64,000 bases of DNA from Spirosomataceae bacterium TFI 002 (GTDB lineage: Bacteria; Bacteroidota; Bacteroidia; Cytophagales; Spirosomataceae). Made by a program: the position numbers and the translations under genes. Under the pieces are notes generated by a model that worked only from the letters and a program-made list of their open reading frames with translations, had not been told where the DNA came from and ran no database searches. This document shows, piece after piece, positions 1 through 64,000 of the stretch (within the stretch, counting starts at the first letter, position 1; every line of letters begins with the position of its first letter). The DNA is taken from contig LT907983.1 in assembly GCA_900230115.1 (NCBI GenBank), forward strand, positions 248,001 through 312,000. The letters are read 5' to 3'.

Positions 1-2
1 TA

Positions 3-350
3 TTTAAAACATTCGCTCTTATCGCTCTTACTTCATTCGCCACTTTTGCAAACGACAACGCAGCATCCAATTTTGAAGTTGGAATGTACAGTATCAATAA
101 CAGCTCGAAAGTGAGAATATTATTGGAAAAAGATAAAGGAACAAACTTGACAATCAGTTTAAAAAATGAAAAAGGGGAAGTCATCTTCAAGGAGTTTGTC
201 AACCAAAAAAGCACTAGTTACAATAAGTACTTCAACTTATCGAATTTAGCTGATGGAAAATACACATTTGTGATTGATAATGGTTCTGAAAAAATCATGA
301 AAGTGGTAGAAACAGAAACAACAACAAACCGCAAGTTAGAAATACTATAA
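3..350 (+). CDS. Small secreted protein, 5' truncated by the window edge
   Basis: The frame is open from the left edge, so the start codon lies outside the window. The visible N-terminus is hydrophobic and ends in an Ala-rich stretch (FATFANDNAA), which looks like the end of a Sec signal peptide. The mature part is about 95 residues and beta-rich. Its spacing (turn, 'LADGKYTFVIDNG', then a basic strand) resembles the small beta-sandwich seen in T9SS tails and in short Bacteroidota secreted proteins. An internal ATG at 84 would give 88 residues but would drop the signal peptide, so I prefer the upstream start. No enzymatic motif is visible and the function is unknown. A hairpin terminator follows. 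Confidence 0.7.
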   Translation, partial: FKTFALIALTSFATFANDNAASNFEVGMYSINNSSKVRILLEKDKGTNLTISLKNEKGEVIFKEFVNQKSTSYNKYFNLSNLADGKYTFVIDNGSEKIMKVVETETTTNRKLEIL

Positions 351-378
351 TACAGTTTATTAGGGTTAAATTTTGTAC

Positions 379-409
379 AAAAGCTGCTCTTTGGGCAGCT
401 TTTGTTTTA
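379..409 (+). terminator. Intrinsic terminator between convergent genes
   Basis: A nine-base stem (AAAAGCTGC / GCAGCTTTT) with a 7-nt loop is followed by TTTGTTTTAT. It ends the small secreted-protein gene. The opposite strand also has a short T-rich run after the stem, so it may serve the convergent sulfatase operon as well. It overlaps the sulfatase stop codon by three bases. Confidence 0.75.
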
Positions 410-1972
410 TGGTTTTGGGAATGCTCTCATATGAGAATACCTCAAATAGCTATCAAAAACCTCCTTATCTGGCCCTACAACTCTAGGGTCATTCGATTTG
501 TTCAACTCATCAATAAGAGCGGTTTTAAGCAAAGTAAACTGTTGCGAAGTACTTTTATCATTGCTTAAATTGTTCAAACAAGAAGGATCATTTTCAACAT
601 TGTACATTTCAAATTCAGGTCGCTTCGCCATGGACAAGTTAAAGAAATACGGTTCGTCTTCGTGATGTTCAATTAAATAGGACTTTGTGGGACAATCATC
701 AATATCTGTGAAGGCTCCATCAGCAATAAATTCTCCCTTATCATTCAGACCATACTTTGGAAACAAATCTCCATTCTCACCGAGTTTCTGTGGTGATCCT
801 GAAGGCCACCTTTCAGGTTTCATGTTCCAAACTAATAAGTAATCACCTCCCCTCACAGCTCTTTGTGGATATCCCCAATTTTCAAACCTAGATGAAGAAT
901 GCCTTTCTCTCCCTGAGAATACAAATTGATTCTTTGTTGCATTCTTATTCTGTTTCAATATATCAACAAAGCTTCTACCAGAGATCGGCATCATTTGCTG
1001 AGGTTTACTTTGAGTTAACTCCAAAATTGTGGGAGCAAAATCCGTAAAACCTACCATGTCATTTACAACTCTATTTTGCCCGAAATCTTTTGGATATCGA
1101 ATCGCCAAAGGCACATGAATACCATACTCATATGCATTAGCTTTTGCTCTAGGAAAAGGCTTTCCATTATCGGCAGTAACAATTACGATGGTGTTTTCTA
1201 GTTCTCCTATTTCTTCCAGATATTGTAGCATTTTACCCAAATGTGTATCAAACCACTCTATCTCCACTGCGTAATCTAGTAAATCACCTCTTACCACTTC
1301 ATTATCAGGCAAAAAGTCAGGAACAGTTACGTCTTTCAATTGCTTGTTTGTTCGCTTCCATGAGTCTTTTTCATATACTCTATGTGGCTCGGTTCCTCCA
1401 TACCAAAAGAAAAAAGGCTTTTCTCCTCTCACATTTTCCATGAAATATTGAAAATTGGCAAAGTAATTTACCTTGCCTATTCCACTCGCAGTTCTTGGGT
1501 CATTGTCTTTGGTATATTGAATATTACTGTGCTCAATTCCTCCTGCATCTGAATTTCTCCACTCAGACTCAGAATCATTTTTTGCATACCTAAAAGGCCC
1601 TACTCCTTTGCCAGTTCGTCCAGTTTGATAACCATTTGCTTCCAACTCATCTATATAGGGCACATATTTCTTTAGCCATGAAGACGCATGCTGTCCCGCT
1701 TGTTCATTCTGCCATTGGTGCCTTCCTGTCACCAAAGCACTTCTACTGGGAGCACAACCAGGCGAACCAGCATAACAGTTTGTAAAATAAATTCCCTCAT
1801 TTGCCACTTTGTCAAAGGCTGGTGTATTGACGAAGCTACTTCCCGCCATACTAGTGTGTAACCAAGACTGGTCGTCACTAATTGCAAATAAGATATTGGG
1901 TCTCTTATCTTTCTTTTTTTGAAATGAGAAGAAAAGCACAAAGATCGCAGCCAAAAAGAAGTATTTCTTCAT
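407..1972 (-). CDS. Sulfatase, family S1 (heparan N-sulfatase-like)
   Basis: This is a secreted or membrane-anchored sulfatase of 521 residues that should hydrolyse sulfate esters or N-sulfates of sulfated polysaccharides. Residues 5-17 form a hydrophobic export signal without a clear lipobox. The N-terminal metal site is DDQ (33-35). The formylglycine motif is C73-A-P-S-R77 followed by TGRH. TEPH lies near 194-197, and a second metal motif, ADNGKPFPR, lies near 267-275. The short 'TGKGVG' replaces the common GKWHLG, a pattern found in the SGSH-like S1_8 group; that subfamily call is inference. It follows another sulfatase with a 1-nt gap, so the two are one transcript. Activity would need a formylglycine-generating or anaerobic sulfatase-maturing enzyme, which is not in this window. 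Confidence 0.9.
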   Translation of the reverse strand: MKKYFFLAAIFVLFFSFQKKKDKRPNILFAISDDQSWLHTSMAGSSFVNTPAFDKVANEGIYFTNCYAGSPGCAPSRSALVTGRHQWQNEQAGQHASSWLKKYVPYIDELEANGYQTGRTGKGVGPFRYAKNDSESEWRNSDAGGIEHSNIQYTKDNDPRTASGIGKVNYFANFQYFMENVRGEKPFFFWYGGTEPHRVYEKDSWKRTNKQLKDVTVPDFLPDNEVVRGDLLDYAVEIEWFDTHLGKMLQYLEEIGELENTIVIVTADNGKPFPRAKANAYEYGIHVPLAIRYPKDFGQNRVVNDMVGFTDFAPTILELTQSKPQQMMPISGRSFVDILKQNKNATKNQFVFSGRERHSSSRFENWGYPQRAVRGGDYLLVWNMKPERWPSGSPQKLGENGDLFPKYGLNDKGEFIADGAFTDIDDCPTKSYLIEHHEDEPYFFNLSMAKRPEFEMYNVENDPSCLNNLSNDKSTSQQFTLLKTALIDELNKSNDPRVVGPDKEVFDSYLRYSHMRAFPKP

Positions 1973-1973
1973 T

Positions 1974-3764
1974 TTATAGTTTTTCTAATTGTACATAAAA
2001 TGCACCTCTCTCTTTTCCATTTATATCAGTAAGCCAAGTTTGAAGCTGGTTTGGCCCAGATTCTAAAGCCATTTCAAATTCAAAATACGCAGGATTAGGG
2101 AGTGAACTTGAGCTTAGTTCAAGGTCTCCAATTTTTAGCTTTGCCGCACTAAATGTTGCTCCTATTCCTTCATTATAAGGTGTTCCTCCTTCTACAGGAT
2201 CTCCCACTTTTACATTTTCATTCATTGCTTTCATCAATGAAGGTGCCCAGCGAAAGAGTTTGATCTTGTACTTTCCACTTTCTTCTACCTTTATTAACCA
2301 GTGACCATTTCCAATAAAATCTTCTCTTATGTGATTTTGATTCCAAGGTGGTGCCTCTTTGGAATGCCAGTCATGAGCTGTTAGTATTACAGGGTTTTCT
2401 TGCTTTGCCCCTACATGCAAATAATTCTCCTTCTTAATATCTTCCTGAATACTCTCCCACCAATTTTCATATCCTTGAGAAAGTTCAGCTCCCTTTTCAG
2501 GAAATTGCTCAATTAAGTTTTCTTTTTGAGAAGGGTCTTTAGCTAAATCATATAGTTCCTTATTATTGACCAATCGCCAGTTTGCTTGCATTACGCTAGC
2601 ATTTTTCCACTTTTTTGGCCATTCTTCTCTTTGTGTATCTGCTACTAAGATTCTATTATCCAAGCTAGAATCACTGCCTTTGGTTAATAGCGGCTTTAAG
2701 CTAAGCCCATCGAACTTTTGATCTGCTTTTGATTCAATTCCTAATAGGTCTAAAACAGTAGGCATAAAATCAACATAAGAAGTTAACTGACTGAATGATT
2801 GCTTTGCAATTTCCATACTTTTGGGAAAGCGTATGAAGAAAGGAACTCTATGCCCTCCATCGTATTCCGAGCCTTTTTTTGCTCTCATATCCGCATTGAA
2901 CCCTTTTACTACCTGTCCTCCTTTATCAAAGTTTGCTCCTGATGAAGTTCCATTATCAGTCATGTAAATAAAGATCGTGTTCTCCCTAAGCCCCATTTCT
3001 TCTAATGCCTTTTCTAGCTTTCCTACATTCTCATCCACATTGGTAATCATTCCATAAAAATTTGGATTAGGAATGTTTTCATTACCGCTGTACATATCAA
3101 TGTATTTTTGAGGCACATGGTATGGACCATGGGGAGCATTGGTTGCGATATAGGCAAAAAATGGTTCTCCCATTTCTTTCGATTTCTTTATAAATTTGAT
3201 GGACTCTTCAAACCAAATATCGGTGCAATAGCCTTCGTATTTTTGAGGCTCTCCATTAAGAAAGTAAGTGTCATCAAAATAGTCATTGTTCCAATAATCG
3301 GGAGTTTGTCCAACCCCACCGCCACCATGAACAAGTACTTCGTCGAATCCTCTATCTTGAGGTCTATAAGGATAGTTATCTCCTAAGTGCCATTTCCCGA
3401 AAATTCCCGTACTGTAACCGGCCTCTTGTAAATACTGTGGTAGTGTCCTGAATCTGTCACTTAACATGGAGCGTCCCATGATTGTATGCCACGCACCTAC
3501 CCTATTACAATTATTTCCAGACATAAGCCCAGACCTTGATGGGGCACAAGTGGTACCCACATGAAAATTTGTAAAGGTTACACTTTCACTTTGGAGATTA
3601 TCCAAATTTGGAGTTTGAATCCATGGATTTCCGTGGCAACCTAAGTCACCATAGCCTTGATCGTCGGTTAAGACATATACAATATTGGGTTTTGACTGCT
3701 CAATTTGAGTTGCACAATTACTTAAACAGAAAACTAAAGCAAAATAGCCTAGAAAGAATTTCAT
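1974..3764 (-). CDS. Sulfatase lipoprotein with extra C-terminal beta domain
   Basis: This is an arylsulfatase-type S1 enzyme of 596 residues. The signal peptide ends in a lipobox-like LSNC (14-17), so it is probably a lipoprotein. TDDQGYGD (33-40) is the first metal motif, C73-A-P-S-R77 the formylglycine site and GKWHLG (123-128) the conserved Lys/His motif; MTDNGT supplies the second metal ligand. The sulfatase fold ends near residue 465. About 120 further residues with His/Trp- and Gly-rich strands form an added domain that may bind carbohydrate (inference). It is the first gene of a two-gene operon with the sulfatase downstream. The pair points to degradation of a sulfated glycan, possibly algal or animal. 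No SusC/SusD pair is present here, so the substrate is unknown. Confidence 0.92.
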   Translation of the reverse strand: MKFFLGYFALVFCLSNCATQIEQSKPNIVYVLTDDQGYGDLGCHGNPWIQTPNLDNLQSESVTFTNFHVGTTCAPSRSGLMSGNNCNRVGAWHTIMGRSMLSDRFRTLPQYLQEAGYSTGIFGKWHLGDNYPYRPQDRGFDEVLVHGGGGVGQTPDYWNNDYFDDTYFLNGEPQKYEGYCTDIWFEESIKFIKKSKEMGEPFFAYIATNAPHGPYHVPQKYIDMYSGNENIPNPNFYGMITNVDENVGKLEKALEEMGLRENTIFIYMTDNGTSSGANFDKGGQVVKGFNADMRAKKGSEYDGGHRVPFFIRFPKSMEIAKQSFSQLTSYVDFMPTVLDLLGIESKADQKFDGLSLKPLLTKGSDSSLDNRILVADTQREEWPKKWKNASVMQANWRLVNNKELYDLAKDPSQKENLIEQFPEKGAELSQGYENWWESIQEDIKKENYLHVGAKQENPVILTAHDWHSKEAPPWNQNHIREDFIGNGHWLIKVEESGKYKIKLFRWAPSLMKAMNENVKVGDPVEGGTPYNEGIGATFSAAKLKIGDLELSSSSLPNPAYFEFEMALESGPNQLQTWLTDINGKERGAFYVQLEKL

Positions 3765-4152
3765 GGATTGTTAGGGTTTTAGATTCTAACAAAAATGCGA
3801 ATTTAAGCTTAGAAAGGCTGCCTTTTGTTTTGCAAACAATGGTGAATTATTGGCTTTTAAAGTTTGTAAAGAAAATTGCAATTTTATGCCAATGCTTTAT
3901 TCACTTCTTCAAACCTTTTAAAACTATTCTTAAGTGCCTTCTCAAAAAAAAGGACTTGATGAGCACTCTCGTTCCTTCACAACTTCTAAAATCAAAGTAT
4001 CAAAGCCATTTGGGTCTTTGTAGCTAAATATAAAAGAGGTTTGCTCAGAAATTCTTTGACATTAATTAATACCAAATTTCAAACCTAATGATTTGATAAT
4101 TTTGGGAGATTTAAACGAAGTCAAAACTTAAGCTTTCAAACAAGCCTTTTAC
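3765..4152. other. 388-bp gap between sulfatase operon and dipeptidase
   Basis: No intact gene is visible. The right half holds a minus-strand coding remnant (3884 to about 4056, listed separately). The left part is AT-rich and should hold the promoter of the sulfatase operon, but I found no exact TAnnTTTG motif there. There is no clear terminator for the dipeptidase gene ending at 4153. Confidence 0.5.
3884..4056 (-). pseudogene. Frameshifted remnant of a small protein gene
   Basis: Read on the minus strand, this stretch translates to EQTSFIFSYKDPNGFDTLI followed by LEVVKERE and then stops early at an 8-T run (plus-strand A-run 3944-3951). Removing one T restores a frame that continues FFEKALKNSFKRFEEVNKAL and ends at a TAA at 3884-3886. 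Upstream, an ATG starting MSKNF is one frame away, so a second indel would complete a protein of about 58 residues. The amino-acid composition and the amphipathic C-terminal helix look like real coding sequence. I cannot name the family. Homopolymer sequencing error is an alternative for the T-run, but it would not explain the second break. Confidence 0.45.
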
Positions 4153-5232
4153 TCAGTTTCCTAGAACCTGCTCCAACTTCCTAAGCCAATTTTTATTCAA
4201 AACCTTTTCGATATCTAAATCCGAAAAGCCTCTATTGCGAAGCATTGAAGGGATTTTCTGTAAGTCAGAAATGGTATTTACATCTAAAGGGCCTTGTTCA
4301 GTTCCAAAACCACCGTCTAGATCAGTACCTATACCTACGTGGTCACAATTTCCTGCCAATTCACATATATGTACTAGGTGGTCTATTGCGTTTTCTAAAC
4401 TTACATTCATATTTTGAGGAGTTGATTTTCCCCTAATCCAATTCGGTACAAGCATCCATGCATCTAGTGCCATGCCAATAACAGCATCTCTATCGATCAA
4501 TGCTTTGATCATTTCGTCGGAAAACTGTCTGTTGTGATCAACCAAAGCTCGCGTGTTGTTATGACTTGCCCATACCGTACCTTCAAATATTTCTAAAGCT
4601 TCCCAAAAAGCAGTATCGCATAAGTGAGTGGCATCTAATGCCATTCCTAAATGATCCATTTCTTTCAATAACCATTTCCCTTTTTCACTCAATGGAGCAT
4701 CACTATTAGTTCCCCAAGCATATGTTCCAGGACCATAATGAGCAGGGCCGATTGCCCTTAAACCATTATCATGGTATTGATTCAAGTGTTCAGGTGATAC
4801 AATTGAATCTGCTCCTTCTAATGTTAATACATATCCTATTGATTGGTACGTAGGATCCGTATGCCAATTATTGAGTTGGTTTTGCAAATCTCCTTTGCTC
4901 TTGATCTGCTTTACTTCGCCTTGGCGTTCCATTTCTTTATACCATGCAAGTTGTGCTTGTGTCATTCCCCAAGCTTGTTCGGGAGAATTCCACCCGCCAC
5001 CTGGATGACCCGGTTTTGCATATCTAGCAATTAATGTTGCAAAACAAATGGCAATATTACCCTCACGCATTGCTGGAAACGAAACCGTATTGTTCCCTCT
5101 GTCAGGTTTATCTATCATCCCTTTTTCACGAGCCCTTATGCTGTCAATGGGCAATCGCAAATCACGATTCCACTCCATGGCATTCATACTAAGGTCTAAA
5201 TGTGCGTCTATAAGAAATGGTTGATTTTTCAT
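4153..5232 (-). CDS. Membrane dipeptidase, peptidase family M19
   Basis: This 359-residue zinc dipeptidase of the renal-dipeptidase family hydrolyses dipeptides, including some with a D-residue. The binuclear zinc ligands of the family are all visible: H11-x-D13 in DAHLDLS, bridging E139 in TLEGADS, H203 in ATHLCD and H224 in WASHNN. D304 in GTDLDGGFG is also conserved. No signal peptide is present, so it is probably cytoplasmic, unlike the anchored animal enzyme. It stands alone between a gap with a gene remnant and a divergent small-gene cassette. Typical roles are peptide or peptidoglycan-dipeptide turnover; the substrate cannot be read from the sequence. Confidence 0.93.
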   Translation of the reverse strand: MKNQPFLIDAHLDLSMNAMEWNRDLRLPIDSIRAREKGMIDKPDRGNNTVSFPAMREGNIAICFATLIARYAKPGHPGGGWNSPEQAWGMTQAQLAWYKEMERQGEVKQIKSKGDLQNQLNNWHTDPTYQSIGYVLTLEGADSIVSPEHLNQYHDNGLRAIGPAHYGPGTYAWGTNSDAPLSEKGKWLLKEMDHLGMALDATHLCDTAFWEALEIFEGTVWASHNNTRALVDHNRQFSDEMIKALIDRDAVIGMALDAWMLVPNWIRGKSTPQNMNVSLENAIDHLVHICELAGNCDHVGIGTDLDGGFGTEQGPLDVNTISDLQKIPSMLRNRGFSDLDIEKVLNKNWLRKLEQVLGN

Positions 5233-5373
5233 TCTACTATAACTTCTTTTTCGAATTATGGAATAAAATGGCCTACCAACAATTCGTTTTACGATTAATG
5301 CTTAAGGTAACCTAGGTTGCCAAAGGTTACAACACAAACCTACATCTTTGTCTTAGTAAAAAATGGAATTGAA

Positions 5374-5559
5374 ATGAATTTTTTAAGGAATAACAGATGG
5401 CTTCTGATCGGAACAATACTAGGTGCAGTAGCGGGATACGCATACTTTCACTTTGTAGGATGTAATTCTGGCACATGTGCCATTACTTCAAAACCATTGA
5501 ATAGCACTCTATATGGATCAGTCATGGGTGCTTTACTTTTTAGTTCATTCAAAAATTAA
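5374..5559 (+). CDS. DUF6132-like small membrane protein
   Basis: This is a 61-residue protein with two predicted membrane segments (about 8-28 and 43-58). Between them lies HFVGCNSGTCAITS, with C30 and C35, the hallmark of the DUF6132 family. I chose the ATG at 5374 over an upstream in-frame start at 5317, because homologues as I recall them begin close to the first membrane helix. The next gene, a single-domain rhodanese, starts 12 nt downstream, followed by a DUF2892-type membrane protein that overlaps it. The paired cysteines and the neighbours suggest a role in sulfur or persulfide handling at the membrane, but no activity is established for the family. Confidence 0.75.
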   Translation: MNFLRNNRWLLIGTILGAVAGYAYFHFVGCNSGTCAITSKPLNSTLYGSVMGALLFSSFKN

Positions 5560-5571
5560 AATTGAAACAAA

Positions 5572-5850
5572 ATGACAACAGAACAATTAACAAAAGGAAC
5601 AATAGTAGATGTACGCACAAGAGGTGAATTTGCAGGCGGAAATGTAGCCAACTCTTTAAATTTCCCTTTACAAGAACTTCATACAACATCAGACAAATTA
5701 AAGGCACTTCCACAACCGCTTATACTATGTTGTGCATCTGGTAATAGAAGTGGGCAAGCCGAGCAATATCTTAAAAGTTTAGGAATAGACTGTGTAAATG
5801 GTGGATCTTGGATGGATGTTAACTATCTTCAAGCTCAATTAACAGCATGA
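5572..5850 (+). CDS. Single-domain rhodanese (sulfurtransferase)
   Basis: This 92-residue protein is one complete rhodanese domain. DVRTRGEF (13-20) is the usual N-terminal signature. The active-site loop is C54-A-S-G-N-R-S, where C54 would carry the persulfide; C53 beside it is an extra cysteine. There is no signal peptide, so it acts in the cytoplasm. It sits between two small cysteine-bearing membrane proteins, and its stop overlaps the next start by 4 nt (ATGA). The cassette resembles rhodanese plus DUF2892 pairings such as the two halves of YgaP, split here into separate genes. Sulfide or persulfide transfer at the membrane is inference from context. Confidence 0.9.
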   Translation: MTTEQLTKGTIVDVRTRGEFAGGNVANSLNFPLQELHTTSDKLKALPQPLILCCASGNRSGQAEQYLKSLGIDCVNGGSWMDVNYLQAQLTA

Positions 5851-6095
5851 ACATTTTAGCAAATTGGCATCTCGGTAGAGCACTTCGTTTAGTTTTTGGT
5901 ATCTACGCAGCCTACTTAGGTATATTTAATCAAGATTATTTGTCTGGTGCGATAGGTATATTTTTCTTATATCAAGCCTTTACAAATACGGGTTGCTGTG
6001 GCACTAATGCGTGTTCTACGTCTCCAAACAACGTAAAACAGCAAGAAACTGAGTATGTGGAGTTTGAGGAAATTGAACAAGGCAAAAAGTCTTAA
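5847..6095 (+). CDS. DUF2892-like (YgaP transmembrane type) protein
   Basis: This 82-residue protein carries two membrane helices (about 12-25 and 30-45) in the pattern of DUF2892, the membrane domain fused to rhodanese in YgaP. A Cys-rich turn, GCCGTNAC (C50, C51, C56), follows the second helix. The C-terminal 20 residues are acidic. Translation is coupled to the rhodanese by a 4-nt overlap. The cysteines lie just after the membrane segment, where a persulfide carrier could reach them; this is inference. The family has no proven biochemical activity on its own. Confidence 0.75.
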   Translation: MNILANWHLGRALRLVFGIYAAYLGIFNQDYLSGAIGIFFLYQAFTNTGCCGTNACSTSPNNVKQQETEYVEFEEIEQGKKS

Positions 6096-6126
6096 CATTT
6101 AATTACCAAATAAAAAGGTATAAAAA

Positions 6127-6158
6127 TTGAGACTATCCAATAAATAGGTTTACATTTG
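6127..6158 (+). promoter_or_regulatory. Promoter of the cold-shock gene
   Basis: TTG at 6127-6129 and an exact Bacteroidota -7 box TACATTTG at 6151-6158 are separated by 21 nt. The predicted start near 6165 leaves a leader of about 20 nt before the ATG at 6186. This leader is much shorter than the long thermosensor leader of E. coli cspA. Confidence 0.7.
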
Positions 6159-6185
6159 TACTTTACAATACAATAACAAATACAA

Positions 6186-6377
6186 ATGAACAAAGGAACA
6201 GTAAAATTCTTCAACGAAACTAAAGGTTTCGGATTTATCAGCGAAGAAGGTAACGACAAAGATCACTTCGTACACATCTCAGGTCTAATCGACGATATCA
6301 GAGAAGGAGACGAAGTAGAATTCGAACTTAAAGAAGGTAAAAAAGGACTTAATGCGGTTAACGTAAAAGTTATCTAA
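6186..6377 (+). CDS. Cold-shock protein, CspA family
   Basis: This 63-residue single cold-shock domain binds single-stranded RNA or DNA as a chaperone. The RNP1-like motif KGFGFISEE (14-22) and RNP2-like motif HFVHIS (27-32) are intact, and the basic/aromatic face is conserved. A good promoter lies upstream and a strong terminator downstream, so it is monocistronic. Codons are highly optimised (mostly GAA, AAA, GGT), as expected for an abundant protein. Whether it is cold-induced cannot be read from the sequence. Confidence 0.95.
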   Translation: MNKGTVKFFNETKGFGFISEEGNDKDHFVHISGLIDDIREGDEVEFELKEGKKGLNAVNVKVI

Positions 6378-6404
6378 TTAGTCTATTCTTTATAAAATTA
6401 GAAG

Positions 6405-6433
6405 AGCCTGTCATTTTTGACAGGCTTTTTTTA
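6405..6433 (+). terminator. Terminator of the cold-shock gene
   Basis: A perfect nine-base stem (AGCCTGTCA / TGACAGGCT) with a TTTT loop is followed by seven T. It is a textbook intrinsic terminator placed 28 nt after the stop codon. Confidence 0.9.
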
Positions 6434-6460
6434 TGCCTCACCTTTTCATACATTTACGCT

Positions 6461-6931
6461 ATGCAAAACACAGTACAACGATTTTATTCTGCTTTTCAAC
6501 AATTAGATGCAGAAGCAATGGTGAAGCTATATCATGATGATGTAGTTTTTGAAGACCCCGCTTTTGGCGTACTGAAAGGAGAACATGCAAAAAATATGTG
6601 GCGTATGCTCCTAGCATCTCAAAAAGGGAGGAAGTTCGTTGTTCAATTCTCTGATGTTAATGAAAGTGACACTTCTGGTACTGCAAAATGGGAGGCACTG
6701 TATAAATTTAGCCAAACAAATAGATGGGTTCACAACCACATTGATGCATATTTCGAAATTGAGAATGGATTAATCATTAAACATATTGATAGCTTCAACT
6801 TATTCACTTGGTCTTGCCAAGCAATGGGATTACAAGGCTACTTGGTAGGCTGGACACCTTTTTTCAAAAGAAAACTACAGGAGCAAACAAATGGCCTTTT
6901 GGAGAAATTTGAATCAAATGAAAGTCGCTAA
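6461..6931 (+). CDS. SnoaL/NTF2-like protein
   Basis: This 156-residue protein has the cone-shaped NTF2-like fold of SnoaL proteins. The N-terminus VQRFYSAFQQLDAEAMVKLY and the strand 'DDVVFEDPAFG' are typical. Such proteins bind small hydrophobic molecules or act as cyclases or isomerases, but no catalytic set can be assigned here. It has no signal peptide. Its 3' end overlaps the downstream YhhN-type membrane protein by 14 nt, so the two are probably translated together. Confidence 0.8.
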   Translation: MQNTVQRFYSAFQQLDAEAMVKLYHDDVVFEDPAFGVLKGEHAKNMWRMLLASQKGRKFVVQFSDVNESDTSGTAKWEALYKFSQTNRWVHNHIDAYFEIENGLIIKHIDSFNLFTWSCQAMGLQGYLVGWTPFFKRKLQEQTNGLLEKFESNESR

Positions 6932-7595
6932 AATAGTATTTTGGGCGATTGCTGCCGCCTACATTGGAGTTATAAGCTTCACAGAAAGTGATTTAAAGTA
7001 CTTTCTAAAGCCTAGTATAATTCTTAGCCTACTCGTATACTACTGGCTTTGTGCCCGAAAAAGGGTGAATAAAACAATGCTCATTGCCCTGCTATTTTCT
7101 ATTAGTGGTGATTTTTGGCTTATGTTCTCAGGAGCAAATTATTTCCTGATTGGCTTGGGGAGCTTTTTGATAACTCACATTTGCTATATATTTGTTTTTG
7201 CAAAAATGGGTGCTTTGAAAGCACTAAAACCACTTTCCATTTTACCATTTGGTATTTTACTATTTTTAATGCTTTGGTATTTATGGCCGGGTCTAGGAGA
7301 TTTCCAAATCCCTGTGGTGGTATATGCAAGTACAATTATAAGCATGGGTTTCATGGCTTTCTCTTTAAAAGGAAAGGTTACAATTAATGCTTGGAATTAT
7401 ATTTTCGGTGGTAGTCTTCTTTTTATTATATCTGATAGCCTCATTGCTTTGGGTAAATTCAAAAGTGACGAATTGAGCATCCCCAATATTCACCTCGCCA
7501 TCATGGTTACCTACATTCTAGCTCAATTCCTAATTGTGGAAGGTTTCATATGTTACTCAAGAACCTCAATTAAGAATCAGAAAACCATAATTTAA
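6918..7595 (+). CDS. Lysoplasmalogenase-type membrane protein (YhhN/TMEM86)
   Basis: This protein of 225 residues has about eight hydrophobic helices and matches the YhhN family, whose vertebrate members TMEM86A/B hydrolyse the vinyl-ether bond of lysoplasmalogens. The motif SGDFWLMF carries the conserved Asp, and a later ISDSLIAL carries a second one. I start at the ATG at 6918 (MKVAKIVFW), which places the first helix at the N-terminus; the longer frame from 6891 would only add residues inside the upstream gene. Plasmalogens are not expected in aerobic Cytophagales, so the real substrate may be another lipid. Confidence 0.82.
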   Translation: MKVAKIVFWAIAAAYIGVISFTESDLKYFLKPSIILSLLVYYWLCARKRVNKTMLIALLFSISGDFWLMFSGANYFLIGLGSFLITHICYIFVFAKMGALKALKPLSILPFGILLFLMLWYLWPGLGDFQIPVVVYASTIISMGFMAFSLKGKVTINAWNYIFGGSLLFIISDSLIALGKFKSDELSIPNIHLAIMVTYILAQFLIVEGFICYSRTSIKNQKTII

Positions 7596-7669
7596 TTGGA
7601 GTAATTAAATTAATTTTAGGACTTTTATCTAAAGTCTAAATTGGGTTCTCAAAATTACCAAAGAAAGTC

Positions 7670-8191
7670 ATGTCACAGCTAATATACTATGTAGCTACAT
7701 CCGTAGATGGGTTTATTGCGGGCCCTAATGATGATATAAGTAAGTTCACACCTAATGGAAATGGTGTTGACAGGTATTTATCCGACTTACAAAAGCTTGA
7801 AACTGTGATCATGGGAAGGCGGACATATGAGTTTGGGTATCAGTACGGGATTGTCCCTGGCCAACCTGCTTATCCCCACATGAAGCATCATATCTTTTCA
7901 GAAACACTTAAAATTGATAAACTTGCCCAAAATGTCTTCATAGAAAATTCGTCAGTTGATCAAATCATCGATAGCTCTAAAACGGACGTTTACCTATGCG
8001 GAGGCGGTCAATTTGCTGGTTGGCTATTGGATAATAATTTGATCGACGTTTTGAAGTTGAAACTCAATCCAATAATTCTTGGTGACGGAATCCCACTTTT
8101 CGGAAATTCTAAATCGTCTATAAGTGGCCATCTAATTGATAAGCAATCATTCGAAAATGGGCTTGAAATTTTAACATACAACTTAAAATAA
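7670..8191 (+). CDS. DHFR/RibD-like reductase
   Basis: This 173-residue protein has the RibD C-terminal / dihydrofolate-reductase-like fold of the YyaP/YwjB type. Visible marks are the N-terminal ATSVDGFIAGP, VIMGRRTYE in the first third, and VYLCGGGQFAGWLL plus PIILGDGIPLFG in the last third, which form the NADPH pocket. The substrate is unknown; the family is widespread and mostly uncharacterised. It is a single gene with no clear partner. Confidence 0.88.
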   Translation: MSQLIYYVATSVDGFIAGPNDDISKFTPNGNGVDRYLSDLQKLETVIMGRRTYEFGYQYGIVPGQPAYPHMKHHIFSETLKIDKLAQNVFIENSSVDQIIDSSKTDVYLCGGGQFAGWLLDNNLIDVLKLKLNPIILGDGIPLFGNSKSSISGHLIDKQSFENGLEILTYNLK

Positions 8192-8289
8192 ATCAGAGAC
8201 TAACAGGCCTAAATAGGATTTATATACGCTACAATAACAGTTAAAATCATTTAAAAAACCACTTTATTCCTCAATCATTAATAAGTACA

Positions 8290-9561
8290 ATGACAAAAAA
8301 ACTCAAACCTACCTTGGCAGCTTTTTGCCTACTTTTTTCACCCTTAATATTTAGTCAATCGACTTTTTTTTACGGTGACCCATTGCCAGATGCACCAGTA
8401 CTTTCTGCCAGAGGACCCTATTCAGTAGGAGTTCAAACCCTTACTTTGGTTAATAAAGATCAAGTTGATATTATAAACACCAAAGATGGCAACACTGTAA
8501 CTTACGATCGCGACTTGAAAGTTGAGGTTTGGTACCCAGCTAGCTTAAAGTCTGGAGAAGAAGAATTGGTGACTTATGACGAAGTAATGGGAACAGCAAA
8601 TGATCCCAAAAGACCTCTTATCCCTTTTACTTTTGAAGGGAGAGCCGCTAGAGGTGCAAGCTTAATAAAAAAAGAAAGTAAATTCCCTTTAATTGTTGTT
8701 TCGCATGGATATGTTGGATCTAGACTTTTGCTTACCTATTTAACAGAGAATTTAGCTTCCAAAGGATACATAGTTGTTGCAATTGATCACAAAGAATCTA
8801 CATTTAGAGATGCAGGAGCATTTACAAGTACGCTACTAAACAGAGCTCAAGACGTACATTTTGTGGTGAACGAAATGTGTAATGTAGAGCCTTTTAAAGC
8901 ACAAATGGATACTGAGAACATTGGAGTCATTGGTTACTCGATGGGTGGCTATGGTGCACTTAATGTCGGTGGAGCCGGTTACTCCGAAGGCCTAGGGAAA
9001 TTCTTTGGACAAATGACAGGCGGAAGCAAAGCAATTGATGTCCTTAAGAATGGGAATGAGGCACACACAAATGCTTTTAACCCAAATATAAAAGCAATCG
9101 TGGCATTTGCTCCATGGGGAATGTCAAGGGGAATTTGGGATAAAGAAGGACTTCTTGGACTCAAGGTTCCTACATTTTTTATCGCTGGATCTGAAGATGA
9201 TATATCAGGATATGAAAATGGTATAAAAGCAATTTTTACTGGAGCTACCAATGTAGAAAGGTACTTACTCACATATGCCAATGCTAGACATAATATTGCT
9301 CCAAACCCACCACCAAGCGAGTCTTTGGCACCTGGCCTTCCATTCGATGAGTATTACAGATACGCAGAGCCATCATGGAACGAACGACGTATCAATAACA
9401 TAAATCAGCATTTTGTGACTGCTTTTTTAGATACTAAACTTAAAGGAACTGATCATACCAAATACTTAGACTTAAAACCTGACTCAAATATTAAAACATG
9501 GGAAGGCTTCAAAGCTAGATCGAGCACTGGGCTAGAATTACTCCATGAAAAACCAGAATAA
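8290..9561 (+). CDS. Secreted alpha/beta hydrolase (PAF-acetylhydrolase/dienelactone-hydrolase-like)
   Basis: This 423-residue exported hydrolase has a signal peptide at 1-22 (cut after FSQ). The oxyanion motif is SHG at 138-140, and the nucleophile elbow is G215-Y-S217-M-G-G. An Asp in FIAGSEDD and a His in NARHNIAP complete a plausible triad. The large N-terminal part and the order of motifs resemble bacterial proteins of the platelet-activating-factor acetylhydrolase / chlorophyllase-like group. The ester or lactone substrate is unknown. The gene stands alone and ends at a strong terminator shared with the convergent helicase gene. Confidence 0.88.
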   Translation: MTKKLKPTLAAFCLLFSPLIFSQSTFFYGDPLPDAPVLSARGPYSVGVQTLTLVNKDQVDIINTKDGNTVTYDRDLKVEVWYPASLKSGEEELVTYDEVMGTANDPKRPLIPFTFEGRAARGASLIKKESKFPLIVVSHGYVGSRLLLTYLTENLASKGYIVVAIDHKESTFRDAGAFTSTLLNRAQDVHFVVNEMCNVEPFKAQMDTENIGVIGYSMGGYGALNVGGAGYSEGLGKFFGQMTGGSKAIDVLKNGNEAHTNAFNPNIKAIVAFAPWGMSRGIWDKEGLLGLKVPTFFIAGSEDDISGYENGIKAIFTGATNVERYLLTYANARHNIAPNPPPSESLAPGLPFDEYYRYAEPSWNERRINNINQHFVTAFLDTKLKGTDHTKYLDLKPDSNIKTWEGFKARSSTGLELLHEKPE

Positions 9562-9580
9562 TCGAAATTAATTTAAACTG

Positions 9581-9622
9581 AAAAAGTCCAAGATTTGAGA
9601 CAAATCTTGGACTTTTTATTTT
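9581..9622. terminator. Bidirectional terminator
   Basis: A perfect 17-base stem (9581-9597 with 9601-9617) with a 3-nt loop has A-runs on the left and T-runs on the right. It can therefore stop transcription from the hydrolase gene (plus) and from the helicase gene (minus). Confidence 0.9.
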
Positions 9623-9637
9623 TGGTCAGATTAAATT

Positions 9638-10888
9638 TTATCTTCCGAACCTTCTTCTATCCTTGTTGTTAGAATTAGAGTTTTGAGCTCTATTCCCACC
9701 TTGTTTTGGACGGTTATTATTTTGTCGTGAATTAGTCTTGGGTGCCGAGGGCTCATCTGTAGGTTCAAATCCTGGCAAAATTTCCTTTTCCAATTTAAAA
9801 CCTAACAATTTCTCAATTCCACGTACGTAGTCCAACTCATCTATTGAAACAAAAGAGATTGCTTCTCCACTTGCTCCAGCTCTACCAGTACGGCCAATTC
9901 GGTGAACGTAGTCTTCTGGAATATTTGGCAATTCGAAATTGATTACGTGAGGAAGTAATGGAATATCCAAACCTCTTGCTGCAATATCTGTGGCTACCAA
10001 AACTCTAATTTCACCGCTTTTAAACCCTGCCAAAGCTTTGGTTCTCGCGTTTTGAGTTTTATTACCGTGAATAGCTGCCGAAGAAATTCCTTTTTGATCT
10101 AATTTCTGAGATAAGCGATTAGCTCCATGCTTTGTTCTTGTGAATATTGAAACTTGACTCCAGTCTCCTTCTGAAATTAGTTTGATACACAAGGCCGTTT
10201 TTTGACCCTGATCCACTTCATACATTATTTGGTCTACCTTTTCTGCAGTCGAGTTTTCTGGAGTTGCTTCCACCAATACTGGATCATTTAAAAATGTACC
10301 TGCCAAAGCCTTTATTTCTTTGGAGAAAGTCGCCGAAAAAAGTAAGTTTTGCTTACGATTAGGAACAAGTGCAAGCACTTTTTTGATGTCTCTCAAGAAA
10401 CCCATGTCCAACATTCTGTCTGCTTCATCAAGCACCAAGATGTCTACTTGCGAAAGCGTAAGTAGTTTTTGGTTCACGAGGTCAAGTAACCTACCTGGCG
10501 TTGCAACCAAAACATCCACTCCTTGTCGCAGTCTAGCCGCTTGTGGATTTTGATTTACTCCACCAAAAATTACAGTTGAGCGAATATCAATATAGGTACT
10601 ATACTCCAATGTTTCATCGTAGATTTGAGCTGCTAGTTCTCTAGTAGGAGTTAGAATCAATGCCCTTACAGGTCTGCGTTTTCCCCTTGGACTTTCGTTC
10701 AAAATTTGGAGTAAAGGCAACATAAAACCTGCTGTCTTTCCTGTACCTGTTTGAGCCGAAGCTAAAACATCTTTTCTCTCTAAAATCTTTGGAATTGCTT
10801 TTTCTTGAATTGCAGATGGTGTGGTATAACCTTTGTCTTCAACGGCTTTTAATAGGGCTGCCGATAAACCCAATGCTTCAAATGACAT
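9638..10888 (-). CDS. DEAD-box RNA helicase, RhlE-like
   Basis: This 416-residue ATP-dependent RNA helicase probably acts in ribosome assembly or RNA decay. All core motifs are in order: a Q motif (about 22-29), AQTGTGKT (45-52), PTRELAA (81-87), DEAD (154-157), SAT near 185, and [10 protein letters not shown] in the second RecA domain. A tail of about 30 residues rich in Asn, Gln and Arg forms a basic disordered RNA-binding extension, as in other Bacteroidota RhlE-type proteins. The gene is monocistronic with its own -7 box and a terminator. Confidence 0.95.
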
Positions 10889-10942
10889 ATAAACTGTTTA
10901 TGAAATGACAATTTATTAAGAACGCCATTTCTGATTTGGGTG

Positions 10943-10950
10943 CAAAGGTA
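10943..10950 (-). promoter_or_regulatory. -7 box of the DEAD-box helicase gene
   Basis: On the minus strand the sequence TACCTTTG matches TAnnTTTG exactly. Transcription would start near 10936, giving a leader of about 48 nt. The only upstream TTG (10964-10966) is spaced 13 nt away, which is too close, so the -33 element is not clear. Confidence 0.6.
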
Positions 10951-11060
10951 CGATGAATTTCGCCAAGAATACTTTATTGAGCCGATTAGGTATAAACAGT
11001 TAGTATTTCTTACTTTCGTCCTGCTGTAACTATTCAAACAAACCCAGTCAAAAACTTACC

Positions 11061-11513
11061 ATGGAAAACGTACTTATACCAAGCGGAGCAAACGTAATGA
11101 TTTCAAGAATTAACAAGCTTACGCCCGCCACTCAGGCAAATTGGGGAAAAATGAAGGTGGCTCAAATGCTAGCTCATTGCTGCGTAACCTACGAAATGTT
11201 GTTCGATGACATTCATCCAAAACCAAATGCTATCAAGAAGTTTTTTATTAAACTTTTTATAAAAGGTGTGGTAGTAGGTCCAAAACCATACAAAAAAAAT
11301 AGTCCTACTGCTCCTGAGTTTAAAATCGCGGGTGAGAAAGACTTTGAAAAAGAGAAAAGTAGATTAATTGCTTACATGGCTAAAGTTACTGCCCTTGGTG
11401 AAAATCATTTTGAAGGCTTAGAGTCTCATTCTTTTGGTCCATTGACTAAAACGGAATGGAATACGATGTTTGCAAAGCATTTAGACCATCACTTAACTCA
11501 GTTTGGGGTATAA
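11061..11513 (+). CDS. DUF1569 protein (DinB-like four-helix fold)
   Basis: This 150-residue cytoplasmic protein matches DUF1569, a DinB-like putative metal-binding helical bundle. The early WGKMKVAQMLAHCCVTYEML holds the conserved Met/His block, and the C-terminal WNTMFAKHLDHHLTQFGV holds the His residues that complete a metal site in the DinB superfamily. Some DinB-fold enzymes use bacillithiol or glutathione, but no activity is known for this family. The gene is divergent from the helicase and stands alone. Confidence 0.85.
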   Translation: MENVLIPSGANVMISRINKLTPATQANWGKMKVAQMLAHCCVTYEMLFDDIHPKPNAIKKFFIKLFIKGVVVGPKPYKKNSPTAPEFKIAGEKDFEKEKSRLIAYMAKVTALGENHFEGLESHSFGPLTKTEWNTMFAKHLDHHLTQFGV

Positions 11514-11669
11514 GTAATGATGTATTGAAACTAGAGCAAGTTTAGGAATAGTTTTTTAAATCAATTTCAAATTCTTTCATCTTGGTAAACTCCAAGGGTA
11601 TTTTGGTGTTTGAAATTTCAAAAAATAAAATCCATTTCTGTAAATTCACAAACCAATTTAGATTTCGAA

Positions 11670-12743
11670 ATGAATAAAAATCTCCTACTATCGATTCTGT
11701 TTTGCTATATATGTTTCTCTTGCACAAGAAGAACTGAAATCCCCTTGGACACCGTTGCCCTAGACGAAACTCTTGCAAATAAGCTTGCGGACTTGCCACT
11801 AAACTGTATCTCAAATCCATTCCCTTACAAGGACGGTCACACCGTGAGTAAGCCAGAAGATTTAGCTTTGCCACAGGACTTACATCCCGCATTTTATGGA
11901 TGCTTTGATTGGCACTCGGCAGTTCACGGTCACTGGTCGCTGGTTTACCTTTTGAAAACATTTCCTAAACTCACCAAATCTCAAGAAATACGAAATGCAA
12001 TTGACCAAAATATAACTGAAGAGCATATCGCAAGAGAAATTGCCTATTTCACTATGAACAAATACACGAGTTCATTTGAGAGAACTTACGGGTGGGCATG
12101 GCTCCTAAAGCTAAGTGAGGAACTTTATACTTGGGATGATCCAGATGCTCAAAGATGGTACAATATCCTAAAGCCATTTAATGAATTAATCTCCTCCAAG
12201 TACATAGAATATTTACCAAAACTTGTTTACCCTATCAGAGTTGGAGAGCATTCCAATACAGCCTTTGGGTTGAGTTTTGCTTTTGATTATGCTAAAACAA
12301 TTAAAGACGATTCGTTGTCTAGCATGATTAAACAAAGAGCAAAAGACTTTTATATAAACGATACTGGCTGCCCCTTAAAATGGGAACCAAGCGGTTACGA
12401 CTTCCTATCTCCTTGTCTCCAAGAGATGGATATAATGCGAAAGGTGCTTCCAAAAGCAGACTTTACTACGTGGAAGTCTACATTTTTAAATATTAACCAA
12501 TCCAGCCTTAAACCAGCCATAGTAAAAGATAGAAGTGACGGAAAACTGGTACATCTTGATGGATTAAATTTCTCTCGTGCTTGGTGTCTTTATCCTCTAG
12601 CAAGTGATAAATTAAGTTATCACAAAATTGCTGATGAGCATTTGACTTTTAGCTTGGACAAAATTTCAGATGGCGATTACATGGGTGAGCATTGGTTGGG
12701 CACATTTGCACTTTTTGCTTTCAAAGTTAAGAGCGAACAATGA
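11670..12743 (+). CDS. DUF2891 lipoprotein
   Basis: This protein of 357 residues starts at the ATG at 11670, which gives a lipoprotein-type signal peptide ending in FSC (C18); the longer open frame lacks this. The rest matches DUF2891, with FYGCFDWHSAVHGHWSL, YGWAWLL and GDYMGEHWLGTFALF as conserved Trp/His-rich blocks. The fold is likely an alpha-alpha barrel such as those of glycan-processing enzymes (inference). The stop overlaps the start of the Nramp-type transporter by 4 nt (ATGA), so the two are translationally coupled. Confidence 0.83.
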   Translation: MNKNLLLSILFCYICFSCTRRTEIPLDTVALDETLANKLADLPLNCISNPFPYKDGHTVSKPEDLALPQDLHPAFYGCFDWHSAVHGHWSLVYLLKTFPKLTKSQEIRNAIDQNITEEHIAREIAYFTMNKYTSSFERTYGWAWLLKLSEELYTWDDPDAQRWYNILKPFNELISSKYIEYLPKLVYPIRVGEHSNTAFGLSFAFDYAKTIKDDSLSSMIKQRAKDFYINDTGCPLKWEPSGYDFLSPCLQEMDIMRKVLPKADFTTWKSTFLNINQSSLKPAIVKDRSDGKLVHLDGLNFSRAWCLYPLASDKLSYHKIADEHLTFSLDKISDGDYMGEHWLGTFALFAFKVKSEQ

Positions 12744-13921
12744 AGTATTTTGGGCCATCAACCCTTGTTTCTGCGGCCTTTATAGGTCCTGGGACTATTA
12801 CTGTATGTACACTTGCAGGCGTTAATCATGGCTACGATCTACTTTTCGCATTGCTTTTTTCGGGTATTGCAACAATCGTTTTACAAGAAATGGCAGCGAG
12901 AGTTGGCTTGGTTACTCAATCTGGCTTGGGAACAGAGATAAGAGAAAACAAAAAGAAATCCAAAGTGGGCCAATTGTTATTCCTACTTGTGGCTGCAGCT
13001 ATACTTTTTGGCAATGCTGCTTATGAAGCAGGAAATATCACTGGAGGAAACATGGGCTTAGAACTTATAATTAACCATGGCAGTATTTCTAGCATTTTTA
13101 TAGGCCTCATTGCTTTTGCTCTACTATTTTTTGGCTCATATAAGCAAATTGAAGGCTTTTTGATAGCAATGGTAATTTGCATGAGCATTGGTTTCTTTGT
13201 AACAATGCTACTCTTGAAACCTTCTATCAATGACGTTCTAAGTGCTTTCATACCAAAATTCAGTTTACAAACAGACTGGAAAAATATCGCGGCTTTGGTG
13301 GGTACTACTGTTGTGCCTTATAACTTGTTTTTGCAATCATCTCTTATTTCCAAAAAGTATTCTAAAGTAGCTGATCTCAATGATCTCAGAAAAGAGAACA
13401 TGGTAGCTATTGGGCTTGGTACATTGGTCTCCATGATGATCGTAATTGTGGCAGCATCCAATAAGGAAGCCACACAGATTAAAAGCCCGATTGACCTTGC
13501 AATTCAACTGGAACCACTTTTAGGAAATTGGGCAAACTTAGGTACAGGAATCGGACTTTTCGCGGCAGGCTTAAGTTCTGCTATTACCGCACCATTAGCA
13601 GCTGCATTGCTTGCAAGAGAGCTTTTTGACTGGCCGAAAAATGAAACTAATTGGAAGTTTAAAGCCACTTGGATGTTTGTACTTGCAATTGGAATATTGA
13701 TTTCCAGTTTTAAGATTAATGCTATAACATTGATTCAAGGGGCACAATGGCTCAATGGTATTTTACTTCCTATTATAGCTGCTTACCTATTGTTTGTGGT
13801 TAACAAAAAGCAACTTTTGGGCAAATACGTAAACTCTAAATGGCAAAATTTCTTAGGATTTTTTGTTGTACTCATTTGCATAATACTTTCCATTCGAACT
13901 GTATCGTTATTGCTTTTTTAA
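12740..13921 (+). CDS. Nramp-related transporter with altered metal-binding motifs
   Basis: This integral membrane protein of 393 residues has about eleven helices and belongs to the Nramp (natural resistance-associated macrophage protein) superfamily. In canonical Mn/Fe Nramps the first helix carries DPGN and the sixth carries MPH. Here the equivalents are G16-P-G-T19 and V192-P-Y194, in an otherwise well aligned segment (GTTVVPYNLFLQS). The Asp, Asn and Met that bind transition metal are therefore missing. Nramp-related carriers with altered sites transport Mg2+ or other ions, so the substrate should not be assumed to be Mn2+. It is coupled to the DUF2891 gene. Confidence 0.87.
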   Translation: MKYFGPSTLVSAAFIGPGTITVCTLAGVNHGYDLLFALLFSGIATIVLQEMAARVGLVTQSGLGTEIRENKKKSKVGQLLFLLVAAAILFGNAAYEAGNITGGNMGLELIINHGSISSIFIGLIAFALLFFGSYKQIEGFLIAMVICMSIGFFVTMLLLKPSINDVLSAFIPKFSLQTDWKNIAALVGTTVVPYNLFLQSSLISKKYSKVADLNDLRKENMVAIGLGTLVSMMIVIVAASNKEATQIKSPIDLAIQLEPLLGNWANLGTGIGLFAAGLSSAITAPLAAALLARELFDWPKNETNWKFKATWMFVLAIGILISSFKINAITLIQGAQWLNGILLPIIAAYLLFVVNKKQLLGKYVNSKWQNFLGFFVVLICIILSIRTVSLLLF

Positions 13922-13958
13922 TCCTAAAGTCACTTCAAATTACCCTCTAGTATTGCTC

Positions 13959-14945
13959 CTAAACTTTAACTTCATTCGTTAGCTCAATTCCATTTTCGAA
14001 TTGGTTAATATTTGAGAGTGTGATATTGGCAATTTCTTCCAAAGCTTCATTGGTAAAAAAACCTTGATGTGCTGTTATAAGAACATTGGGAAAAGTCATG
14101 AGCCTACTTATGACATCATCCTGAATGAGTTCATTGGATAAGTCTTGAAAAAACAACCCCGCTTCTTGTTCATATACATCAAGACCCAAATAACCCAAAT
14201 GACCTGTTTTAAGAGCTTTAATGGCATGTCTAGAATTGATCAAACCTCCCCTACTTGTATTTATGATCATCACACCCTTCTTCATTTGAGCTAGCGTGTT
14301 TTTATCTATTACATACTTGGTATACTCATTTAGCGGGCAATGAAGTGAAATAATATCTGATTGCTGAAACACTTCTTTAAGTGGTAAATACTTAACGCCT
14401 CTTTGCTCCAATTCATCATTTGCCATTATATCATACGCAATAACTTTACAGCCAATCCCAAGCATTATTTTACAAAAAGCTGAACCTATTTCCCCAGTTC
14501 CTACGACTCCAACGGTTTTACCAAAAAGGTTAAAGCCGTTCAATTTCTCCAAAGAGAAATTGTTTTCTCTAACTCTATTATAGGCCTTGTGGGTTTTACG
14601 ACACAGCGTCATAATCAATGCCAAAGCATGTTCAGCTACGGCTTGAGGTGAATACGCAGGTACCCGAACAACTTTAATCCCAATTTCGTGAGCAGCTGCC
14701 ATATCTACATTATTAAATCCCGCACAACGCAATGAAATAAGCTCAACACCTTTGTTTTTCAAGGTATGTATTACTTCACGCGAAAGGCTGTCATTTACAA
14801 AAACGCATACCGCCTTGTGACCATTGAGTAAATTCGCTGTTGCTACAGTGAGGTTAGTCTCAAAATACTCAATTTCATTGTGCTTATTCAATAGGTTAAA
14901 AAAATCTCTATCGTACGATTTGGTGCTAAAAAAGGCTATTTTCAC
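13959..14945 (-). CDS. ldhA: D-2-hydroxyacid dehydrogenase (D-lactate dehydrogenase, LdhA-like)
   Basis: This 328-residue NAD-dependent dehydrogenase of the D-isomer-specific family closely follows the fermentative D-lactate dehydrogenase pattern (substrate-loop RCAGFNNVD at 73-81). The NAD motif is GTGEIG (149-154). The catalytic residues expected for the family are present: R232 in NTSRGGLI, E259 in LDVYEQE and H293 in TAHQG. It should interconvert pyruvate and D-lactate in the cytoplasm. It is a single gene, convergent with the Nramp gene, and no terminator is obvious in the 37-nt gap. Confidence 0.92.
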   Translation of the reverse strand: MKIAFFSTKSYDRDFFNLLNKHNEIEYFETNLTVATANLLNGHKAVCVFVNDSLSREVIHTLKNKGVELISLRCAGFNNVDMAAAHEIGIKVVRVPAYSPQAVAEHALALIMTLCRKTHKAYNRVRENNFSLEKLNGFNLFGKTVGVVGTGEIGSAFCKIMLGIGCKVIAYDIMANDELEQRGVKYLPLKEVFQQSDIISLHCPLNEYTKYVIDKNTLAQMKKGVMIINTSRGGLINSRHAIKALKTGHLGYLGLDVYEQEAGLFFQDLSNELIQDDVISRLMTFPNVLITAHQGFFTNEALEEIANITLSNINQFENGIELTNEVKV

Positions 14946-14979
14946 TGGAATAATATTTTCTCGAAATTTAATAAATCCA

Positions 14980-15022
14980 AAAACAAAAATGCAGTGAAAG
15001 AGTAAAACTCTAACACTGCATT
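14980..15022 (-). terminator. Terminator of the small gene after the histidine kinase
   Basis: A long hairpin spans 14990-15020: TGCAGTG and AGAGT pair with ACTCT and CACTGCA, with AA/AA internal mismatches and an AAA loop. On the minus strand it is followed by a TTTTTGTTTTT run, so it terminates transcription coming from the two-component operon and its small downstream gene. Confidence 0.8.
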
Positions 15023-15065
15023 CAATTTACCTTAAACTATTGTTCTAAATACTAAACCCTTTCTA

Positions 15066-15251
15066 TTATTGAGATTTCTGAGGGACAAGAGCATGTTTAT
15101 TATTTCTGAAATTATCAACATACCATTGTCTTAGATGCTCAAATTCCTCTTTGCTCGATTGCTTCAAAGCTTTACGTAGTTCTTTGTTAAAAACACTTGG
15201 ATAAGATTTCACTTTTTCCAAAATCATTTTACGATATTCTAACATTGTCAT
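15066..15251 (-). CDS. Small conserved charged protein downstream of a histidine kinase
   Basis: This is a 61-residue, strongly charged, helical protein (MTMLEYRKMILEKVKSY...). It has no signal peptide and no cysteine. An in-frame start at 15287 would add 12 residues, but a minus-strand -7 box at 15300-15307 would leave only about 6 nt of leader, so I prefer the ATG at 15251. It lies 75 nt after the histidine kinase stop and is closed by a strong terminator. I recall similar short proteins in other Bacteroidota but no function. A role linked to the kinase is only suggested by position. Confidence 0.65.
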   Translation of the reverse strand: MTMLEYRKMILEKVKSYPSVFNKELRKALKQSSKEEFEHLRQWYVDNFRNNKHALVPQKSQ

Positions 15252-15299
15252 ATGCGATGCTTCTTTTGATTTACTAAAAATACACATTTTACCTTAAAC

Positions 15300-15307
15300 C
15301 AAAATTA
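15300..15307 (-). promoter_or_regulatory. Possible -7 box for the small charged-protein gene
   Basis: The minus strand reads TAATTTTG, an exact TAnnTTTG match, placed between the histidine kinase stop and the small gene. No TTG at the expected -33 distance is visible. It may give the small gene its own transcript besides read-through from the kinase. Confidence 0.4.
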
Positions 15308-15326
15308 AGTAGGAATTAGAAAAGTG

Positions 15327-16688
15327 TTAGATATTTTTGGGTATCGTCACGATGAAAGAAGTAAGCTTCCCTGGCGTACTCTTAACTTCAATTTTACCTT
15401 TATGAAGCTCAATTATTTTGTTGGTAAGTGAGAGGCCAATACCGTGTCCTTTTATCTTATGCGAATTACTCCCACGCTTGAAAGGTTCAAAAATATTTTT
15501 CATATCCTCCGGTGTAATTCCCTTTCCAGTATTCTCAAATTTAATTGCCAATTCAGAAGATTTATCCTCAATACTTACCTCCACAGTTTTATTGTCGGCA
15601 TATTTTATCCCATTATCCATGAGGTTTAATATTGCAATCATTAGCAACGATTCTATACCTTTTACTTCGGGAGGATTACCATCACTATCCTCATGATCAA
15701 GCATGATCAACGCTCCGGGAGTTTTAATAAGTAAATCACTCCTACCCTGAAATATAAGCTCCACGATATTGATTAAACTCACCTTGAATTTAGATTCGTT
15801 TCCGGTAATCGTTGTTAGTTCAAGTAGGTTATTTGCTAGCTTATTTAGTTGCTGTACATCTTCCAATACAGACTCAATCATGGTTTTGAGTTCCTCTGGG
15901 TTATCATTTGCAAGGAGAGAAACCTGAATTTGCCCAGTAATGGAAGTAAGCGGCGTTCTTAATTCATGTGAAGCATGTGATACAAATGCTTTCTGGCTCT
16001 CAAATGCATTCTCTAACCTTTCCAACATTTGGTTAAACTGCATTTTGAGTTGAAATAATTCATCTTTTTCTACGCCTTCATTCAGTCTAGAACTTAGGTT
16101 AGATTCCTTAATCTTATCAATGCCAACAATGATTTCTTTGATTGGTTTCAAAAAACTACCAATGAGATAATTGCCCAATGTGAGCCCAAGTAGCAACATT
16201 CCTACCCCTCCTGATGCTAATATAAAAGCTAAATTATTTTGTCGGCTTATCCCATATTTATCAACCGCACTGGTAAGAATTACAAATTCTTCCTCATTGT
16301 TTGGAATCACGGTGGCGTACATTTGCTGATCGCCCTCATTCCAAAATAATTCATTTTCTAACCATACTGTCGCTAAAATTGAACTGTCGATTTTGAATTT
16401 ATGATTCGTGTTTTCAAACCTTAGTCTACCTTCCTTGTCAAAAACCCGCACCTCTTCCTCATTCAAGACGGTCATTTGTTTTTGAGCCATAATCTTGAAT
16501 AAGTCAGGGCTAATAGACTCTTTATTGAAAAAAATCGCAGCGGCGGTGATAGACTCATTCCGTAGCCTTGTTCTAAACTCTTGTTCTCTATGATTTTCTG
16601 ATTCGAAGTAAATAACCAAACAAAACACCAATAGCAAAATTGAGAATATTGCTAAAAACAAAAGTGTAAAACGGGTACGAATCGTCAT
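15327..16688 (-). CDS. Two-component sensor histidine kinase
   Basis: This 453-residue membrane kinase has helices at about 7-28 and 154-178 flanking a periplasmic sensor domain of roughly 125 residues. A HAMP linker (about 179-230) follows, then a HisKA dimerisation domain with H241 in SHASHELRTPLTS as the phosphorylated residue. The HATPase domain carries an N box (NLMDNGIKYA), FENTGKG, and GHGIGLSLTNKI. The type resembles CusS/BaeS-like kinases. Its start overlaps the response-regulator stop by 4 nt. The signal is unknown; the periplasmic domain has no recognisable motif. Confidence 0.95.
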   Translation of the reverse strand: MTIRTRFTLLFLAIFSILLLVFCLVIYFESENHREQEFRTRLRNESITAAAIFFNKESISPDLFKIMAQKQMTVLNEEEVRVFDKEGRLRFENTNHKFKIDSSILATVWLENELFWNEGDQQMYATVIPNNEEEFVILTSAVDKYGISRQNNLAFILASGGVGMLLLGLTLGNYLIGSFLKPIKEIIVGIDKIKESNLSSRLNEGVEKDELFQLKMQFNQMLERLENAFESQKAFVSHASHELRTPLTSITGQIQVSLLANDNPEELKTMIESVLEDVQQLNKLANNLLELTTITGNESKFKVSLINIVELIFQGRSDLLIKTPGALIMLDHEDSDGNPPEVKGIESLLMIAILNLMDNGIKYADNKTVEVSIEDKSSELAIKFENTGKGITPEDMKNIFEPFKRGSNSHKIKGHGIGLSLTNKIIELHKGKIEVKSTPGKLTSFIVTIPKNI

Positions 16689-17371
16689 TTTATTTTGAGC
16701 ATATAGCCCATCCCCACGATGGTATGAATGAGTTTGGTGGAAAAATCCTTATCAACTTTTTTACGAAGATAGTTGATATAAACTTCTACAAAATTTGTCC
16801 CTGTGTCAAAGTTAATGTCCCAAACTTTTTCAGCAATATCAACTTTGGAAACTACTCTTCCTTTATTACGCATTAGATACTCTAGCAAGCCATATTCTTT
16901 TGCAGTGAGTTCTATGATTTTACCTTCTCTTCGTGCTACTTTCTCCTTTAAATCCAACTCCAAACCGCCAACTTCTAGATTCTCTTTGACATCTCTGTAA
17001 TCAGTGGATCTTTTAAGCAGGGCTTTACAACGAACCACCAACTCCATAAAATCGAAAGGCTTTACTAAATAATCATCGGTTCCCACTTCAAACCCCGCCA
17101 CCTTATCTGTTACAGTTCCCAATGCTGTCAACATTAATATTGGAGTTTTGCTACCCGAATTCCTAAAATAAGTACAAAGCTCAATACCATTGGTATCAGG
17201 CAAGCCAATATCTAAAAGAATTAAATCGAATGGTTTTGTTTTAAATAACTGCTTTGCTTCTGCTCCAGTTGCAGCTATTGTTGACAATGCTCCTTGAGTA
17301 GACAAGCCCTTTTGAATAAAGTTCGCGACTTTATCTTCGTCTTCTATAATTAGGATATTTTTACTTTGCAT
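16685..17371 (-). CDS. Response regulator, OmpR/PhoB family
   Basis: This protein of 228 residues has a receiver domain with E10, D11 and phospho-acceptor D54 (LLDIGLPD), T in MLTALG and K in YLVKPF, followed by a winged-helix DNA-binding domain (about 130-225). I start at the ATG at 17371 (MQSKNILIIEDED) because receiver domains begin right before the first strand; the longer frame adds 12 unlikely residues. It is the first gene of the two-component operon. The plus-strand terminus encodes TIVGMGYMLK, the usual wing. Confidence 0.95.
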   Translation of the reverse strand: MQSKNILIIEDEDKVANFIQKGLSTQGALSTIAATGAEAKQLFKTKPFDLILLDIGLPDTNGIELCTYFRNSGSKTPILMLTALGTVTDKVAGFEVGTDDYLVKPFDFMELVVRCKALLKRSTDYRDVKENLEVGGLELDLKEKVARREGKIIELTAKEYGLLEYLMRNKGRVVSKVDIAEKVWDINFDTGTNFVEVYINYLRKKVDKDFSTKLIHTIVGMGYMLKIK

Positions 17372-17504
17372 TTTTCTCTGGGAAGATGTATTAATCAAAG
17401 TTACCATTATGCAATCTCACTTCCGATGCCTATCGCTTAAAAAGGAATTAGAATTAAAACCCTAAATAGTCGTGAGATCAGCTCATTAACTAAGCTTAGA
17501 ATAT

Positions 17505-18092
17505 TTAACCTGGATCTTTAATAATTAGAAAAACTATGATGAGTGAAATAACAATCATACTTACAATTTCGATTTTTGAAAGCACATTGCTACTATAAAT
17601 AGCTTGTTTGGATTTGTTAAGTTGCCTTTTTCCCTCACTAATTTGAATAGCCGCCAATGATTGAAGTGATTCTATTATTTTGGCTGTTTTTACTTCCACT
17701 TCTTTCAAAGAATTCTCACTAGTCTTAGATCCTACTAGTCGACTTTCCAAAACTTTCAGTTCACTAAACTGACTTTGCAAAGCTTTAAAATTCTCATCCT
17801 CTTTTTGGGTTAATTTGGTATTGGAATATTGTGCAATGAGATCTCCTATTGAGCTTTCAAACTTTGCGGTATTTGATTGAAAATGGGAAAGATCATTTTG
17901 GCTTAATGCCATTCGCCTTTCCATTACTTCACTGTACATTTTATATGTCAAATCATAAGCAACCAAACGATCTTCGTAAATATTATTGACAGAATCTTCT
18001 ACGATTTTGAAACTCGTATTATCCATCACATTAGTGGTGATAACTATAATTAGCAGCAGAATTAAGGCAGTTATTCTTTCAAACTTTTTCAT
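17505..18092 (-). CDS. Membrane protein with only an MCP-type four-helix bundle
   Basis: This 195-residue protein has an N-terminal helix (about 7-23), a periplasmic region of about 145 residues predicted to be helical, and a C-terminal helix (about 173-191) that ends in only four residues. The layout and sequence (VNNIYEDRLVAYDLTYKMYSEV) match the 4HB_MCP ligand-binding domain of chemoreceptors. It has no HAMP, methylation region or output domain. It lies 133 nt upstream of the response regulator on the same strand, so it may be a separate sensor subunit for the adjacent kinase. That role is inference. Confidence 0.8.
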   Translation of the reverse strand: MKKFERITALILLLIIVITTNVMDNTSFKIVEDSVNNIYEDRLVAYDLTYKMYSEVMERRMALSQNDLSHFQSNTAKFESSIGDLIAQYSNTKLTQKEDENFKALQSQFSELKVLESRLVGSKTSENSLKEVEVKTAKIIESLQSLAAIQISEGKRQLNKSKQAIYSSNVLSKIEIVSMIVISLIIVFLIIKDPG

Positions 18093-18393
18093 TTTAGTGT
18101 TTTTATTAAATCAGTTTTTCAAACTAGGTTAGGAGATTTTAAAATGCTAAATATCAGCAAATTAGAATATTCAGACTTCAATCGTAAACGGCTTGACCAT
18201 AAAATTTATCATAGGTAGAAACAAAATGGCTAATTGCACAAAAAAGCAACTTAGAAAGTTATTAAAATATATTAATATGCAACGTATATTGTTATTCGCT
18301 TGTAGACAAAAAAGTATTGCAATCAACGAGTATATTAAGGCCATTCCTCTCAACTAAACACAGCCTTAAGCCATCAATCGGCGGGGAAATGAC
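18093..18393. other. 301-bp gap, no gene identified
   Basis: The stretch is AT-rich. It holds the presumed promoter of the four-helix-bundle gene; a near-match TAGTTTG lies about 40 nt before its start on the minus strand. A 43-codon open frame at 18226-18357 (plus) has low-complexity composition and no signal for translation, so I do not call it. No hairpin with a T-run is visible. Confidence 0.5.
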
Positions 18394-18744
18394 TTACTTA
18401 TTAAATGAACCGATGTGCCAAAGCACGCCAGAAGGATCATGCAAGAAAAACTCCTTACCCCAGTCATTATAATGGATTTCAGAAAGTCGTACTCTTGAAT
18501 GAAATTTTGTAACATCAAGTGCGGTTAATTCATTTAAAACTGCCTCTACATCTTCTACTTCCCAAAATACCATAGAATTATCCACCCAGTCTTTCACATA
18601 CGCATCCTGTAAATAAAAGCCAATGCCATCTCTTGAAAAGTAAGACATATTGTAAGAAACTATGCTTTCAGTAAAACCTATTTTATTGTAAAACTCCCTT
18701 GAGGTTTTAAAGTTTTCACATCCAATAAAAGGCCTAATACCCAT
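18394..18744 (-). CDS. VOC (glyoxalase/bleomycin-resistance) superfamily protein
   Basis: This 116-residue single-module VOC protein has the beta-alpha-beta-beta-beta repeats. The N-terminal NFKTSREFYNKIGF and the C-terminal FFLHDPSGVLWHIG fit the family. A putative metal His lies in the last strand (LWHIG), but the N-terminal His is absent (IRPFIGCENF), so a full metal site is not clear; it may be a binding protein. The gene starts 6 nt after the stop of the large T9SS protein gene and is probably co-transcribed with it. Confidence 0.82.
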   Translation of the reverse strand: MGIRPFIGCENFKTSREFYNKIGFTESIVSYNMSYFSRDGIGFYLQDAYVKDWVDNSMVFWEVEDVEAVLNELTALDVTKFHSRVRLSEIHYNDWGKEFFLHDPSGVLWHIGSFNK

Positions 18745-18750
18745 GGTTAT

Positions 18751-21066
18751 TTAGTTTTTAATGAACTTTTTGAGTACTTGAGCTTTAGTATCAAGCTCCA
18801 TTCTTAATAGATATACACCTGCCGACAAGTGCTTTACATCAATTCTGTTTTCTAAAACTGTTACATCGATAACTCTACCCGTAGTACTAACAACTTGACT
18901 ACTCACAACTTTTTCTTTTTGGTCAATTTCTAAATAGTCTTGAGTTGGATTGGGGTAAATATCCAAATTATCAATGTTATTTAAACTTGATAACAACTGG
19001 GTAACATTAACAACTACGCTTGTACTCCCTACACAGCCTTTGGCATCAGTAACCGTTACTTCGTAGGTTCCTGCATCTGTTACAATGGCATTGGGGATGA
19101 ATGGATTCTGTAAAAAAGATGAGAAGCCATTAGGGCCTTTCCAAACAAAACTTGTACCTCCAGAAGAAGTCAATGGTATGTCCGAACCTGTAAAGTTTTC
19201 ACTCGGAGCTGAGGCTGTAGGACTTACTTCAGCTATCTCCACCGTAAACAATTCGCTTGGTTCCAAAGGACAAGATGGTAATCCACATACAACAGAATAG
19301 GTGCTTGTTTGAGAAGGTTTAACACTTATCGCATTGCTAGTGGCATTTGTACTCCATTTGATATTTCCAACTTCACATGAACTTGAAAGCATCACTGATG
19401 TTGTATCTGATTTACACTTAAAAGCATTACCCACTATTTTAGAAGGCTTGGTCGGGCTGATTATATTGACAACAACTGGTAATGTGCTTTCCTGTGTCTC
19501 ACTAGTAAAGATCAAATTATACTCCCCCGTAATGTTTTCAGGCAACGTGAAAGCATTTTCTCCTTCTGCTTTTGTCAAGTTGAATAGCCCTCTATCATAT
19601 TGCAATACTCCTGTATAGTTAGTTCCGGGTAATCCAGCTGTAAAGGTTTCTGTAGGGCAAAATACCTTTTTCTCTAAAGTAGGTTCTACACCTTGCTGCA
19701 TTCCAAACACACCATTGAAGCCAATAAAATTTGTATATAAATCATAAGCATTATCATTATTGATATCGCTTTCCTTTGAACCTGAATAAAGAACAACTAC
19801 TCCTCCATCAATGTGATTGATTAACCTAAAGTTGCTATACCAATTGAACTCTTGAATAGCTAATCCTTGTCCACCCCAAGATTGTACCCCCTCAGCACTC
19901 ATGTGTTGAACATTGAGATCAAAGCCCACTCCTTTTGGAGTAAACCACAAACTGTAGCACCCTCCATTTCCATCCGATGCGAATTTATTTGGAGAAAAAT
20001 AATTTACATTTTCGTTTCCATTAAAAACTGATTTCTGCCAAAGAACAGCACCTGAATTTAAAACACGTGCAGCTTTCATACGTTCTGTGTTAGAATTTGG
20101 CTCAATCCAAGCCATTGTTGCTCCTCCATCTGGATTAGGTGCTAATTGCATGTCATAACCAGTGTTGGAGCCTAGTTCTACTCCTATTTCGCCCCACATT
20201 CTATTGAAGTCTTTATCGAGCTTTTGTGCAATTACTCTTTTTTGAAATTGACTACTAAGCGTTCGTGCTATGTACGTATTCCCTCTGTCTATTGTTATGT
20301 AATCTATTCTTGAATCTCCCGAAAAAGGATTGCTATAAACTGGCTTACCTGAGGTAAGTGGATTACCATTAAAATCATATGCTATGGCAGTGACTTGATC
20401 TGAGCCATTCGCCACAATTGCAACTATTCTATTGTTGGTATTATCTACTAAAACCTTTGATCCATCTCCTCCCGTAGAAAAAAGCAATATTGATTGTCCA
20501 TTCTTGCGAAAATAAACTTGATCTATATTGCTAGATGGGTTGAGTACATTGTAAATCAGGAATGGCACATTAGAGTTATCAAACCCTCTAGTAATTACTG
20601 CGTTTACAACCACATCATTGTAAAGACCTTTGGCAACAATCTCTGGAGAGGCTAAAGTGAGATTTCCATTTGAATTTACAGTTTGACTCCATAGCTCCTT
20701 TGACTTCGTGTTGTTACTGTTAGGCATGTGTTGCCATGTCAGAATAGCTCCACCATCTTTAGCCGTGATATTCATGGGAGTAAAGGCATATGTTTCTCCA
20801 CTGATCACCCCGCCTACCTTTACACCATTTTCTGTCCACAAGTTTTTACCTTGTTTACTAATTTTTTGTACAAATAGCTCTCCATTTCCGTTTCTAAAAT
20901 CGGTCCATGCGACATACGTGTTTCCATCTTTATCGTTAGTGAAAACAGGATTTATTTCCACTTTGTCACCTTTCCCTAAACCTTTAGGGGTGCGATCTCC
21001 TAGCTCCCACTGAGCGAAAGAAGTGGAAAGTAATAAACTTAGAAAAGCGAAGATTGTATATTTCAT
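18751..21066 (-). CDS. T9SS-secreted protein with propeller-like repeats and Ig-like domain
   Basis: This 771-residue protein has a signal peptide at 1-18 (STSFAQ). The N-terminal 470 residues contain repeated strands with FTNDKDGNTYVAWTDFRNG-like units, typical of beta-propeller surface proteins. Then comes a Cys-bearing region with an Ig-like/PKD-like segment (GTYEVTVTDAKGC near 670-685). The last 75 residues form a T9SS type A sorting domain: LDIYPNPTQDYLEI, VSTTGRV, LSAGVYLLRM and a basic KKFIKN end. It should be exported to the cell surface or medium by the Por system. No catalytic motif is visible. Confidence 0.9.
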   Translation of the reverse strand: MKYTIFAFLSLLLSTSFAQWELGDRTPKGLGKGDKVEINPVFTNDKDGNTYVAWTDFRNGNGELFVQKISKQGKNLWTENGVKVGGVISGETYAFTPMNITAKDGGAILTWQHMPNSNNTKSKELWSQTVNSNGNLTLASPEIVAKGLYNDVVVNAVITRGFDNSNVPFLIYNVLNPSSNIDQVYFRKNGQSILLFSTGGDGSKVLVDNTNNRIVAIVANGSDQVTAIAYDFNGNPLTSGKPVYSNPFSGDSRIDYITIDRGNTYIARTLSSQFQKRVIAQKLDKDFNRMWGEIGVELGSNTGYDMQLAPNPDGGATMAWIEPNSNTERMKAARVLNSGAVLWQKSVFNGNENVNYFSPNKFASDGNGGCYSLWFTPKGVGFDLNVQHMSAEGVQSWGGQGLAIQEFNWYSNFRLINHIDGGVVVLYSGSKESDINNDNAYDLYTNFIGFNGVFGMQQGVEPTLEKKVFCPTETFTAGLPGTNYTGVLQYDRGLFNLTKAEGENAFTLPENITGEYNLIFTSETQESTLPVVVNIISPTKPSKIVGNAFKCKSDTTSVMLSSSCEVGNIKWSTNATSNAISVKPSQTSTYSVVCGLPSCPLEPSELFTVEIAEVSPTASAPSENFTGSDIPLTSSGGTSFVWKGPNGFSSFLQNPFIPNAIVTDAGTYEVTVTDAKGCVGSTSVVVNVTQLLSSLNNIDNLDIYPNPTQDYLEIDQKEKVVSSQVVSTTGRVIDVTVLENRIDVKHLSAGVYLLRMELDTKAQVLKKFIKN

Positions 21067-21205
21067 TATTGGGAATAAAGCTTTAACAAAATTGCTAAAA
21101 TGATTTTGTTGCCGAAAGCCTTTGAGCTTTTATCTACTCAAAGACTCACTATTCCAAGTGAAACGAAACTACTATTAACATTTATCCATGTGCTAAGAAC
21201 CAATT

Positions 21206-22600
21206 TTAGCGTAAAGACTTAGTTACAGAATTGACAATATTTCCATCAACATCATAGTGATCAAAAACTATTTCGGAACATCCTTTTATGCTAACTCCCA
21301 AAAATCCTCCTTTCACTCTTAAAAACTGGTGCTCAGGCATCACGTCTTCGGGATTCCAGCCTTGAGCATGTTCATCACTTGTAGCACCGGAGCTAAACTC
21401 CATTAACCCAGTTTTTAAATCCTGAGAAACATATTGCCAATGCCTATCTCCACAAATTACAAATACATTTTGTTGCTCTGCCAACAACTCTCTCAACCAA
21501 TCTCCTTCTATTGCAAATGCCTTATTGGAATGGTTATCGTTTTTCCCTTTCGCCCTATCGGGACCTACAATAGGTGTTGGCGAAATCAAAAGTTTAATGG
21601 TTGCATCAGACTCATTCATTGTTTTCACTAGCCAGTCCTTTTGTTCCTTTCCTAAAATGGTTTTTGATTCACTATCGGGGTCTTTATTGTCACTTCTGGA
21701 TTCTCTTCCCTCCACAAACCAAAGCTGAAGACTTTTCCCCCATCTAAATGTTCTATAAGGGTTATTTCTTTCAATCGGATTTTGCTCATACCAAACCTCA
21801 ATGCCTTCTTCAAAAGTTAATTTTCCATAGGGTTTGCTATATGGGTTTGCGTCATCGTCCAGCACGTCATGGTCGTCTTTTTGAATATATAGCGGAGTAT
21901 ATCTATAAAACTCCTCCAGGCTTGGCCAAGCATTTATAGCTGACCATTTATGTCTAGCTTGGTCAATATTGTAAGCCAATGGACCTGGTTTATCGTAATA
22001 AACGTAATCGCCAGTTTGACAATGAAAAGCAGGCTTTAATTGTCTCATGTGATCATAGGCTTTGAATCCTCGAATGGGATCATCAAAATCCCAAAAATAT
22101 TGACAAGTGGAGACAGTGAAATTAAAATCAGAATCGTCATTGTTAGCTGGTGCTGTACTGAATTCACCTAAGGTCGTATTTACTTTTGAGAAAAATCCTT
22201 TTTTACCTTGCACCTCCACTTTGTACAGTGTATTGCTTTTAAGATTTGTAAAAGCATTTTTAGCTATAAAGTCAGAGTCTTTTACAGTATGGATCCATTT
22301 AGAACGATGCTCTTCATTTGCACTTTTCAATATAAATCTCACCATTCCTTTTTGACCTTTTACCGCCCCATCCATTTTTTCAATTGGCATGTCATTGTCA
22401 AAATCAATTGGATGCCTCATGGGAGGATTTCTTCTTTCATGTGTTACTGGATTGGCTTTTTCCTGAGCAGAAAGCCGAGTTAGTAGAATTGCACTTGTGT
22501 CACTTACTTCGCCAATTTTAATTCCTGAAGTAAAATAGACTTGTGCATTAGCTGTAAAACCAAAAACAAGTATAAAAATGTAAAGTAAAATAATTCTCAT
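21206..22600 (-). CDS. PhoD-like alkaline phosphatase
   Basis: This 464-residue exported metallophosphatase has a signal peptide at 1-19 (GFTANA). It has an N-terminal fibronectin-like part, then the PhoD core: ISC-like FTVSTCQYF, QTGDYVYY (metal Asp), DDHDVLDDD and CGDRHWQY with the metal His. Family enzymes hydrolyse phosphodiesters and monoesters using Ca/Fe. It is the last gene of a pirin / DUF4440 / PhoD operon with a 2-nt gap to the gene before it. A role in organic phosphate scavenging is the default, though no Pho box was sought or seen. Confidence 0.9.
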   Translation of the reverse strand: MRIILLYIFILVFGFTANAQVYFTSGIKIGEVSDTSAILLTRLSAQEKANPVTHERRNPPMRHPIDFDNDMPIEKMDGAVKGQKGMVRFILKSANEEHRSKWIHTVKDSDFIAKNAFTNLKSNTLYKVEVQGKKGFFSKVNTTLGEFSTAPANNDDSDFNFTVSTCQYFWDFDDPIRGFKAYDHMRQLKPAFHCQTGDYVYYDKPGPLAYNIDQARHKWSAINAWPSLEEFYRYTPLYIQKDDHDVLDDDANPYSKPYGKLTFEEGIEVWYEQNPIERNNPYRTFRWGKSLQLWFVEGRESRSDNKDPDSESKTILGKEQKDWLVKTMNESDATIKLLISPTPIVGPDRAKGKNDNHSNKAFAIEGDWLRELLAEQQNVFVICGDRHWQYVSQDLKTGLMEFSSGATSDEHAQGWNPEDVMPEHQFLRVKGGFLGVSIKGCSEIVFDHYDVDGNIVNSVTKSLR

Positions 22601-22602
22601 TG

Positions 22603-23073
22603 TTAATTTTTAAGAGGTACCCTGGTTGAATGTAATAATTGTAAACGCCAACCTGCTTGAGTTTTAATTAAGTCGCCGCTTTCAAGCCAGTGGAGCTTTC
22701 TCAACACTTCGCCATTTTTACTAAGTAAAGCGTAGTTTTGATAAGCAACCCATGCTCTATTGCCTTCAATTTCAATTTTTATAAACTCAAATGTGTTGGT
22801 TCTTTTTGGTCTATCTTTGGCAAGTGCCATTTTGTCGATATAAACCTGAATGGTATCATTATTCCATACTTCTCCGTGCTCTAAGAGCAAGAAATCATCA
22901 GTATAATAGTCGCTTATGAGAGGTGATTCTCCACCAGAAAAAATTGCATCAAAAGAGTTTTGAATAACGGCTTTTATCGCCTGTTCATCAGTGGATTGGG
23001 CAAAGCTTGTACTTGATGATACTAGAAAAAGGATTGTTAATAATCCTCTTAAAGAGCCAGTAGATTTCTTCAT
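22603..23073 (-). CDS. Exported DUF4440 / NTF2-like protein
   Basis: This protein of 156 residues starts at the ATG at 23073, which gives a clear signal peptide (MKKSTGSLRGLLTILFLVSS, cut after SFAQ); the longer frame reads back into the pirin gene and lacks one. The mature part is NTF2-like: AIKAVIQNSFDAIFSGG, YYTDDFLLLEHGEVW and a C-terminal WRLQLLHST strand typical of DUF4440. Family members are periplasmic binding or SnoaL-like proteins. It sits 11 nt after the pirin gene and 2 nt before phoD, so it is in one operon. Confidence 0.82.
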   Translation of the reverse strand: MKKSTGSLRGLLTILFLVSSSTSFAQSTDEQAIKAVIQNSFDAIFSGGESPLISDYYTDDFLLLEHGEVWNNDTIQVYIDKMALAKDRPKRTNTFEFIKIEIEGNRAWVAYQNYALLSKNGEVLRKLHWLESGDLIKTQAGWRLQLLHSTRVPLKN

Positions 23074-23084
23074 TTTTATCGTAG

Positions 23085-23957
23085 TCAAGAAGGAAAGGGA
23101 ATGTAAGTTTTGTCGCCCGGCACTTTTGGAAAAAGCCTTGCTTTCCAATCTGCTTCGGCTTGATCTAGCCTTTCTTTTGACGAAGAAACGAAATTCCATT
23201 TAAGAAACCGCTCTTCTGGGAGAGGTTCCCCTCCAAAAATTAATATTTTTGTTCCAGCCTTTAGTTCGATTTCACATTCATTTTCAACTTTAGAAATCAG
23301 CATTTGACCAGCCTCAATATGCTCATCTCCCGACTGAACACTACCATTGACAATCACAAATGCGATTTCACCATGGAGGTGTTCTCTTACATTCAGTTTT
23401 GAATCTTTTTTTGCCAAAACCGAAACCATAAATAAATGCGAGTAAACTTTTAATGGTGACTTTCTTCCAAAACCTTCGCCGGCAACTAAGCTTAGCTCCA
23501 ATCCATCTTGAGACCACGAGGGAACGTCATTTTTAGGCACAAAGTCAAACCTTGGCTCCATTTCTTCCAATTCTTTGGGAAGAGCAACCCATACTTGATA
23601 ACCGTGAACATTGTGCTTATTTCCATTTCTTAGGTATTGGGGGGTTCTTTCTGTATGAGAAACACCAGCACCTGATGTCATAAAGCCTACATCTCCTGGT
23701 GTCACTACCGCCTTGGCACCTGTGCTATCACTGTGTTCTATTTCTCCATCAAAAAGATAGGTGAGTGTACTTAACCCTATATGTGGATGCTGATCCACGT
23801 CAATGTATTTTGAGGGCCCAACTGAATTGGGTCCCATGTGGTCAATAAACGTGAATGGACCAACTTGACGTTTCATTCTGAATGGTAATAACCTTCCAAC
23901 CAAGAAACTACCAATATCTCTAGATCGCTCCTCAACGAGCATTTTATTATTTGCCAT
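23085..23957 (-). CDS. Pirin family protein
   Basis: This 290-residue bicupin matches pirin. The N-terminal cupin holds the complete metal site: H57 and H59 in DQHPHIG and H101, E103 in SHTERTP, close to the numbering of the human protein. The C-terminal cupin (about 170-260) has no metal motif. Bacterial pirins such as YhhW act as quercetin 2,3-dioxygenases in vitro; the physiological role is unsettled. It has no signal peptide and is cytoplasmic, while its two operon partners are exported. Confidence 0.92.
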   Translation of the reverse strand: MANNKMLVEERSRDIGSFLVGRLLPFRMKRQVGPFTFIDHMGPNSVGPSKYIDVDQHPHIGLSTLTYLFDGEIEHSDSTGAKAVVTPGDVGFMTSGAGVSHTERTPQYLRNGNKHNVHGYQVWVALPKELEEMEPRFDFVPKNDVPSWSQDGLELSLVAGEGFGRKSPLKVYSHLFMVSVLAKKDSKLNVREHLHGEIAFVIVNGSVQSGDEHIEAGQMLISKVENECEIELKAGTKILIFGGEPLPEERFLKWNFVSSSKERLDQAEADWKARLFPKVPGDKTYIPFPS

Positions 23958-24222
23958 GGCATTTGAAATATTATTTATTCAAATTAGTCAATAGTATCTC
24001 TAAAGTGAAAGCCGAATGCTGAAATTGTTTTGGATGAAGAATAATTAGTTTAAAACTTAAAAAATTGATTCAAACAGACTAAACGAATTAAATAGAAAAT
24101 AACCCTAGTTTGATTCAATACCGACTTTTTCCTCAATTCTTTCGAAAAACTGTTTTAACTATCTCTAAATTCGATAAATTTACTAACCTTTATCTATAAA
24201 GGATTTCATTGCCTGACAAACA

Positions 24223-24870
24223 ATGTTTCCTATTTACAAAAAGTTACAAGCCATGTTAAACGAGTTAATTGGAGCATCTCTACAAATTTTAATTTTCACC
24301 TTAATTCCTTTTTTAGCTTACGTATTTAAAAGAGAATCTTATAAAGGTTTTTTCGACTACATAGGAGTAAAAAAATCAACAAAAAAAGCAAACGTCTTGG
24401 CCATTTTCGCATGTTTACTTTTTGCTGCACCATTACTAATTCTAACCTTTACAAGCGAAGAGTTTAAAGAAATAATGTTTGACCCCAACAGCATTACTGG
24501 CAAGTTTAGAGAAATGGGTTTTGGTTTAGAATCTATGACTTTATTACTAGTTATTGCTTTGATTAAAACATCACTTGCAGAGGAAATATTGTTTAGGGGT
24601 TTTATCGCAAAAAGATTGATTTCTTTTTTGGGTTTTGTAAAAGGAAATTTGCTCCATGCGGTGATTTTTGGATTCATTCATACAGGGCTTTTTACACTAA
24701 TAACTAGCAACCTACTTTTTCTAATTATCATATTCTTAATTCCGTCCATTGGAGCCTATATATCAGTAGTTTTAAACGAAAAAATGGCAAATGGAAGTAT
24801 TCTTCCAGGATGGATCTCACATGGCCTTGCAAATATTATCGCTTACAGTATTGTCGGGTTTGTAATCTAA
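24223..24870 (+). CDS. CPBP-family intramembrane metalloprotease (Abi)
   Basis: This 215-residue membrane protein has about five to six helices. The three signature motifs of the CPBP/Rce1-like family are present: E120-E121-I-L-F-R125, the FGFIH motif with H153, and H200-G-L-A-N204. These form the intramembrane glutamate/histidine active site. Substrates of bacterial members are mostly unknown; some process prenylated or bacteriocin peptides. A start at 24253 is also possible. The gene is isolated between 265 and 183 nt of non-coding sequence. Confidence 0.85.
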   Translation: MFPIYKKLQAMLNELIGASLQILIFTLIPFLAYVFKRESYKGFFDYIGVKKSTKKANVLAIFACLLFAAPLLILTFTSEEFKEIMFDPNSITGKFREMGFGLESMTLLLVIALIKTSLAEEILFRGFIAKRLISFLGFVKGNLLHAVIFGFIHTGLFTLITSNLLFLIIIFLIPSIGAYISVVLNEKMANGSILPGWISHGLANIIAYSIVGFVI

Positions 24871-25053
24871 AAAGCTTACCAATCGTAAAGTCGATTCGCC
24901 AAAAATAGTTAGAGGTTTTGTAAATAGTGAAAACGCAAATTATAGAAGTTAACAACAAAAATTTAATCCAAATTAAGAATAAGTAAAAATGAGAATTCCG
25001 AAGCAACAATAAGTGTAGGATTCACAAAATTATTCGAAATTGCTTTATCAAAA

Positions 25054-25992
25054 ATGAGAGAAATAATGACAAAAACATCAAAACATTACTTAAACCATTT
25101 CACAATTTGTATCTGTTTAATTTCAACACTAATCCTCGGAAGTTGCTCAAGTGAACCAGAAATTCAGTTTCCTGTGGAAGTGGGTGTAAAACCTGAGAGT
25201 ATTACCAAAGGATTCAATGGTAATTACTACGTGACAATCATGAATGGTAAAGTAGATGGTGATGGAGAAGTTGTTGAAATTTCAAGTAATGGGGTAAAGA
25301 CGTTTGCCACAGGCTTTGATGAGCCAAAGGGGATTGTCTTTCTTGATAACCATTTATATTTTTCAGATTTAACTAAGGTTTGGAAAGTGGACAAAGACGG
25401 CAATGCTACTATTTTTGTACAAAAAGAGAATTTCCCAGAAGAGGTTTTGTACCTAAATGATGTCTCTTTAGACGCAAGTAGCAAAGGGATATTTGTAGCC
25501 GACATGGGTGCCACTCAATATATGAGAGACGAAAACAACGACCTTTGGCCACTGGATAGCGAGGAAGCGAAACTAGTACCTGCTTTGGGGCGAATTTATC
25601 ATATTGATTTGCAAGGGCAAGTTAGCATAGCACAAGACACATCTTCATTGATGCTCAATCCTAATGGCGTAGGGATCGACAATAATGGCGAAATTATGGT
25701 AAGTGGTTTTTTCTTAGGTAATTTTTTGGTGAAAAAAGATGGAGTTTTAACACCACTTAAAGGTCAGTTTCGTGGGGCAGATGCTGTAGAACAAGACAGC
25801 AAAGGCAATTATTACGTTAGTAGCTGGGTTGCAGGGACTGTATGGAAAATAGACGGCAAAACTGAAGAAGCTACAGTACTAATAAAAGACCTCAAGTCAG
25901 CCGCCGACTTCTACTTGGAAGAAGACAAAGGTCGACTTTTATTGCCAGATATGATGGCAGGAAAAATTTATTCAGTGGCCATCAACCAGTAA
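25054..25992 (+). CDS. SMP-30/gluconolactonase-like beta-propeller lipoprotein
   Basis: This 312-residue protein has a signal peptide with the lipobox LGSC (C31). The mature part is a six-bladed propeller: ITKGFNGNYYVTI, EPKGIVFLDNHLYFSD, LNPNGVGIDNNGEIMVSG and DAVEQDSKGNYYVSSW mark blade starts. The ligands expected in SMP-30 lactonases (Glu, Asn and Asp) may be among these, but I cannot assign them firmly. The start at 25054 or at the second Met (25066) cannot be separated. A lactonase or ligand-binding role at the outer membrane is inference. Confidence 0.82.
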   Translation: MREIMTKTSKHYLNHFTICICLISTLILGSCSSEPEIQFPVEVGVKPESITKGFNGNYYVTIMNGKVDGDGEVVEISSNGVKTFATGFDEPKGIVFLDNHLYFSDLTKVWKVDKDGNATIFVQKENFPEEVLYLNDVSLDASSKGIFVADMGATQYMRDENNDLWPLDSEEAKLVPALGRIYHIDLQGQVSIAQDTSSLMLNPNGVGIDNNGEIMVSGFFLGNFLVKKDGVLTPLKGQFRGADAVEQDSKGNYYVSSWVAGTVWKIDGKTEEATVLIKDLKSAADFYLEEDKGRLLLPDMMAGKIYSVAINQ

Positions 25993-26051
25993 TGAACATA
26001 GGTAAGCCGAACGTATATTAAACTATTCACTAAGTAAATAAAAATTGTACA

Positions 26052-26465
26052 ATGAGTCCATTTCATTATGCATTTAAGATAAAGGACATTGAGTCCACGC
26101 GAAAATTCTATATCAATATTTTGGGCTGCGAAGAAGGAAGGTCAACTGAGAATTGGATTGACTTTAATTTCTTTGGGAATCAACTCTCAGCCCATTTAAG
26201 CAAAAATATTCCAGAGCTTGATTTTTGCGGAAAGGTAGACGGCATCAGTGTACCCATACCACATTTTGGATGCCTTTTAGAAATATCAGAATTTAAAAGA
26301 ATACAGCAAAGACTCGAAGCCGAAAACATAGACTTTGTGGTAAAACCTCAAGTAAGATATGAAGGTAAAGTGGGAGAACAATTAACAATGTTTGTTTTTG
26401 ACTTTAGCGGAAACCCAATTGAATTCAAGTCATATTCAAATAACCAGGAAGTATTTTTGGCTTAG
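26052..26465 (+). CDS. VOC superfamily protein (glyoxalase-like)
   Basis: This 137-residue VOC-fold protein opens with FHYAFKIKDIESTRKFYINILGC and ends with MFVFDFSGNPIEFKSY. Metal ligands are plausible: H4 in the first strand, H56 in LSAHLSK and E near the end in NPIEFKS. This set resembles small Bacteroidota glyoxalase-like proteins that are not classical glyoxalase I. It is cytoplasmic, and the neighbours give no pathway. Confidence 0.85.
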   Translation: MSPFHYAFKIKDIESTRKFYINILGCEEGRSTENWIDFNFFGNQLSAHLSKNIPELDFCGKVDGISVPIPHFGCLLEISEFKRIQQRLEAENIDFVVKPQVRYEGKVGEQLTMFVFDFSGNPIEFKSYSNNQEVFLA

Positions 26466-26596
26466 GAGAGGCGAAAGTAAAACGGAAAAAAATAGCACAC
26501 TTGACTTTTGAAGAGAATAAAGCCTTTTGTCTTTATTTCTAAGTTTAAATGTTTTTACATCTATAATAGGCTCAATAAAATAAACTAGGAATAAAA

Positions 26597-27034
26597 ATGG
26601 CACAAAAATCTACTCTGGGAAAAGGAATTTTATTGTTTATTGCTGGCTTAGTAGCATTGGCAGGAACGAGTTATCTTTTAAACGATAAAGTAACTTTTCT
26701 CATTAATTCAACCACGGTTCAAGGAACTGTTATAGAACTAAAGTCTCAACAAAGTAGAAAAACAACTTATTACTATCCTATCATCTCATTCAGTGCGGAA
26801 GATGGAACAGATTATACTTTCACTGCGGAAACTGGCACCTCTGCTGCATTTGATTTTGCCGTAGGCGACAAGGTTAGCGTAAGGTACGACAAGGTATCTC
26901 CACATATAGCCCGAGTCAATAGTTTTATGGAGCTATGGGGCTTAGCTTCAGCTTTGATGGTGATGAGTTTTGTACTTATATTGGTAGGCGGAAATATCCT
27001 TTTCCAAATTTTAAGAAAATCAAAGTCCAAATGA
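26597..27034 (+). CDS. DUF3592 membrane protein
   Basis: This 145-residue protein has two membrane helices (about 9-27 and 110-132) around an extracytoplasmic beta domain. The domain begins [25 protein letters not shown] and contains [10 protein letters not shown], the DUF3592 pattern. No activity is known. The stop codon overlaps the start of an FAD-dependent oxidoreductase by 4 nt (ATGA), so the two are translated from one message. Confidence 0.85.
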
Positions 27035-28692
27035 AACTAAGCTTCCTATCATTACTCTTTCTTTCCACAATTTCACTTTGCTCTTTTAAAAGCAAAGAGG
27101 TTTCCTCAGCCGATGTAGTTATCTATGGAGGTACCTCAGCTGGTGTCGCTGCAGCAATTGAAACTGCTCGAATGGGTAAATCGGTCATACTTATTGAACC
27201 CACAAATCGTCTTGGTGGCCTTACAACAGGTGGTCTTGGACAAACTGACATTGGGAACAAGCAGGTCATTGGTGGTATTTCTCGTGAGTTTTACCAAAAC
27301 ATTAGAAAATACTATGCAGAACCGTCAAATTGGGTTTGGCAAAATAGATCAGAATATAAAGATGGCGGACAAACTAAAACCGCTAAAAATGAAGATGCCA
27401 TGTGGACTTTTGAGCCTTCTGTTGCTTTGAAAGTTTTTCATTCCATGATCAAGGATCTCGATATCAAAGTAGTTTATCTCCAAAGACTTGACAGATCAAT
27501 ACCCATTCAAAAAAGTAAGAATGCAATCAATTTCATTACCACGGAATCTGGTAATAAGTATTATGGTAAAATGTTTATTGATGCGACTTATGAAGGTGAT
27601 CTTCTCGCTGCGGCCGGAGTAAGCTACACTGTAGGTAGAGAGTCAAATGCCCAATACGGCGAATCTCTAAACGGAGTTCAAGCCAATATTACAAGCCCTA
27701 CCCTATCTGGAGGCGTTTCAGCGAATGGGCGTCACCATAACTTTGTTCCTGGAGTTGACCCTTACCAAAAAGCAGGTGACCCATCTTCTGGTCTGCTACC
27801 TGGAATCAATTCTACAGTTGGTGAAGATGGAAGCGGCGATAAACATATTCAGGCATATTGCTTTAGAATGTGTCTCACTGACCATCCTGAGAACAGGATT
27901 CCTTTTGAAAAACCTAAAAACTATGATGAACAGCAATATGAATTGTTATTCAGAAATTATGAAGCGGGATACAATAGAGTGCCATGGATAAGAGGCGATA
28001 TGCCCAACAGAAAAACAGACATGAACAACAGAGATGCCGTGTCTACCGATTTTATTGGGCAAAATTATACCTATCCCGAAGCCAGTTACCAAGAACGAGA
28101 ACGTATTATTGAAAACCATCGCTCCTATCAGCAAGGCTTAATGTGGACTTTGGCAAATCACCCTCGAATACCAATCGATATAAGAAATGAAGTTTCCAGA
28201 TGGGGAACTGCAAAAGATGAATTTGAAAGAGCAGATGGCTGGCAGCAACAACTCTACATTCGTGAAGCAAGAAGAATGTTAAGCGATGTAGTGATGAATC
28301 AAAAACACTGCGAAAGTATTGAAACTGTCTCAGATGCAGTTGGAATGGCGGCCTATGGCATGGATTCTCACCACACACAACGATATGTAACTGCAAATGG
28401 TGAAGCTGCCAACGAAGGAAATGTAGAGGCTCATGTAAAATCACCTTTCCCTGTGAGTTACCGCTCTATCGTGCCTAAGAAAGAAGAATGCACCAATTTA
28501 CTCGTTCCGGTTTGCTTAAGTGCCACGCACATCGCATTTGGATCTATTCGAATGGAACCAGTTTTTATGGTACTTGGACAAAGTTCTGCGGTAATAGCCA
28601 GCCTCGCCATTGACGAAAAAAAAGCTGTACAAGATTTATCATATGTCAAGCTAAGGAAAACCTTGCTTGAGAAAGGCCAGGTTTTGAAATAG
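27031..28692 (+). CDS. Exported FAD-dependent oxidoreductase (FAD_oxidored family)
   Basis: This 553-residue flavoprotein starts at the ATG at 27031, which overlaps the previous stop and yields a signal peptide ([19 protein letters not shown]). The FAD-binding motif is GGTSAG (33-38) followed by [25 protein letters not shown]. The rest fits the PF12831-type oxidoreductases often found as putative polysaccharide or xanthan-lyase-linked proteins in Bacteroidota. The C-terminus [16 protein letters not shown] holds the second FAD contact. Export of a folded flavoprotein through Sec rather than Tat is notable but common in this family. The substrate is unknown. Confidence 0.88.
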
Positions 28693-28747
28693 TCTATTCA
28701 TTTATAAAATGTTACGAATTATACTTCCCCATTTCAAAAATTATTAA

Positions 28748-30277
28748 ATGCTAAAACAACTAAGCATTTTACTACTTGTCATTATGGCCTTCACTTCTTG
28801 TAGCTCAAGTGAAACAAGTAATCAAGAGGACGGACGCTGTGTGACTTTACAAAGAAATGACACTTTGTCGCTAAGCAAAGAAATTGCCGACATCAGTGAA
28901 AAAATGGATTCTCTCACGGGAGTTTATGTGCTAGAAGACGGTAGTAATTCTATGGTTGTAAGGGCATGGCTCACCGAATACGCAGAAGAAACCATCGACA
29001 TTCAATATTTCATTTTTTCGATGGATAATGTGGGACTCATCGCTTGTGACTACCTTATAAGAGCAGCAGACCGAGGAGTTAAAATAAGAATAATTGTCGA
29101 TGACATTATGGTGGATGCCGAACTTGAAGATATCCTAACCTTTAATTCTCATGAAAACATAGAAGTCAAGATTTACAATCCTGGAGTCAATCTTGGCAAG
29201 AATATCTTTTGTAAAATCAAGAAATTTACAACGGATTTTAGAGGTGCAAACCAGCGGATGCATAACAAAACATTTACTGTAGATGGCAAAATTGTGATCA
29301 CAGGTGGTAGAAATATTGCCGATGAATACTTTGATTACGATCACGAATACAACTTCCGAGATAGAGACATCATCTTACTTGGCAAAGCCTCTGAGAAGGT
29401 AAATAAGTCATTTGAAGAGTTTTGGAATAGCTCATTGAGTAAGAACATAACCGACGTAATCGACGAAGATACAAACAAAGTTTATCTCGAAAACAGATTC
29501 GACAAGCTTCATGATTATGCTTGTAACATCAATAATTTTTGGCCTCAAATAAGAGAAAGGATTTCAAATTTACCCACCGCATTCAATGTTATCAAAAACT
29601 CTGGTGATTTGGTATGGCTCAGCGATGTTGATTTCATTACAGATTTACCCGGCAAAAATGATGGAAAAAGCGGCTTGGCTGGCGGCGGGGCCTCTACTGA
29701 TGCCTTGATAGAACTTATCAAAAATGCCAAATCATCCATTGATATTCAGTCACCCTATTTAGTTACTACAGAGCTAAGTCGCAACTTATTTAAAGACGCC
29801 GTAGCACGAGGAGTAAAAATAAGAATCTTAACGAATAGCCTTGCCTCTACCGATAATGTAGAAGCTTTTAGCGGCTATCAAAAAGACAGAAAGAAACTAT
29901 TAAAAACAGGAGTTCGTATCTTCGAGTTTCGCCCAGATGCCGCCGAAAGAACGAAAATAATGACTGGCGAACTGCAAGAGACATTGGAACATAAACCAAT
30001 ATTTGGACTACATGCAAAGTCAATGGTTATAGACAAAAACACAACTGTCATTGGCACCTTCAATCTTGATCCGCGTAGTGCAAACTTGAACACCGAATGC
30101 ATTGTTATTGTCCCATCTAAAAAAGTGGCAAAAAGAGTGCTAGACGGAATGGAAGAAGAGTTTAGTCCTGGCAATTCTTGGGAAACAACTTTAAGCTATA
30201 ATCCCGACTCAGAAGTCAACAACATGAAACGGATTAAAACTTGGACGAGAAAAGTTATTCCTAAAGAGATTTTGTAA
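28748..30277 (+). CDS. Phospholipase D-family lipoprotein
   Basis: This 509-residue lipoprotein has a lipobox ending at C18 (FTSC). Both HKD catalytic motifs are complete: H172-N-K174 with D179 in MHNKTFTVDGK, and H422-A-K424 with D429 in LHAKSMVIDKN. The second is followed by GTFNLDPRSANLNTE, as in cardiolipin synthase and related transphosphatidylases. It should act on phospholipids from the periplasmic face. It ends 19 nt from the convergent DoxX gene with no clear terminator. Confidence 0.92.
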   Translation: MLKQLSILLLVIMAFTSCSSSETSNQEDGRCVTLQRNDTLSLSKEIADISEKMDSLTGVYVLEDGSNSMVVRAWLTEYAEETIDIQYFIFSMDNVGLIACDYLIRAADRGVKIRIIVDDIMVDAELEDILTFNSHENIEVKIYNPGVNLGKNIFCKIKKFTTDFRGANQRMHNKTFTVDGKIVITGGRNIADEYFDYDHEYNFRDRDIILLGKASEKVNKSFEEFWNSSLSKNITDVIDEDTNKVYLENRFDKLHDYACNINNFWPQIRERISNLPTAFNVIKNSGDLVWLSDVDFITDLPGKNDGKSGLAGGGASTDALIELIKNAKSSIDIQSPYLVTTELSRNLFKDAVARGVKIRILTNSLASTDNVEAFSGYQKDRKKLLKTGVRIFEFRPDAAERTKIMTGELQETLEHKPIFGLHAKSMVIDKNTTVIGTFNLDPRSANLNTECIVIVPSKKVAKRVLDGMEEEFSPGNSWETTLSYNPDSEVNNMKRIKTWTRKVIPKEIL

Positions 30278-30296
30278 CTGCCAAAAGAAATCAACT

Positions 30297-30656
30297 TCAA
30301 CTCAAAAAGCTATAAGCCCAATAAATCAGCAACAATTGAATTGGTAATCGAATAAAGGTAGGAATAGTGTTTTTGCCTTTACTTTTAGTTTTTTGGTAAT
30401 GATAAAAATTGGCAGGAAAAACGGCAATTAGCAAGGCGATGATCCCTAAAGCAGCAAAATGCCGAGTAGCACTAAAGAGTAACATGATTCCCAGTGCTAT
30501 TTCAATAACACCTACAAGGATATTCACTTTTTCGGGATAAGGTACCCACTTTGGCGTAATTTTAAGAAAGAAATGAGGTATTCGAAAATGACTAATTCCT
30601 GCGAAAATATAAGCTGCCGCCATGGCAATGAGAGAAATTAGTTTGATCGTCGACAT
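30297..30656 (-). CDS. DoxX-like membrane protein
   Basis: This 119-residue protein has four predicted helices and the DoxX/MauE pattern: FAGISHFRIPHFFLKITPKWVP in the first third and GVIEIALGIMLLF in the second helix. Members occur in quinone or thiosulfate-linked membrane complexes, but most are uncharacterised. There are no cysteines suggesting redox activity. It is a single gene convergent with the phospholipase D gene. Confidence 0.88.
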   Translation of the reverse strand: MSTIKLISLIAMAAAYIFAGISHFRIPHFFLKITPKWVPYPEKVNILVGVIEIALGIMLLFSATRHFAALGIIALLIAVFPANFYHYQKTKSKGKNTIPTFIRLPIQLLLIYWAYSFLS

Positions 30657-30965
30657 AGGCTAAAAGTAATTATTAAAATGCAAAAACAGAACAGCTTACT
30701 CAAGAGCTATAAAATTAGTACCTAGTTGTTAGTGACTATAAAGTGAGCCAAAATGCATTTTCCTATTAAATCAACATACCTCTTTCGTCCGTGAATAATG
30801 GCTCATCCTTTCCTCACTTTTATTAATTAGCATTTCCCTTTAGCACTCTAATCTTTCCAGCAGGTCAATAAAGCCAAACAAATACCAAAAGACCAATTTT
30901 CTCATTATAGCTGAAAATGAATTTCCTATCTTTGCAAATTAATAAAATAGACCTCGTTTTAGTAG
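30657..30965. other. 309-bp divergent intergenic region
   Basis: This region separates doxX (minus) and pheT (plus) and should hold both promoters. The pheT -7 box is at 30927-30934. No attenuator-like leader peptide with a Phe run or T-box structure is visible. I see no RNA gene or repeat. Confidence 0.5.
30927..30934 (+). promoter_or_regulatory. -7 box of the pheT-zapA-rny operon
   Basis: TATCTTTG matches TAnnTTTG exactly. Transcription would start near 30941, giving a 25-nt leader before pheT. No TTG lies at the usual -33 distance. Confidence 0.6.
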
Positions 30966-33389
30966 ATGAAGATTTCGTACAAAGGACTTAAGCAACTCAT
31001 TGATTTTCAGTATTCACCAGCCGAATTGGATGTCATATTAACCAATACTGGCTTAGAAGTAGAAGGTATTGAGGAAAAATTCGCGGTACCAGGTGGACTT
31101 TTGGGTTTGGTAATAGGTGAAGTAAAGTCCTGCTTGCCTCATCCTAATGCGGATAAGCTAAAATTGACGAAAGTTGACATAGGTCAGTCACAATTGCTTG
31201 ATATCGTATGTGGTGCTCCCAACGTTGCCGAAGGTCAAAAAGTTGTGGTTGCGACTGTAGGTGCCAAGCTTTACCCAAGCGAAGGGGATGCTTTTGAAAT
31301 AAAAAAATCTAAAATTAGAGGTGAAGTATCGGAGGGAATGCTCTGTGCTGAAGATGAAATTGGTCTTGGAAAAGGACATGCAGGTATCTTGGTTTTGGAT
31401 ACTCCACTTGCAAACGGTACTCCTGCTGCGAGTTACTTCAACTTAGAATCTGATTACGTTATAGAAATAGGCCTTACACCTAACCGTACTGATGGAGCGT
31501 CACATTTTGGTGTGGCTAGAGATATCAAAGCGATTAATGGTAAGGAGATAAACCTACCTAATGTTGAAGGCTTCAAAACAGGAAACACAAAAACTAGCAT
31601 CAAACTCAATGTTGTAGACACAGCAGCTTGTCCAAGATTCTGTGGATTGGAGATCAACAATATTACTGTTCAACCTTCGCCAGACTGGCTTAAAGTGTTT
31701 TTGCAAAATATTGGAGTAAACTCAATCAATAACATAGTTGATATCACGAACTACATCTGTCACTTTGTAGGGCAACCAATGCATATTTTTGATGCGGATA
31801 AAATTCGCGGAAAGGAAGTCATTATACAAAAACCAAAAGAAGGAACCATTGTAAAAACACTCGATGGCATTGAAAGAAAATTATCTGGAGACGAATTGGC
31901 AATCTGTGATGCAGAAGGGCCAATGGCAATTGCCGGAGTTTTTGGTGGTGAAGGATCTGGAGTAAGTGCTACAACAAAAAATATATTTTTAGAAGTTGCC
32001 TACTTCAATCCGGATGATATACGAAGAGCCGCAACTAATCATTCTCTTAAGACTGATGCCTCATTTAGATACGAAAGAGGTACAGATCCTAATATGCCTC
32101 CATATGCTATTAAGTTGGCTACAAGCTTAATCCAAGAACTTGCTGGTGGAGATATTTGCGATACGCTTTATGATATTTACTCTAAGCCAATAGAAGCTCA
32201 TAATGTTAGCCTTAAACTGAAAAATGTAGATAGGTTAATTGGTAAAACTGTTCACAAGGAAAAAGTACTCGATATTTTAGAATCTCTTGACATAGAGGTA
32301 CTATCAATTGAGGATGGACTTTTAGAATTAGCTGTACCAGCTTATAGAGTAGATGTAACTCGTGAGGCTGACGTAATTGAGGAGATTTTAAGAATCTATG
32401 GTTTTGACCAAATAGAAGAATCAGAACATTTGTCTTCTTCTTTCCTTTCATCTTTCCCTATAGTAACTAGCGAAGATCAACAATCCAAGGTTTCACAATT
32501 ATTGGCTGCCAATGGTTTTAATGAAATCCAAACTCTATCAATTGTAAAACCTTCTCAGAACCAGATTTTGGAACCTGATGAAAAAACAACGGTAAAGTTA
32601 CTTAATCCCTTGAACGAAGATTTGTCAGAAATGAGAAATAGCTTGGTTTTTTCAGGAATGGAGTGCCTAGCCTACAACATTAATAGAAGACAAAAAGACT
32701 TAAAGCTTTTTGAGTTTGGAAGAGTTTATTTCAAAACTGAAACTGAAGAAAGTGTTAAGTATAGCGACAAGCAAGTGCTCGGGTTGTGGATTACTGGAAA
32801 CAAAAAAGCTGAGACTTGGTATGAGAATTCTAAGCCAGTTGAGTTTTTTGACCTAAAAAAATACGTTGAAAAACTATTGGCTAGTATGAGATGCTCAGCA
32901 ACTGGTCAGGATGACGCCGACAGCGATAGGTTTGAATTTGGCATTACTTACAAGCTCAATAATAAAGCAGTTGCTGTTGTTGGTAAAGTAAGAAAAGGTT
33001 TACTCAAGAAAAGCGATGTAAAACAAGATGTTTACTATGCTGAAATAGACTGGGCATACCTTTTGAAAAAATATAGCCCGGAAGTCACTTTTAAGGAGAT
33101 TTCAAAATTCCCCGAAGTACGAAGAGACCTTAGTTTGCTAATGAATAAAGCAACTCAGTTTAGCCAAGTAACTCAGGTGGCTCAGAAAACCGAGAGAAAG
33201 CTTCTTAAAGAGGTAAACGTATTTGATGTTTATGAAGGTGATAAGATTGGAGCTGATCAAAAATCATATTCAGTTAGTTTTATACTTCAGGATGCTGAAA
33301 AAACATTAAATGATAAGGTTATAGACAAGACTATGCAACGACTTATTTCATCATTTGAAAACGAGTTAGGTGCAATAGTTCGTAGATAA
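30966..33389 (+). CDS. pheT: Phenylalanine-tRNA ligase beta subunit
   Basis: This 807-residue subunit forms the alpha2-beta2 phenylalanyl-tRNA synthetase with PheS, which is not in this window. Domains in order are an N-terminal segment, an EMAP-like OB tRNA-binding domain (about 40-150, with CGAPN), B3/B4 with the editing site (about 210-390), B5 (about 405-475), a degenerate catalytic-like core, and a C-terminal FDX-ACB anticodon-binding domain (about 715-807, SKFPEVRRDLSLLM). Length and order are normal. It leads a cluster with a coiled-coil protein, zapA and rny. Confidence 0.97.
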   Translation: MKISYKGLKQLIDFQYSPAELDVILTNTGLEVEGIEEKFAVPGGLLGLVIGEVKSCLPHPNADKLKLTKVDIGQSQLLDIVCGAPNVAEGQKVVVATVGAKLYPSEGDAFEIKKSKIRGEVSEGMLCAEDEIGLGKGHAGILVLDTPLANGTPAASYFNLESDYVIEIGLTPNRTDGASHFGVARDIKAINGKEINLPNVEGFKTGNTKTSIKLNVVDTAACPRFCGLEINNITVQPSPDWLKVFLQNIGVNSINNIVDITNYICHFVGQPMHIFDADKIRGKEVIIQKPKEGTIVKTLDGIERKLSGDELAICDAEGPMAIAGVFGGEGSGVSATTKNIFLEVAYFNPDDIRRAATNHSLKTDASFRYERGTDPNMPPYAIKLATSLIQELAGGDICDTLYDIYSKPIEAHNVSLKLKNVDRLIGKTVHKEKVLDILESLDIEVLSIEDGLLELAVPAYRVDVTREADVIEEILRIYGFDQIEESEHLSSSFLSSFPIVTSEDQQSKVSQLLAANGFNEIQTLSIVKPSQNQILEPDEKTTVKLLNPLNEDLSEMRNSLVFSGMECLAYNINRRQKDLKLFEFGRVYFKTETEESVKYSDKQVLGLWITGNKKAETWYENSKPVEFFDLKKYVEKLLASMRCSATGQDDADSDRFEFGITYKLNNKAVAVVGKVRKGLLKKSDVKQDVYYAEIDWAYLLKKYSPEVTFKEISKFPEVRRDLSLLMNKATQFSQVTQVAQKTERKLLKEVNVFDVYEGDKIGADQKSYSVSFILQDAEKTLNDKVIDKTMQRLISSFENELGAIVRR

Positions 33390-33393
33390 TAAT

Positions 33394-33780
33394 ATGGCTA
33401 GTTCTCTTTCATCATATACCCAAGAAAATGCCCTACTTTTTGCGAAGCTACATGAGCTTAATTCAAAAATGCAGGTACTTGTAAAGGATAAAGAAATTTC
33501 TCAGCAGAGAATTCAAGGACTTGAATTTAACATTGACAAACTAGTTGCTGAAAACGAAAGCCTTCAAAAACAGCTAAATCAAGCTAACAGAGAGATTCAA
33601 AGCATTCAAAAAAGCACTAAAAACATCAATGCCCTAGAAAAACAAAATTTTAGTATTAGAAATAAAATCGCTAAAATTGCAACAGATATTGATAGTCAGG
33701 AGGTAAGTGAAGAGAATTGGAGAGAATTGATAGAAACACTAATTGTAGAGATTGATCATTGTATCGATCAGCTACAATAA
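33394..33780 (+). CDS. Coiled-coil protein between pheT and zapA
   Basis: This is a 128-residue cytoplasmic protein. Residues 10-85 form a long heptad-rich helix (AKLHELNSKMQVLVKDKEIS, then QLNQANREIQSI), and the C-terminal part is acidic. It starts 4 nt after pheT and ends 21 nt before zapA, so it is within one operon. Its place and shape recall ZapB-like or other ZapA-binding coiled-coil division factors. I recall that similar ORFs precede zapA in Bacteroidota, but no function is established. Confidence 0.85.
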   Translation: MASSLSSYTQENALLFAKLHELNSKMQVLVKDKEISQQRIQGLEFNIDKLVAENESLQKQLNQANREIQSIQKSTKNINALEKQNFSIRNKIAKIATDIDSQEVSEENWRELIETLIVEIDHCIDQLQ

Positions 33781-33801
33781 TAAATATATCGTATTGCATT
33801 T

Positions 33802-34086
33802 ATGAGCGTTAATAAGTCTAAAGTCAACTTAAATATTGGAGGGAATCATCTTCCTTTTGTTGTCCCTGAGGCTCATGAACCCTTATATCGTAAAGCCGAA
33901 GAGATGATTAACAAGCAAATGGCAAAGCTTCAAAATCAATACGGCGACCGAGCAAAAGCTGAAGAACTGCAAGGTATTATAGCAGTTGAAGCTTTGGTGG
34001 ATGCAATACAAGCACAAGAGAATTACGAAAAACTGCAAAAAGAAATCACCTCACAAGTGGATCAACTAGCAGCTAAGTTGCTCTAA
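33802..34086 (+). CDS. zapA: Cell division protein ZapA
   Basis: This 94-residue protein has the ZapA layout: an N-terminal beta-rich head (KVNLNIGGNHLPFVVPEAHEP) and a C-terminal coiled coil (about 35-94). It bundles and stabilises FtsZ filaments at midcell. The length is on the short side but normal for Bacteroidota. It follows a coiled-coil gene and precedes rny in the same direction. Confidence 0.9.
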   Translation: MSVNKSKVNLNIGGNHLPFVVPEAHEPLYRKAEEMINKQMAKLQNQYGDRAKAEELQGIIAVEALVDAIQAQENYEKLQKEITSQVDQLAAKLL

Positions 34087-34155
34087 ATCTATCTTCTACT
34101 TACTGGACAATTGATATCTGAAAATTTATTTTTCACCAACACCTAATTGTCCCCT

Positions 34156-35721
34156 ATGACAACAATAATATACATTATCCTCGCTGCTCTAGTTAGCTTA
34201 GCTGTAGGATTTTTGGTAGGCAAAAGCATAACCCAAAAGAATCAAAAAAATCAAGTAGAAGAAGCAGAAAAGCAAGCACAACTCATTATTAAAGACGCTC
34301 AGTCAAATGCAGAAAGTATCAAAAGAGACAAGATGCTTGAAGCAAAAGAGAACTTTATTAAATTGAAAGCTGAATTTGAAGAAGAGTCAAATCGTAAGAA
34401 AAACATCATTATTCAAAATGAGCAGAAAGTAAAACAACTGCAGCAGTCGGCATCTCAATTAATGGAGAAAAGCAAAAGAGAAGAAGCGGACTTAGAAAAA
34501 CAAAAAGAAAAAGTACAAGACCATTTAGAGATTCTTGCCAAGAGAAAAGACGAAGTAGAAAAACTTCACCAACAGCAAGTAACTCAATTGGAGAAAGTAG
34601 CTAACCTTACAGCCGATCAGGCCAAAGAACAACTTGTAGAAGCCTTGAAAGCTGAAGCAGCTTCAAATGCATCTTCCTATATCAAACAAACGATAGAAGA
34701 AGCTAAACTTACAGCAACTAAAGAAGCGAAGAAGATTGTTATTGGTACTATCCAGCGTACGGCTGCTGAGCAAGCAATTGAAAACTGTGTATCTGTTTTC
34801 AACCTTGAGAGCGACGAAATCAAAGGAAAGATAATTGGTAGAGAGGGAAGGAACATTAGAGCTTTAGAAGCCGCTACAGGTGCTGAGATCATCGTTGATG
34901 ACACTCCCGAAGCAATTGTAATCTCAAGTTTTGACCCAGTACGTAGAGAAGTTACAAGACTTGCTCTTCACAGACTTGTTCAAGATGGCCGTATTCACCC
35001 TGCTCGTATTGAAGAAGTGGTGAACAAAACCATGAAAGACATCAATAATGAGATTGTTGAAATTGGAGAGAGAGCAGTAATTGACCTTGGCATTCACGGA
35101 TTGCATCCTGAGTTAATAAAGTTAGTAGGTAGAATGCGTTTCCGTTCTTCTTATGGTCAAAACCTATTGCAACACTCAAGAGAGGTTGCAAAACTTACGG
35201 CAACCATGGCGGCAGAGATGGGCTTAAATGTGAAGCTTGCTAAAAGGGCTGGATTACTTCACGATATTGGTAAAGTGTATCACGAAGAAAGTGACCTTCC
35301 ACACGCATTGTTAGGAATGGAGCTTGCCAAAAAATACAAAGAGAACGCGGAAGTATGTAATGCAATTGGTGCTCACCACGATGAGATTGAGATGAAATAT
35401 TTGATCTCCCCTATTGTACAAGTATGTGATGCAATCTCAGGATCGAGACCAGGTGCCCGTCGTGAAATGATGGAATCTTATGTACAAAGATTGAGAGACT
35501 TAGAAGATCTTGCACTTAGCTATAGTGGTGTTGAAAAATGTTACGCTATACAAGCGGGTAGAGAATTAAGGGTAATTGTTGATTCTGATAAGACAACCGA
35601 TGATGCTGCAAATCAGTTATCGTTTGACATCTCTCAGAAAATAGAAAAAGAGATGCAATACCCTGGACAAGTGAAAGTTACAGTCATTCGTGAAATGAGA
35701 AGTGTGGCTTACGCAAAATAA
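34156..35721 (+). CDS. rny: Ribonuclease Y
   Basis: This 521-residue membrane-anchored endoribonuclease initiates mRNA decay. It has an N-terminal membrane helix (4-24), a long coiled coil (about 30-200), a KH RNA-binding domain ([19 protein letters not shown]) and an HD domain with [12 protein letters not shown] and AHHDEIE. I use the ATG at 34156; an upstream TTG adds three residues only. A strong terminator follows. RNase Y in place of an RNase E-type initiator fits the phylum. Confidence 0.96.
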
Positions 35722-35743
35722 TTTCAAATGTTAATAGAATGCT

Positions 35744-35769
35744 AAAGCACCCTTTTTGGGTGCTTTTTC
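35744..35769 (+). terminator. Terminator of the pheT-zapA-rny operon
   Basis: AAGCACCC pairs with GGGTGCTT around a TTTTT loop and is followed by TTTC. It lies 23 nt after the rny stop codon. Confidence 0.85.
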
Positions 35770-35851
35770 GTTTATACCAAACAACCTTTTTACATTTACA
35801 TACATCTAAAAAGCAAGCAACATAAATTACAACCTTAAAACACATATCACC

Positions 35852-36391
35852 ATGAAAAAGCTATTTTCGATATTCGCAGCCTCAATTATTTTTCTTTCAT
35901 GTTCTGGACCGCAAGGCCCCATTGGTCCACAAGGGCCCGAAGGTATCCCTGGCCTTGATGGAGGACTAGAATACGCCAAAGCATTTGAAGTAGTCGCAGA
36001 CTTTACACAAGCCAATGGTTACGGATTTGTAGAAGAGTACGGCTTTGATGTTTTCCCTGCCGATGTACCTTTAATCTACATGATTTGGGACGTACTTGAA
36101 AACGGTACAGAAGTATGGAGACCATTGCCACAATCTGCCTATTTATCCCAAGGAATTCTTACTTACAATTTTGACTTTACTGATACTGACGTTTCTATTT
36201 TTATGGACGGGACTGTTAATGATTTCGGTACACTATCCGAAGCTTACCGAATAGGACAAACTTTTAGAGTCGTTGTTGTACCAGCTGAGTTTTTAGCTGG
36301 AGGAAGAATGGACTTAACATACGAAGGAGTTACAAAAGCATTTAATATCAAAGAATCTGATTTCAAAAAGCATCCAAAAGCTACGAAGTAA
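35852..36391 (+). CDS. Lipoprotein with a short collagen-like stretch
   Basis: This 179-residue lipoprotein has the lipobox LSC at C17. The acylated Cys is directly followed by six Gly-X-Y triplets (residues 19-36: GPQGPIGPQGPEGIPGLDG), so a mini collagen-like stalk projects from the membrane. The remaining 140 residues are beta-rich with many aromatic and acidic residues and no known motif. Six triplets are probably too few for a stable triple helix alone, so trimerisation would rely on the globular part. The gene is alone between two terminators. Confidence 0.85.
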   Translation: MKKLFSIFAASIIFLSCSGPQGPIGPQGPEGIPGLDGGLEYAKAFEVVADFTQANGYGFVEEYGFDVFPADVPLIYMIWDVLENGTEVWRPLPQSAYLSQGILTYNFDFTDTDVSIFMDGTVNDFGTLSEAYRIGQTFRVVVVPAEFLAGGRMDLTYEGVTKAFNIKESDFKKHPKATK

Positions 36392-36418
36392 GGATTCGCA
36401 ACATCTAGCATAATATTT

Positions 36419-36449
36419 TTAAGGCTTACTCTGTAAGCCTTTTTTTTGT
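36419..36449 (+). terminator. Terminator after the collagen-like lipoprotein
   Basis: AAGGCTTAC pairs with GTAAGCCTT around a TCT loop, followed by TTTTTT. The stem is perfect over nine bases. Confidence 0.88.
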
Positions 36450-36537
36450 CTATAAATCTATAGAAACTTAGCAACTAATTGAGGCAATGGGATTAAAAGC
36501 TAGTATTTTTACATAAACCTATTGCTAAAGCTATCTT

Positions 36538-38130
36538 ATGAAGTTCAAATCGTTAATATTTTTATTCATCCCTTTTCTTTCATTTGCCCAACAAGAGTAT
36601 TCACTCCCCCTTTTTGTTATTGATACCGAGGGGAAAACGATCGTAGATGAACCCAAAGTGATGGCTAAACTGAAAGTTATTGATAATGGCAAGAATAAGC
36701 CAACTGATATAGCAAACGAGTACGATGGTTTTATTGGTATCGAATTTAGAGGTTCAAGCTCACAAGGATTCCCAAAAAAACCTTTTGGTTTTGAGACATG
36801 GGATAAGGATGGCGAAGATATGGAAGCTTCATTTTTTGGCTGGCCACCTGAAGAAGATTGGATCTTATATCCTTCCTACAATGAAAAGAGTATGATTCAT
36901 AATGTGCTCAGTATGAGGCTTGCAAACGAAATGGGCATGTATGCCAGTAGAACCAAATATGTTGAAGTTTTTGTAAATGGCTCTTATGAAGGCGTATATG
37001 TTCTCATGGAAAAAATTAAAAAAAGTGATGGCAGGGTTGATATTAACAAACTGAAAGAAGATGAAGAATCCGGAGAAGATCTTACTGGAGGCTACATTAT
37101 CAAAATAGACAAGGCTACAGGAAGTAATATAGGGTCATGGCAATCTAGCTTTCTCAACCCACCTTCTAGCTCAAATCGCAGTTATTATTTATACGAATAC
37201 CCATCAGATATAACTGAAACTCAGAAGTCCTACATCCGGAAATACTTTCAGGATTTTGAAATTGTAATGAGTGGTAATACGCTTGGTGATTCCACTTCTG
37301 GTTATCATAAATATATAGACCCCGAGAGTTTCATTAAGTACATTTTGATTAATGAAGTCTCCAAAAATGTGGATGGCTATAGAATAAGTACTTATCTACA
37401 CAAAGATAAAAACGGCAAACTAAAAGCTGGGCCAGTTTGGGATTACGACATCGCCTATGGGAATGCAAATTATTGTGAAGGAGACAAACCTCAAGGTTGG
37501 GCTTATAGGTTCAACAACGTATGTACTCAGGACAATTGGCTTGTGCCATTTTGGTGGGAAAAGTTAATTACCGAACCCGCATTTAGAAAAGCATTTCACA
37601 AAGAATATAGGCTTCAGCGAGATAATGGAATCTTGAAGACCGAAAACATAATGGCACTGATTGACGAAAATGCTAACGAAATAAAAGATGCCCAACTAAG
37701 GAATTACACCAGATGGAAAATCTTAGGTCAGTACGTTTGGCCACAACCTGAACCCATTCCAACAACTTGGCAAGGAGAAGTGAATGAACTAAAAGAATGG
37801 CTTACAAAAAGGCTCGCATGGTTAGATGCAAATATTACCGCCGAAGATGCTCCCTTAAATATCATTGAGATTGAGAGTTCTCAATTTGTTACCTACCCCA
37901 ACCCTTTCGTAAATCAGCTTAATCTAAAGCTAAAAGCCAAAGAAAATGCAGAAGTCAACCTTAGCCTAATTAATAGCAGAGGAAAAGAGATTTGGAGCGA
38001 AAAAAGAAACATATTTAAAGGACAAAACGAATTAAGCATTGTACCCAATATATCAGTAAGTCAACAATTACTAATATTAAAAGTTAGTACAGAAGGGCAA
38101 GTGCTTACCAAAAGGGTGATTAGAAATTAA
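36538..38130 (+). CDS. CotH-kinase-family protein with T9SS sorting domain
   Basis: This 530-residue secreted protein has a signal peptide at 1-17 (LSFAQ). The CotH-like domain (about 30-420) is recognisable by GFIGIEFRGSSSQGFPKKPFGFE, DWILYPSYNEKSMIHNVLS and GPVWDYDIAYGN, which hold the kinase-like catalytic and metal residues of the spore-coat protein kinase CotH. The C-terminal 80 residues are a T9SS type A tail (TYPNPFVNQLNLKL, ending VLTKRVIRN). Bacterial non-spore members are widely found with surface adhesins; their substrates are unknown. Confidence 0.9.
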   Translation: MKFKSLIFLFIPFLSFAQQEYSLPLFVIDTEGKTIVDEPKVMAKLKVIDNGKNKPTDIANEYDGFIGIEFRGSSSQGFPKKPFGFETWDKDGEDMEASFFGWPPEEDWILYPSYNEKSMIHNVLSMRLANEMGMYASRTKYVEVFVNGSYEGVYVLMEKIKKSDGRVDINKLKEDEESGEDLTGGYIIKIDKATGSNIGSWQSSFLNPPSSSNRSYYLYEYPSDITETQKSYIRKYFQDFEIVMSGNTLGDSTSGYHKYIDPESFIKYILINEVSKNVDGYRISTYLHKDKNGKLKAGPVWDYDIAYGNANYCEGDKPQGWAYRFNNVCTQDNWLVPFWWEKLITEPAFRKAFHKEYRLQRDNGILKTENIMALIDENANEIKDAQLRNYTRWKILGQYVWPQPEPIPTTWQGEVNELKEWLTKRLAWLDANITAEDAPLNIIEIESSQFVTYPNPFVNQLNLKLKAKENAEVNLSLINSRGKEIWSEKRNIFKGQNELSIVPNISVSQQLLILKVSTEGQVLTKRVIRN

Positions 38131-38178
38131 TAATCCCAAACTCTAAATATTTTGATAAAAGAATAAGATAAACATAGG

Positions 38179-39381
38179 ATGAAAATAGGAATTATAAGAG
38201 AAGAGAAAAACCCACCAGATAGCAGAGTTACTTTAAGCCCAAGACATTGTAAAATGCTCTTAGATCAGGGCTTTGATTTAGTGGTGCAACCTTCACAAGT
38301 ACGCTGCTTCCCCGATGAATATTACAAAGCACTTGGCATTCCTCTTGCTGAAGATTTGAGCGATAGGGATATCATGATTGGAGTAAAAGAGGTTCCAATA
38401 GAATCCTTAATTCCAAATAAGACCTATTTCTTCTTCTCACATACTATAAAAGCACAATCTTATAATCAACCATTACTAAAGGCTGTTGTTGACAAAAACA
38501 TCACCTTGATGGATTATGAAGTCTTAACAAATGAACGAAATGCACGAGTGATTGCCTTTGGGAAATTTGCAGGAATGGTAGGTGCCCACAATGCACTCTG
38601 GACATACAGTAAAAAAACGGGGGAATTTGAATTGCCACGCATGAAAGACTTGTATGATTACAAAGCAGCAAAAGAGGTTTATTCCAAAATTCAATTCCCA
38701 AATATTAAAGTTGTTCTTACTGGAACAGGGCGTGTAGCTCAAGGTGCTGCTATGGTTTTAAATGACATGGGTTTTACCAAAGTACGACCAATAGATTATG
38801 TAAAAAAGGAATTTGACAAACCCGTTTACACCCAACTAAACAGCTTCTTTTATGCTAAAAGGAAGGACGGAGAAGTATTTGATGAAGTTTTAGATTTTTA
38901 TAAAAATCCACAAGATTACGATTCTGACTTCGAGCATTTTTTGCCAATGACCGATATCATGATCAACGGGATTTATTGGGATAATGCAGCTCCCGCTTTT
39001 TTCACTTTGGAACAGATGGCAAGTCCAGAATTCAATATCAAAGTGATTGCAGATGTAACTTGTGACATTGCACCAGTGAGCTCTATTCCATCTACACTAC
39101 GAGCGTCAACCATTCCAGACCCAGTTTTCGGTTTTGATCCCCAAAGCCAAAGCGAAGTAGATGCATTTCAAGAGAATTCAATAGACATGATGACCGTGGA
39201 CAATTTACCAAATGAATTGCCCAGAGACGCATCAGAAGCTTTCGGAGATATGTTTATAGAACATGTTCTTCCCGAATTACAAAAAGAGCAAAGTGAAATG
39301 CTTAACAAAGCAACTATTGCGACAAAGAAAGATCTGGGACCTCACTTTGAGTATTTAAGGGGGTATTTAGAAGGGAAATAA
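38179..39381 (+). CDS. Saccharopine/alanine-dehydrogenase-like NAD(P) oxidoreductase
   Basis: This 400-residue cytoplasmic protein has the alanine dehydrogenase / PNT N-terminal domain (GIIREEKNPPDSRVTLSP) and a Rossmann domain with the motif LTGTGRVAQGAA. It matches the lysine-forming saccharopine dehydrogenase group common in Bacteroidota. Binding residues such as the arginine of DSRVTLSP and H in SHTIKAQSYN are present. True saccharopine metabolism is not expected here, so the substrate is uncertain. The neighbours (a CotH protein and a sirtuin) are not informative. Confidence 0.85.
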   Translation: MKIGIIREEKNPPDSRVTLSPRHCKMLLDQGFDLVVQPSQVRCFPDEYYKALGIPLAEDLSDRDIMIGVKEVPIESLIPNKTYFFFSHTIKAQSYNQPLLKAVVDKNITLMDYEVLTNERNARVIAFGKFAGMVGAHNALWTYSKKTGEFELPRMKDLYDYKAAKEVYSKIQFPNIKVVLTGTGRVAQGAAMVLNDMGFTKVRPIDYVKKEFDKPVYTQLNSFFYAKRKDGEVFDEVLDFYKNPQDYDSDFEHFLPMTDIMINGIYWDNAAPAFFTLEQMASPEFNIKVIADVTCDIAPVSSIPSTLRASTIPDPVFGFDPQSQSEVDAFQENSIDMMTVDNLPNELPRDASEAFGDMFIEHVLPELQKEQSEMLNKATIATKKDLGPHFEYLRGYLEGK

Positions 39382-39410
39382 TTGTAAAGTCTGAGGAGTA
39401 TCTAATACAA

Positions 39411-40109
39411 CTAACTCAGGCTTTTCAACCTATCCACCATCATTCCAACCCCAACAGTGGCTGGTTCAATAATACAGGTAAGGTTACGAACTGCCCCACT
39501 CAATTGGGGATTTACCTTATCTATTAAGAACTTTTGACAATGGATTGGTGCGTAAGAAATTAATCCTGCTGCAGGGTATACTTGCAAACTTGTTCCTATC
39601 ACCGCAAAAATATCAGCTTCTGATGCAATGGCTGCAGCAGATTCTATCATCGGTACTTGCTCTCCAAACCAAACTATATGAGGCCTCAACTGCCCGCCAT
39701 CTGCTGCTAAATCACCCATATGTATAGGTTTAGCACCTATATCAGATATCAAGTTTTCATTCAAAACACTTCTAACTTTGGTGAGTTCTCCATGCAAATG
39801 AAGGACATTGTTACTTCCCGCTCGTTCGTGCAGGTTATCTACGTTTTGAGTAATAATGTAAACTTCAAAATCTTTCTCTAGGTCTGCCAAAGCAATGTGA
39901 GCAGCGTTTGGCTTAGCTTGGCTAGCATCTAATCTTCGCTGATTATAAAACCTTAACACTAATTCAGGGTTTCTGATCCAAGCTTCAGGAGTTGCTACAT
40001 CTTCAACTCGATGATTTTCCCAAAGTCCATCAGAATCTCTAAAAGTTCTCAATCCGCTTTCGGCACTGATTCCTGCCCCAGTGAGTACAACTAGTTTCTT
40101 TTTCGGCAT
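39411..40109 (-). CDS. cobB: Sirtuin-type NAD-dependent deacylase, class III-like
   Basis: This 232-residue sirtuin has GAGISAESGL (11-20), FRDSDGLW, TQNVDNLHERAG and the catalytic H106 in HLHG. The Y55-x-x-R58 pair in FYNQRRL marks desuccinylase/demalonylase specificity as in SIRT5 and E. coli CobB. Only two cysteines are present and no CxxC pair, so the usual structural zinc site is absent. Related Bacteroidota sequences also seem to lack it (recollection). It should remove acyl groups from lysines using NAD. It is a single gene. Confidence 0.9.
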   Translation of the reverse strand: MPKKKLVVLTGAGISAESGLRTFRDSDGLWENHRVEDVATPEAWIRNPELVLRFYNQRRLDASQAKPNAAHIALADLEKDFEVYIITQNVDNLHERAGSNNVLHLHGELTKVRSVLNENLISDIGAKPIHMGDLAADGGQLRPHIVWFGEQVPMIESAAAIASEADIFAVIGTSLQVYPAAGLISYAPIHCQKFLIDKVNPQLSGAVRNLTCIIEPATVGVGMMVDRLKSLS

Positions 40110-40139
40110 TTAATGAAGTATTTCTATTTGAAAACTAGG

Positions 40140-40182
40140 GAGTGAAAATAAAAAAATCGAGTTAATTTCTCAACTCGATTTC
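40140..40182 (-). terminator. Terminator of topA
   Basis: AAATCGAGTT and AACTCGATTT pair (stem of ten bases) with a short loop. On the minus strand the stem is followed by a run of seven T and further T-rich sequence, ending the topA transcript before cobB. Confidence 0.85.
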
Positions 40183-40203
40183 TAATTCTACATTATTATT
40201 TGA

Positions 40204-42672
40204 TTAACCATCGGCAAGTTTAAGACATTGCTCAAGTGTTAACTCAGAAGGCTCTTGATCCTTAGGAATTTTCACATTTCGCTTGCCTACTTTGATATAA
40301 GGACCGTAACGACCATTTAAAACTTGAACTTTATCATTTTCGGGGAAAACCTTAATGGTCTTCTTTGCTTCCTCTTCAATCTTTTCATCAATGAGTTCTT
40401 CAACTCTTTTTTGATCAATTGTAAGTGGATCTTCCTTTTTGATATTGATAAAGAGTTTTCCAAATTTGATATAAGGGCCAAATCTTCCTTTACCAATAAT
40501 CACAGGTTCATCCTTGTAACTTTCCATGTCACGAGGTAATGCACTTGATGGATCTTTTCTTTTTATTTCTATAATTTCAATCGCCCTTTCAAGATTTACA
40601 GAGAATGGGTCCTCCCCTTTTTCAAGGTTGAAGTATTTTCCATTGTGTAATATGTAAGGACCATATCGACCTTCGTTAACCACAAGAGCATGATCTTCGT
40701 AAATCCCCAGTTCTAATGGAAGTTTTGGCCCCTTTAAAATTGCCAAGGCTTCTTCAAAAGTTACATTACCAATCAGTGTTCCTTTTTTCAAACTTACAAA
40801 CTCAGGTTTGTCCTCATCCGTTACTTCGCCTACTTGTAAATAAGGTCCATATTTACCAATTTTTGCAAATACTTTCTTTCCTGTATCAGGATCAATTCCC
40901 AATTCATTGGCATTTGTACGCTCCGCTTCCGTTCCTTCTGCCTCGTCAATTTTCTTATGAAAATCACCGTAAAAACTGGTGATCATTTTTTGCCATGTAA
41001 GCTTGCCATCAGCAACATCGTCAAACTCCCCTTCTACTTTGGCAGTAAAGGAATAATCCAAAACCTCATTGAAGTTTTCTGTCAAATAATCATTGACAAT
41101 CACTCCTGTATTGGTAGGAAAAAGTTTACTCTTTTCTGAGCCAAAATTCTCCTTTCCGTGGTTAGGCTTAACCGCCCCACCCTTCAACACATATTCCTTA
41201 TAGTCTCTTGGCTGACCTTCTCTGTCTTCTTTTATTACATAATTTCTTTTGATAATCGTTGAGATTGTAGGTGCGTAAGTTGAAGGTCTACCAATACCCA
41301 ATTCTTCCAATTTCTTTACCAAACTCGCTTCCGTGTATCTCGCAGGAGGACGACTGTAACGCTCCGTCGCTTTCATTTCTTGTAAGTCAAGAATTTGACC
41401 AACTTTCAATGGTGGAAGCATGTCTTTGTTTTCCTCATCTTCGTCATCAGTAGACTCAAGGTAAACTTTCAAAAATCCCTCAAACTTGATTACCTCACCG
41501 CTAGCAGTAAGTTCTTCTTTTCTATTACTTATTCCTACTTTAGCAATGGTACGCTCTATCTGAGCATCAGCCATTTGAGAAGCAATTGAACGTTTCCAAA
41601 TTAATTCATAAAGCCTTTGCAAGTTTCTATCTCCACCTATACTTTGTGTAGAAAAATCAGTTGGTCTTATGGCTTCGTGAGCTTCTTGTGCTCCTGCATT
41701 TTTTGTTTTATAAACTCTAGTTTCTACAAACTCCTCTCCATATGCTGAGGTAATTTGAGCCGATGCAGCATTAATTGCATCCTGAGATAGATTCGTAGAA
41801 TCCGTTCTCATATAAGTGATCTTACCTGCTTCGTATAGCTTTTGGGCTACTGTCATTGTTTGTGAAACAGAAAAACCCATTTTCCTCGAAGCTTCTTGCT
41901 GAAGTGTGGAAGTAGTAAAAGGTGCTGCTGGCTTTCTTTTAGAAGGCTTAACCTCTAAGTTATTGATTTTGAATTCACCTTTAAGGCAATCATTCAAAAA
42001 GTCTTGAGCTTCTTCTTCAGTCGCAAAGTTTTTAGGAAGCTCTGCTCTTAATATTTTACCTTTTTCAACTTCGAAAAGGGCAACTATTTTAAATGATGAA
42101 ACACTTTCGTGAGCTTCTATTTCTCTTTCTCTTTCAACAATTATTCTTACCGCTACACTTTGTACTCTACCGGCAGAGAGGTTTCTTACACCACCACCAA
42201 GTCTAATTTTTTTCCAAAGTACTGGAGACAACTGAAAACCTACTAGCCTATCAAGGATTCTTCTTGCTTGCTGTGCATTTACAAGATCAATATCAATTAC
42301 CCTTGGGCTTTCTATTGCTTTGGTTATTGCATTTTTTGTAATCTCTCTAAAGACAATCCTTTTAGTATCGTCGGGCAAACCCAAGGCTTCTTTTAAGTGC
42401 CAAGAAATAGCTTCTCCCTCGCGGTCATCATCAGTCGCGAGCCACACTTCTGCTCCTTTTGCGAACTTCTTAAGCTCAGTTACTACTTTCTTCTTATCTG
42501 CAGATACTTCGTATTTTGGTTCAAAATTATTATCAACATCAACGCCAAGTTCTTTTCCTGGCAAATCGCGGATGTGTCCATAACTCGACTTCACAACAAA
42601 GTCTTTTCCCAAATACCCTTCAATGGTTTTGGCCTTTGCTGGGGACTCCACAATAACTAAATTCTTAGACAT
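40204..42672 (-). CDS. topA: DNA topoisomerase I
   Basis: This 822-residue type IA topoisomerase relaxes negative supercoils. The Toprim domain has ESPAKAKTI at the N-terminus and the acidic triad D81-D-D-R-E85. The nicking tyrosine is Y287 in ITYMRTDS. After the catalytic core (to about 590) the C-terminus has several repeats of the pattern FGPYIKFG/YGPYIKVG, which are the non-zinc C-terminal topoisomerase repeats, with no four-cysteine zinc fingers. That is normal for this phylum. A terminator follows; the promoter lies in the 308-bp gap upstream. Confidence 0.96.
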   Translation of the reverse strand: MSKNLVIVESPAKAKTIEGYLGKDFVVKSSYGHIRDLPGKELGVDVDNNFEPKYEVSADKKKVVTELKKFAKGAEVWLATDDDREGEAISWHLKEALGLPDDTKRIVFREITKNAITKAIESPRVIDIDLVNAQQARRILDRLVGFQLSPVLWKKIRLGGGVRNLSAGRVQSVAVRIIVEREREIEAHESVSSFKIVALFEVEKGKILRAELPKNFATEEEAQDFLNDCLKGEFKINNLEVKPSKRKPAAPFTTSTLQQEASRKMGFSVSQTMTVAQKLYEAGKITYMRTDSTNLSQDAINAASAQITSAYGEEFVETRVYKTKNAGAQEAHEAIRPTDFSTQSIGGDRNLQRLYELIWKRSIASQMADAQIERTIAKVGISNRKEELTASGEVIKFEGFLKVYLESTDDEDEENKDMLPPLKVGQILDLQEMKATERYSRPPARYTEASLVKKLEELGIGRPSTYAPTISTIIKRNYVIKEDREGQPRDYKEYVLKGGAVKPNHGKENFGSEKSKLFPTNTGVIVNDYLTENFNEVLDYSFTAKVEGEFDDVADGKLTWQKMITSFYGDFHKKIDEAEGTEAERTNANELGIDPDTGKKVFAKIGKYGPYLQVGEVTDEDKPEFVSLKKGTLIGNVTFEEALAILKGPKLPLELGIYEDHALVVNEGRYGPYILHNGKYFNLEKGEDPFSVNLERAIEIIEIKRKDPSSALPRDMESYKDEPVIIGKGRFGPYIKFGKLFINIKKEDPLTIDQKRVEELIDEKIEEEAKKTIKVFPENDKVQVLNGRYGPYIKVGKRNVKIPKDQEPSELTLEQCLKLADG

Positions 42673-42980
42673 ATATCTTTATTTTCGAAAATTCAACGGC
42701 GTAAAACTAATCACATTATTAAGTCTTAACTAAAAAATATGTTTTAAACTCTACCTCTCCACTTTGTAAACAGTCATAAAAGATGCCAAAATGACACCCT
42801 CTTTGGGCAAAGAAGGCTAATTTCTATCAAAAAACATGAGGTTGCGATCTATTTCCTTTTAAACTGTGTTCATAAATATACTAATGAGAACAATGTTTTA
42901 TTAGAAGGTTTTGCTTGGAATTTATATTTTTGTGAACATTTAGCAAGAAACGCCTTCTACAATATTAAAGAATAGAATTT
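42673..42980. other. 308-bp divergent intergenic region
   Basis: This gap holds the promoters of topA (minus) and aconitase (plus). One clear -7 box for aconitase lies at 42925-42932. I find no matching box for topA, no hairpin with T-run and no open frame of interest. Confidence 0.5.
42925..42932 (+). promoter_or_regulatory. -7 box of the aconitase gene
   Basis: TATTTTTG matches TAnnTTTG exactly. Transcription would start near 42939, leaving a leader of about 42 nt. No correctly spaced -33 TTG is visible. Confidence 0.55.
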
Positions 42981-45254
42981 ATGGCTTCAAAAGTTTTTGA
43001 TTTAGATATGATCAAAGAAGTTTATGCAAAACTTCCAGAAAAAATTGCAGCAGCTCGTAAAGCGGTTGGAAAACCACTTACCTTATCCGAAAAAATATTA
43101 TACACTCATTTATGGGATGGCAAAGCTCAAGAAGCTTTCGAAAGAGGAAAGTCCTATGTGGATTTTGCACCGGATAGAGTTGCCATGCAAGATGCAACAG
43201 CTCAAATGGCTTTGCTTCAATTCATGCAAGCGAAAAAGAAGAAGGTTGCAGTTCCTACAACCGCTCACGCTGATCACTTAATCTTAGCAAAACTAGGAGC
43301 TGAAAAGGATTTACAGGATTCAGTAAACAAAAACAATGAAGTATTTAACTTCTTGAGTTCAGTTTGTGATAAATATGGTATTGGTTTCTGGAAACCAGGT
43401 GCTGGTATCATTCACCAAGTAGTTTTAGAAAACTATGCATTCCCTGGTGGAATGATGATAGGTACTGATTCTCACACTGTAAACGCTGGTGGATTAGGAA
43501 TGGTAGCCATTGGAGTTGGTGGTGCAGATGCTGTTGATGTGATGGCCGGAATGGCATGGGAGTTAAAATTCCCAAAACTAATTGGAATTAAACTTACAGG
43601 AAAGCTTAGCGGCTGGACTTCTCCAAAAGATGTTATTCTTAAAGTTGCTGGTATTCTTACCGTAAAAGGTGGAACAGGTGCAATTGTAGAATATTTTGGA
43701 GACGGTGCTACTTCAATCTCGTGTACTGGAAAAGGAACAATATGTAACATGGGAGCTGAGATAGGTGCTACAACATCTACTTTTGGTTACGATGAATCAA
43801 TGGAGCGTTATTTACGTGCTACTGACCGTAATGAAGTTGCAGATGCTGCCAATGTAGTAAAAGAGCACTTAACCGGTGATCCAGAAGTTTATGCTAATCC
43901 TGAGCAATACTTCGACGAGGTTATTGAAATAGATTTGAATACTTTGATGCCGCATATCAATGGACCATTTACTCCAGATTTGGATACTCCAGTATCTGAA
44001 ATGGCTGTAAGAGCACAAAAAGAAGGATGGCCTACAAAAGTAGAATGGGGACTAATAGGTTCTTGTACTAACTCATCTTACGAAGATTTGTCGAGAGCTG
44101 CCTCAATTGCTAAACAAGCTGTAGATAAAGGGTTAAAAACAAAAGCTAAATTTGGTATCAATCCAGGTTCAGAGACTGTAAGATTTACTGCAGATAGAGA
44201 TGGAATACTTGAAGTATTTACAAATCTTGATGCAACAATATTCACTAATGCTTGTGGACCTTGTATAGGACAATGGGAAAGAGTAGGTGAAGATAAAACT
44301 GCTAAGAATACTATTGTTCACTCATTCAATAGAAACTTCGCAAAAAGAGCCGATGGCAACCCAAATACGCACGCATTTGTAACATCACCTGAAATGGTTG
44401 CTGCAATTGCAATATCTGGAAATCTTGGTTTCAACCCATTGAAAGACAAATTGATCAACGATAAAGGAGAAGAAGTAATGCTTGATGAGCCTACAGGTCT
44501 TGAGCTACCTCCAAAGGGATTCTCTGTTGGTGACAATGGATTCCAAGCTCCTGCAGAAGATGGAAGCGGAATCATAGTAAAGGTAAGTCCTGAGTCTGAT
44601 AGACTTCAGCTTTTAACTCCATTTGAGCCATGGGATGGTAAAAATATAGAAGGTGCAAAACTTCTTATAAAGGCTTTCGGAAAATGCACTACTGACCACA
44701 TATCAATGGCTGGACCTTGGTTAAAATACCGTGGACACCTTGACAATATATCAAACAACTGTTTGATTGGAGCAGTAAACGCATATAGCAAAGAAACCAA
44801 TACTGTTAAGAATCAGCTTACCAATGAGTTTGGTGAAGTGCCTGCAACAGCAAGAGCATATAAAGCCGCTGGTATACCTTCAATTGTTGTTGGAGATCAT
44901 AACTACGGTGAAGGTTCTTCTCGTGAGCATGCAGCAATGGAACCACGTCACTTAGGTGTAAAGGCCGTGATTGTTAAATCATTTGCTCGTATTCACGAAA
45001 CCAACCTGAAAAAGCAAGGTATGCTTGGTTTGACTTTTGCAACCGAGTCTGACTACGATCTAATCCTAGAAAACGATACATTTAACTTTATCGATTTAGT
45101 TGATTTTGCTCCAGGAAAGCAATTGACACTAGAAGTTGTACATGCTGATGGTTCAAAGGACCTTGTTAAATTGAATCATACTTACAATGAAGCCCAGATC
45201 GACTGGTACAGAGCTGGATCAGCACTTAACTTGATTGCAAGACAGAATTCGTAA
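42981..45254 (+). CDS. Aconitate hydratase
   Basis: This 757-residue [4Fe-4S] TCA-cycle enzyme interconverts citrate and isocitrate. The three cluster cysteines are in [11 protein letters not shown] and ACGPCIGQW. The swivel domain near the C-terminus is recognisable by [19 protein letters not shown] and [14 protein letters not shown]. Length and motifs place it closest to the mitochondrial-type aconitase found in Bacteroidota rather than AcnB. It has its own -7 box and a strong terminator and is monocistronic. Confidence 0.96.
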
Positions 45255-45268
45255 TAATCAGAATTACT

Positions 45269-45306
45269 AAAAAAGCCTCCGATTCAATATGATTCGGAGG
45301 CTTTTT
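45269..45306. terminator. Terminator between aconitase and a convergent gene
   Basis: AAAAGCCTCCGA pairs with TCGGAGGCTTTT, twelve bases, around an AT-rich loop that can itself fold. A-run on the left and T-run on the right make it bidirectional, serving aconitase and the convergent 116-residue gene. Confidence 0.88.
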
Positions 45307-45329
45307 GCTTTTTACTATTTGGGCAACTA

Positions 45330-45680
45330 TTATTTTCTTTTTTTAGTCGGTGGTACGTAATCAAAGCCGTTTTGAACCTTTAGGTTGTATTCAAAATACT
45401 CTAAAGCCCTATTTACATAATTGCGGTTAATTGCAACAAAGTAAGGCTTCTTACCATTTTTACGAACCAGTTTTGTGTCTACTTTATAGATTGTTCCCTC
45501 TGGATATTTCGAAATAAACTTCCTAGGGATACTTATTTTAAGCTGACTCGGAACACCCTGACCATCAATCGTTTCCAACCTCATTTTTCTCTGATTAGGC
45601 TCCAAAATTGCTTCGGCAAATACATCCAAAAAATGATTCTTGGAGAATTCAGGAACTGTGTCGATCAATGATAATTGCAT
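45330..45680 (-). CDS. Conserved hypothetical protein, 116 residues
   Basis: This is a cytoplasmic basic protein with no membrane helix, signal peptide or cysteine. It has a mixed alpha/beta composition: 'LDVFAEAILEPNQRKMRLETIDGQG' followed by 'SIPRKFISKYPEGTIYKVDTKL' and a C-terminal KKRK. The basic tail and IPRKF segment hint at nucleic-acid binding, but I recognise no family. The gene is isolated and divergent from prs. Codon use is like its neighbours, so it is probably a native gene. Confidence 0.75.
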   Translation of the reverse strand: MQLSLIDTVPEFSKNHFLDVFAEAILEPNQRKMRLETIDGQGVPSQLKISIPRKFISKYPEGTIYKVDTKLVRKNGKKPYFVAINRNYVNRALEYFEYNLKVQNGFDYVPPTKKRK

Positions 45681-45792
45681 ATTGGTGTCTGAAATAATTG
45701 ACTAAATTGAAAACAAAAATACAATTTTTAGCAAAAAGGAACAAAACTTTCAAATTAAGTGAGAGTAAATATTTTTCTGATGTATAAATTCA

Positions 45793-45800
45793 TACCTTTG
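45793..45800 (+). promoter_or_regulatory. -7 box of the prs-rplY operon
   Basis: TACCTTTG is an exact TAnnTTTG match. Transcription would start near 45807, giving a leader of about 25 nt before prs. Confidence 0.6.
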
Positions 45801-45831
45801 CGGAACTTTTGAAAGAGGTACTAAAGCAACA

Positions 45832-46782
45832 ATGGCAGAAGTCAAAATATTTTCCGGAACAAATTCTCAATATTTAGCGAGTAAAGTAGCCACCTACTAT
45901 GGTAAGGAGCTCGGCAAAATATCCATCACCAGATTCGCAGATAGTGAGATATCTGTCGCATTTGATGAGTCTGTACGTGGCTGTGATGTGTATTTAGTTC
46001 AAAGTACATTTCCAAATGCTGATAACATCATGGAGCTTTTGCTCATGATAGATGCAGCAAGGAGAGCTTCCGCACATTATGTGTGTGCAGTTATTCCTTA
46101 TTTTGGGTATGCAAGACAAGACAGAAAAGATAGACCAAGAGTAGCTGTAGGTGCTAAATTAGTAGCCAACATGCTCACTGCTGCGGGGACAGACAGAATA
46201 ATGACGCTGGACCTTCATGCTGGTCAAATTCAAGGATTTTTTGATATTCCTGTTGATCACTTGGAAGGAACCTCAATATTTGTTCCTTATCTAAAGACTC
46301 AGAATATTGAAAACTTGATCTTTGCTTCTCCTGATGTAGGAGGTGTGTCAAGAGTAAGAAAATTTGCTAGTTACTTTGATGCTGACATTGTAATATGTGA
46401 TAAGCAAAGAAAAAAGGCAAACGAAATTTCCTCAATGCAACTCATTGGAGAGGTTGAAGGTGCAAATGTGGTATTGGTCGATGACTTGATAGACACAGGA
46501 GGAACAATGTGTAAAGCGGCAGAGCTCATTCTTGAAAAAGGAGCTAAGTCTGTGAGAGCATTCTGTACCCATCCAGTATTGTCTTACAATGCCCATGACA
46601 ATATTCGTAATTCTGTATTAGAAGAACTGATCGTAACAGATACAATTCCGCTAAAACAACCAAACGAGAAAATCAAAATACTCTCTGTAGCTGAGCTATT
46701 TGGCAAAGCCATTGGCCGTATCAGAGACAATGATTCCATAAGTACTTTATTTATTAATTACCAACAAAAAATAACGTTTTAA
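45832..46782 (+). CDS. prs: Ribose-phosphate pyrophosphokinase
   Basis: This 316-residue enzyme makes PRPP from ribose-5-phosphate and ATP. FADSEISVAFDESVRG and the flexible loop DRKDRPR are conserved. The PRPP-binding motif is VLVDDLIDTGGTMCKAA. The fold is the usual two-domain hexameric type I enzyme. The rplY gene follows with a 1-nt gap, a pairing that is frequent in bacteria. Confidence 0.97.
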   Translation: MAEVKIFSGTNSQYLASKVATYYGKELGKISITRFADSEISVAFDESVRGCDVYLVQSTFPNADNIMELLLMIDAARRASAHYVCAVIPYFGYARQDRKDRPRVAVGAKLVANMLTAAGTDRIMTLDLHAGQIQGFFDIPVDHLEGTSIFVPYLKTQNIENLIFASPDVGGVSRVRKFASYFDADIVICDKQRKKANEISSMQLIGEVEGANVVLVDDLIDTGGTMCKAAELILEKGAKSVRAFCTHPVLSYNAHDNIRNSVLEELIVTDTIPLKQPNEKIKILSVAELFGKAIGRIRDNDSISTLFINYQQKITF

Positions 46783-46783
46783 A

Positions 46784-47416
46784 ATGAAAAAAACTGAGAT
46801 TGTAGGGTTTAAAAGAGCGAATCTTGGTCGTCCAGAAGCTCAAAGGCTTCGTGCAGAAGGTAGTGTTCCTTGTGTATTATATGGCGGCAAAGAGCAAATT
46901 GCATTTCATGCACCGGCTTACCTATTCCGCCCACTGATTAACACTCCCGATGCTTTTGAGGTAACACTCAATATCGAAGGTGATATTCACAAAGCAATAT
47001 TGCAAGCAAGACAATTCCACCCAGTAAATGACATTCTTATTCATGCTGATTTCCTTGAAATTACGCCTGAAAAAGTTATTAAAATCTCTATTCCTGTTAG
47101 ACTAAAAGGAACTGCGAAAGGTCAAATGCTTGGAGGAAGAGTTCAGCATAAATTGAGAAAATTAAGTGTAAAAGGACCTGTAAAGGATATTCCTGAGTTT
47201 GTAGAAGTAGATATCACTTCTCTTGGACTTGGAGACTCTGTTAAAGTTTCTGTAATTGAATTACCAGGAATTGAAATTCTAGATGCACTATCTAACCCAG
47301 TCGCTTCTGTAAACGTACCTCGTGCTGCCAAACTTGGTGGAGGAGAAGACGAAGACGAAGACGAAGATGGCGAAGGAACAACATCAGAAGATGGTGGCGA
47401 CGACGCTGCAGAATAA
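46784..47416 (+). CDS. rplY: Ribosomal protein bL25 (Ctc form) with acidic tail
   Basis: This 210-residue long form of bL25 binds 5S rRNA. The N-terminal domain (1-95) holds GRPEAQRLRAEGSVPCVLYGG, and the second TL5/Ctc-type domain spans about 100-185. The last 25 residues are almost purely Glu, Asp, Gly and Ser/Thr, a disordered acidic tail that is common in long Ctc-type proteins. It lies 1 nt after prs, and a terminator follows. The usual downstream neighbour pth is absent. Confidence 0.95.
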   Translation: MKKTEIVGFKRANLGRPEAQRLRAEGSVPCVLYGGKEQIAFHAPAYLFRPLINTPDAFEVTLNIEGDIHKAILQARQFHPVNDILIHADFLEITPEKVIKISIPVRLKGTAKGQMLGGRVQHKLRKLSVKGPVKDIPEFVEVDITSLGLGDSVKVSVIELPGIEILDALSNPVASVNVPRAAKLGGGEDEDEDEDGEGTTSEDGGDDAAE

Positions 47417-47438
47417 ATCTTTTTCGAAAAAATACTTA

Positions 47439-47470
47439 CAAAAGCCTTTCCCTTGGGAGAGGCTTTTTTT
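47439..47470 (+). terminator. Terminator of the prs-rplY operon
   Basis: AAAAGCCTTTCCC pairs with GGGAGAGGCTTTT (one G-U pair) and is followed by a run of T. The stem lies about 22 nt after the rplY stop codon. Confidence 0.85.
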
Positions 47471-47593
47471 TGTGCAGTTTAGGTTGAAATATTACGTTAG
47501 ATAAAAAATATAGCCATAATACTTCTCTTTTTTTGAAGTCCAATATTCTTTAAATAGCTTGAAATGAAAGTTTTAACCAAAATTTAAAGAACC

Positions 47594-48262
47594 ATGAAAT
47601 ATTTTATCAGTGTTTTTACCTTATTAATTACAGTTTCCTCTTTTTCTCAAGACTTCGCCAATAGCAAGAATACGCTACTACAATTTCAATACCTAAGCGA
47701 AAGCTCAACACTTAATCAACTCGACAAATACAGTGCATCTACTTCCAAAGAGAAAGCAATGCAAAAGAGATCGGTTGATAAAATGTCAGTAGCTATTGAA
47801 GATCTATTTTATGAATCCTTTGAGAGAAACCTCGAAGAAAAAAACATTACGCTAGAAGACAAAAACGTTTTAGAAAACTATGGAATAATATATAATAATG
47901 GCTACCCAAATGTTATGGTAGCAAAATCGGCAATAAAAAAGATTACCAAGAAAGGATACGAAGGAGATCTGTTTTTTAATGTGAATATGGATACTAATAT
48001 TGACACAGGACTGATGAGTTCTTCCTCTAAAATTGTAAATAAATTTATTCCATCCGCAACCTTTAAAATAGACATCTGGAATTCGGACCTTGAAAAAGTA
48101 AAAGAACTAAAGTTTAAAGCTTCAGCTCCTGAGAAAATTGAAAACAAAGCTTATTTTGGTAGTAGGTTTGATAAAATGGATGGAGAAATGATCGATCGCT
48201 TAATTGAGCTCCTATCACCATTAATAGCCGAGAGTGTAGATAAAGCTTTTGAAGATCTGTAA
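47594..48262 (+). CDS. Secreted hypothetical protein, 222 residues
   Basis: This protein has a signal peptide at 1-18 (SSFSQ) and no lipobox. The mature protein is mixed alpha/beta with many Lys, Asp and Glu residues and no cysteines. Segments such as YGIIYNNGYPNVMVAKSAIK and FIPSATFKIDIWNSD recall small periplasmic lipocalin- or LPS-assembly-like proteins, but I cannot place it in a family. It stands alone between the rplY terminator and the tRNA-Ser gene. Confidence 0.75.
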   Translation: MKYFISVFTLLITVSSFSQDFANSKNTLLQFQYLSESSTLNQLDKYSASTSKEKAMQKRSVDKMSVAIEDLFYESFERNLEEKNITLEDKNVLENYGIIYNNGYPNVMVAKSAIKKITKKGYEGDLFFNVNMDTNIDTGLMSSSSKIVNKFIPSATFKIDIWNSDLEKVKELKFKASAPEKIENKAYFGSRFDKMDGEMIDRLIELLSPLIAESVDKAFEDL

Positions 48263-48393
48263 TGGGCCTATCGAAAAAGAATGCTTTCTATCTAAATTCG
48301 AAGGAATCAGTTATTCCAATCATAATTTGAGATATTTAATACCATTAAACTATTTCAAATCTCCTTAGAATACACGTACTTTGCAGCCCTCAA

Positions 48394-48480
48394 AGAGAGG
48401 TGTCCGAGTGGTTTAAGGAGCACGCTTGGAAAGCGTGTGTACGGGCGACCGTACCGAGGGTTCGAATCCCTTCCTCTCTA
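48394..48480 (+). tRNA. tRNA-Ser (anticodon GGA)
   Basis: This is an 87-nt class II tRNA. The acceptor AGAGAGG pairs with CCTCTCT, and the anticodon stem CACGC/GCGTG encloses a loop with GGA at 48428-48430. The long variable arm (GTACGGGCGACCGTAC) is typical of tRNA-Ser, and the T-loop is TTCGAAT. The CCA end is not encoded. A near-match -7 box (TACTTTG at 48377-48383) lies just upstream, and a terminator follows. Confidence 0.97.
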
Positions 48481-48500
48481 CTGAATGTCATTTATCTTAG

Positions 48501-48539
48501 AAAGCCGTCTCAATTTTAAAGTTGCGACGGCTTTTTTTA
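48501..48539 (+). terminator. Terminator of tRNA-Ser
   Basis: AAAGCCGTC pairs with GACGGCTTT, with an inner CAA/TTG extension, and is followed by a run of T. It separates tRNA-Ser from tRNA-Arg, which has its own -7 box. Confidence 0.85.
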
Positions 48540-48612
48540 TGCATTCGAGATAAAAAGTTAATTTTTCTAACAAATATATAGCCTCAGTATTTCATGGTTT
48601 AAAAATTCTGGC

Positions 48613-48620
48613 TACTTTTG
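48613..48620 (+). promoter_or_regulatory. -7 box of tRNA-Arg
   Basis: TACTTTTG is an exact TAnnTTTG match, 16 nt before the tRNA. Transcription would start near 48627, about 10 nt before the mature 5' end. Confidence 0.65.
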
Positions 48621-48636
48621 CATTCCCAAAGGGAAT

Positions 48637-48710
48637 GGCCTCGTAGCTCAATTGAATAGAGTACTTGATTACGGCTCAAGAGGTTCCAGGTTTGACTCCT
48701 GGCGAGGTCA
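48637..48710 (+). tRNA. tRNA-Arg (anticodon ACG)
   Basis: This is a 74-nt tRNA with acceptor GGCCTCG / CGAGGTC, one G-U pair, anticodon stem CTTGA/TCAAG and anticodon ACG at 48671-48673 (inosine at position 34 needs TadA). The D-loop reads AATTGAATA and the T-loop TTTGACT, so positions 19 and 56 are A and U where almost all tRNAs have G and C. The CCA end is not encoded. A hairpin terminator follows at once. A truncated copy of its 3' half lies 250 nt downstream. Confidence 0.95.
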
Positions 48711-48716
48711 CGAAAG
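48691..48716 (+). repeat. 26-bp direct repeat, copy A (3' end of tRNA-Arg)
   Basis: This copy begins in the T-loop of the intact tRNA-Arg (TTTGACTCC...) and runs 6 nt past its 3' end (...CGAAAG). It is identical over 26 bases to 48966-48991. The copies are 275 bp apart and in the same orientation. Confidence 0.9.
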
Positions 48717-48740
48717 CTCATCGAAAGATGGGCTTTTTCA
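48713..48740 (+). terminator. Terminator of tRNA-Arg
   Basis: AGCTCATC pairs with GATGGGCT (one G-U pair) around a GAAA tetraloop and is followed by TTTTC. It starts directly after the tRNA. Confidence 0.75.
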
Positions 48741-48764
48741 TTTTCTGCCCTACAATTTTTTAGC

Positions 48765-48788
48765 CACCAGGACACCAAGTCACAAAGA
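48765..48788 (+). repeat. Three-unit 8-bp repeat (CACCAAGT-type)
   Basis: The units are CACCAGGA, CACCAAGT and CACAAAGA. Dispersed CAC-AAG octamer runs of this kind are, as I recall, found between genes in many Bacteroidota genomes. A related word, GACGCCAAGTC, interrupts the damaged tRNA copy downstream. Confidence 0.5.
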
Positions 48789-48918
48789 ATGTCCTTTTTG
48801 TATATTGCCTAGCCCAAAGTGATCAAGTCTAACTAATTCTAAACAATAGAGGTTATTACTGATTATCTAACAGTCAAAATTTTATACATAGAATCCAGAC
48901 TTTTATTTTTTAACGTTA

Positions 48919-48990
48919 AGAGTACATGATTCCAGCTCAAGAGATTGCAGGGGGGACGCCAAGTCTTTGACTCCTGGCGAGGTCACGAAA
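48919..48990 (+). pseudogene. Truncated tRNA-Arg copy
   Basis: Aligned with the intact tRNA-Arg from its D-arm onward, GAGTACATGATTCCAGCTCA corresponds to GAGTACTTGATTACGGCTCA. The anticodon loop is changed (TTACGGC to TTCCAGC), and a 14-nt insertion (GGGGACGCCAAGTC) sits in the T-stem. From there the T-loop, the acceptor 3' strand and the flank are identical over 26 bp. The 5' acceptor strand and most of the D-arm are missing, so it cannot make a tRNA. A T-run after GGTGGGC recalls the parent terminator. Confidence 0.75.
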
Positions 48991-48991
48991 G
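48966..48991 (+). repeat. 26-bp direct repeat, copy B (inside the damaged tRNA copy)
   Basis: This is the exact partner of 48691-48716. Identity stops at the left in the inserted 14-mer and at the right where copy A has a CTCATCGAAAGAT segment that copy B lacks; the following GGGCTTTTTC is again shared. Confidence 0.9.
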
Positions 48992-49254
48992 GTGGGCTTT
49001 TTCTTTTTACCTTAACTCACATCAGCCTTTCGAGAATACTAAATACTCGGAGTTCCAGAAAAACGAACTAAAAGAAATTGAAAAGGCTGACCTGTCGCAA
49101 AACAATTAATGTAAAGCTTTTTCTAGAAGATTGACAACTTTGCTAACTATTGGAAATTAAACTCCAAATGAAAAGAAAATATACTTTGCCATACAACTAA
49201 GTTTCACGGAGACTTTACCCCGTAAAACTTAACATACAAAAGGGACATATTCAA

Positions 49255-50121
49255 TTACGCCTCCAACCACTGCTTGGTGATAGTGGCGAATCCGTTGGCT
49301 AATTCGGACACTTCATATCGTCCTTCTACACTAATTGCACCTTTATATTTTGCTTTTTTCAGAATGCTCATGTATGGCTTAAAATCCTGATTTGTAGTTC
49401 CTGGCATGCGGCGATCTATTAATTCTGCAATTTCAACATGCATAAGAATATCCGTTACTTTTTTGAGATCTGCTGGCGTATCTCCTTCAGTTACCATATG
49501 ATAGAAATCTGCAACAGCCTTTATGTTAGGATGATTCGCTCCACGTACAACTCGCTCTACTTCCGAGATACGGTTAATAAAATTACATTCTTGGTGACGA
49601 AGCTGTTCAACTCCGACTGTAAGGTCATATTTTGCAGCTAAAGGCCCAATACGCTTTAGCAATGCAATGAATTGGTCCATCGCAGTTTCGTAATCATAGC
49701 CCTCTGGAATTTTTCTTGAACCACCGCTTCCGAAGTTGATCATATGAACATTGGCTCTTTGAGCACGTCTGAACACTTCCTCTATATATACCATGAGCTC
49801 GTCATGATTGGCTTCAGGACCAGTAGCATGAAGATGCTTTGGCCTGATAAAACCATTACATATTTTGATTGGCAACGACGCTGATTTACCTTTTGCTACA
49901 CGTGCTAAAAACTCGTCTTCTGGTCCATCAGGGTCTAACCATTCTCCCACACTTGAACCAATGAAGCTTCCTCCTGCGGCCTTAACGGCATCTATATTTT
50001 CAAATTTTGTCTGGCAAGCCAAGGGCGGAACATATTTTTTGGCAGAAAAATCTTTCCAATTAATTGTTAAGACTCCTGCGGTAGAAGCAAATAAAGCTTT
50101 ATTAAAATCTCTTCTTTTCAT
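49255..50121 (-). CDS. Exported sugar phosphate isomerase/epimerase-like TIM barrel
   Basis: This 288-residue xylose-isomerase-like TIM-barrel protein starts at the ATG at 50121 to place a twin-arginine type signal at the N-terminus (MKRRDFNKALFASTAGVL). The family motifs GVEQLRHQECNFINR, VKAVADFYHMV and the metal-binding Glu/Asp/His residues in these strands, ending with ISVEGRYE, are present. Family enzymes act on sugars and cyclic polyols. A Tat signal suggests export as a folded metalloprotein. It lies 56 nt downstream of the asparaginase gene on the same strand, so they may share a transcript. Confidence 0.87.
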   Translation of the reverse strand: MKRRDFNKALFASTAGVLTINWKDFSAKKYVPPLACQTKFENIDAVKAAGGSFIGSSVGEWLDPDGPEDEFLARVAKGKSASLPIKICNGFIRPKHLHATGPEANHDELMVYIEEVFRRAQRANVHMINFGSGGSRKIPEGYDYETAMDQFIALLKRIGPLAAKYDLTVGVEQLRHQECNFINRISEVERVVRGANHPNIKAVADFYHMVTEGDTPADLKKVTDILMHVEIAELIDRRMPGTTNQDFKPYMSILKKAKYKGAISVEGRYEVSELANGFATITKQWLEA

Positions 50122-50177
50122 TTGAGGTAAGTTGAATAAATTGACTCCTAAAATATGAATTATTTTCGACAAAAGAG

Positions 50178-51242
50178 TTAAACCGCTAGCATCTCCCCTC
50201 TTAAATCTATCGACAATTGACTTTGTAGCGTGGCAAAACCTAAGTCTTGAGCCAATAGATACATCATTTTTGCTATTGCAGCTTCTGTCGTAATGTCTTT
50301 TCCGCTGATGACTCCCTTGGCTTTTAAACCCTTACCTGTAGCATAACTTTCTTGGTTTACAGCTCCTCCAGTACATTGAGAAACATTAAAAACTGCAATT
50401 TCATTTTGGAGTAAAATATCTATCATTTTTAAGAATTTAGCATCTGACGGAGCATTTCCTGCACCATAAGTTTCCAGAATGACACCTTTTATTCCTTTTG
50501 CTAAAATAAATTCAACAATACTATCGGTGGTAATCCCCGGGAAAAGTTTTAGAATAAAAACATCAGTACAGAGTGAATCTTGAACTTGTAGCTCTTTAGG
50601 AGTCGATTTTGGAAATAACCTATTATCAAAAATAGATATTGAAACTCCAACCTCTCCCAGGAGTGGATAGTTTTCAGATGCGAAAGCATCAAAAAGCTCG
50701 CTTTCGTATTTTTTCGAACGGTTGGCCCTTAAGAGTTTACCATTAAAATAGATACATACTTCACGAATTTGAGTGCTTTTAGCCCCTAGCTCCAAAGCTG
50801 TAATTAAGTTTTCTCTAGCATCACTTCTTGCAACTCCTATGGGTAATTGAGCTCCCGTAAGAATTACGGGTTTATCTAGATTTGCCAACAAAAAACTCAA
50901 GCTACTACCCGTAAAAGCCATTGTATCTGTGCCGTGTAAAATCACAAAGCCACTATGGTCTTCATAGTTGGCTTCTATTAATTTAGCAAGGTCAATCCAT
51001 ATAGCTGGATTCATATCTGATGAATCTATTGGATTTAGAAACTCAACAATAGTGAAATGAGATTTCACCCTTTTTATTTCGGGTAAGTAATCTAGTATTT
51101 GATCAAAACTAAATGGCACTAATGTGTTTTCTTTAGGGTCAAAAACCATCCCTAGCGTACCTCCAGTATAAATCAGAAGGGTATTAGGACCATGGGCGTC
51201 CACATCAGGGTGTTTAATTTTCCAAATCTTATGCTCTACCAT
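50178..51242 (-). CDS. ansA: Type I L-asparaginase
   Basis: This 354-residue cytoplasmic amidohydrolase has YTGGT (25-29, T29 the likely nucleophile) in the first strand and HGTDTMAFTGSSLSF with the second catalytic Thr-Asp pair about residue 100. AQLPIG and DARENL fit the type I enzyme. It converts asparagine to aspartate and ammonia. Its start overlaps the upstream TPR gene by 7 nt, so translation is coupled. A role in nitrogen scavenging or Asn-tRNA balance is the default. Confidence 0.92.
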   Translation of the reverse strand: MVEHKIWKIKHPDVDAHGPNTLLIYTGGTLGMVFDPKENTLVPFSFDQILDYLPEIKRVKSHFTIVEFLNPIDSSDMNPAIWIDLAKLIEANYEDHSGFVILHGTDTMAFTGSSLSFLLANLDKPVILTGAQLPIGVARSDARENLITALELGAKSTQIREVCIYFNGKLLRANRSKKYESELFDAFASENYPLLGEVGVSISIFDNRLFPKSTPKELQVQDSLCTDVFILKLFPGITTDSIVEFILAKGIKGVILETYGAGNAPSDAKFLKMIDILLQNEIAVFNVSQCTGGAVNQESYATGKGLKAKGVISGKDITTEAAIAKMMYLLAQDLGFATLQSQLSIDLRGEMLAV

Positions 51243-51565
51243 TCCTCTGACTCGTCTTTTGCTATTTGTAATGCTCCTTCTAGTTCTTTTTTTGTCCGCT
51301 CCTCCCCTTTTTCTTTTGCAAGTAATATTCCTTGCGAAAGCACCGATTTAGCCTTCTCATACTTCTCCTGATCAGTTAGTAACACGCCGTATTGATAGTA
51401 TGTAGGCAAATAAGCTGAAAAATGATTTATCAAATAATCGTACTTTGCTACGGCCCTTTCTAAGTCAGTTTTCGTTAGCTCAAGTGCCAAAGCAAAATGG
51501 TTAAAGGGGTCATTTGGCTCTTCGGAGACATAATTTTCCAAAATTTTCAATCGGTCTACTTGCAT
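51236..51565 (-). CDS. Small TPR-repeat protein
   Basis: This 109-residue protein has about three degenerate tetratricopeptide helix pairs (PFNHFALALELTKTDLERAV, LPTYYQYGVLLTDQEKYEKA and the rest). It has no signal peptide and should be a cytoplasmic adaptor. It overlaps the asparaginase gene by 7 nt and is divergent from etfB; the etf promoter -33 element overlaps its first codons on the opposite strand. Partner proteins are unknown. Confidence 0.85.
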   Translation of the reverse strand: MQVDRLKILENYVSEEPNDPFNHFALALELTKTDLERAVAKYDYLINHFSAYLPTYYQYGVLLTDQEKYEKAKSVLSQGILLAKEKGEERTKKELEGALQIAKDESEEW

Positions 51566-51590
51566 TGTGAAGGTATCTTGGATACTTTTG
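51560..51590 (+). promoter_or_regulatory. Promoter of etfBA
   Basis: TTG at 51560-51562 and the exact -7 box TACTTTTG at 51583-51590 are 20 nt apart. The predicted start near 51597 falls inside the 16-bp palindrome 51595-51610, giving a leader of about 67 nt before etfB. Confidence 0.7.
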
Positions 51591-51594
51591 TAAT

Positions 51595-51610
51595 GTTATG
51601 CATGCATAAC
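51595..51610. promoter_or_regulatory. Perfect 16-bp palindrome at the etfBA start site, possible operator
   Basis: GTTATGCATGCATAAC is its own reverse complement over 16 bp. It begins 4 nt after the -7 box, covering the predicted transcription start. A repressor dimer bound here would block the promoter. It has no T-run, so it is not a terminator. Regulator and function are inferred only from position. Confidence 0.5.
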
Positions 51611-51663
51611 AATTTTAGTTAAAATCAAATTTCGATATTTCAACTCTTAGAACCAATCAAAGG

Positions 51664-52398
51664 ATGAAAATACTTGTGTGTATATCAAGTGTCCCCGACA
51701 CAACCTCCAAGATCACTTTTACCGACAATAATACTGCATTTAACAAAACGGGCGTACAATACATCATTGGACCGTACGATGATTATGCACTTGCTAGAGC
51801 GGTAGAGCTAAAAGAGCAATTAGGTGGTACTGTAACAGTTTTAAATGTAGGTACTGCAGAAACTGATACTCAAATTAGAAAAGCACTCGCAATTGGTGCC
51901 GACGACGCAATAAGAGTCGATATGGAACCAACTGATTCTTATGCTGTAGCCGAACAAATTGCAAAGCAAGCAGAAGGACAAGGATATGATTTGATTTTGA
52001 TGGGTAGAGAAACTACGGATTATAACTCTGGAGTTGTTCACGGAATTGTAGGCGAAATGCTTGGGATTCCTTCTTTTTCCCCAGTAATGGAATTAGCTGT
52101 AGACGGTTCAACTGCAAAAATGACACGCGAAATAGAAGGTGGAAAAGAGAAATTAGAGGCCAGCCTACCTTTGGTACTTGGTTGTCAAGAACCTATCGCT
52201 GAATGGAAAATCCCTAACATGCGTGGAATAATGACAGCTAGATCAAAGCCATTAAACGTAGTTGCCCCATCTGGCGAAGCATTTACCTCGGTGAATTCTT
52301 ACACACTTCCCCCTGAAAAAGGAGCAGTTAAGTTGATTCCTGCTGAGGAAGCAGAAAAGCTTATAGAATTACTTAGAACAGAAGCCAAAGTTCTTTAA
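51664..52398 (+). CDS. etfB: Electron transfer flavoprotein beta subunit
   Basis: This 244-residue subunit binds AMP and forms the FAD-carrying EtfAB dimer. ISSVPDTTSKI, the adenine-binding and acidic loop region, and GRETTDYNSGVVHGIVGEML are characteristic. EtfAB carries electrons from acyl-CoA dehydrogenases to the membrane quinone pool via ETF:QO. The gene starts the etfBA operon, with etfA 52 nt downstream. Confidence 0.96.
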   Translation: MKILVCISSVPDTTSKITFTDNNTAFNKTGVQYIIGPYDDYALARAVELKEQLGGTVTVLNVGTAETDTQIRKALAIGADDAIRVDMEPTDSYAVAEQIAKQAEGQGYDLILMGRETTDYNSGVVHGIVGEMLGIPSFSPVMELAVDGSTAKMTREIEGGKEKLEASLPLVLGCQEPIAEWKIPNMRGIMTARSKPLNVVAPSGEAFTSVNSYTLPPEKGAVKLIPAEEAEKLIELLRTEAKVL

Positions 52399-52450
52399 TC
52401 AATCATTTGAATAATCTGCTTGGTAATAACCAAGCCTAAAATATATAGTT

Positions 52451-53416
52451 ATGTCAGTTTTAATTTTTGCCGAACTAGCGGAAGGAAGTTTCAAAAAAAC
52501 ATCTTTAGAAGCAATTTATTACGGATCTCAAGTAGCCAAAATGCAATCTAGTGAAGCGATTGTACTCGCTATTGGAAAAGCGTCTTCTGATGCTCTTGCC
52601 AAAGCTGGTAATTTTGGAGTAAATAAAGTGTTACATGCAGGGTCTGATCAATTGGCAAATGCCAATATTATGGCCTATGCTGAAGCTTTAAAAGCTGCAG
52701 TAAACCAAACCAATGCGAAAGTAATTGTAAGTGCGAAGTCTTCTTTGGCTGACCCAGTTACTGCCCGAGTAGCAGGAGCATTGAAAGCAGGTATAGTTGG
52801 TAATGTTACAGACTTACCAGATCTTTCAAATGGCTTTACTGTGAAAAGAAGCATATTTACAGGTAAAGCATTTGCCGAAACAGCAATTAGCACGGACATC
52901 AAAATCTTGGCAATAAAGAAAAATGCTGTCAACCCAGTAGAAACAACAGAAACTGCCACTGTGGAAAGTTTTGATCCATCAGTAAGTGATGCTGCTTTCG
53001 TTGCCAAAGTAACAGAAACAATGAAAGCTGAAGGAACCGTTCCTTTACCCGAAGCCGACCTTGTTGTATCAGGTGGTAGAGGAATGAAGGGGCCAGAACA
53101 CTGGCAGCCACTATTGGATCTTGCGGAAGCCTTAGGAGCGACAACAGCGTGCTCTAAGCCTGTATCTGACCTTGACTGGAGACCTCACCATGAGCATGTG
53201 GGCCAAACAGGTGTAAAAGTTGCACCAAATTTATATATCGCTTGTGGAATCTCAGGAGCAATTCAGCACTTAGCGGGTGTAAATAGCTCTAAGGTAATCG
53301 TAGTGATCAACACCGATCCAGAAGCACCATTCTTTAAAGCTGCAGATTATGGAATTGTAGGTGATGCATTTGAAGTATTACCTAAATTAACTGCCGCTGT
53401 AAAAGCTTTGAACTAA
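52451..53416 (+). CDS. etfA: Electron transfer flavoprotein alpha subunit
   Basis: This 321-residue subunit holds the FAD site: GGRGMKGPEHWQPLLDLAEALG, then RPHHEHVGQTG and CGISGAIQHLAG in the C-terminal domain. The N-terminal 190 residues form the other lobe. It is the second gene of etfBA, followed by a strong terminator shared with the convergent phospholipase C-like gene. Confidence 0.96.
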   Translation: MSVLIFAELAEGSFKKTSLEAIYYGSQVAKMQSSEAIVLAIGKASSDALAKAGNFGVNKVLHAGSDQLANANIMAYAEALKAAVNQTNAKVIVSAKSSLADPVTARVAGALKAGIVGNVTDLPDLSNGFTVKRSIFTGKAFAETAISTDIKILAIKKNAVNPVETTETATVESFDPSVSDAAFVAKVTETMKAEGTVPLPEADLVVSGGRGMKGPEHWQPLLDLAEALGATTACSKPVSDLDWRPHHEHVGQTGVKVAPNLYIACGISGAIQHLAGVNSSKVIVVINTDPEAPFFKAADYGIVGDAFEVLPKLTAAVKALN

Positions 53417-53437
53417 ATTAAACTGCATAACTTCGAG

Positions 53438-53473
53438 AGCCTTTCTAGCAAAGCTGGAAAGGCTTTTTAGTTT
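53438..53473. terminator. Terminator after etfBA
   Basis: AGCCTTTC pairs with GAAAGGCT, with an inner AGC/GCT extension, followed by TTTTTAGTTTT. It slightly overlaps the 3' end of the convergent gene. The opposite side lacks a strong A-run, so it mainly serves etfBA. Confidence 0.8.
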
Positions 53474-54444
53474 TCATCAGCTTCACGTCTAACATTCAAA
53501 ACTCTTTGAAGCCAAGCTGCCTTTAAATCCTTTTCTTCCGCAAGTTCTTCATTTGACTTCTCGTATCTTCCTAAGTTTTTCAAATCTGGCTGACCAGCAT
53601 CTACCCAGCAAGTGAACCAAAAATCCGCTATAGTTTTTACCGACGACTTCATTCGGCGTTCAACTTGATTGTTAAGCATTTCATGATACCGAGTTGAAAA
53701 TGGTCTTGAGTAATTTCTAATTGTAATTCCACTTCTTTCCTCTACTGTGAACTTCTTATCACTAGGAAAAGCATTTGTTAATTCCATTTCAAATGAGAGC
53801 ACAGAATCCAATGCCGCATGAGACTCAAGAACCACTTCCCAAATACGATTTTGTGGTTTTTCAATATATTCAGCTGGGCCAACCCAAAACTCATACTCCT
53901 TTGAGAAAAGTTCAGGTAAGCGAGACTCCCAAAAACCATGAATACCAACTTGATTGGTGAGCTGACCATTGTAATTCTCTGTGGTATGCAAGGGAACGTG
54001 TGCATCGGCAATGTAATGCCCTAAATCCGCCGACAACCTCAAAATAGCCTTGGCATCTTTTTTTACGAATGCTTGAGTAAGCTGATATTTCATAAAATTG
54101 ACATGCCAAGGAACAATTCCATAGGCATTTAATGTATCCTCGGTATACTTTTCAACTGCTTTTTGCCAAGACAGACTTCGTAGGTCTTTTTGAACACTAT
54201 CTGGATATATATCTAAATCAATATAGTGCCTCGGAGCTTCACCCTCTACCGCATACCTCCTGCGATCTGGATTTACTGCATTTTCTTTGATATAATCTAT
54301 ATTGGATTTATAAAAACCAATCATCTCGGCAGGCAAAGAGAAAATTGCCAATCTATTTATCTCCTGATGAGCATAAAATCCCCAGTTAGAGACAAAGCTG
54401 CCAAAAATCAAACAAAAAATCACTCCTAAAAGAAATCTTTTCAT
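53467..54444 (-). CDS. Zinc-dependent phospholipase C / P1-nuclease-like exported protein
   Basis: This 325-residue exported protein has a signal peptide of about 20 residues (FCLIFGSFVSN) and the likely mature N-terminus WGFYAHQEINRLA. In the zinc PLC / P1 nuclease superfamily the N-terminal Trp, nearby His and later His/Asp residues bind three zinc ions; H26, APRHYIDLD, LGHYIADAHVPLHTTEN and IHGFWE fit this set. It should cleave phospholipids or nucleic acids outside the cytoplasm. The cut before W21 is inference, since the sequence before it (VSN) is not a perfect Ala-X-Ala. Confidence 0.85.
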   Translation of the reverse strand: MKRFLLGVIFCLIFGSFVSNWGFYAHQEINRLAIFSLPAEMIGFYKSNIDYIKENAVNPDRRRYAVEGEAPRHYIDLDIYPDSVQKDLRSLSWQKAVEKYTEDTLNAYGIVPWHVNFMKYQLTQAFVKKDAKAILRLSADLGHYIADAHVPLHTTENYNGQLTNQVGIHGFWESRLPELFSKEYEFWVGPAEYIEKPQNRIWEVVLESHAALDSVLSFEMELTNAFPSDKKFTVEERSGITIRNYSRPFSTRYHEMLNNQVERRMKSSVKTIADFWFTCWVDAGQPDLKNLGRYEKSNEELAEEKDLKAAWLQRVLNVRREADEN

Positions 54445-54573
54445 ATTGTATCAAAAATCGCTAAAGCATTCTAAAAAAGCAATTTAGGGCAAAAAAAAAG
54501 AGCTCAAAATGTGTTAGTTTAAAAAATCATTGAACAATTTTCGTCAAGCCTTACAATTTTTCCATAATCTTCT

Positions 54574-54581
54574 TATCTTTG
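54574..54581 (+). promoter_or_regulatory. -7 box of rpsT
   Basis: TATCTTTG is an exact TAnnTTTG match. Transcription would start near 54588, giving a leader of about 35 nt. Confidence 0.6.
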
Positions 54582-54622
54582 CAGCCCAATTGAAAAGAAA
54601 TAAGTTTAAAATATTTATATAG

Positions 54623-54877
54623 ATGGCAAATCATAAGTCAGCATTAAAGAGAATCAGATCAAACGAAGCTAAGCGTTTAAGAAATAAGTTTCAGCACAAG
54701 AGCACTAGAACTGCAGTAAGAAAATTGAGAGCATCAACTGATAAAGCTGAAGCTACAACTCAATTGAGAACTGTTTCTTCTATGCTTGATAAGCTTGCAC
54801 GCAGAAATGTAATCCATAAGAACAAAGCAGCTAACTTAAAGTCTTCTTTGACTAAGCTTGTGAACGCAATTGCTTAA
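54623..54877 (+). CDS. rpsT: Ribosomal protein bS20
   Basis: This 84-residue, very basic helical protein of the small subunit binds 16S rRNA. MANHKSALKRIRSNEAKRLR at the N-terminus and HKNKAANLKSSLTKLV at the C-terminus are typical. The gene is monocistronic, with a -7 box and a terminator. Codons are strongly biased as for highly expressed genes. Confidence 0.97.
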   Translation: MANHKSALKRIRSNEAKRLRNKFQHKSTRTAVRKLRASTDKAEATTQLRTVSSMLDKLARRNVIHKNKAANLKSSLTKLVNAIA

Positions 54878-54897
54878 TAGCAATTCATAAATAATTC

Positions 54898-54929
54898 AAA
54901 GCCATCGATGAAAATTGATGGCTTTTTTG
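54898..54929 (+). terminator. Terminator of rpsT
   Basis: AAAGCCATC pairs with GATGGCTTT around a GATGAAAATT loop and is followed by TTTTG. Confidence 0.88.
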
Positions 54930-54957
54930 TTTTTTGTGCTTGAATAACCTCAATTCA

Positions 54958-55659
54958 ATGCAGCACACAACAAACTCCAAAGCAATTACAACTTGGGCCG
55001 AAGAAGATCGACCGAGAGAAAAAATGCTCCTTAAAGGCAAACTAGCCCTGAGCGACGCTGAATTAATTGCAATCTTAATGGGCTCTGGCAATAGAGAAGA
55101 ATCCGCTGTAGAACTCGCCAGAAGTATCCTATCTACTGTAAACTACGACCTTAACGAACTGGCTAAGCTAACTATAAAAGACCTTATGAAGTTTAAGGGA
55201 GTTGGTGAAGCAAAAGCAATTTCGATCATATCAGCTTTAGAACTTGGACGGAGAAGAAAAGAAAGCCAGACTGTAGAAAGACCAAAGATCACTTGCTCGC
55301 AGGACTCCTATGAAGCCCTTAAGCCTTTTATGTTAGACCTTCCACACGAAGAATTTTGGATAATCTTGCTCGATAGAAGTAACAAAGTATTAAAAATCCA
55401 GCAACTAAGTATAGGAGGGATAAGTGGTACTTTTGCTGATCCTAAACTAATTTTCAAATTGGCAATTGAAAACCTTTCATCTGCAATCATCTTAGCCCAC
55501 AACCACCCTTCTGGAGAATTAAGGCCAAGTCAGCAGGACCTCAAATTGACCAAGAACTTAGTAGAAGCAGGCAAATTACTTGAAATAAATGTGATCGATC
55601 ACATCATATTTACAAATGACAAATACCTCAGTATGAACGACAAAGGCATAATGACATGA
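54958..55659 (+). CDS. radC: RadC family JAMM/MPN protein
   Basis: This 233-residue protein has an N-terminal UPF0758 helix-hairpin-helix part (about 15-100) and a JAMM domain. The metal site H181-N-H183-P-S-G...D194 with E132 is complete. The name RadC comes from an early DNA-repair link that later work weakened, so its role is uncertain. I use the ATG at 54958; the longer frame adds eight residues with no support. The stop overlaps the start of a rhodanese by 4 nt. Confidence 0.9.
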   Translation: MQHTTNSKAITTWAEEDRPREKMLLKGKLALSDAELIAILMGSGNREESAVELARSILSTVNYDLNELAKLTIKDLMKFKGVGEAKAISIISALELGRRRKESQTVERPKITCSQDSYEALKPFMLDLPHEEFWIILLDRSNKVLKIQQLSIGGISGTFADPKLIFKLAIENLSSAIILAHNHPSGELRPSQQDLKLTKNLVEAGKLLEINVIDHIIFTNDKYLSMNDKGIMT

Positions 55660-55940
55660 GCGGATTCACAGAAATAGACAGATTGAAAATGGACGAACTC
55701 CTCAAACTTGATACTACGGAAATCGTAGATATTAGAGAGAATTGGGAATTTAAAGATTTTAATATTGGAGGCATTAACGTTCCTGCTCACGAACTCAATG
55801 AGTACAAAGAGACAATGGAAAAGTTTGAAAACTTAATCGTTGTGTGCTCCAATGGAACAAGAAGCAGTATTGTAGCTAGAGTATTGGCGAAGAAACTTCC
55901 CAATACAAATATCTACCACCTAGAAGAGGGTATTTTTTAG
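55656..55940 (+). CDS. Rhodanese-like domain protein
   Basis: This 94-residue single rhodanese domain has EIVDIRENWEF at the start of the fold. The active-site loop is VVCSNGTRSS, with Cys as the persulfide carrier and Arg as usual. Translation is coupled to radC through an ATGA overlap. It is shorter than the 5.6-kb rhodanese at the C-terminus but complete in its core. Any link to RadC is based on gene order only. Confidence 0.88.
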   Translation: MSGFTEIDRLKMDELLKLDTTEIVDIRENWEFKDFNIGGINVPAHELNEYKETMEKFENLIVVCSNGTRSSIVARVLAKKLPNTNIYHLEEGIF

Positions 55941-56047
55941 TAGTTACGGTCTTTCTTAACCAACCACTTACCAATTAAAAATGCTCCTGTAAGTAGAGTA
56001 ACGAAGAATAATATTGGTAACCAAGTAGGGAATTGATAATCGAACAT
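55937..56047 (-). CDS. 36-residue single-helix membrane micro-protein
   Basis: This short open frame runs MFDYQFPTWLPILFFVTLL then TGAFLIGKWLVKKDRNY. One hydrophobic helix (about 9-26) is followed by positive residues, the orientation expected for an inserted membrane peptide. It lies 46 nt downstream of pxpA on the same strand and so is the last gene of that operon. The 3' end overlaps the rhodanese stop by 4 nt on the other strand. The family is unknown; it might be a membrane anchor or regulator. Coding status rests on its sequence shape. Confidence 0.55.
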   Translation of the reverse strand: MFDYQFPTWLPILFFVTLLTGAFLIGKWLVKKDRNY

Positions 56048-56093
56048 ATAGTTTTTACTGTTTTGCTAATGCAAAAATAAAACATCCCTTTAA

Positions 56094-56795
56094 TTAATAA
56101 GCCTTATTCTGCTTATATTTTACAATTTCTTCTGCAATGGAAAGGGCATTGGGTGTATCACTATGAATACATAGACTTTCGGCATGAATTTCATAAGTTT
56201 TCCCATCTAAACCAATGATTGAACTATGCTCAGTTATTTGTATGTACTGTTCTAAAACTTCTTTAGGGTCAGAAATCATACTACCAACCGAAGAACGGGA
56301 GACCAAAGTTCTTTCATTTTGATATCTCCTATCCAAAAAAGCTTCAGGTATAATGGAAACTTCAGACTTAAAACCTGCCAAAAGCATAATAGGTACTTGC
56401 CAGTTCAATTCGTTCATGGCCTTTTGCAATGCAACCAGTACTTCTTTATTGGTCATGCAGTCATGATACAAAGCCCCATGGGGCTTTACATAGTCCACCT
56501 TACCATTTGCTAATTTTAAAAATTCTGATAATTGGCTAAAAATACTAGTATAAAGATCTTGAGTAGTGAGTGATAAACTCTTTCTACCAAAGTTCTCTCT
56601 ATCAGGGTACGAAGGATGAGCTCCTATCTTCTTGCCAGACTCAATCGCCACAGATAAGGTTTCCTTAATCAACATTTCATCTCCTGCATGTATGCCACAA
56701 GAGATATTTGCCATATCTACGAGCTGAAGTAATTCTTGATCTTTACCATTATACCAATTATCACTACTTTCTCCTAGATCACAATTAAGCTTCAT
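56094..56795 (-). CDS. pxpA: 5-oxoprolinase subunit A
   Basis: This 233-residue LamB/YcsF protein belongs to the PxpABC 5-oxoprolinase, which converts pyroglutamate to glutamate with ATP. MKLNCDLGESSDNWYNG and NISCGIHAGDE at the N-terminus and VKPHGALYHD in the middle are family signatures. It follows pxpC directly (adjacent stop and start). It lies in an operon order pxpB-pxpC-pxpA. Confidence 0.94.
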   Translation of the reverse strand: MKLNCDLGESSDNWYNGKDQELLQLVDMANISCGIHAGDEMLIKETLSVAIESGKKIGAHPSYPDRENFGRKSLSLTTQDLYTSIFSQLSEFLKLANGKVDYVKPHGALYHDCMTNKEVLVALQKAMNELNWQVPIMLLAGFKSEVSIIPEAFLDRRYQNERTLVSRSSVGSMISDPKEVLEQYIQITEHSSIIGLDGKTYEIHAESLCIHSDTPNALSIAEEIVKYKQNKAY

Positions 56796-57755
56796 TTATT
56801 TGTAAAGAGCAACTGATGTTTTTAGTTTCTTGATTTCTTTTTCTTGCTTAAGGTAAACCTGCTCCGCAACTTCAAGAGATATTTCTCTAAACTTAACATG
56901 CTGACCTACATTGAGTTGAGCCAAAATTGGTAAGTCAACTGATATGACCTGAGCTAATCTCGGATAGCCTCCGGTTGTCTGATGATCAGCCATAAGCACG
57001 GCTAATGAGCCATCATGAAGCAATTGAATAGTTCCAAAAGCTACTGCAGATGATATCTGCTCGCCTATTCCACTTATTTCAATTCTTTCTCCTTCCAAAC
57101 GATAGCCCATTCTATTAGAATTGGCAGAAATAATAAATTCCTGACTGAATATCTTGTTTAAACTATCGTGATCTAAACCATCAATTGAGTCATTAGTAAG
57201 TATTCTAATTTCTTGCTCACCAGAAAGACTAGGACGCAAACTACTACATACTGTATGAGGGGAGATTTTAAATTTCTGGACGGCACTGTATAAACTTCCA
57301 TTTAGTAAATTTAAACTGAGCGAGTCTCCTTTTTTTATTCTCTTTCCTCCAAAACTCATTGCCACCGAAGTACTCTTGGAGCCCAAAACTGGTTTATGTT
57401 TAAACCCACCCTTTACTGCTAAATACATCCTTGCTCCTGCAACCCTATGCCCAAATGTGAGCATATCGCCTGGCATAACTAAATGCATTTTCCAACAATC
57501 GACTCCTTTCCCATTAATTTTAGGTGAAAAATCCCCACCGCCCAATGCGATAAGTGCACTTTCATTAAAAGCGATAGTAGGAGCGGGATAGTGCATTTCA
57601 AGCACTTCTCCATTTTCCGGATTATTGAGTAGAATATTCAATAATCGCATTGAAGTTTTGTCCATCACCCCTGAAGTTCCTATGCCTTCTGAGCGGAGAT
57701 TTACAAACCCAGCATCCTGTACAGTAGTTAGTACACCCGATGATAAAAATATCAC
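56796..57755 (-). CDS. pxpC: 5-oxoprolinase subunit C
   Basis: This 319-residue protein of the KipA / allophanate hydrolase subunit 2 type contains TTVQDAGFVNLRSEGIGTSGVMD at the N-terminus, and TTGGYPRLAQVISVDLPILAQ near the C-terminus. It forms the active unit with PxpB. The start at 57755 is GTG; no upstream ATG is in frame within the 87-nt gap to pxpB. The gap also lacks a clear promoter, so the genes are probably co-transcribed. Confidence 0.93.
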   Translation of the reverse strand: MIFLSSGVLTTVQDAGFVNLRSEGIGTSGVMDKTSMRLLNILLNNPENGEVLEMHYPAPTIAFNESALIALGGGDFSPKINGKGVDCWKMHLVMPGDMLTFGHRVAGARMYLAVKGGFKHKPVLGSKSTSVAMSFGGKRIKKGDSLSLNLLNGSLYSAVQKFKISPHTVCSSLRPSLSGEQEIRILTNDSIDGLDHDSLNKIFSQEFIISANSNRMGYRLEGERIEISGIGEQISSAVAFGTIQLLHDGSLAVLMADHQTTGGYPRLAQVISVDLPILAQLNVGQHVKFREISLEVAEQVYLKQEKEIKKLKTSVALYK

Positions 57756-57842
57756 ACGTTTCTAGTTTTGGTTAGTGTTTATTCACTCTAGCTATTAAGC
57801 CTTTGTGTCAATGAAGTTACGCTGTTTTGACATTAATACAAA

Positions 57843-58508
57843 TCAAATCGACTTAAATATTACACTGTCACCTGCTTTTAAATAACACCTTTGTTTCCGA
57901 TTGGGATCAAACATTTCTAGCTCTGTTTTTCCTAAAACATACCAACCTCCAGGTGAGTCTGTTGGGTAAATTCCGGTTTGTAAATTTGCTATTGCGACAC
58001 TACCTTTTTGAATTTTGGCACTTGGTTTATCCTTCCTTTTAATTTTTAGTTTTTCGTCCAAAATACCCAAATACGGAAACCCTGGCAGGAATCCGATCAT
58101 AAAGACTTGGTACTCTTTAGCAGTATGAAGTTCAATAATTTCGTTTTGAGAAAGACCTTTGAGACTTGAGACTTTTTCTAAATCTTCCCCTCCATATTTT
58201 ACTGGAATAGTAATTACTTTTTGATTCCTAATTTTCTCTTTTTTACCAAACTTTTTCCAAGGAAGACCCAAAATATATTTTTTTACAAACTCACTCGGAG
58301 AGGATTTTTCGTTTAAAAATACAATTAATGGGTCGTAGAAAATAGTGATAGAATGGTAGGTAATTACAAGCTCTTGAAATCCTTCAAAAGGGTTTGATGA
58401 AATAAAGACCTGGGCACTATTCAGAAGTTTATTCGTTTCAATTGAGATTTCATCACCTATGAATACACTTATGGCCGATTCGCTCAATGACGTTATTTTA
58501 ATATCCAT
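57843..58508 (-). CDS. pxpB: 5-oxoprolinase subunit B
   Basis: This 221-residue KipI / allophanate hydrolase subunit 1-type protein has a C-terminal half with FMIGFLPGFPYLGILDEKLK, ANLQTGIYPTDSPGGWYVLG and MFDPNRKQRCYLKAGD, the family signatures. The ATG shares one base with the stop codon of the upstream T9SS gene (TAATG), so its translation is probably coupled to that gene. It begins the pxpBCA cluster. Confidence 0.93.
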   Translation of the reverse strand: MDIKITSLSESAISVFIGDEISIETNKLLNSAQVFISSNPFEGFQELVITYHSITIFYDPLIVFLNEKSSPSEFVKKYILGLPWKKFGKKEKIRNQKVITIPVKYGGEDLEKVSSLKGLSQNEIIELHTAKEYQVFMIGFLPGFPYLGILDEKLKIKRKDKPSAKIQKGSVAIANLQTGIYPTDSPGGWYVLGKTELEMFDPNRKQRCYLKAGDSVIFKSI

Positions 58509-60145
58509 TACTGAATCACAATTTTGCGGCTGTAAGTTTCTCCACTTTGAAAAACACTTATGAGTAATACCTTAGCATCTATTTTAGGAATATTTAATTC
58601 AAATTTATTTGCACCTACAATTGGTTTGTACTCCTGTTGCTGCAGTAATACCCCATTTGTACTATGAATGAGTACATTTAGTTTTTCAACAGTTTTTGAA
58701 TTGAAAATGATTCTGACTCTTTCTAAAGTTGGGTTAGGGAAAATTTGAAATTCGTGGCCATCAGGTTCGTCTATTGCTAAGACATTAAGATCATATAAAC
58801 ACAAAGCAGTTTCATAACCATTCAACTGAATGCTTTTTGTGAAGTTTTTATAAGAAACCAGAATATTAGTTTTCTCATTTTCATCTTTTGCAAATGGATT
58901 ATGGGCAGCTACCAAAAATAAATTATCCTTCACCACACCTCTCCACACTGGCTTTTTCGATTCATTTAAATCTCTTGCAGATTCCTCTATAACCAACTCA
59001 TAATCCCCTGTAAACATTGAATTGTAAGCTGATATCCTTTTAAGTCCTTTTAGAAAATACTCGTATGTTTTGAAATTTTCGTCATTGGTGAAATTGAAAG
59101 GATTTTCCCACAACCACAGCCCATCGGCCCCTGAGAAAAAAGGAAAAATTGCAGTTGCTTCGGCCATCCAAGGACGTATAAATTGATTTTGGTAATCTGG
59201 TGTGAAGCTATATCTCAACCATACAAAAGGAATTACTTTTTTACTAGTTCGAGCCTTATTCGCTTCAATTTGAAATAAAAGATAAGACAGGTACTCACCA
59301 GCAAATGGATGGGGATAATCGTAATAATAATAAGCCGATGGAGCCATAAAATCCAATTCGTCATTAAAGCTCCCTCCTACTCCACCTTGATCATTTTGCA
59401 ATAAATAATTGAGAGGTGCCTGACTCTTCTGCCAGTCGTTCCAAGAATAACCCGTAATGTTGCTGAAAACATTCCAAATGGGTGCATCAGAATATGAACT
59501 CACTTTTGTATTGGATCCATATCCAAGGTTTCTAAATCTAACTAAAGGTTTAGTATACTGCTCTCTAAGGTCTCTCTTATAGGTTGCAAGAAAAGATTCG
59601 TTGCTCAAGTTATTATATTGATTATCAATATTGGAGTTTCCCTTAAGTTGCAAAATATCAAAATCGGATCTCCATTGCCTTTCGATATCAAAAAGCATAA
59701 TATCAGCCTCTATTTTACCCGTATTTTCAGGAAGCCCGTTAGCAAAGTCTTGATGATCCTTGTCCCATTTTTGACTATAGATCGTTTCATTGTTATTCCA
59801 TGGGCTTCTTATTGTCTCCCAAGGTTGATTTTGATTAGGAAATGCTACACCATAATAGATCAGAGCACGTTGACTTGCTGGAATGGCAGCAAAGGCATTA
59901 TAATCTGATAAATGAGTAAATCCATGGCTAAGTGGCCTAGTTTTATTCCCATCGAAAATAGGCCCGCCATACACCATTGTAAATGGTAAGTCTATTTTTC
60001 CAAACTGGTCCCAATTAATTGTTCGATTGCTAGAAGAAAGCTGAAAGGAGGCCGAAAAGGAATCATTGCACTCCTGAGCCAAACTAGTTAAAATTGTTAG
60101 CGAGCAGAAAAGAGAGAAGCCTAAAATTTTAAGTAGTTTTGTCAT
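58508..60145 (-). CDS. T9SS-secreted protein of unknown function, coupled to pxpB
   Basis: This 545-residue protein starts at the ATG at 60145, giving a signal peptide (MTKLLKILGFSLFCSLTILTSLAQ). The core of about 430 residues has TIM-barrel-like features: IMLFDIERQW, DELDFMAPSAYYYYDYPHP, VIPFVWLRYSF and GADGLWLWENP, resembling glycoside-hydrolase or phospholipase barrels; the Asp and Glu after strands could be catalytic. The last 75 residues are a T9SS type A tail (IFPNPTLERVRI, QSGETYSRKIVIQ). It shares one base with pxpB. The family is not recognised. Confidence 0.83.
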   Translation of the reverse strand: MTKLLKILGFSLFCSLTILTSLAQECNDSFSASFQLSSSNRTINWDQFGKIDLPFTMVYGGPIFDGNKTRPLSHGFTHLSDYNAFAAIPASQRALIYYGVAFPNQNQPWETIRSPWNNNETIYSQKWDKDHQDFANGLPENTGKIEADIMLFDIERQWRSDFDILQLKGNSNIDNQYNNLSNESFLATYKRDLREQYTKPLVRFRNLGYGSNTKVSSYSDAPIWNVFSNITGYSWNDWQKSQAPLNYLLQNDQGGVGGSFNDELDFMAPSAYYYYDYPHPFAGEYLSYLLFQIEANKARTSKKVIPFVWLRYSFTPDYQNQFIRPWMAEATAIFPFFSGADGLWLWENPFNFTNDENFKTYEYFLKGLKRISAYNSMFTGDYELVIEESARDLNESKKPVWRGVVKDNLFLVAAHNPFAKDENEKTNILVSYKNFTKSIQLNGYETALCLYDLNVLAIDEPDGHEFQIFPNPTLERVRIIFNSKTVEKLNVLIHSTNGVLLQQQEYKPIVGANKFELNIPKIDAKVLLISVFQSGETYSRKIVIQ

Positions 60146-60189
60146 ATAAAAGTCCAGCACAAATTCGTTGTATACAAAAATATTGAAAT

Positions 60190-60639
60190 ATGGTCAGAAA
60201 GGTTGTTTATCTATTAATGTTTAGCTTAATATTCTTTGGTTGTAAAGAAAAGGATCCCGATATAGATCCTAACAAACCTAAGTTGGAATTGATTTCTCAA
60301 AACCTATGGAAACTAGACAGATTCAGTACACCAGATGGTCAAATGATCCAACAAAATGAATTAAATCAAGAAGCAATTTTGCTTTTTATCATGGATTTCG
60401 ATTTTAAATCTAATTTTGAAGTTCGTGGTGTAGAACGATCATCCAAAACAATTATTGACAGGGGAGTATGGAAATTCATTAATAATGAAGAAAGTATTAA
60501 TGTGAAACTTACATTACTTGATTACGACTTTCAAATTGTAAAATTAACGAATGGCAAACTGACACTTCAAGCTCCTACTGGCAACTTTTTATCTGTAGGA
60601 GAAGAACGAATTAATCTCGAATTCTCAGCCACACAATAA
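60190..60639 (+). CDS. Lipoprotein of unknown function (lipocalin-like)
   Basis: This 149-residue protein has the lipobox FFGC (C18). The mature domain is beta-rich with LISQNLWKLDRFSTPDGQ and GVWKFINNEESI, which recall lipocalin-like domains of Bacteroidota lipoproteins. No ligand or activity can be inferred. It is divergent from the T9SS gene and lies 7 nt before the regulator gene, so the two may be co-transcribed. Confidence 0.78.
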   Translation: MVRKVVYLLMFSLIFFGCKEKDPDIDPNKPKLELISQNLWKLDRFSTPDGQMIQQNELNQEAILLFIMDFDFKSNFEVRGVERSSKTIIDRGVWKFINNEESINVKLTLLDYDFQIVKLTNGKLTLQAPTGNFLSVGEERINLEFSATQ

Positions 60640-60646
60640 ACTTGCA

Positions 60647-62116
60647 ATGACTATTAACCAAGAACATGTAAAACTAATTTTCGGGATAAAACTAAGAGAA
60701 CTTAGAAACACAAAAGGATTAAGCCTTAGTGACTTATCAAAAAAAACGAAGATATCCCACTCCTACTTAAACGAGATAGAAAAGGGTAAAAAGTACCCTA
60801 AAAGTGATAAAATATTACTTATCGCGAATGCCCTCGAAGTAGAGTATGACGAGTTGGTTTCACTCAAGCTGAGCAATAAGTTACAACCACTTGCGATCCT
60901 TTTGCAGTCCAATTTCTTAACCGAAATTCCGTTTGACTTTTTTGGAGTAGAACCAGCCAACTTGTTGGCCATCATGTCAGATGCTCCTGACAAACTAAGT
61001 GCATTTATCAACGCGATTATCAATATTGGTCGCAACTACAACATGAGTGTAGAAAACTTCCATCATGCGGCTATGCGATCGTATCAGGAAATGCACAACA
61101 ATTATTTTGAAAGTATTGAAGAAGAGGCAGCTAATTTTAGAAAAAAACACGATTCAGAAATTTCTCTAGCTAACCTGAGTGAGGTTTTGAATAAAGACTT
61201 TGATATTAAAGTCAAAGTCTTTAAATCTGAGGAGTATCCAGTGTTGGTCAACATGCGATCAATCTATAAACCAAATACTCGCGAACTGCTCATCCATGAA
61301 AATACAACTGAGATTCAGAAAACATATACAGTAGCAAAGGAAATAGGATTCCAGTTTATGGAGTTAAGCCCTCGTGCACTTAGCTCACAAGCGATTGATA
61401 GTCATAGCTTTGATGAAGTCCTTAATAGCTTTAAGGCTTCTTACTTTGCGGGTGCTATACTAATTCCTAGGGAAGAGTTTAAAGCAGATATTGAGAACTG
61501 GCTGGCACAACCTACTTGGAATGCTGACCATATAGAATCTTTGCTTGAAAAGTACAACTGCACTCCTGAGACATTTTTTTACAGACTCACTAGTATCCTA
61601 GCCAAATTCTTTGGTATTGATACGCTCTTCTATATGAGGTTTGAAAGTATGGTTGGCAGTAATGAATACTGGCTCACAAAGGAGATGCACTTAGCTCGAA
61701 GACTAGGTCCTCAAGAAAAAGTAAACGAGCACTATTGTCGCAGATGGGTTTCGATAGATATTCTTGACAAACTTGCTTTTAAACAAAGCATCAACACTTA
61801 CAAGAAACCTCTTATAGATTGTCAAATTTCGACAATGAAAGAGAACGGCTCTACTTATTTTGTAATGAGTATAGCCAGGCCTTTAAATATTCAGAAAAAC
61901 AAGAATGAGAGTGTCAATATCGGCTTTGAGCTGACAGATGAAATCAAAAGCAAAGTAGGTTTTATCCAAGATAACAAAATCAATAAAATGGAGGTCAATC
62001 AAACTTGTGAAAGATGTTCCATTTTTGATTGTCAGCAAAGACAAACTGCTCCTGTAGTACTACAAGCAAAACGCCAAAAGCTGGAAATTAAGAAGTTATT
62101 GAATAAGTTAAGTTAA
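60647..62116 (+). CDS. XRE-family regulator with ScfR/ImmA-like domain
   Basis: This 489-residue protein has an N-terminal helix-turn-helix (about 10-70: LRELRNTKGLSLSDLSKKTK, SHSYLNEIEKGKKYPKSDK). The middle part (about 190-300) is ImmA/IrrE-like, but the zinc HExxH is replaced by A230-K-E-I-G-F235, so it is not a protease. The C-terminus holds CERCSIFDC (454-462), the cysteine motif of the short-chain fatty-acyl regulator group (ScfR/RamB type). Such proteins control acetate or propionate metabolism; the target here is unknown. Confidence 0.88.
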   Translation: MTINQEHVKLIFGIKLRELRNTKGLSLSDLSKKTKISHSYLNEIEKGKKYPKSDKILLIANALEVEYDELVSLKLSNKLQPLAILLQSNFLTEIPFDFFGVEPANLLAIMSDAPDKLSAFINAIINIGRNYNMSVENFHHAAMRSYQEMHNNYFESIEEEAANFRKKHDSEISLANLSEVLNKDFDIKVKVFKSEEYPVLVNMRSIYKPNTRELLIHENTTEIQKTYTVAKEIGFQFMELSPRALSSQAIDSHSFDEVLNSFKASYFAGAILIPREEFKADIENWLAQPTWNADHIESLLEKYNCTPETFFYRLTSILAKFFGIDTLFYMRFESMVGSNEYWLTKEMHLARRLGPQEKVNEHYCRRWVSIDILDKLAFKQSINTYKKPLIDCQISTMKENGSTYFVMSIARPLNIQKNKNESVNIGFELTDEIKSKVGFIQDNKINKMEVNQTCERCSIFDCQQRQTAPVVLQAKRQKLEIKKLLNKLS

Positions 62117-62117
62117 C

Positions 62118-62696
62118 TTATAGGACTTCTGCAACTACGGTTTTAACACCAGGAACCATTGTTTTTAGCATCCTTTCGATACCATCTTTCAATGTTACAG
62201 TTGCTGATGGACAACCGCTACATGAGCCTTGAAGGGAAACTACAACTTCGCCGCTTTCTTCATCATATGAGGAAAAGTTAATTGCTCCACCATCTGACTC
62301 TACAGCTGGTCTTACGTATTGATCCAAAGTTGCTTTAATTTTAGCAACTGACTCAGTATCGTTTGAATCTACAATTAATGTATTCTTTTCTATAGTCTTT
62401 GTAGCAAAAACAGGATGTTCTTCGTCAAAGTATATCTTCAAAAATTGCTTAAAGTCGCCTAATACATTTTCCCAAAGCGTATCATCATCTTTGGTTATGG
62501 TAATAAAATTAGAAGCAATAAAAACACGATTTACAAAAGGAAACTGAAAACAATCAGCAGCTAATGGTGAAGCTTTTTCCTCTGCAAGGGCGGCATTCAT
62601 ACTTGTATAATCAAATGAAAGACCTTCAGGTACCAATTCATAATTAAGAACAAATTTCATGGAGTTGGGATTTGGACTCAACTCTGTATATATCAT
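62118..62696 (-). CDS. NifU-like iron-sulfur scaffold protein (Nfu type)
   Basis: This 192-residue protein has an N-terminal Nfu1-type domain (about 1-95, MIYTELSPNPNSMKFVLNYE) and a NifU C-terminal domain with the cluster ligands C159-S-G-C162. I start at the ATG at 62696 because homologues begin MIYTE; longer frames add up to 27 residues with no family match. It assembles or transfers [4Fe-4S] clusters. It ends one base from the convergent regulator gene. Confidence 0.9.
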   Translation of the reverse strand: MIYTELSPNPNSMKFVLNYELVPEGLSFDYTSMNAALAEEKASPLAADCFQFPFVNRVFIASNFITITKDDDTLWENVLGDFKQFLKIYFDEEHPVFATKTIEKNTLIVDSNDTESVAKIKATLDQYVRPAVESDGGAINFSSYDEESGEVVVSLQGSCSGCPSATVTLKDGIERMLKTMVPGVKTVVAEVL

Positions 62697-62929
62697 CGTA
62701 CTTCTTTTCAACATTATATTCGTATTTTGACCTTCGGAAGTAAAACATCGATTCCAAAAAATTGGTTTACTGTTCATTCCTTTAATTTTGGCGTACGTAA
62801 ATTTGGATGGTAATATTCATCCAAGATTGAGCTTAGCTTGATCAAACTGATTAGTTAATAAGCACTGCAAAGCCTAAATTATTCAGCTCGTTTCCTTTTG
62901 AACATAAAAATAGAAGTTGTTAGATTAGT

Positions 62930-63787
62930 TTAGAAATGTCGAACTACAGAACTTTCATAACTCATTTCCACTTTACATTCTTCAGTATTACCAATTATAG
63001 GTGCGGCATCCTTAAAATGGGGAACTGAGCAAAGCGGAATGTAAGCTTCAGACACGAGTAAACCCGAAGTAGGGTCCAAACCAACCCATCCTGCACCTGG
63101 TAGAAAAACCTCCACCCAAGCATGAAAAACTAACATATCTTTGGATTCATCATCAAAATTGAGATCAACCAAATATCCCGATACAAACCTTGCAGCAATA
63201 CCTTTGGCCCTAAAAATGTTGATACAAAGCCATGTGAAATCTCGACATGAACCCGAATTATTTATAATTGTCTCACTGGGAGATTGAACTCCATGCTCAA
63301 ACCTTAAAAGGTAATCAAATTGATTAAAAACGAGCTTGTTAATACCAATCACAAAGTCTAATGTTTTTCCATTTGATGGCAGACTCTGTTGAGATAGCCA
63401 ATTTTGAACCTCGCTTTGATCATATATATGTAAATACATTCCAAGACTTTCCTCCTGAGTTTTCTCATATTTAAATGGAAAATGCTCGGCATGTAGTTCA
63501 AGGAAAAAATCAAAGGGATTGAAAGCCATCAATCGAGCCTTGAAACTAACTATTATAGACAAGAAGTCTATCTTTTCAAGAAAAACTAATCTTGTTATTG
63601 CGTTACCAAAAACGCCAACTTGCTCTCGTGCATGGAATGATTTTGGAGTTATTTCCATACGATAGTCCAAAATTTGAGCATGCGAATTCTGCGAAGGTTG
63701 CAAACGAATCATGTGAGGACCGGCCGCAACCCTTCTATCAAACTTGTAATGTGTAGAATGAACTATTGATACTTCTCTAATACCCAT
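62930..63787 (-). CDS. Transglutaminase-like cysteine peptidase
   Basis: This 285-residue protein has a bacterial transglutaminase N-terminal domain (HSTHYKFDRRVAAGPHMIRL) and a transglutaminase core with C181 in SGSCRDFTWL, H222 in FHAWVEVFLP and D238 in GLDPT. Proteins of this type are encoded with alpha-E and ATP-grasp-like proteins in a conserved bacterial cluster for peptide or protein modification. Its start overlaps the upstream alpha-E gene stop by one base (TAATG). Confidence 0.9.
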   Translation of the reverse strand: MGIREVSIVHSTHYKFDRRVAAGPHMIRLQPSQNSHAQILDYRMEITPKSFHAREQVGVFGNAITRLVFLEKIDFLSIIVSFKARLMAFNPFDFFLELHAEHFPFKYEKTQEESLGMYLHIYDQSEVQNWLSQQSLPSNGKTLDFVIGINKLVFNQFDYLLRFEHGVQSPSETIINNSGSCRDFTWLCINIFRAKGIAARFVSGYLVDLNFDDESKDMLVFHAWVEVFLPGAGWVGLDPTSGLLVSEAYIPLCSVPHFKDAAPIIGNTEECKVEMSYESSVVRHF

Positions 63788-64000
63788 TATGTAGAAAAGT
63801 AGTTATTGATGAGGTTATTATTAATGCTTGAAACTGTTTGTGCACAAGTACTTAAATATTCAATAGGATTTTGAAGTACATCGTCAACCGATTCATAGCT
63901 CAAGTCGTTTTTGAATTTTTGTGCCAATAATTTTACAGATTTCTCCTTGCCTCTTTTATCAATTCCAAGTTCTGTAAGGTGAGAGCAGATATGAATAATA
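63787..64000 (-). CDS. Alpha-E domain protein, 3' end only
   Basis: The minus-strand frame is open to the right edge, and only the last 70 codons lie in the window. It reads HICSHLTELGIDKRGKEKSV and later LQNPIEYLSTCAQTVSSIN, ending NNYFST. The helical sequence, the position just before the transglutaminase and the TAATG overlap fit the C-terminus of an alpha-E (DUF403) protein. The matching circularly permuted ATP-grasp gene is expected beyond the edge. The identity is inferred mainly from context. Confidence 0.6.
   Translation of the reverse strand, partial: IIHICSHLTELGIDKRGKEKSVKLLAQKFKNDLSYESVDDVLQNPIEYLSTCAQTVSSINNNLINNYFST

Follow-up and report, generated by a model that had tools for sequence, protein, structure and literature searches.

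The window analysed here is a 64-kb stretch of DNA, bases 248001-312000 of a single-contig genome of 5.46 Mb. It contains an intact tRNA-Arg(acg) gene, uninterrupted according to ARAGORN, with an intact tRNA-Ser(gga) gene upstream and a terminator-like hairpin behind it (Table 1; canonical tRNA numbering was assigned by hand). The 3' end of tRNA-Arg(acg) recurs downstream on the same strand as an exact 26-bp direct repeat, TTTGACTCCTGGCGAGGTCACGAAAG, where none was expected by chance in 100 shuffles. Allowing up to three mismatches, no third site was found within the window, and a search of the region against its own genome (E <= 0.001) listed, apart from the self-match, a single hit, which falls in the spacer, and no further copy of the 26-mer. 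The initial annotation had described this repeat in the same orientation, together with about 30 further tRNA bases carrying five mismatches upstream of its second copy; both descriptions were borne out. The insert that interrupts the second copy and the partial repetition of the terminator had gone unnoticed there.

Table 1. Features of the tRNA-Arg(acg) locus, in window coordinates
Feature	Position	Strand	Basis or remark
tRNA-Ser(gga), intact, upstream neighbour	48394..48481	+	ARAGORN; Rfam RF00005
tRNA-Arg(acg), intact, parent of the copy	48637..48711	+	ARAGORN; Rfam, 57.8 bits
26-bp repeat, copy 1	48691..48716	+	T-loop to 5 nt past C74
Terminator-like hairpin 3' of the intact tRNA	48712..48744	+	Fold; repeat D3
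Spacer	48712..48918	.	207 bp, 33% G+C
Pseudo-tRNA-Arg	48919..48986	+	Canonical 21-53, insert, 54-74; alignment score 72.7
Pseudo-tRNA-Arg, upstream part	48919..48951	+	33 bases, canonical 21-53, 5 mismatches; homology starts at A21
14-nt insert GGGGACGCCAAGTC	48952..48965	+	Between T-stem (53) and T-loop (54)
Pseudo-tRNA-Arg, downstream part	48966..48986	+	Canonical 54-74, 0 mismatches
26-bp repeat, copy 2	48966..48991	+	Exact match to copy 1
Terminator, partial copy	48986..49008	+	Repeat D3, 91%; fold

The second repeat very probably belongs to a loop-interrupted pseudo-copy of tRNA-Arg, which in linear numbering comprises tRNA positions 22-54, the insert GGGGACGCCAAGTC and positions 55-75; its alignment score compares with a maximum of 24 for reversed-tRNA controls over 30 loci. 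The terminator is also partly duplicated behind it. A partial copy on the same strand as a nearby intact tRNA, with a loop insert of at least 10 nt (here 14 nt), places it in the class of copies treated below. Neither GGGGACGCCAAGTC (p 0.38) nor the whole copy (z +1.1) folds better than shuffles, and the window holds six matches to GGGGACGCCAAGTC with up to three mismatches, itself included, vs 3.2 expected. By itself the locus is modest; what makes it interesting is the class of copies it represents.

The spacer has no open reading frame of 60 aa or more. No GIY-YIG remnant was detectable in it in six frames with filters off (best E 0.61), and no GIY-YIG gene was found in the 64-kb window. 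It does hold a dispersed repeat of type CACCAAGTCACAAAG at 48760-48790, which recurs at 1246127 of the genome, where variants of this type cluster (L072 about 3100-3350, minus strand). A group I intron in the tRNA was rejected as a candidate: the intact tRNA is uninterrupted, and no Rfam intron family matched in 48200-49300. Upstream of tRNA-Arg(acg), the place taken by tRNA-Ser(gga) in the window is held in four related loci (L064, L065, L066 and L067) by a NuoK-type gene, assigned by Pfam (PF00420) for L064 and L066 and by eye for L065 and L067. Because the upstream neighbour differs, tRNA-Arg(acg) has moved, perhaps with its copy.

Interrupted and tandem tRNA copies in the genome and its family

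Copies of tRNA genes were sought with an insert-tolerant aligner, and reversed tRNAs served as the control. In the window genome, same-strand interrupted copies were found for 7 of 32 tRNA genes examined (control 0/32, maximum 25); these 32 genes come from 30 loci, out of at least 35 tRNA matches in the genome. Besides Arg(acg), the genes concerned are Asn, Ala(ggc), Arg(cct), Met, Glu and Val (loci L039, L043, L053, L054, L056 and L034), of which the Val, Ala and Glu copies score weakly (32-38, near the cut-off of 30). A palindrome, TCCCGAT..ATCGGGA, lies at three places in this genome, two of them in tRNA-Ala pseudo-copies. An insert family shared within the genome was also considered and set aside: GGACGCC occurs in three of the seven inserts (P 0.005), with P 0.07-0.08 for 5- and 6-mers, which is suggestive only.

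For tRNA-Arg(acg), a search matched 114 of 150 genomes of the family, and the window locus was taken together with the 29 other best loci. Eight of these 30 loci carry a copy: the window, G021, G019, G139, G037, G111, G054 and G063 (L060, L005, L007, L009, L011, L015, L021 and L027). Their scores run from 38.5 to 89.1, the next best true score and the control maximum both being 24. All eight are interrupted, with inserts of 6-41 nt as aligned, and six have an insert in the T-arm (linear 50-55). A GIY-YIG gene is present at two of the eight loci (G021 and G019) and absent from the other six. The seven inserts of other nuclease-free Arg copies fold no better than shuffles (p 0.39-1.0). G065 has two tRNA-Arg(acg) genes, each with an interrupted copy whose insert, of the GAGTGCGACTCCCG type, lies in the anticodon loop, and no GIY-YIG gene was found in the stretch read. 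In a looser comparison of 55 tRNA loci, 12 had BLAST-visible copies (the window locus counted twice), and for these 12 there was no GIY-YIG match among the matches listed. Copies without a nuclease are thus not rare.

Intact duplicates of the same gene also occur. Two intact same-strand tRNA-Arg(acg) genes lie about 36-58 bp apart in five relatives, G020, G059, G082, G091 and G010 (loci of the tandem genes and of the G065 copies: L317-L320, L323, L321, L322), and in G001 the pair is inverted, with 2.7 kb between its members. The 29 other loci read, the two of G065 and the one of G028 each have a single intact gene. No GIY-YIG gene was found near the tandem or inverted intact pairs in the 700-3701 bp read (700-901 bp for the five tandem pairs), so that duplication occurs in these relatives without a nuclease in view.

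Small GIY-YIG genes beside tRNA genes

At the G021 locus, a broken 5' piece of tRNA-Arg is followed by an 81-residue GIY-YIG gene (PF01541), whose stop codon falls inside the intact tRNA-Arg that comes next. The order in G019 is broken piece, intact tRNA-Arg, GIY-YIG gene (PF01541) and pseudo-copy, and the frame of the gene runs into the pseudo-copy directly behind it. This pseudo-copy carries GGGACGCCTAGTC, nearly the window insert, at the identical site, plus two palindromes. When positions 48920-48974 of the window, insert included, were compared with the loci of five relatives (L064-L068), the best match was the G019 pseudo-copy (84% of 55, E 1e-8), and the next best for the window copy was the intact tRNA of G021 (E 1.2e-7). 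A best match of this kind, insert included, makes the window copy a probable relative of a nuclease-linked one, although the window holds no nuclease gene and the neighbours of the two copies differ. The window genome itself has four small GIY-YIG genes and a fragment, none with a tRNA gene in its locus. Those at L073 and L075 sit among repeats (GTCAGGTCGAGCGTAGTCGAGACC and others), one with an in-frame TGA.

The association with tRNA genes extends well beyond these two genomes. Used alone against 150 genomes of the family, the G021 protein gave hits at 24 loci spread over 18 genomes, and half of these loci (12) lie within 150 bp of a tRNA gene, in every case on the same strand. For a random 81-codon reading frame the chance of such a neighbour is about 0.4-0.7%, given 35-45 tRNA genes. 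Eleven of these proteins, mostly tRNA-adjacent, made up profile A1, which therefore favours tRNA neighbours, the unbiased figure being that of the single-protein start. Matches to A1 occurred in 110 of the 241 order-level genomes (E <= 1e-10) and, for the class, in 164 out of 295 (E <= 1e-12); not all of these matches are tRNA-linked.

Within the order, 114 loci were assembled from the 24 single-protein loci, the 30 best profile loci and 60 hand-picked among the matches listed, two places being included twice. A tRNA gene lies within 150 bp at 73 of these 114 GIY-YIG loci, on the same strand in 73/73, and BLAST-visible broken copies accompany 62 of the 73. The remaining 41 loci comprise contig ends, more distant tRNA genes, loci with no tRNA and a subgroup with an opposite-strand tRNA-Ala. 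In this different arrangement, seen at L094, L173, L179, L180, L183 and L186-L189, the GIY-YIG gene is separated by 155-193 bp from tRNA-Ala(ggc), and there are no broken copies. After removal of duplicates, 82 loci had a same-strand tRNA within 600 bp, and the aligner found copies at 71 of them (control 0/82, maximum 28; 130 alignments, two of which span masked sequence). At class level, a tRNA gene is found within 150 bp at 24 of the best 30 loci, on the same strand in all 24 and with copies at 22; at four no tRNA was called. Among named genomes, searched with the protein from the tRNA-Ala locus of G294, the corresponding figures were 55 of 80 loci, 55/55 on the same strand and 50 with copies, with no tRNA called at 12. 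The order, class and named sets overlap in genomes (e.g. L226 is 100% identical to the G294 query). Named hosts include Algoriphagus, Echinicola, Belliella, Roseivirga, Flavobacterium and Aquimarina, and metagenome-assembled hosts are labelled Ignavibacteria, Marinimicrobia, Cloacimonadota and Calditrichaeota. One scan of viral contigs found no relative of the tRNA-Ala nuclease.

The loci have a recurrent architecture. Of 62 copies lying 3' of a GIY-YIG gene, 43 start at tRNA position 2-30, like the window copy. Of 104 nuclease genes counted, 77 have a tRNA copy near; the frame runs into the copy that follows and ends there in 40, ends just before it in the other 37, and the remaining 27 genes have no copy near. 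Tandem units of nuclease gene and tRNA copy were found at L113, L120 and L127. Long tandem arrays of tRNA-type GIY-YIG genes were also seen: ten genes about 457 bp apart at G466:C9:906049-910392, the longest array, with no tRNA in the part read (L215), and eight genes about 364 bp apart at G521:C34:6988-9766. In Runella zeae (L081 1843-2585), tRNA-Met is split at the usual intron site into pieces 1-37 and 38-75, which are separated by about 670 bp and lie downstream of a GIY-YIG gene.

The nucleases follow the tRNA beside which they lie. In 70 of 104 cases, the closest GIY-YIG relative in a different genus lies at a tRNA gene of the same isoacceptor. When each combination of genus and isoacceptor was represented by a single protein, the isoacceptor agreed in 41 of 68 (shuffles: mean 3.8, maximum 16) and the amino acid in 52 of 68 (mean 5.4, maximum 20). 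This tracking is the best evidence that the nuclease may act on its tRNA gene rather than merely adjoin it.

The proteins are small, about 80 residues; the phage nuclease SegB, considered below, is larger at about 220. Residues Y6, Y17, G19, R27, H31 and E63 are invariant in the 11 rows of A1 and belong to the conserved GIY-YIG core. By profile, the closest solved relatives are 1ywl and 1zg2 (UPF0213), then chains of Slx1, described in that profile result as a structure-specific endonuclease subunit. Although the UPF0213/YhbQ-type and Slx1 families are thus nearest, no NCBIfam model scored above its cut-off for the one bacterial protein tabulated, and the other ten reached E 2e-5 at best; we know of no tRNA link for either family. 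The median dN/dS was 0.07, a weak figure with only 3 of 55 pairs usable (dS saturated).

The inserts of the broken copies sit in the D, anticodon and T arms, and their sequence and position differ among genomes. The copies match their own genome's tRNA closely at the 3' end, and some retain the terminator. Among 49 distinct inserts of at least 10 nt at nuclease-linked loci, 13 fold better than shuffles at p <= 0.05, and as a set they do so with Fisher 1e-9. A 20-bp palindrome, CCTGCCTGYCGGCAGRCAGG, was found at 13 places in six of eight genomes searched, most of which were picked for having it, and not in the window genome or G294. Seven of these places are broken tRNA pieces at nuclease loci, one is a tRNA-Leu copy interrupted in the D-loop and lacking a nuclease, and five lie outside tRNA genes. 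REP/RAYT systems combine palindromic repeats with a RAYT transposase. CCTGCCTGYCGGCAGRCAGG resembles them as a short, low-copy palindrome lying partly outside tRNA genes, and differs from them in that 8 of its 13 places are in tRNA copies.

Origin of the window copy

We read the pseudo-copy behind the functional tRNA-Arg(acg) as a product or relic of a tRNA-specific GIY-YIG nuclease system, with a probability of roughly 0.55. The window locus has the same-strand broken copy, the start inside the tRNA and the repeated terminator of tRNA-linked GIY-YIG elements, and the GIY-YIG gene is absent. In the mechanism we propose, a free-standing GIY-YIG nuclease would cut one tRNA gene, and recombinational repair would duplicate the 3' part of the tRNA with its terminator, giving a mobile unit of nuclease gene and second tRNA copy. 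One copy would carry inserts, often hairpins, in the D, anticodon or T arm, and the other would stay functional; the interrupted copy would be useless as a tRNA and, as we propose, resistant to cutting. A nuclease gene may once have stood at the window site and been lost, or may never have been carried by this copy. Several observations weigh against this reading: neither the spacer nor the window shows a GIY-YIG trace, the insert folds no better than shuffled sequence, six of the eight Arg(acg) loci with a copy lack the gene, and the five tandem intact pairs have none in the stretch read. The upstream neighbour also differs, tRNA-Ser(gga) in the window and a NuoK-type gene in G019, profile A1 is biased towards tRNA neighbours, the small GIY-YIG genes of the window genome lie away from tRNA genes, and the G466 array has no tRNA in the part read.

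The nearest known and tested system is SegB of T-even phages (T6), described in the available text of two papers as a free-standing GIY-YIG homing endonuclease that adjoins tRNA genes and cuts inside them (PMC13096335; PMC2988022). According to the text available from the first, SegB drives tandem amplification of the tRNA-nuclease segment by recombination, the 3' end of the nuclease shares microhomology with the 5' end of the tRNA, and no tRNA isotype is favoured (PMC13096335). The bacterial loci share with it the GIY-YIG nuclease and the tRNA neighbours, and their products have the shape to be expected, with tandem units of nuclease gene and tRNA copy and with frames that often stop within the tRNA copy that follows (40/77). 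In contrast to the phage-borne SegB, the bacterial genes are chromosomal and their lineages follow the isoacceptor; loop-interrupted tRNA copies, found at the bacterial loci, go unmentioned for SegB in the available text of its sources (PMC13096335; PMC2988022). In the open-access literature, the matches listed include no account of bacterial tRNA-linked GIY-YIG genes or of loop-interrupted tRNA copies, an absence that this leaves unproved.

A possible alternative is plain tandem duplication of the tRNA-terminator block followed by decay, the nuclease genes being later passengers with no part in this locus and the inserts small repeats that landed in dispensable copies. That the tRNA-Arg(acg) gene duplicates in the family favours this explanation and also the tandem duplication already named as an option in the initial annotation, and the five relatives with two intact tandem genes and no GIY-YIG gene in the stretch read keep it a live rival. 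It gains further from the want of any nuclease trace in the window, from the frequency of nuclease-free interrupted copies in the window genome and the family, and from the insert palindrome family that occurs outside tRNA genes at 5 of 13 places. It accounts less well for a start in the D arm, as in most copies behind a GIY-YIG gene, and for a near-identical insert at the same site of a nuclease-linked copy; nor would passengers be required to track the isoacceptor, as the nuclease lineages do. The initial annotation had tied a simple duplication to two intact tandem genes in all relatives, and such pairs were found in five, not in all.

An improbable explanation is the scar of a tyrosine integrase, in which the 26-bp repeat would be attL and attR flanking an element since deleted down to about 200 bp. 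A direct repeat of the tRNA 3' end, as in tyrosine-integrase att sites, is indeed present at the locus, and the perfect 26 bp differ from the part upstream, with its 5/33 mismatches, at Fisher p 0.06. The initial annotation had proposed to look in related genomes for an island or an intact second gene; integrase-type genes do follow tRNA-Arg(acg) in G044 and G058, besides the two intact genes in five relatives. These Phage_integrase-type genes (L065 5842-7187; L067 1213-2569) start about 70 bp behind the tRNA, in a genomic context that differs from the window. The G058 gene scores above the Pfam cut-off, the G044 gene just below it for PF00589 and above it for the integrase SAM-like domain. 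A detached 3' end of tRNA-Arg, with two decayed copies behind it, also lies on a different contig of G058 (L068, minus strand, 5512-5300). In the window, however, there is no integrase between or beside the repeats: none of the 16 Phage_integrase matches listed for the genome lies there, the nearest being about 232 kb from its edge, and the genome matches listed include no third 26-mer. Homology reaching up to A21, well upstream of the repeat, the insert that breaks the copy in its loop, and the six other tRNA genes of the genome with interrupted copies are not explained by an integrase and therefore disfavour the scar, as does the near-identity of the insert to that of the G019 copy behind a GIY-YIG gene. 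According to the available text of one study, integrase islands likewise have a partial direct tRNA copy beside the intact gene, their copies bounding kilobase elements, and loop inserts go unmentioned there (PMC9897764). The repeat is probably not a virus or island scar; between the scar and the decayed tandem copy weighed in the initial annotation, the second came nearer, and the first found no support here.

It is very improbable that the interrupted copies persist because they serve as RNA genes, such as decoys or regulators, with the nuclease riding along: close 3'-end agreement with their own tRNA and the terminator kept in some would fit, but insert sequence and position vary, a copy is present at only 8 of 30 Arg loci, and the fold of the window copy is no better than that of shuffles.

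Where the 3' end of a tRNA gene is duplicated, the usual interpretation is an integrase island; in this phylum such a repeat can accompany a tRNA-specific nuclease gene instead, which may mislead programs that find islands or annotate tRNAs. Should the nucleases cut as we infer, essential bacterial tRNA genes would be a standing target of minimal selfish genes. Some tRNA duplications and pseudogenes would then have a cause that can be tested, and the same might hold for changes at conserved positions of tRNAs.

The A19-U56 pair of tRNA-Arg(acg)

The G19-C56 tertiary pair is near-universal in tRNAs. In the window genome, G021, G044, G019 and G058 (the window; L005, L006, L007, L008), tRNA-Arg(acg) has A19 and U56 instead (GAATAG, GTTTGA), a compensated change; the remaining 25 Arg(acg) loci, out of 30, retain the usual G19-C56. 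Among the 31 distinct tRNAs of the window genome, Arg(acg) alone has no GG in the D-loop. The broken 5' tRNA-Arg copy in G021 has G19. The available source for SegB reports the motif RAWTSGAAC; in our own reading this would correspond, on the other strand, to the T-loop consensus GTTCSAWTY, and a change of C56 to U would break the motif.

A wider picture, tentative and rather doubtful as a whole, would join these observations. In Bacteroidota and some neighbouring phyla, minimal homing nucleases of about 80 residues, each lineage dedicated to one tRNA gene, would be widespread, spreading and amplifying by cutting the tRNA gene and re-forming the tandem; interrupted copies would be uncuttable, and the functional tRNA-Arg of the window clade would have escaped cutting through A19-U56. 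As a general sign of escape, a change in the T-loop was rejected: TTCRA is kept in 57 of 60 distinct intact GIY-linked tRNAs vs 32 of 33 controls, which limits the A19-U56 change to a single clade.
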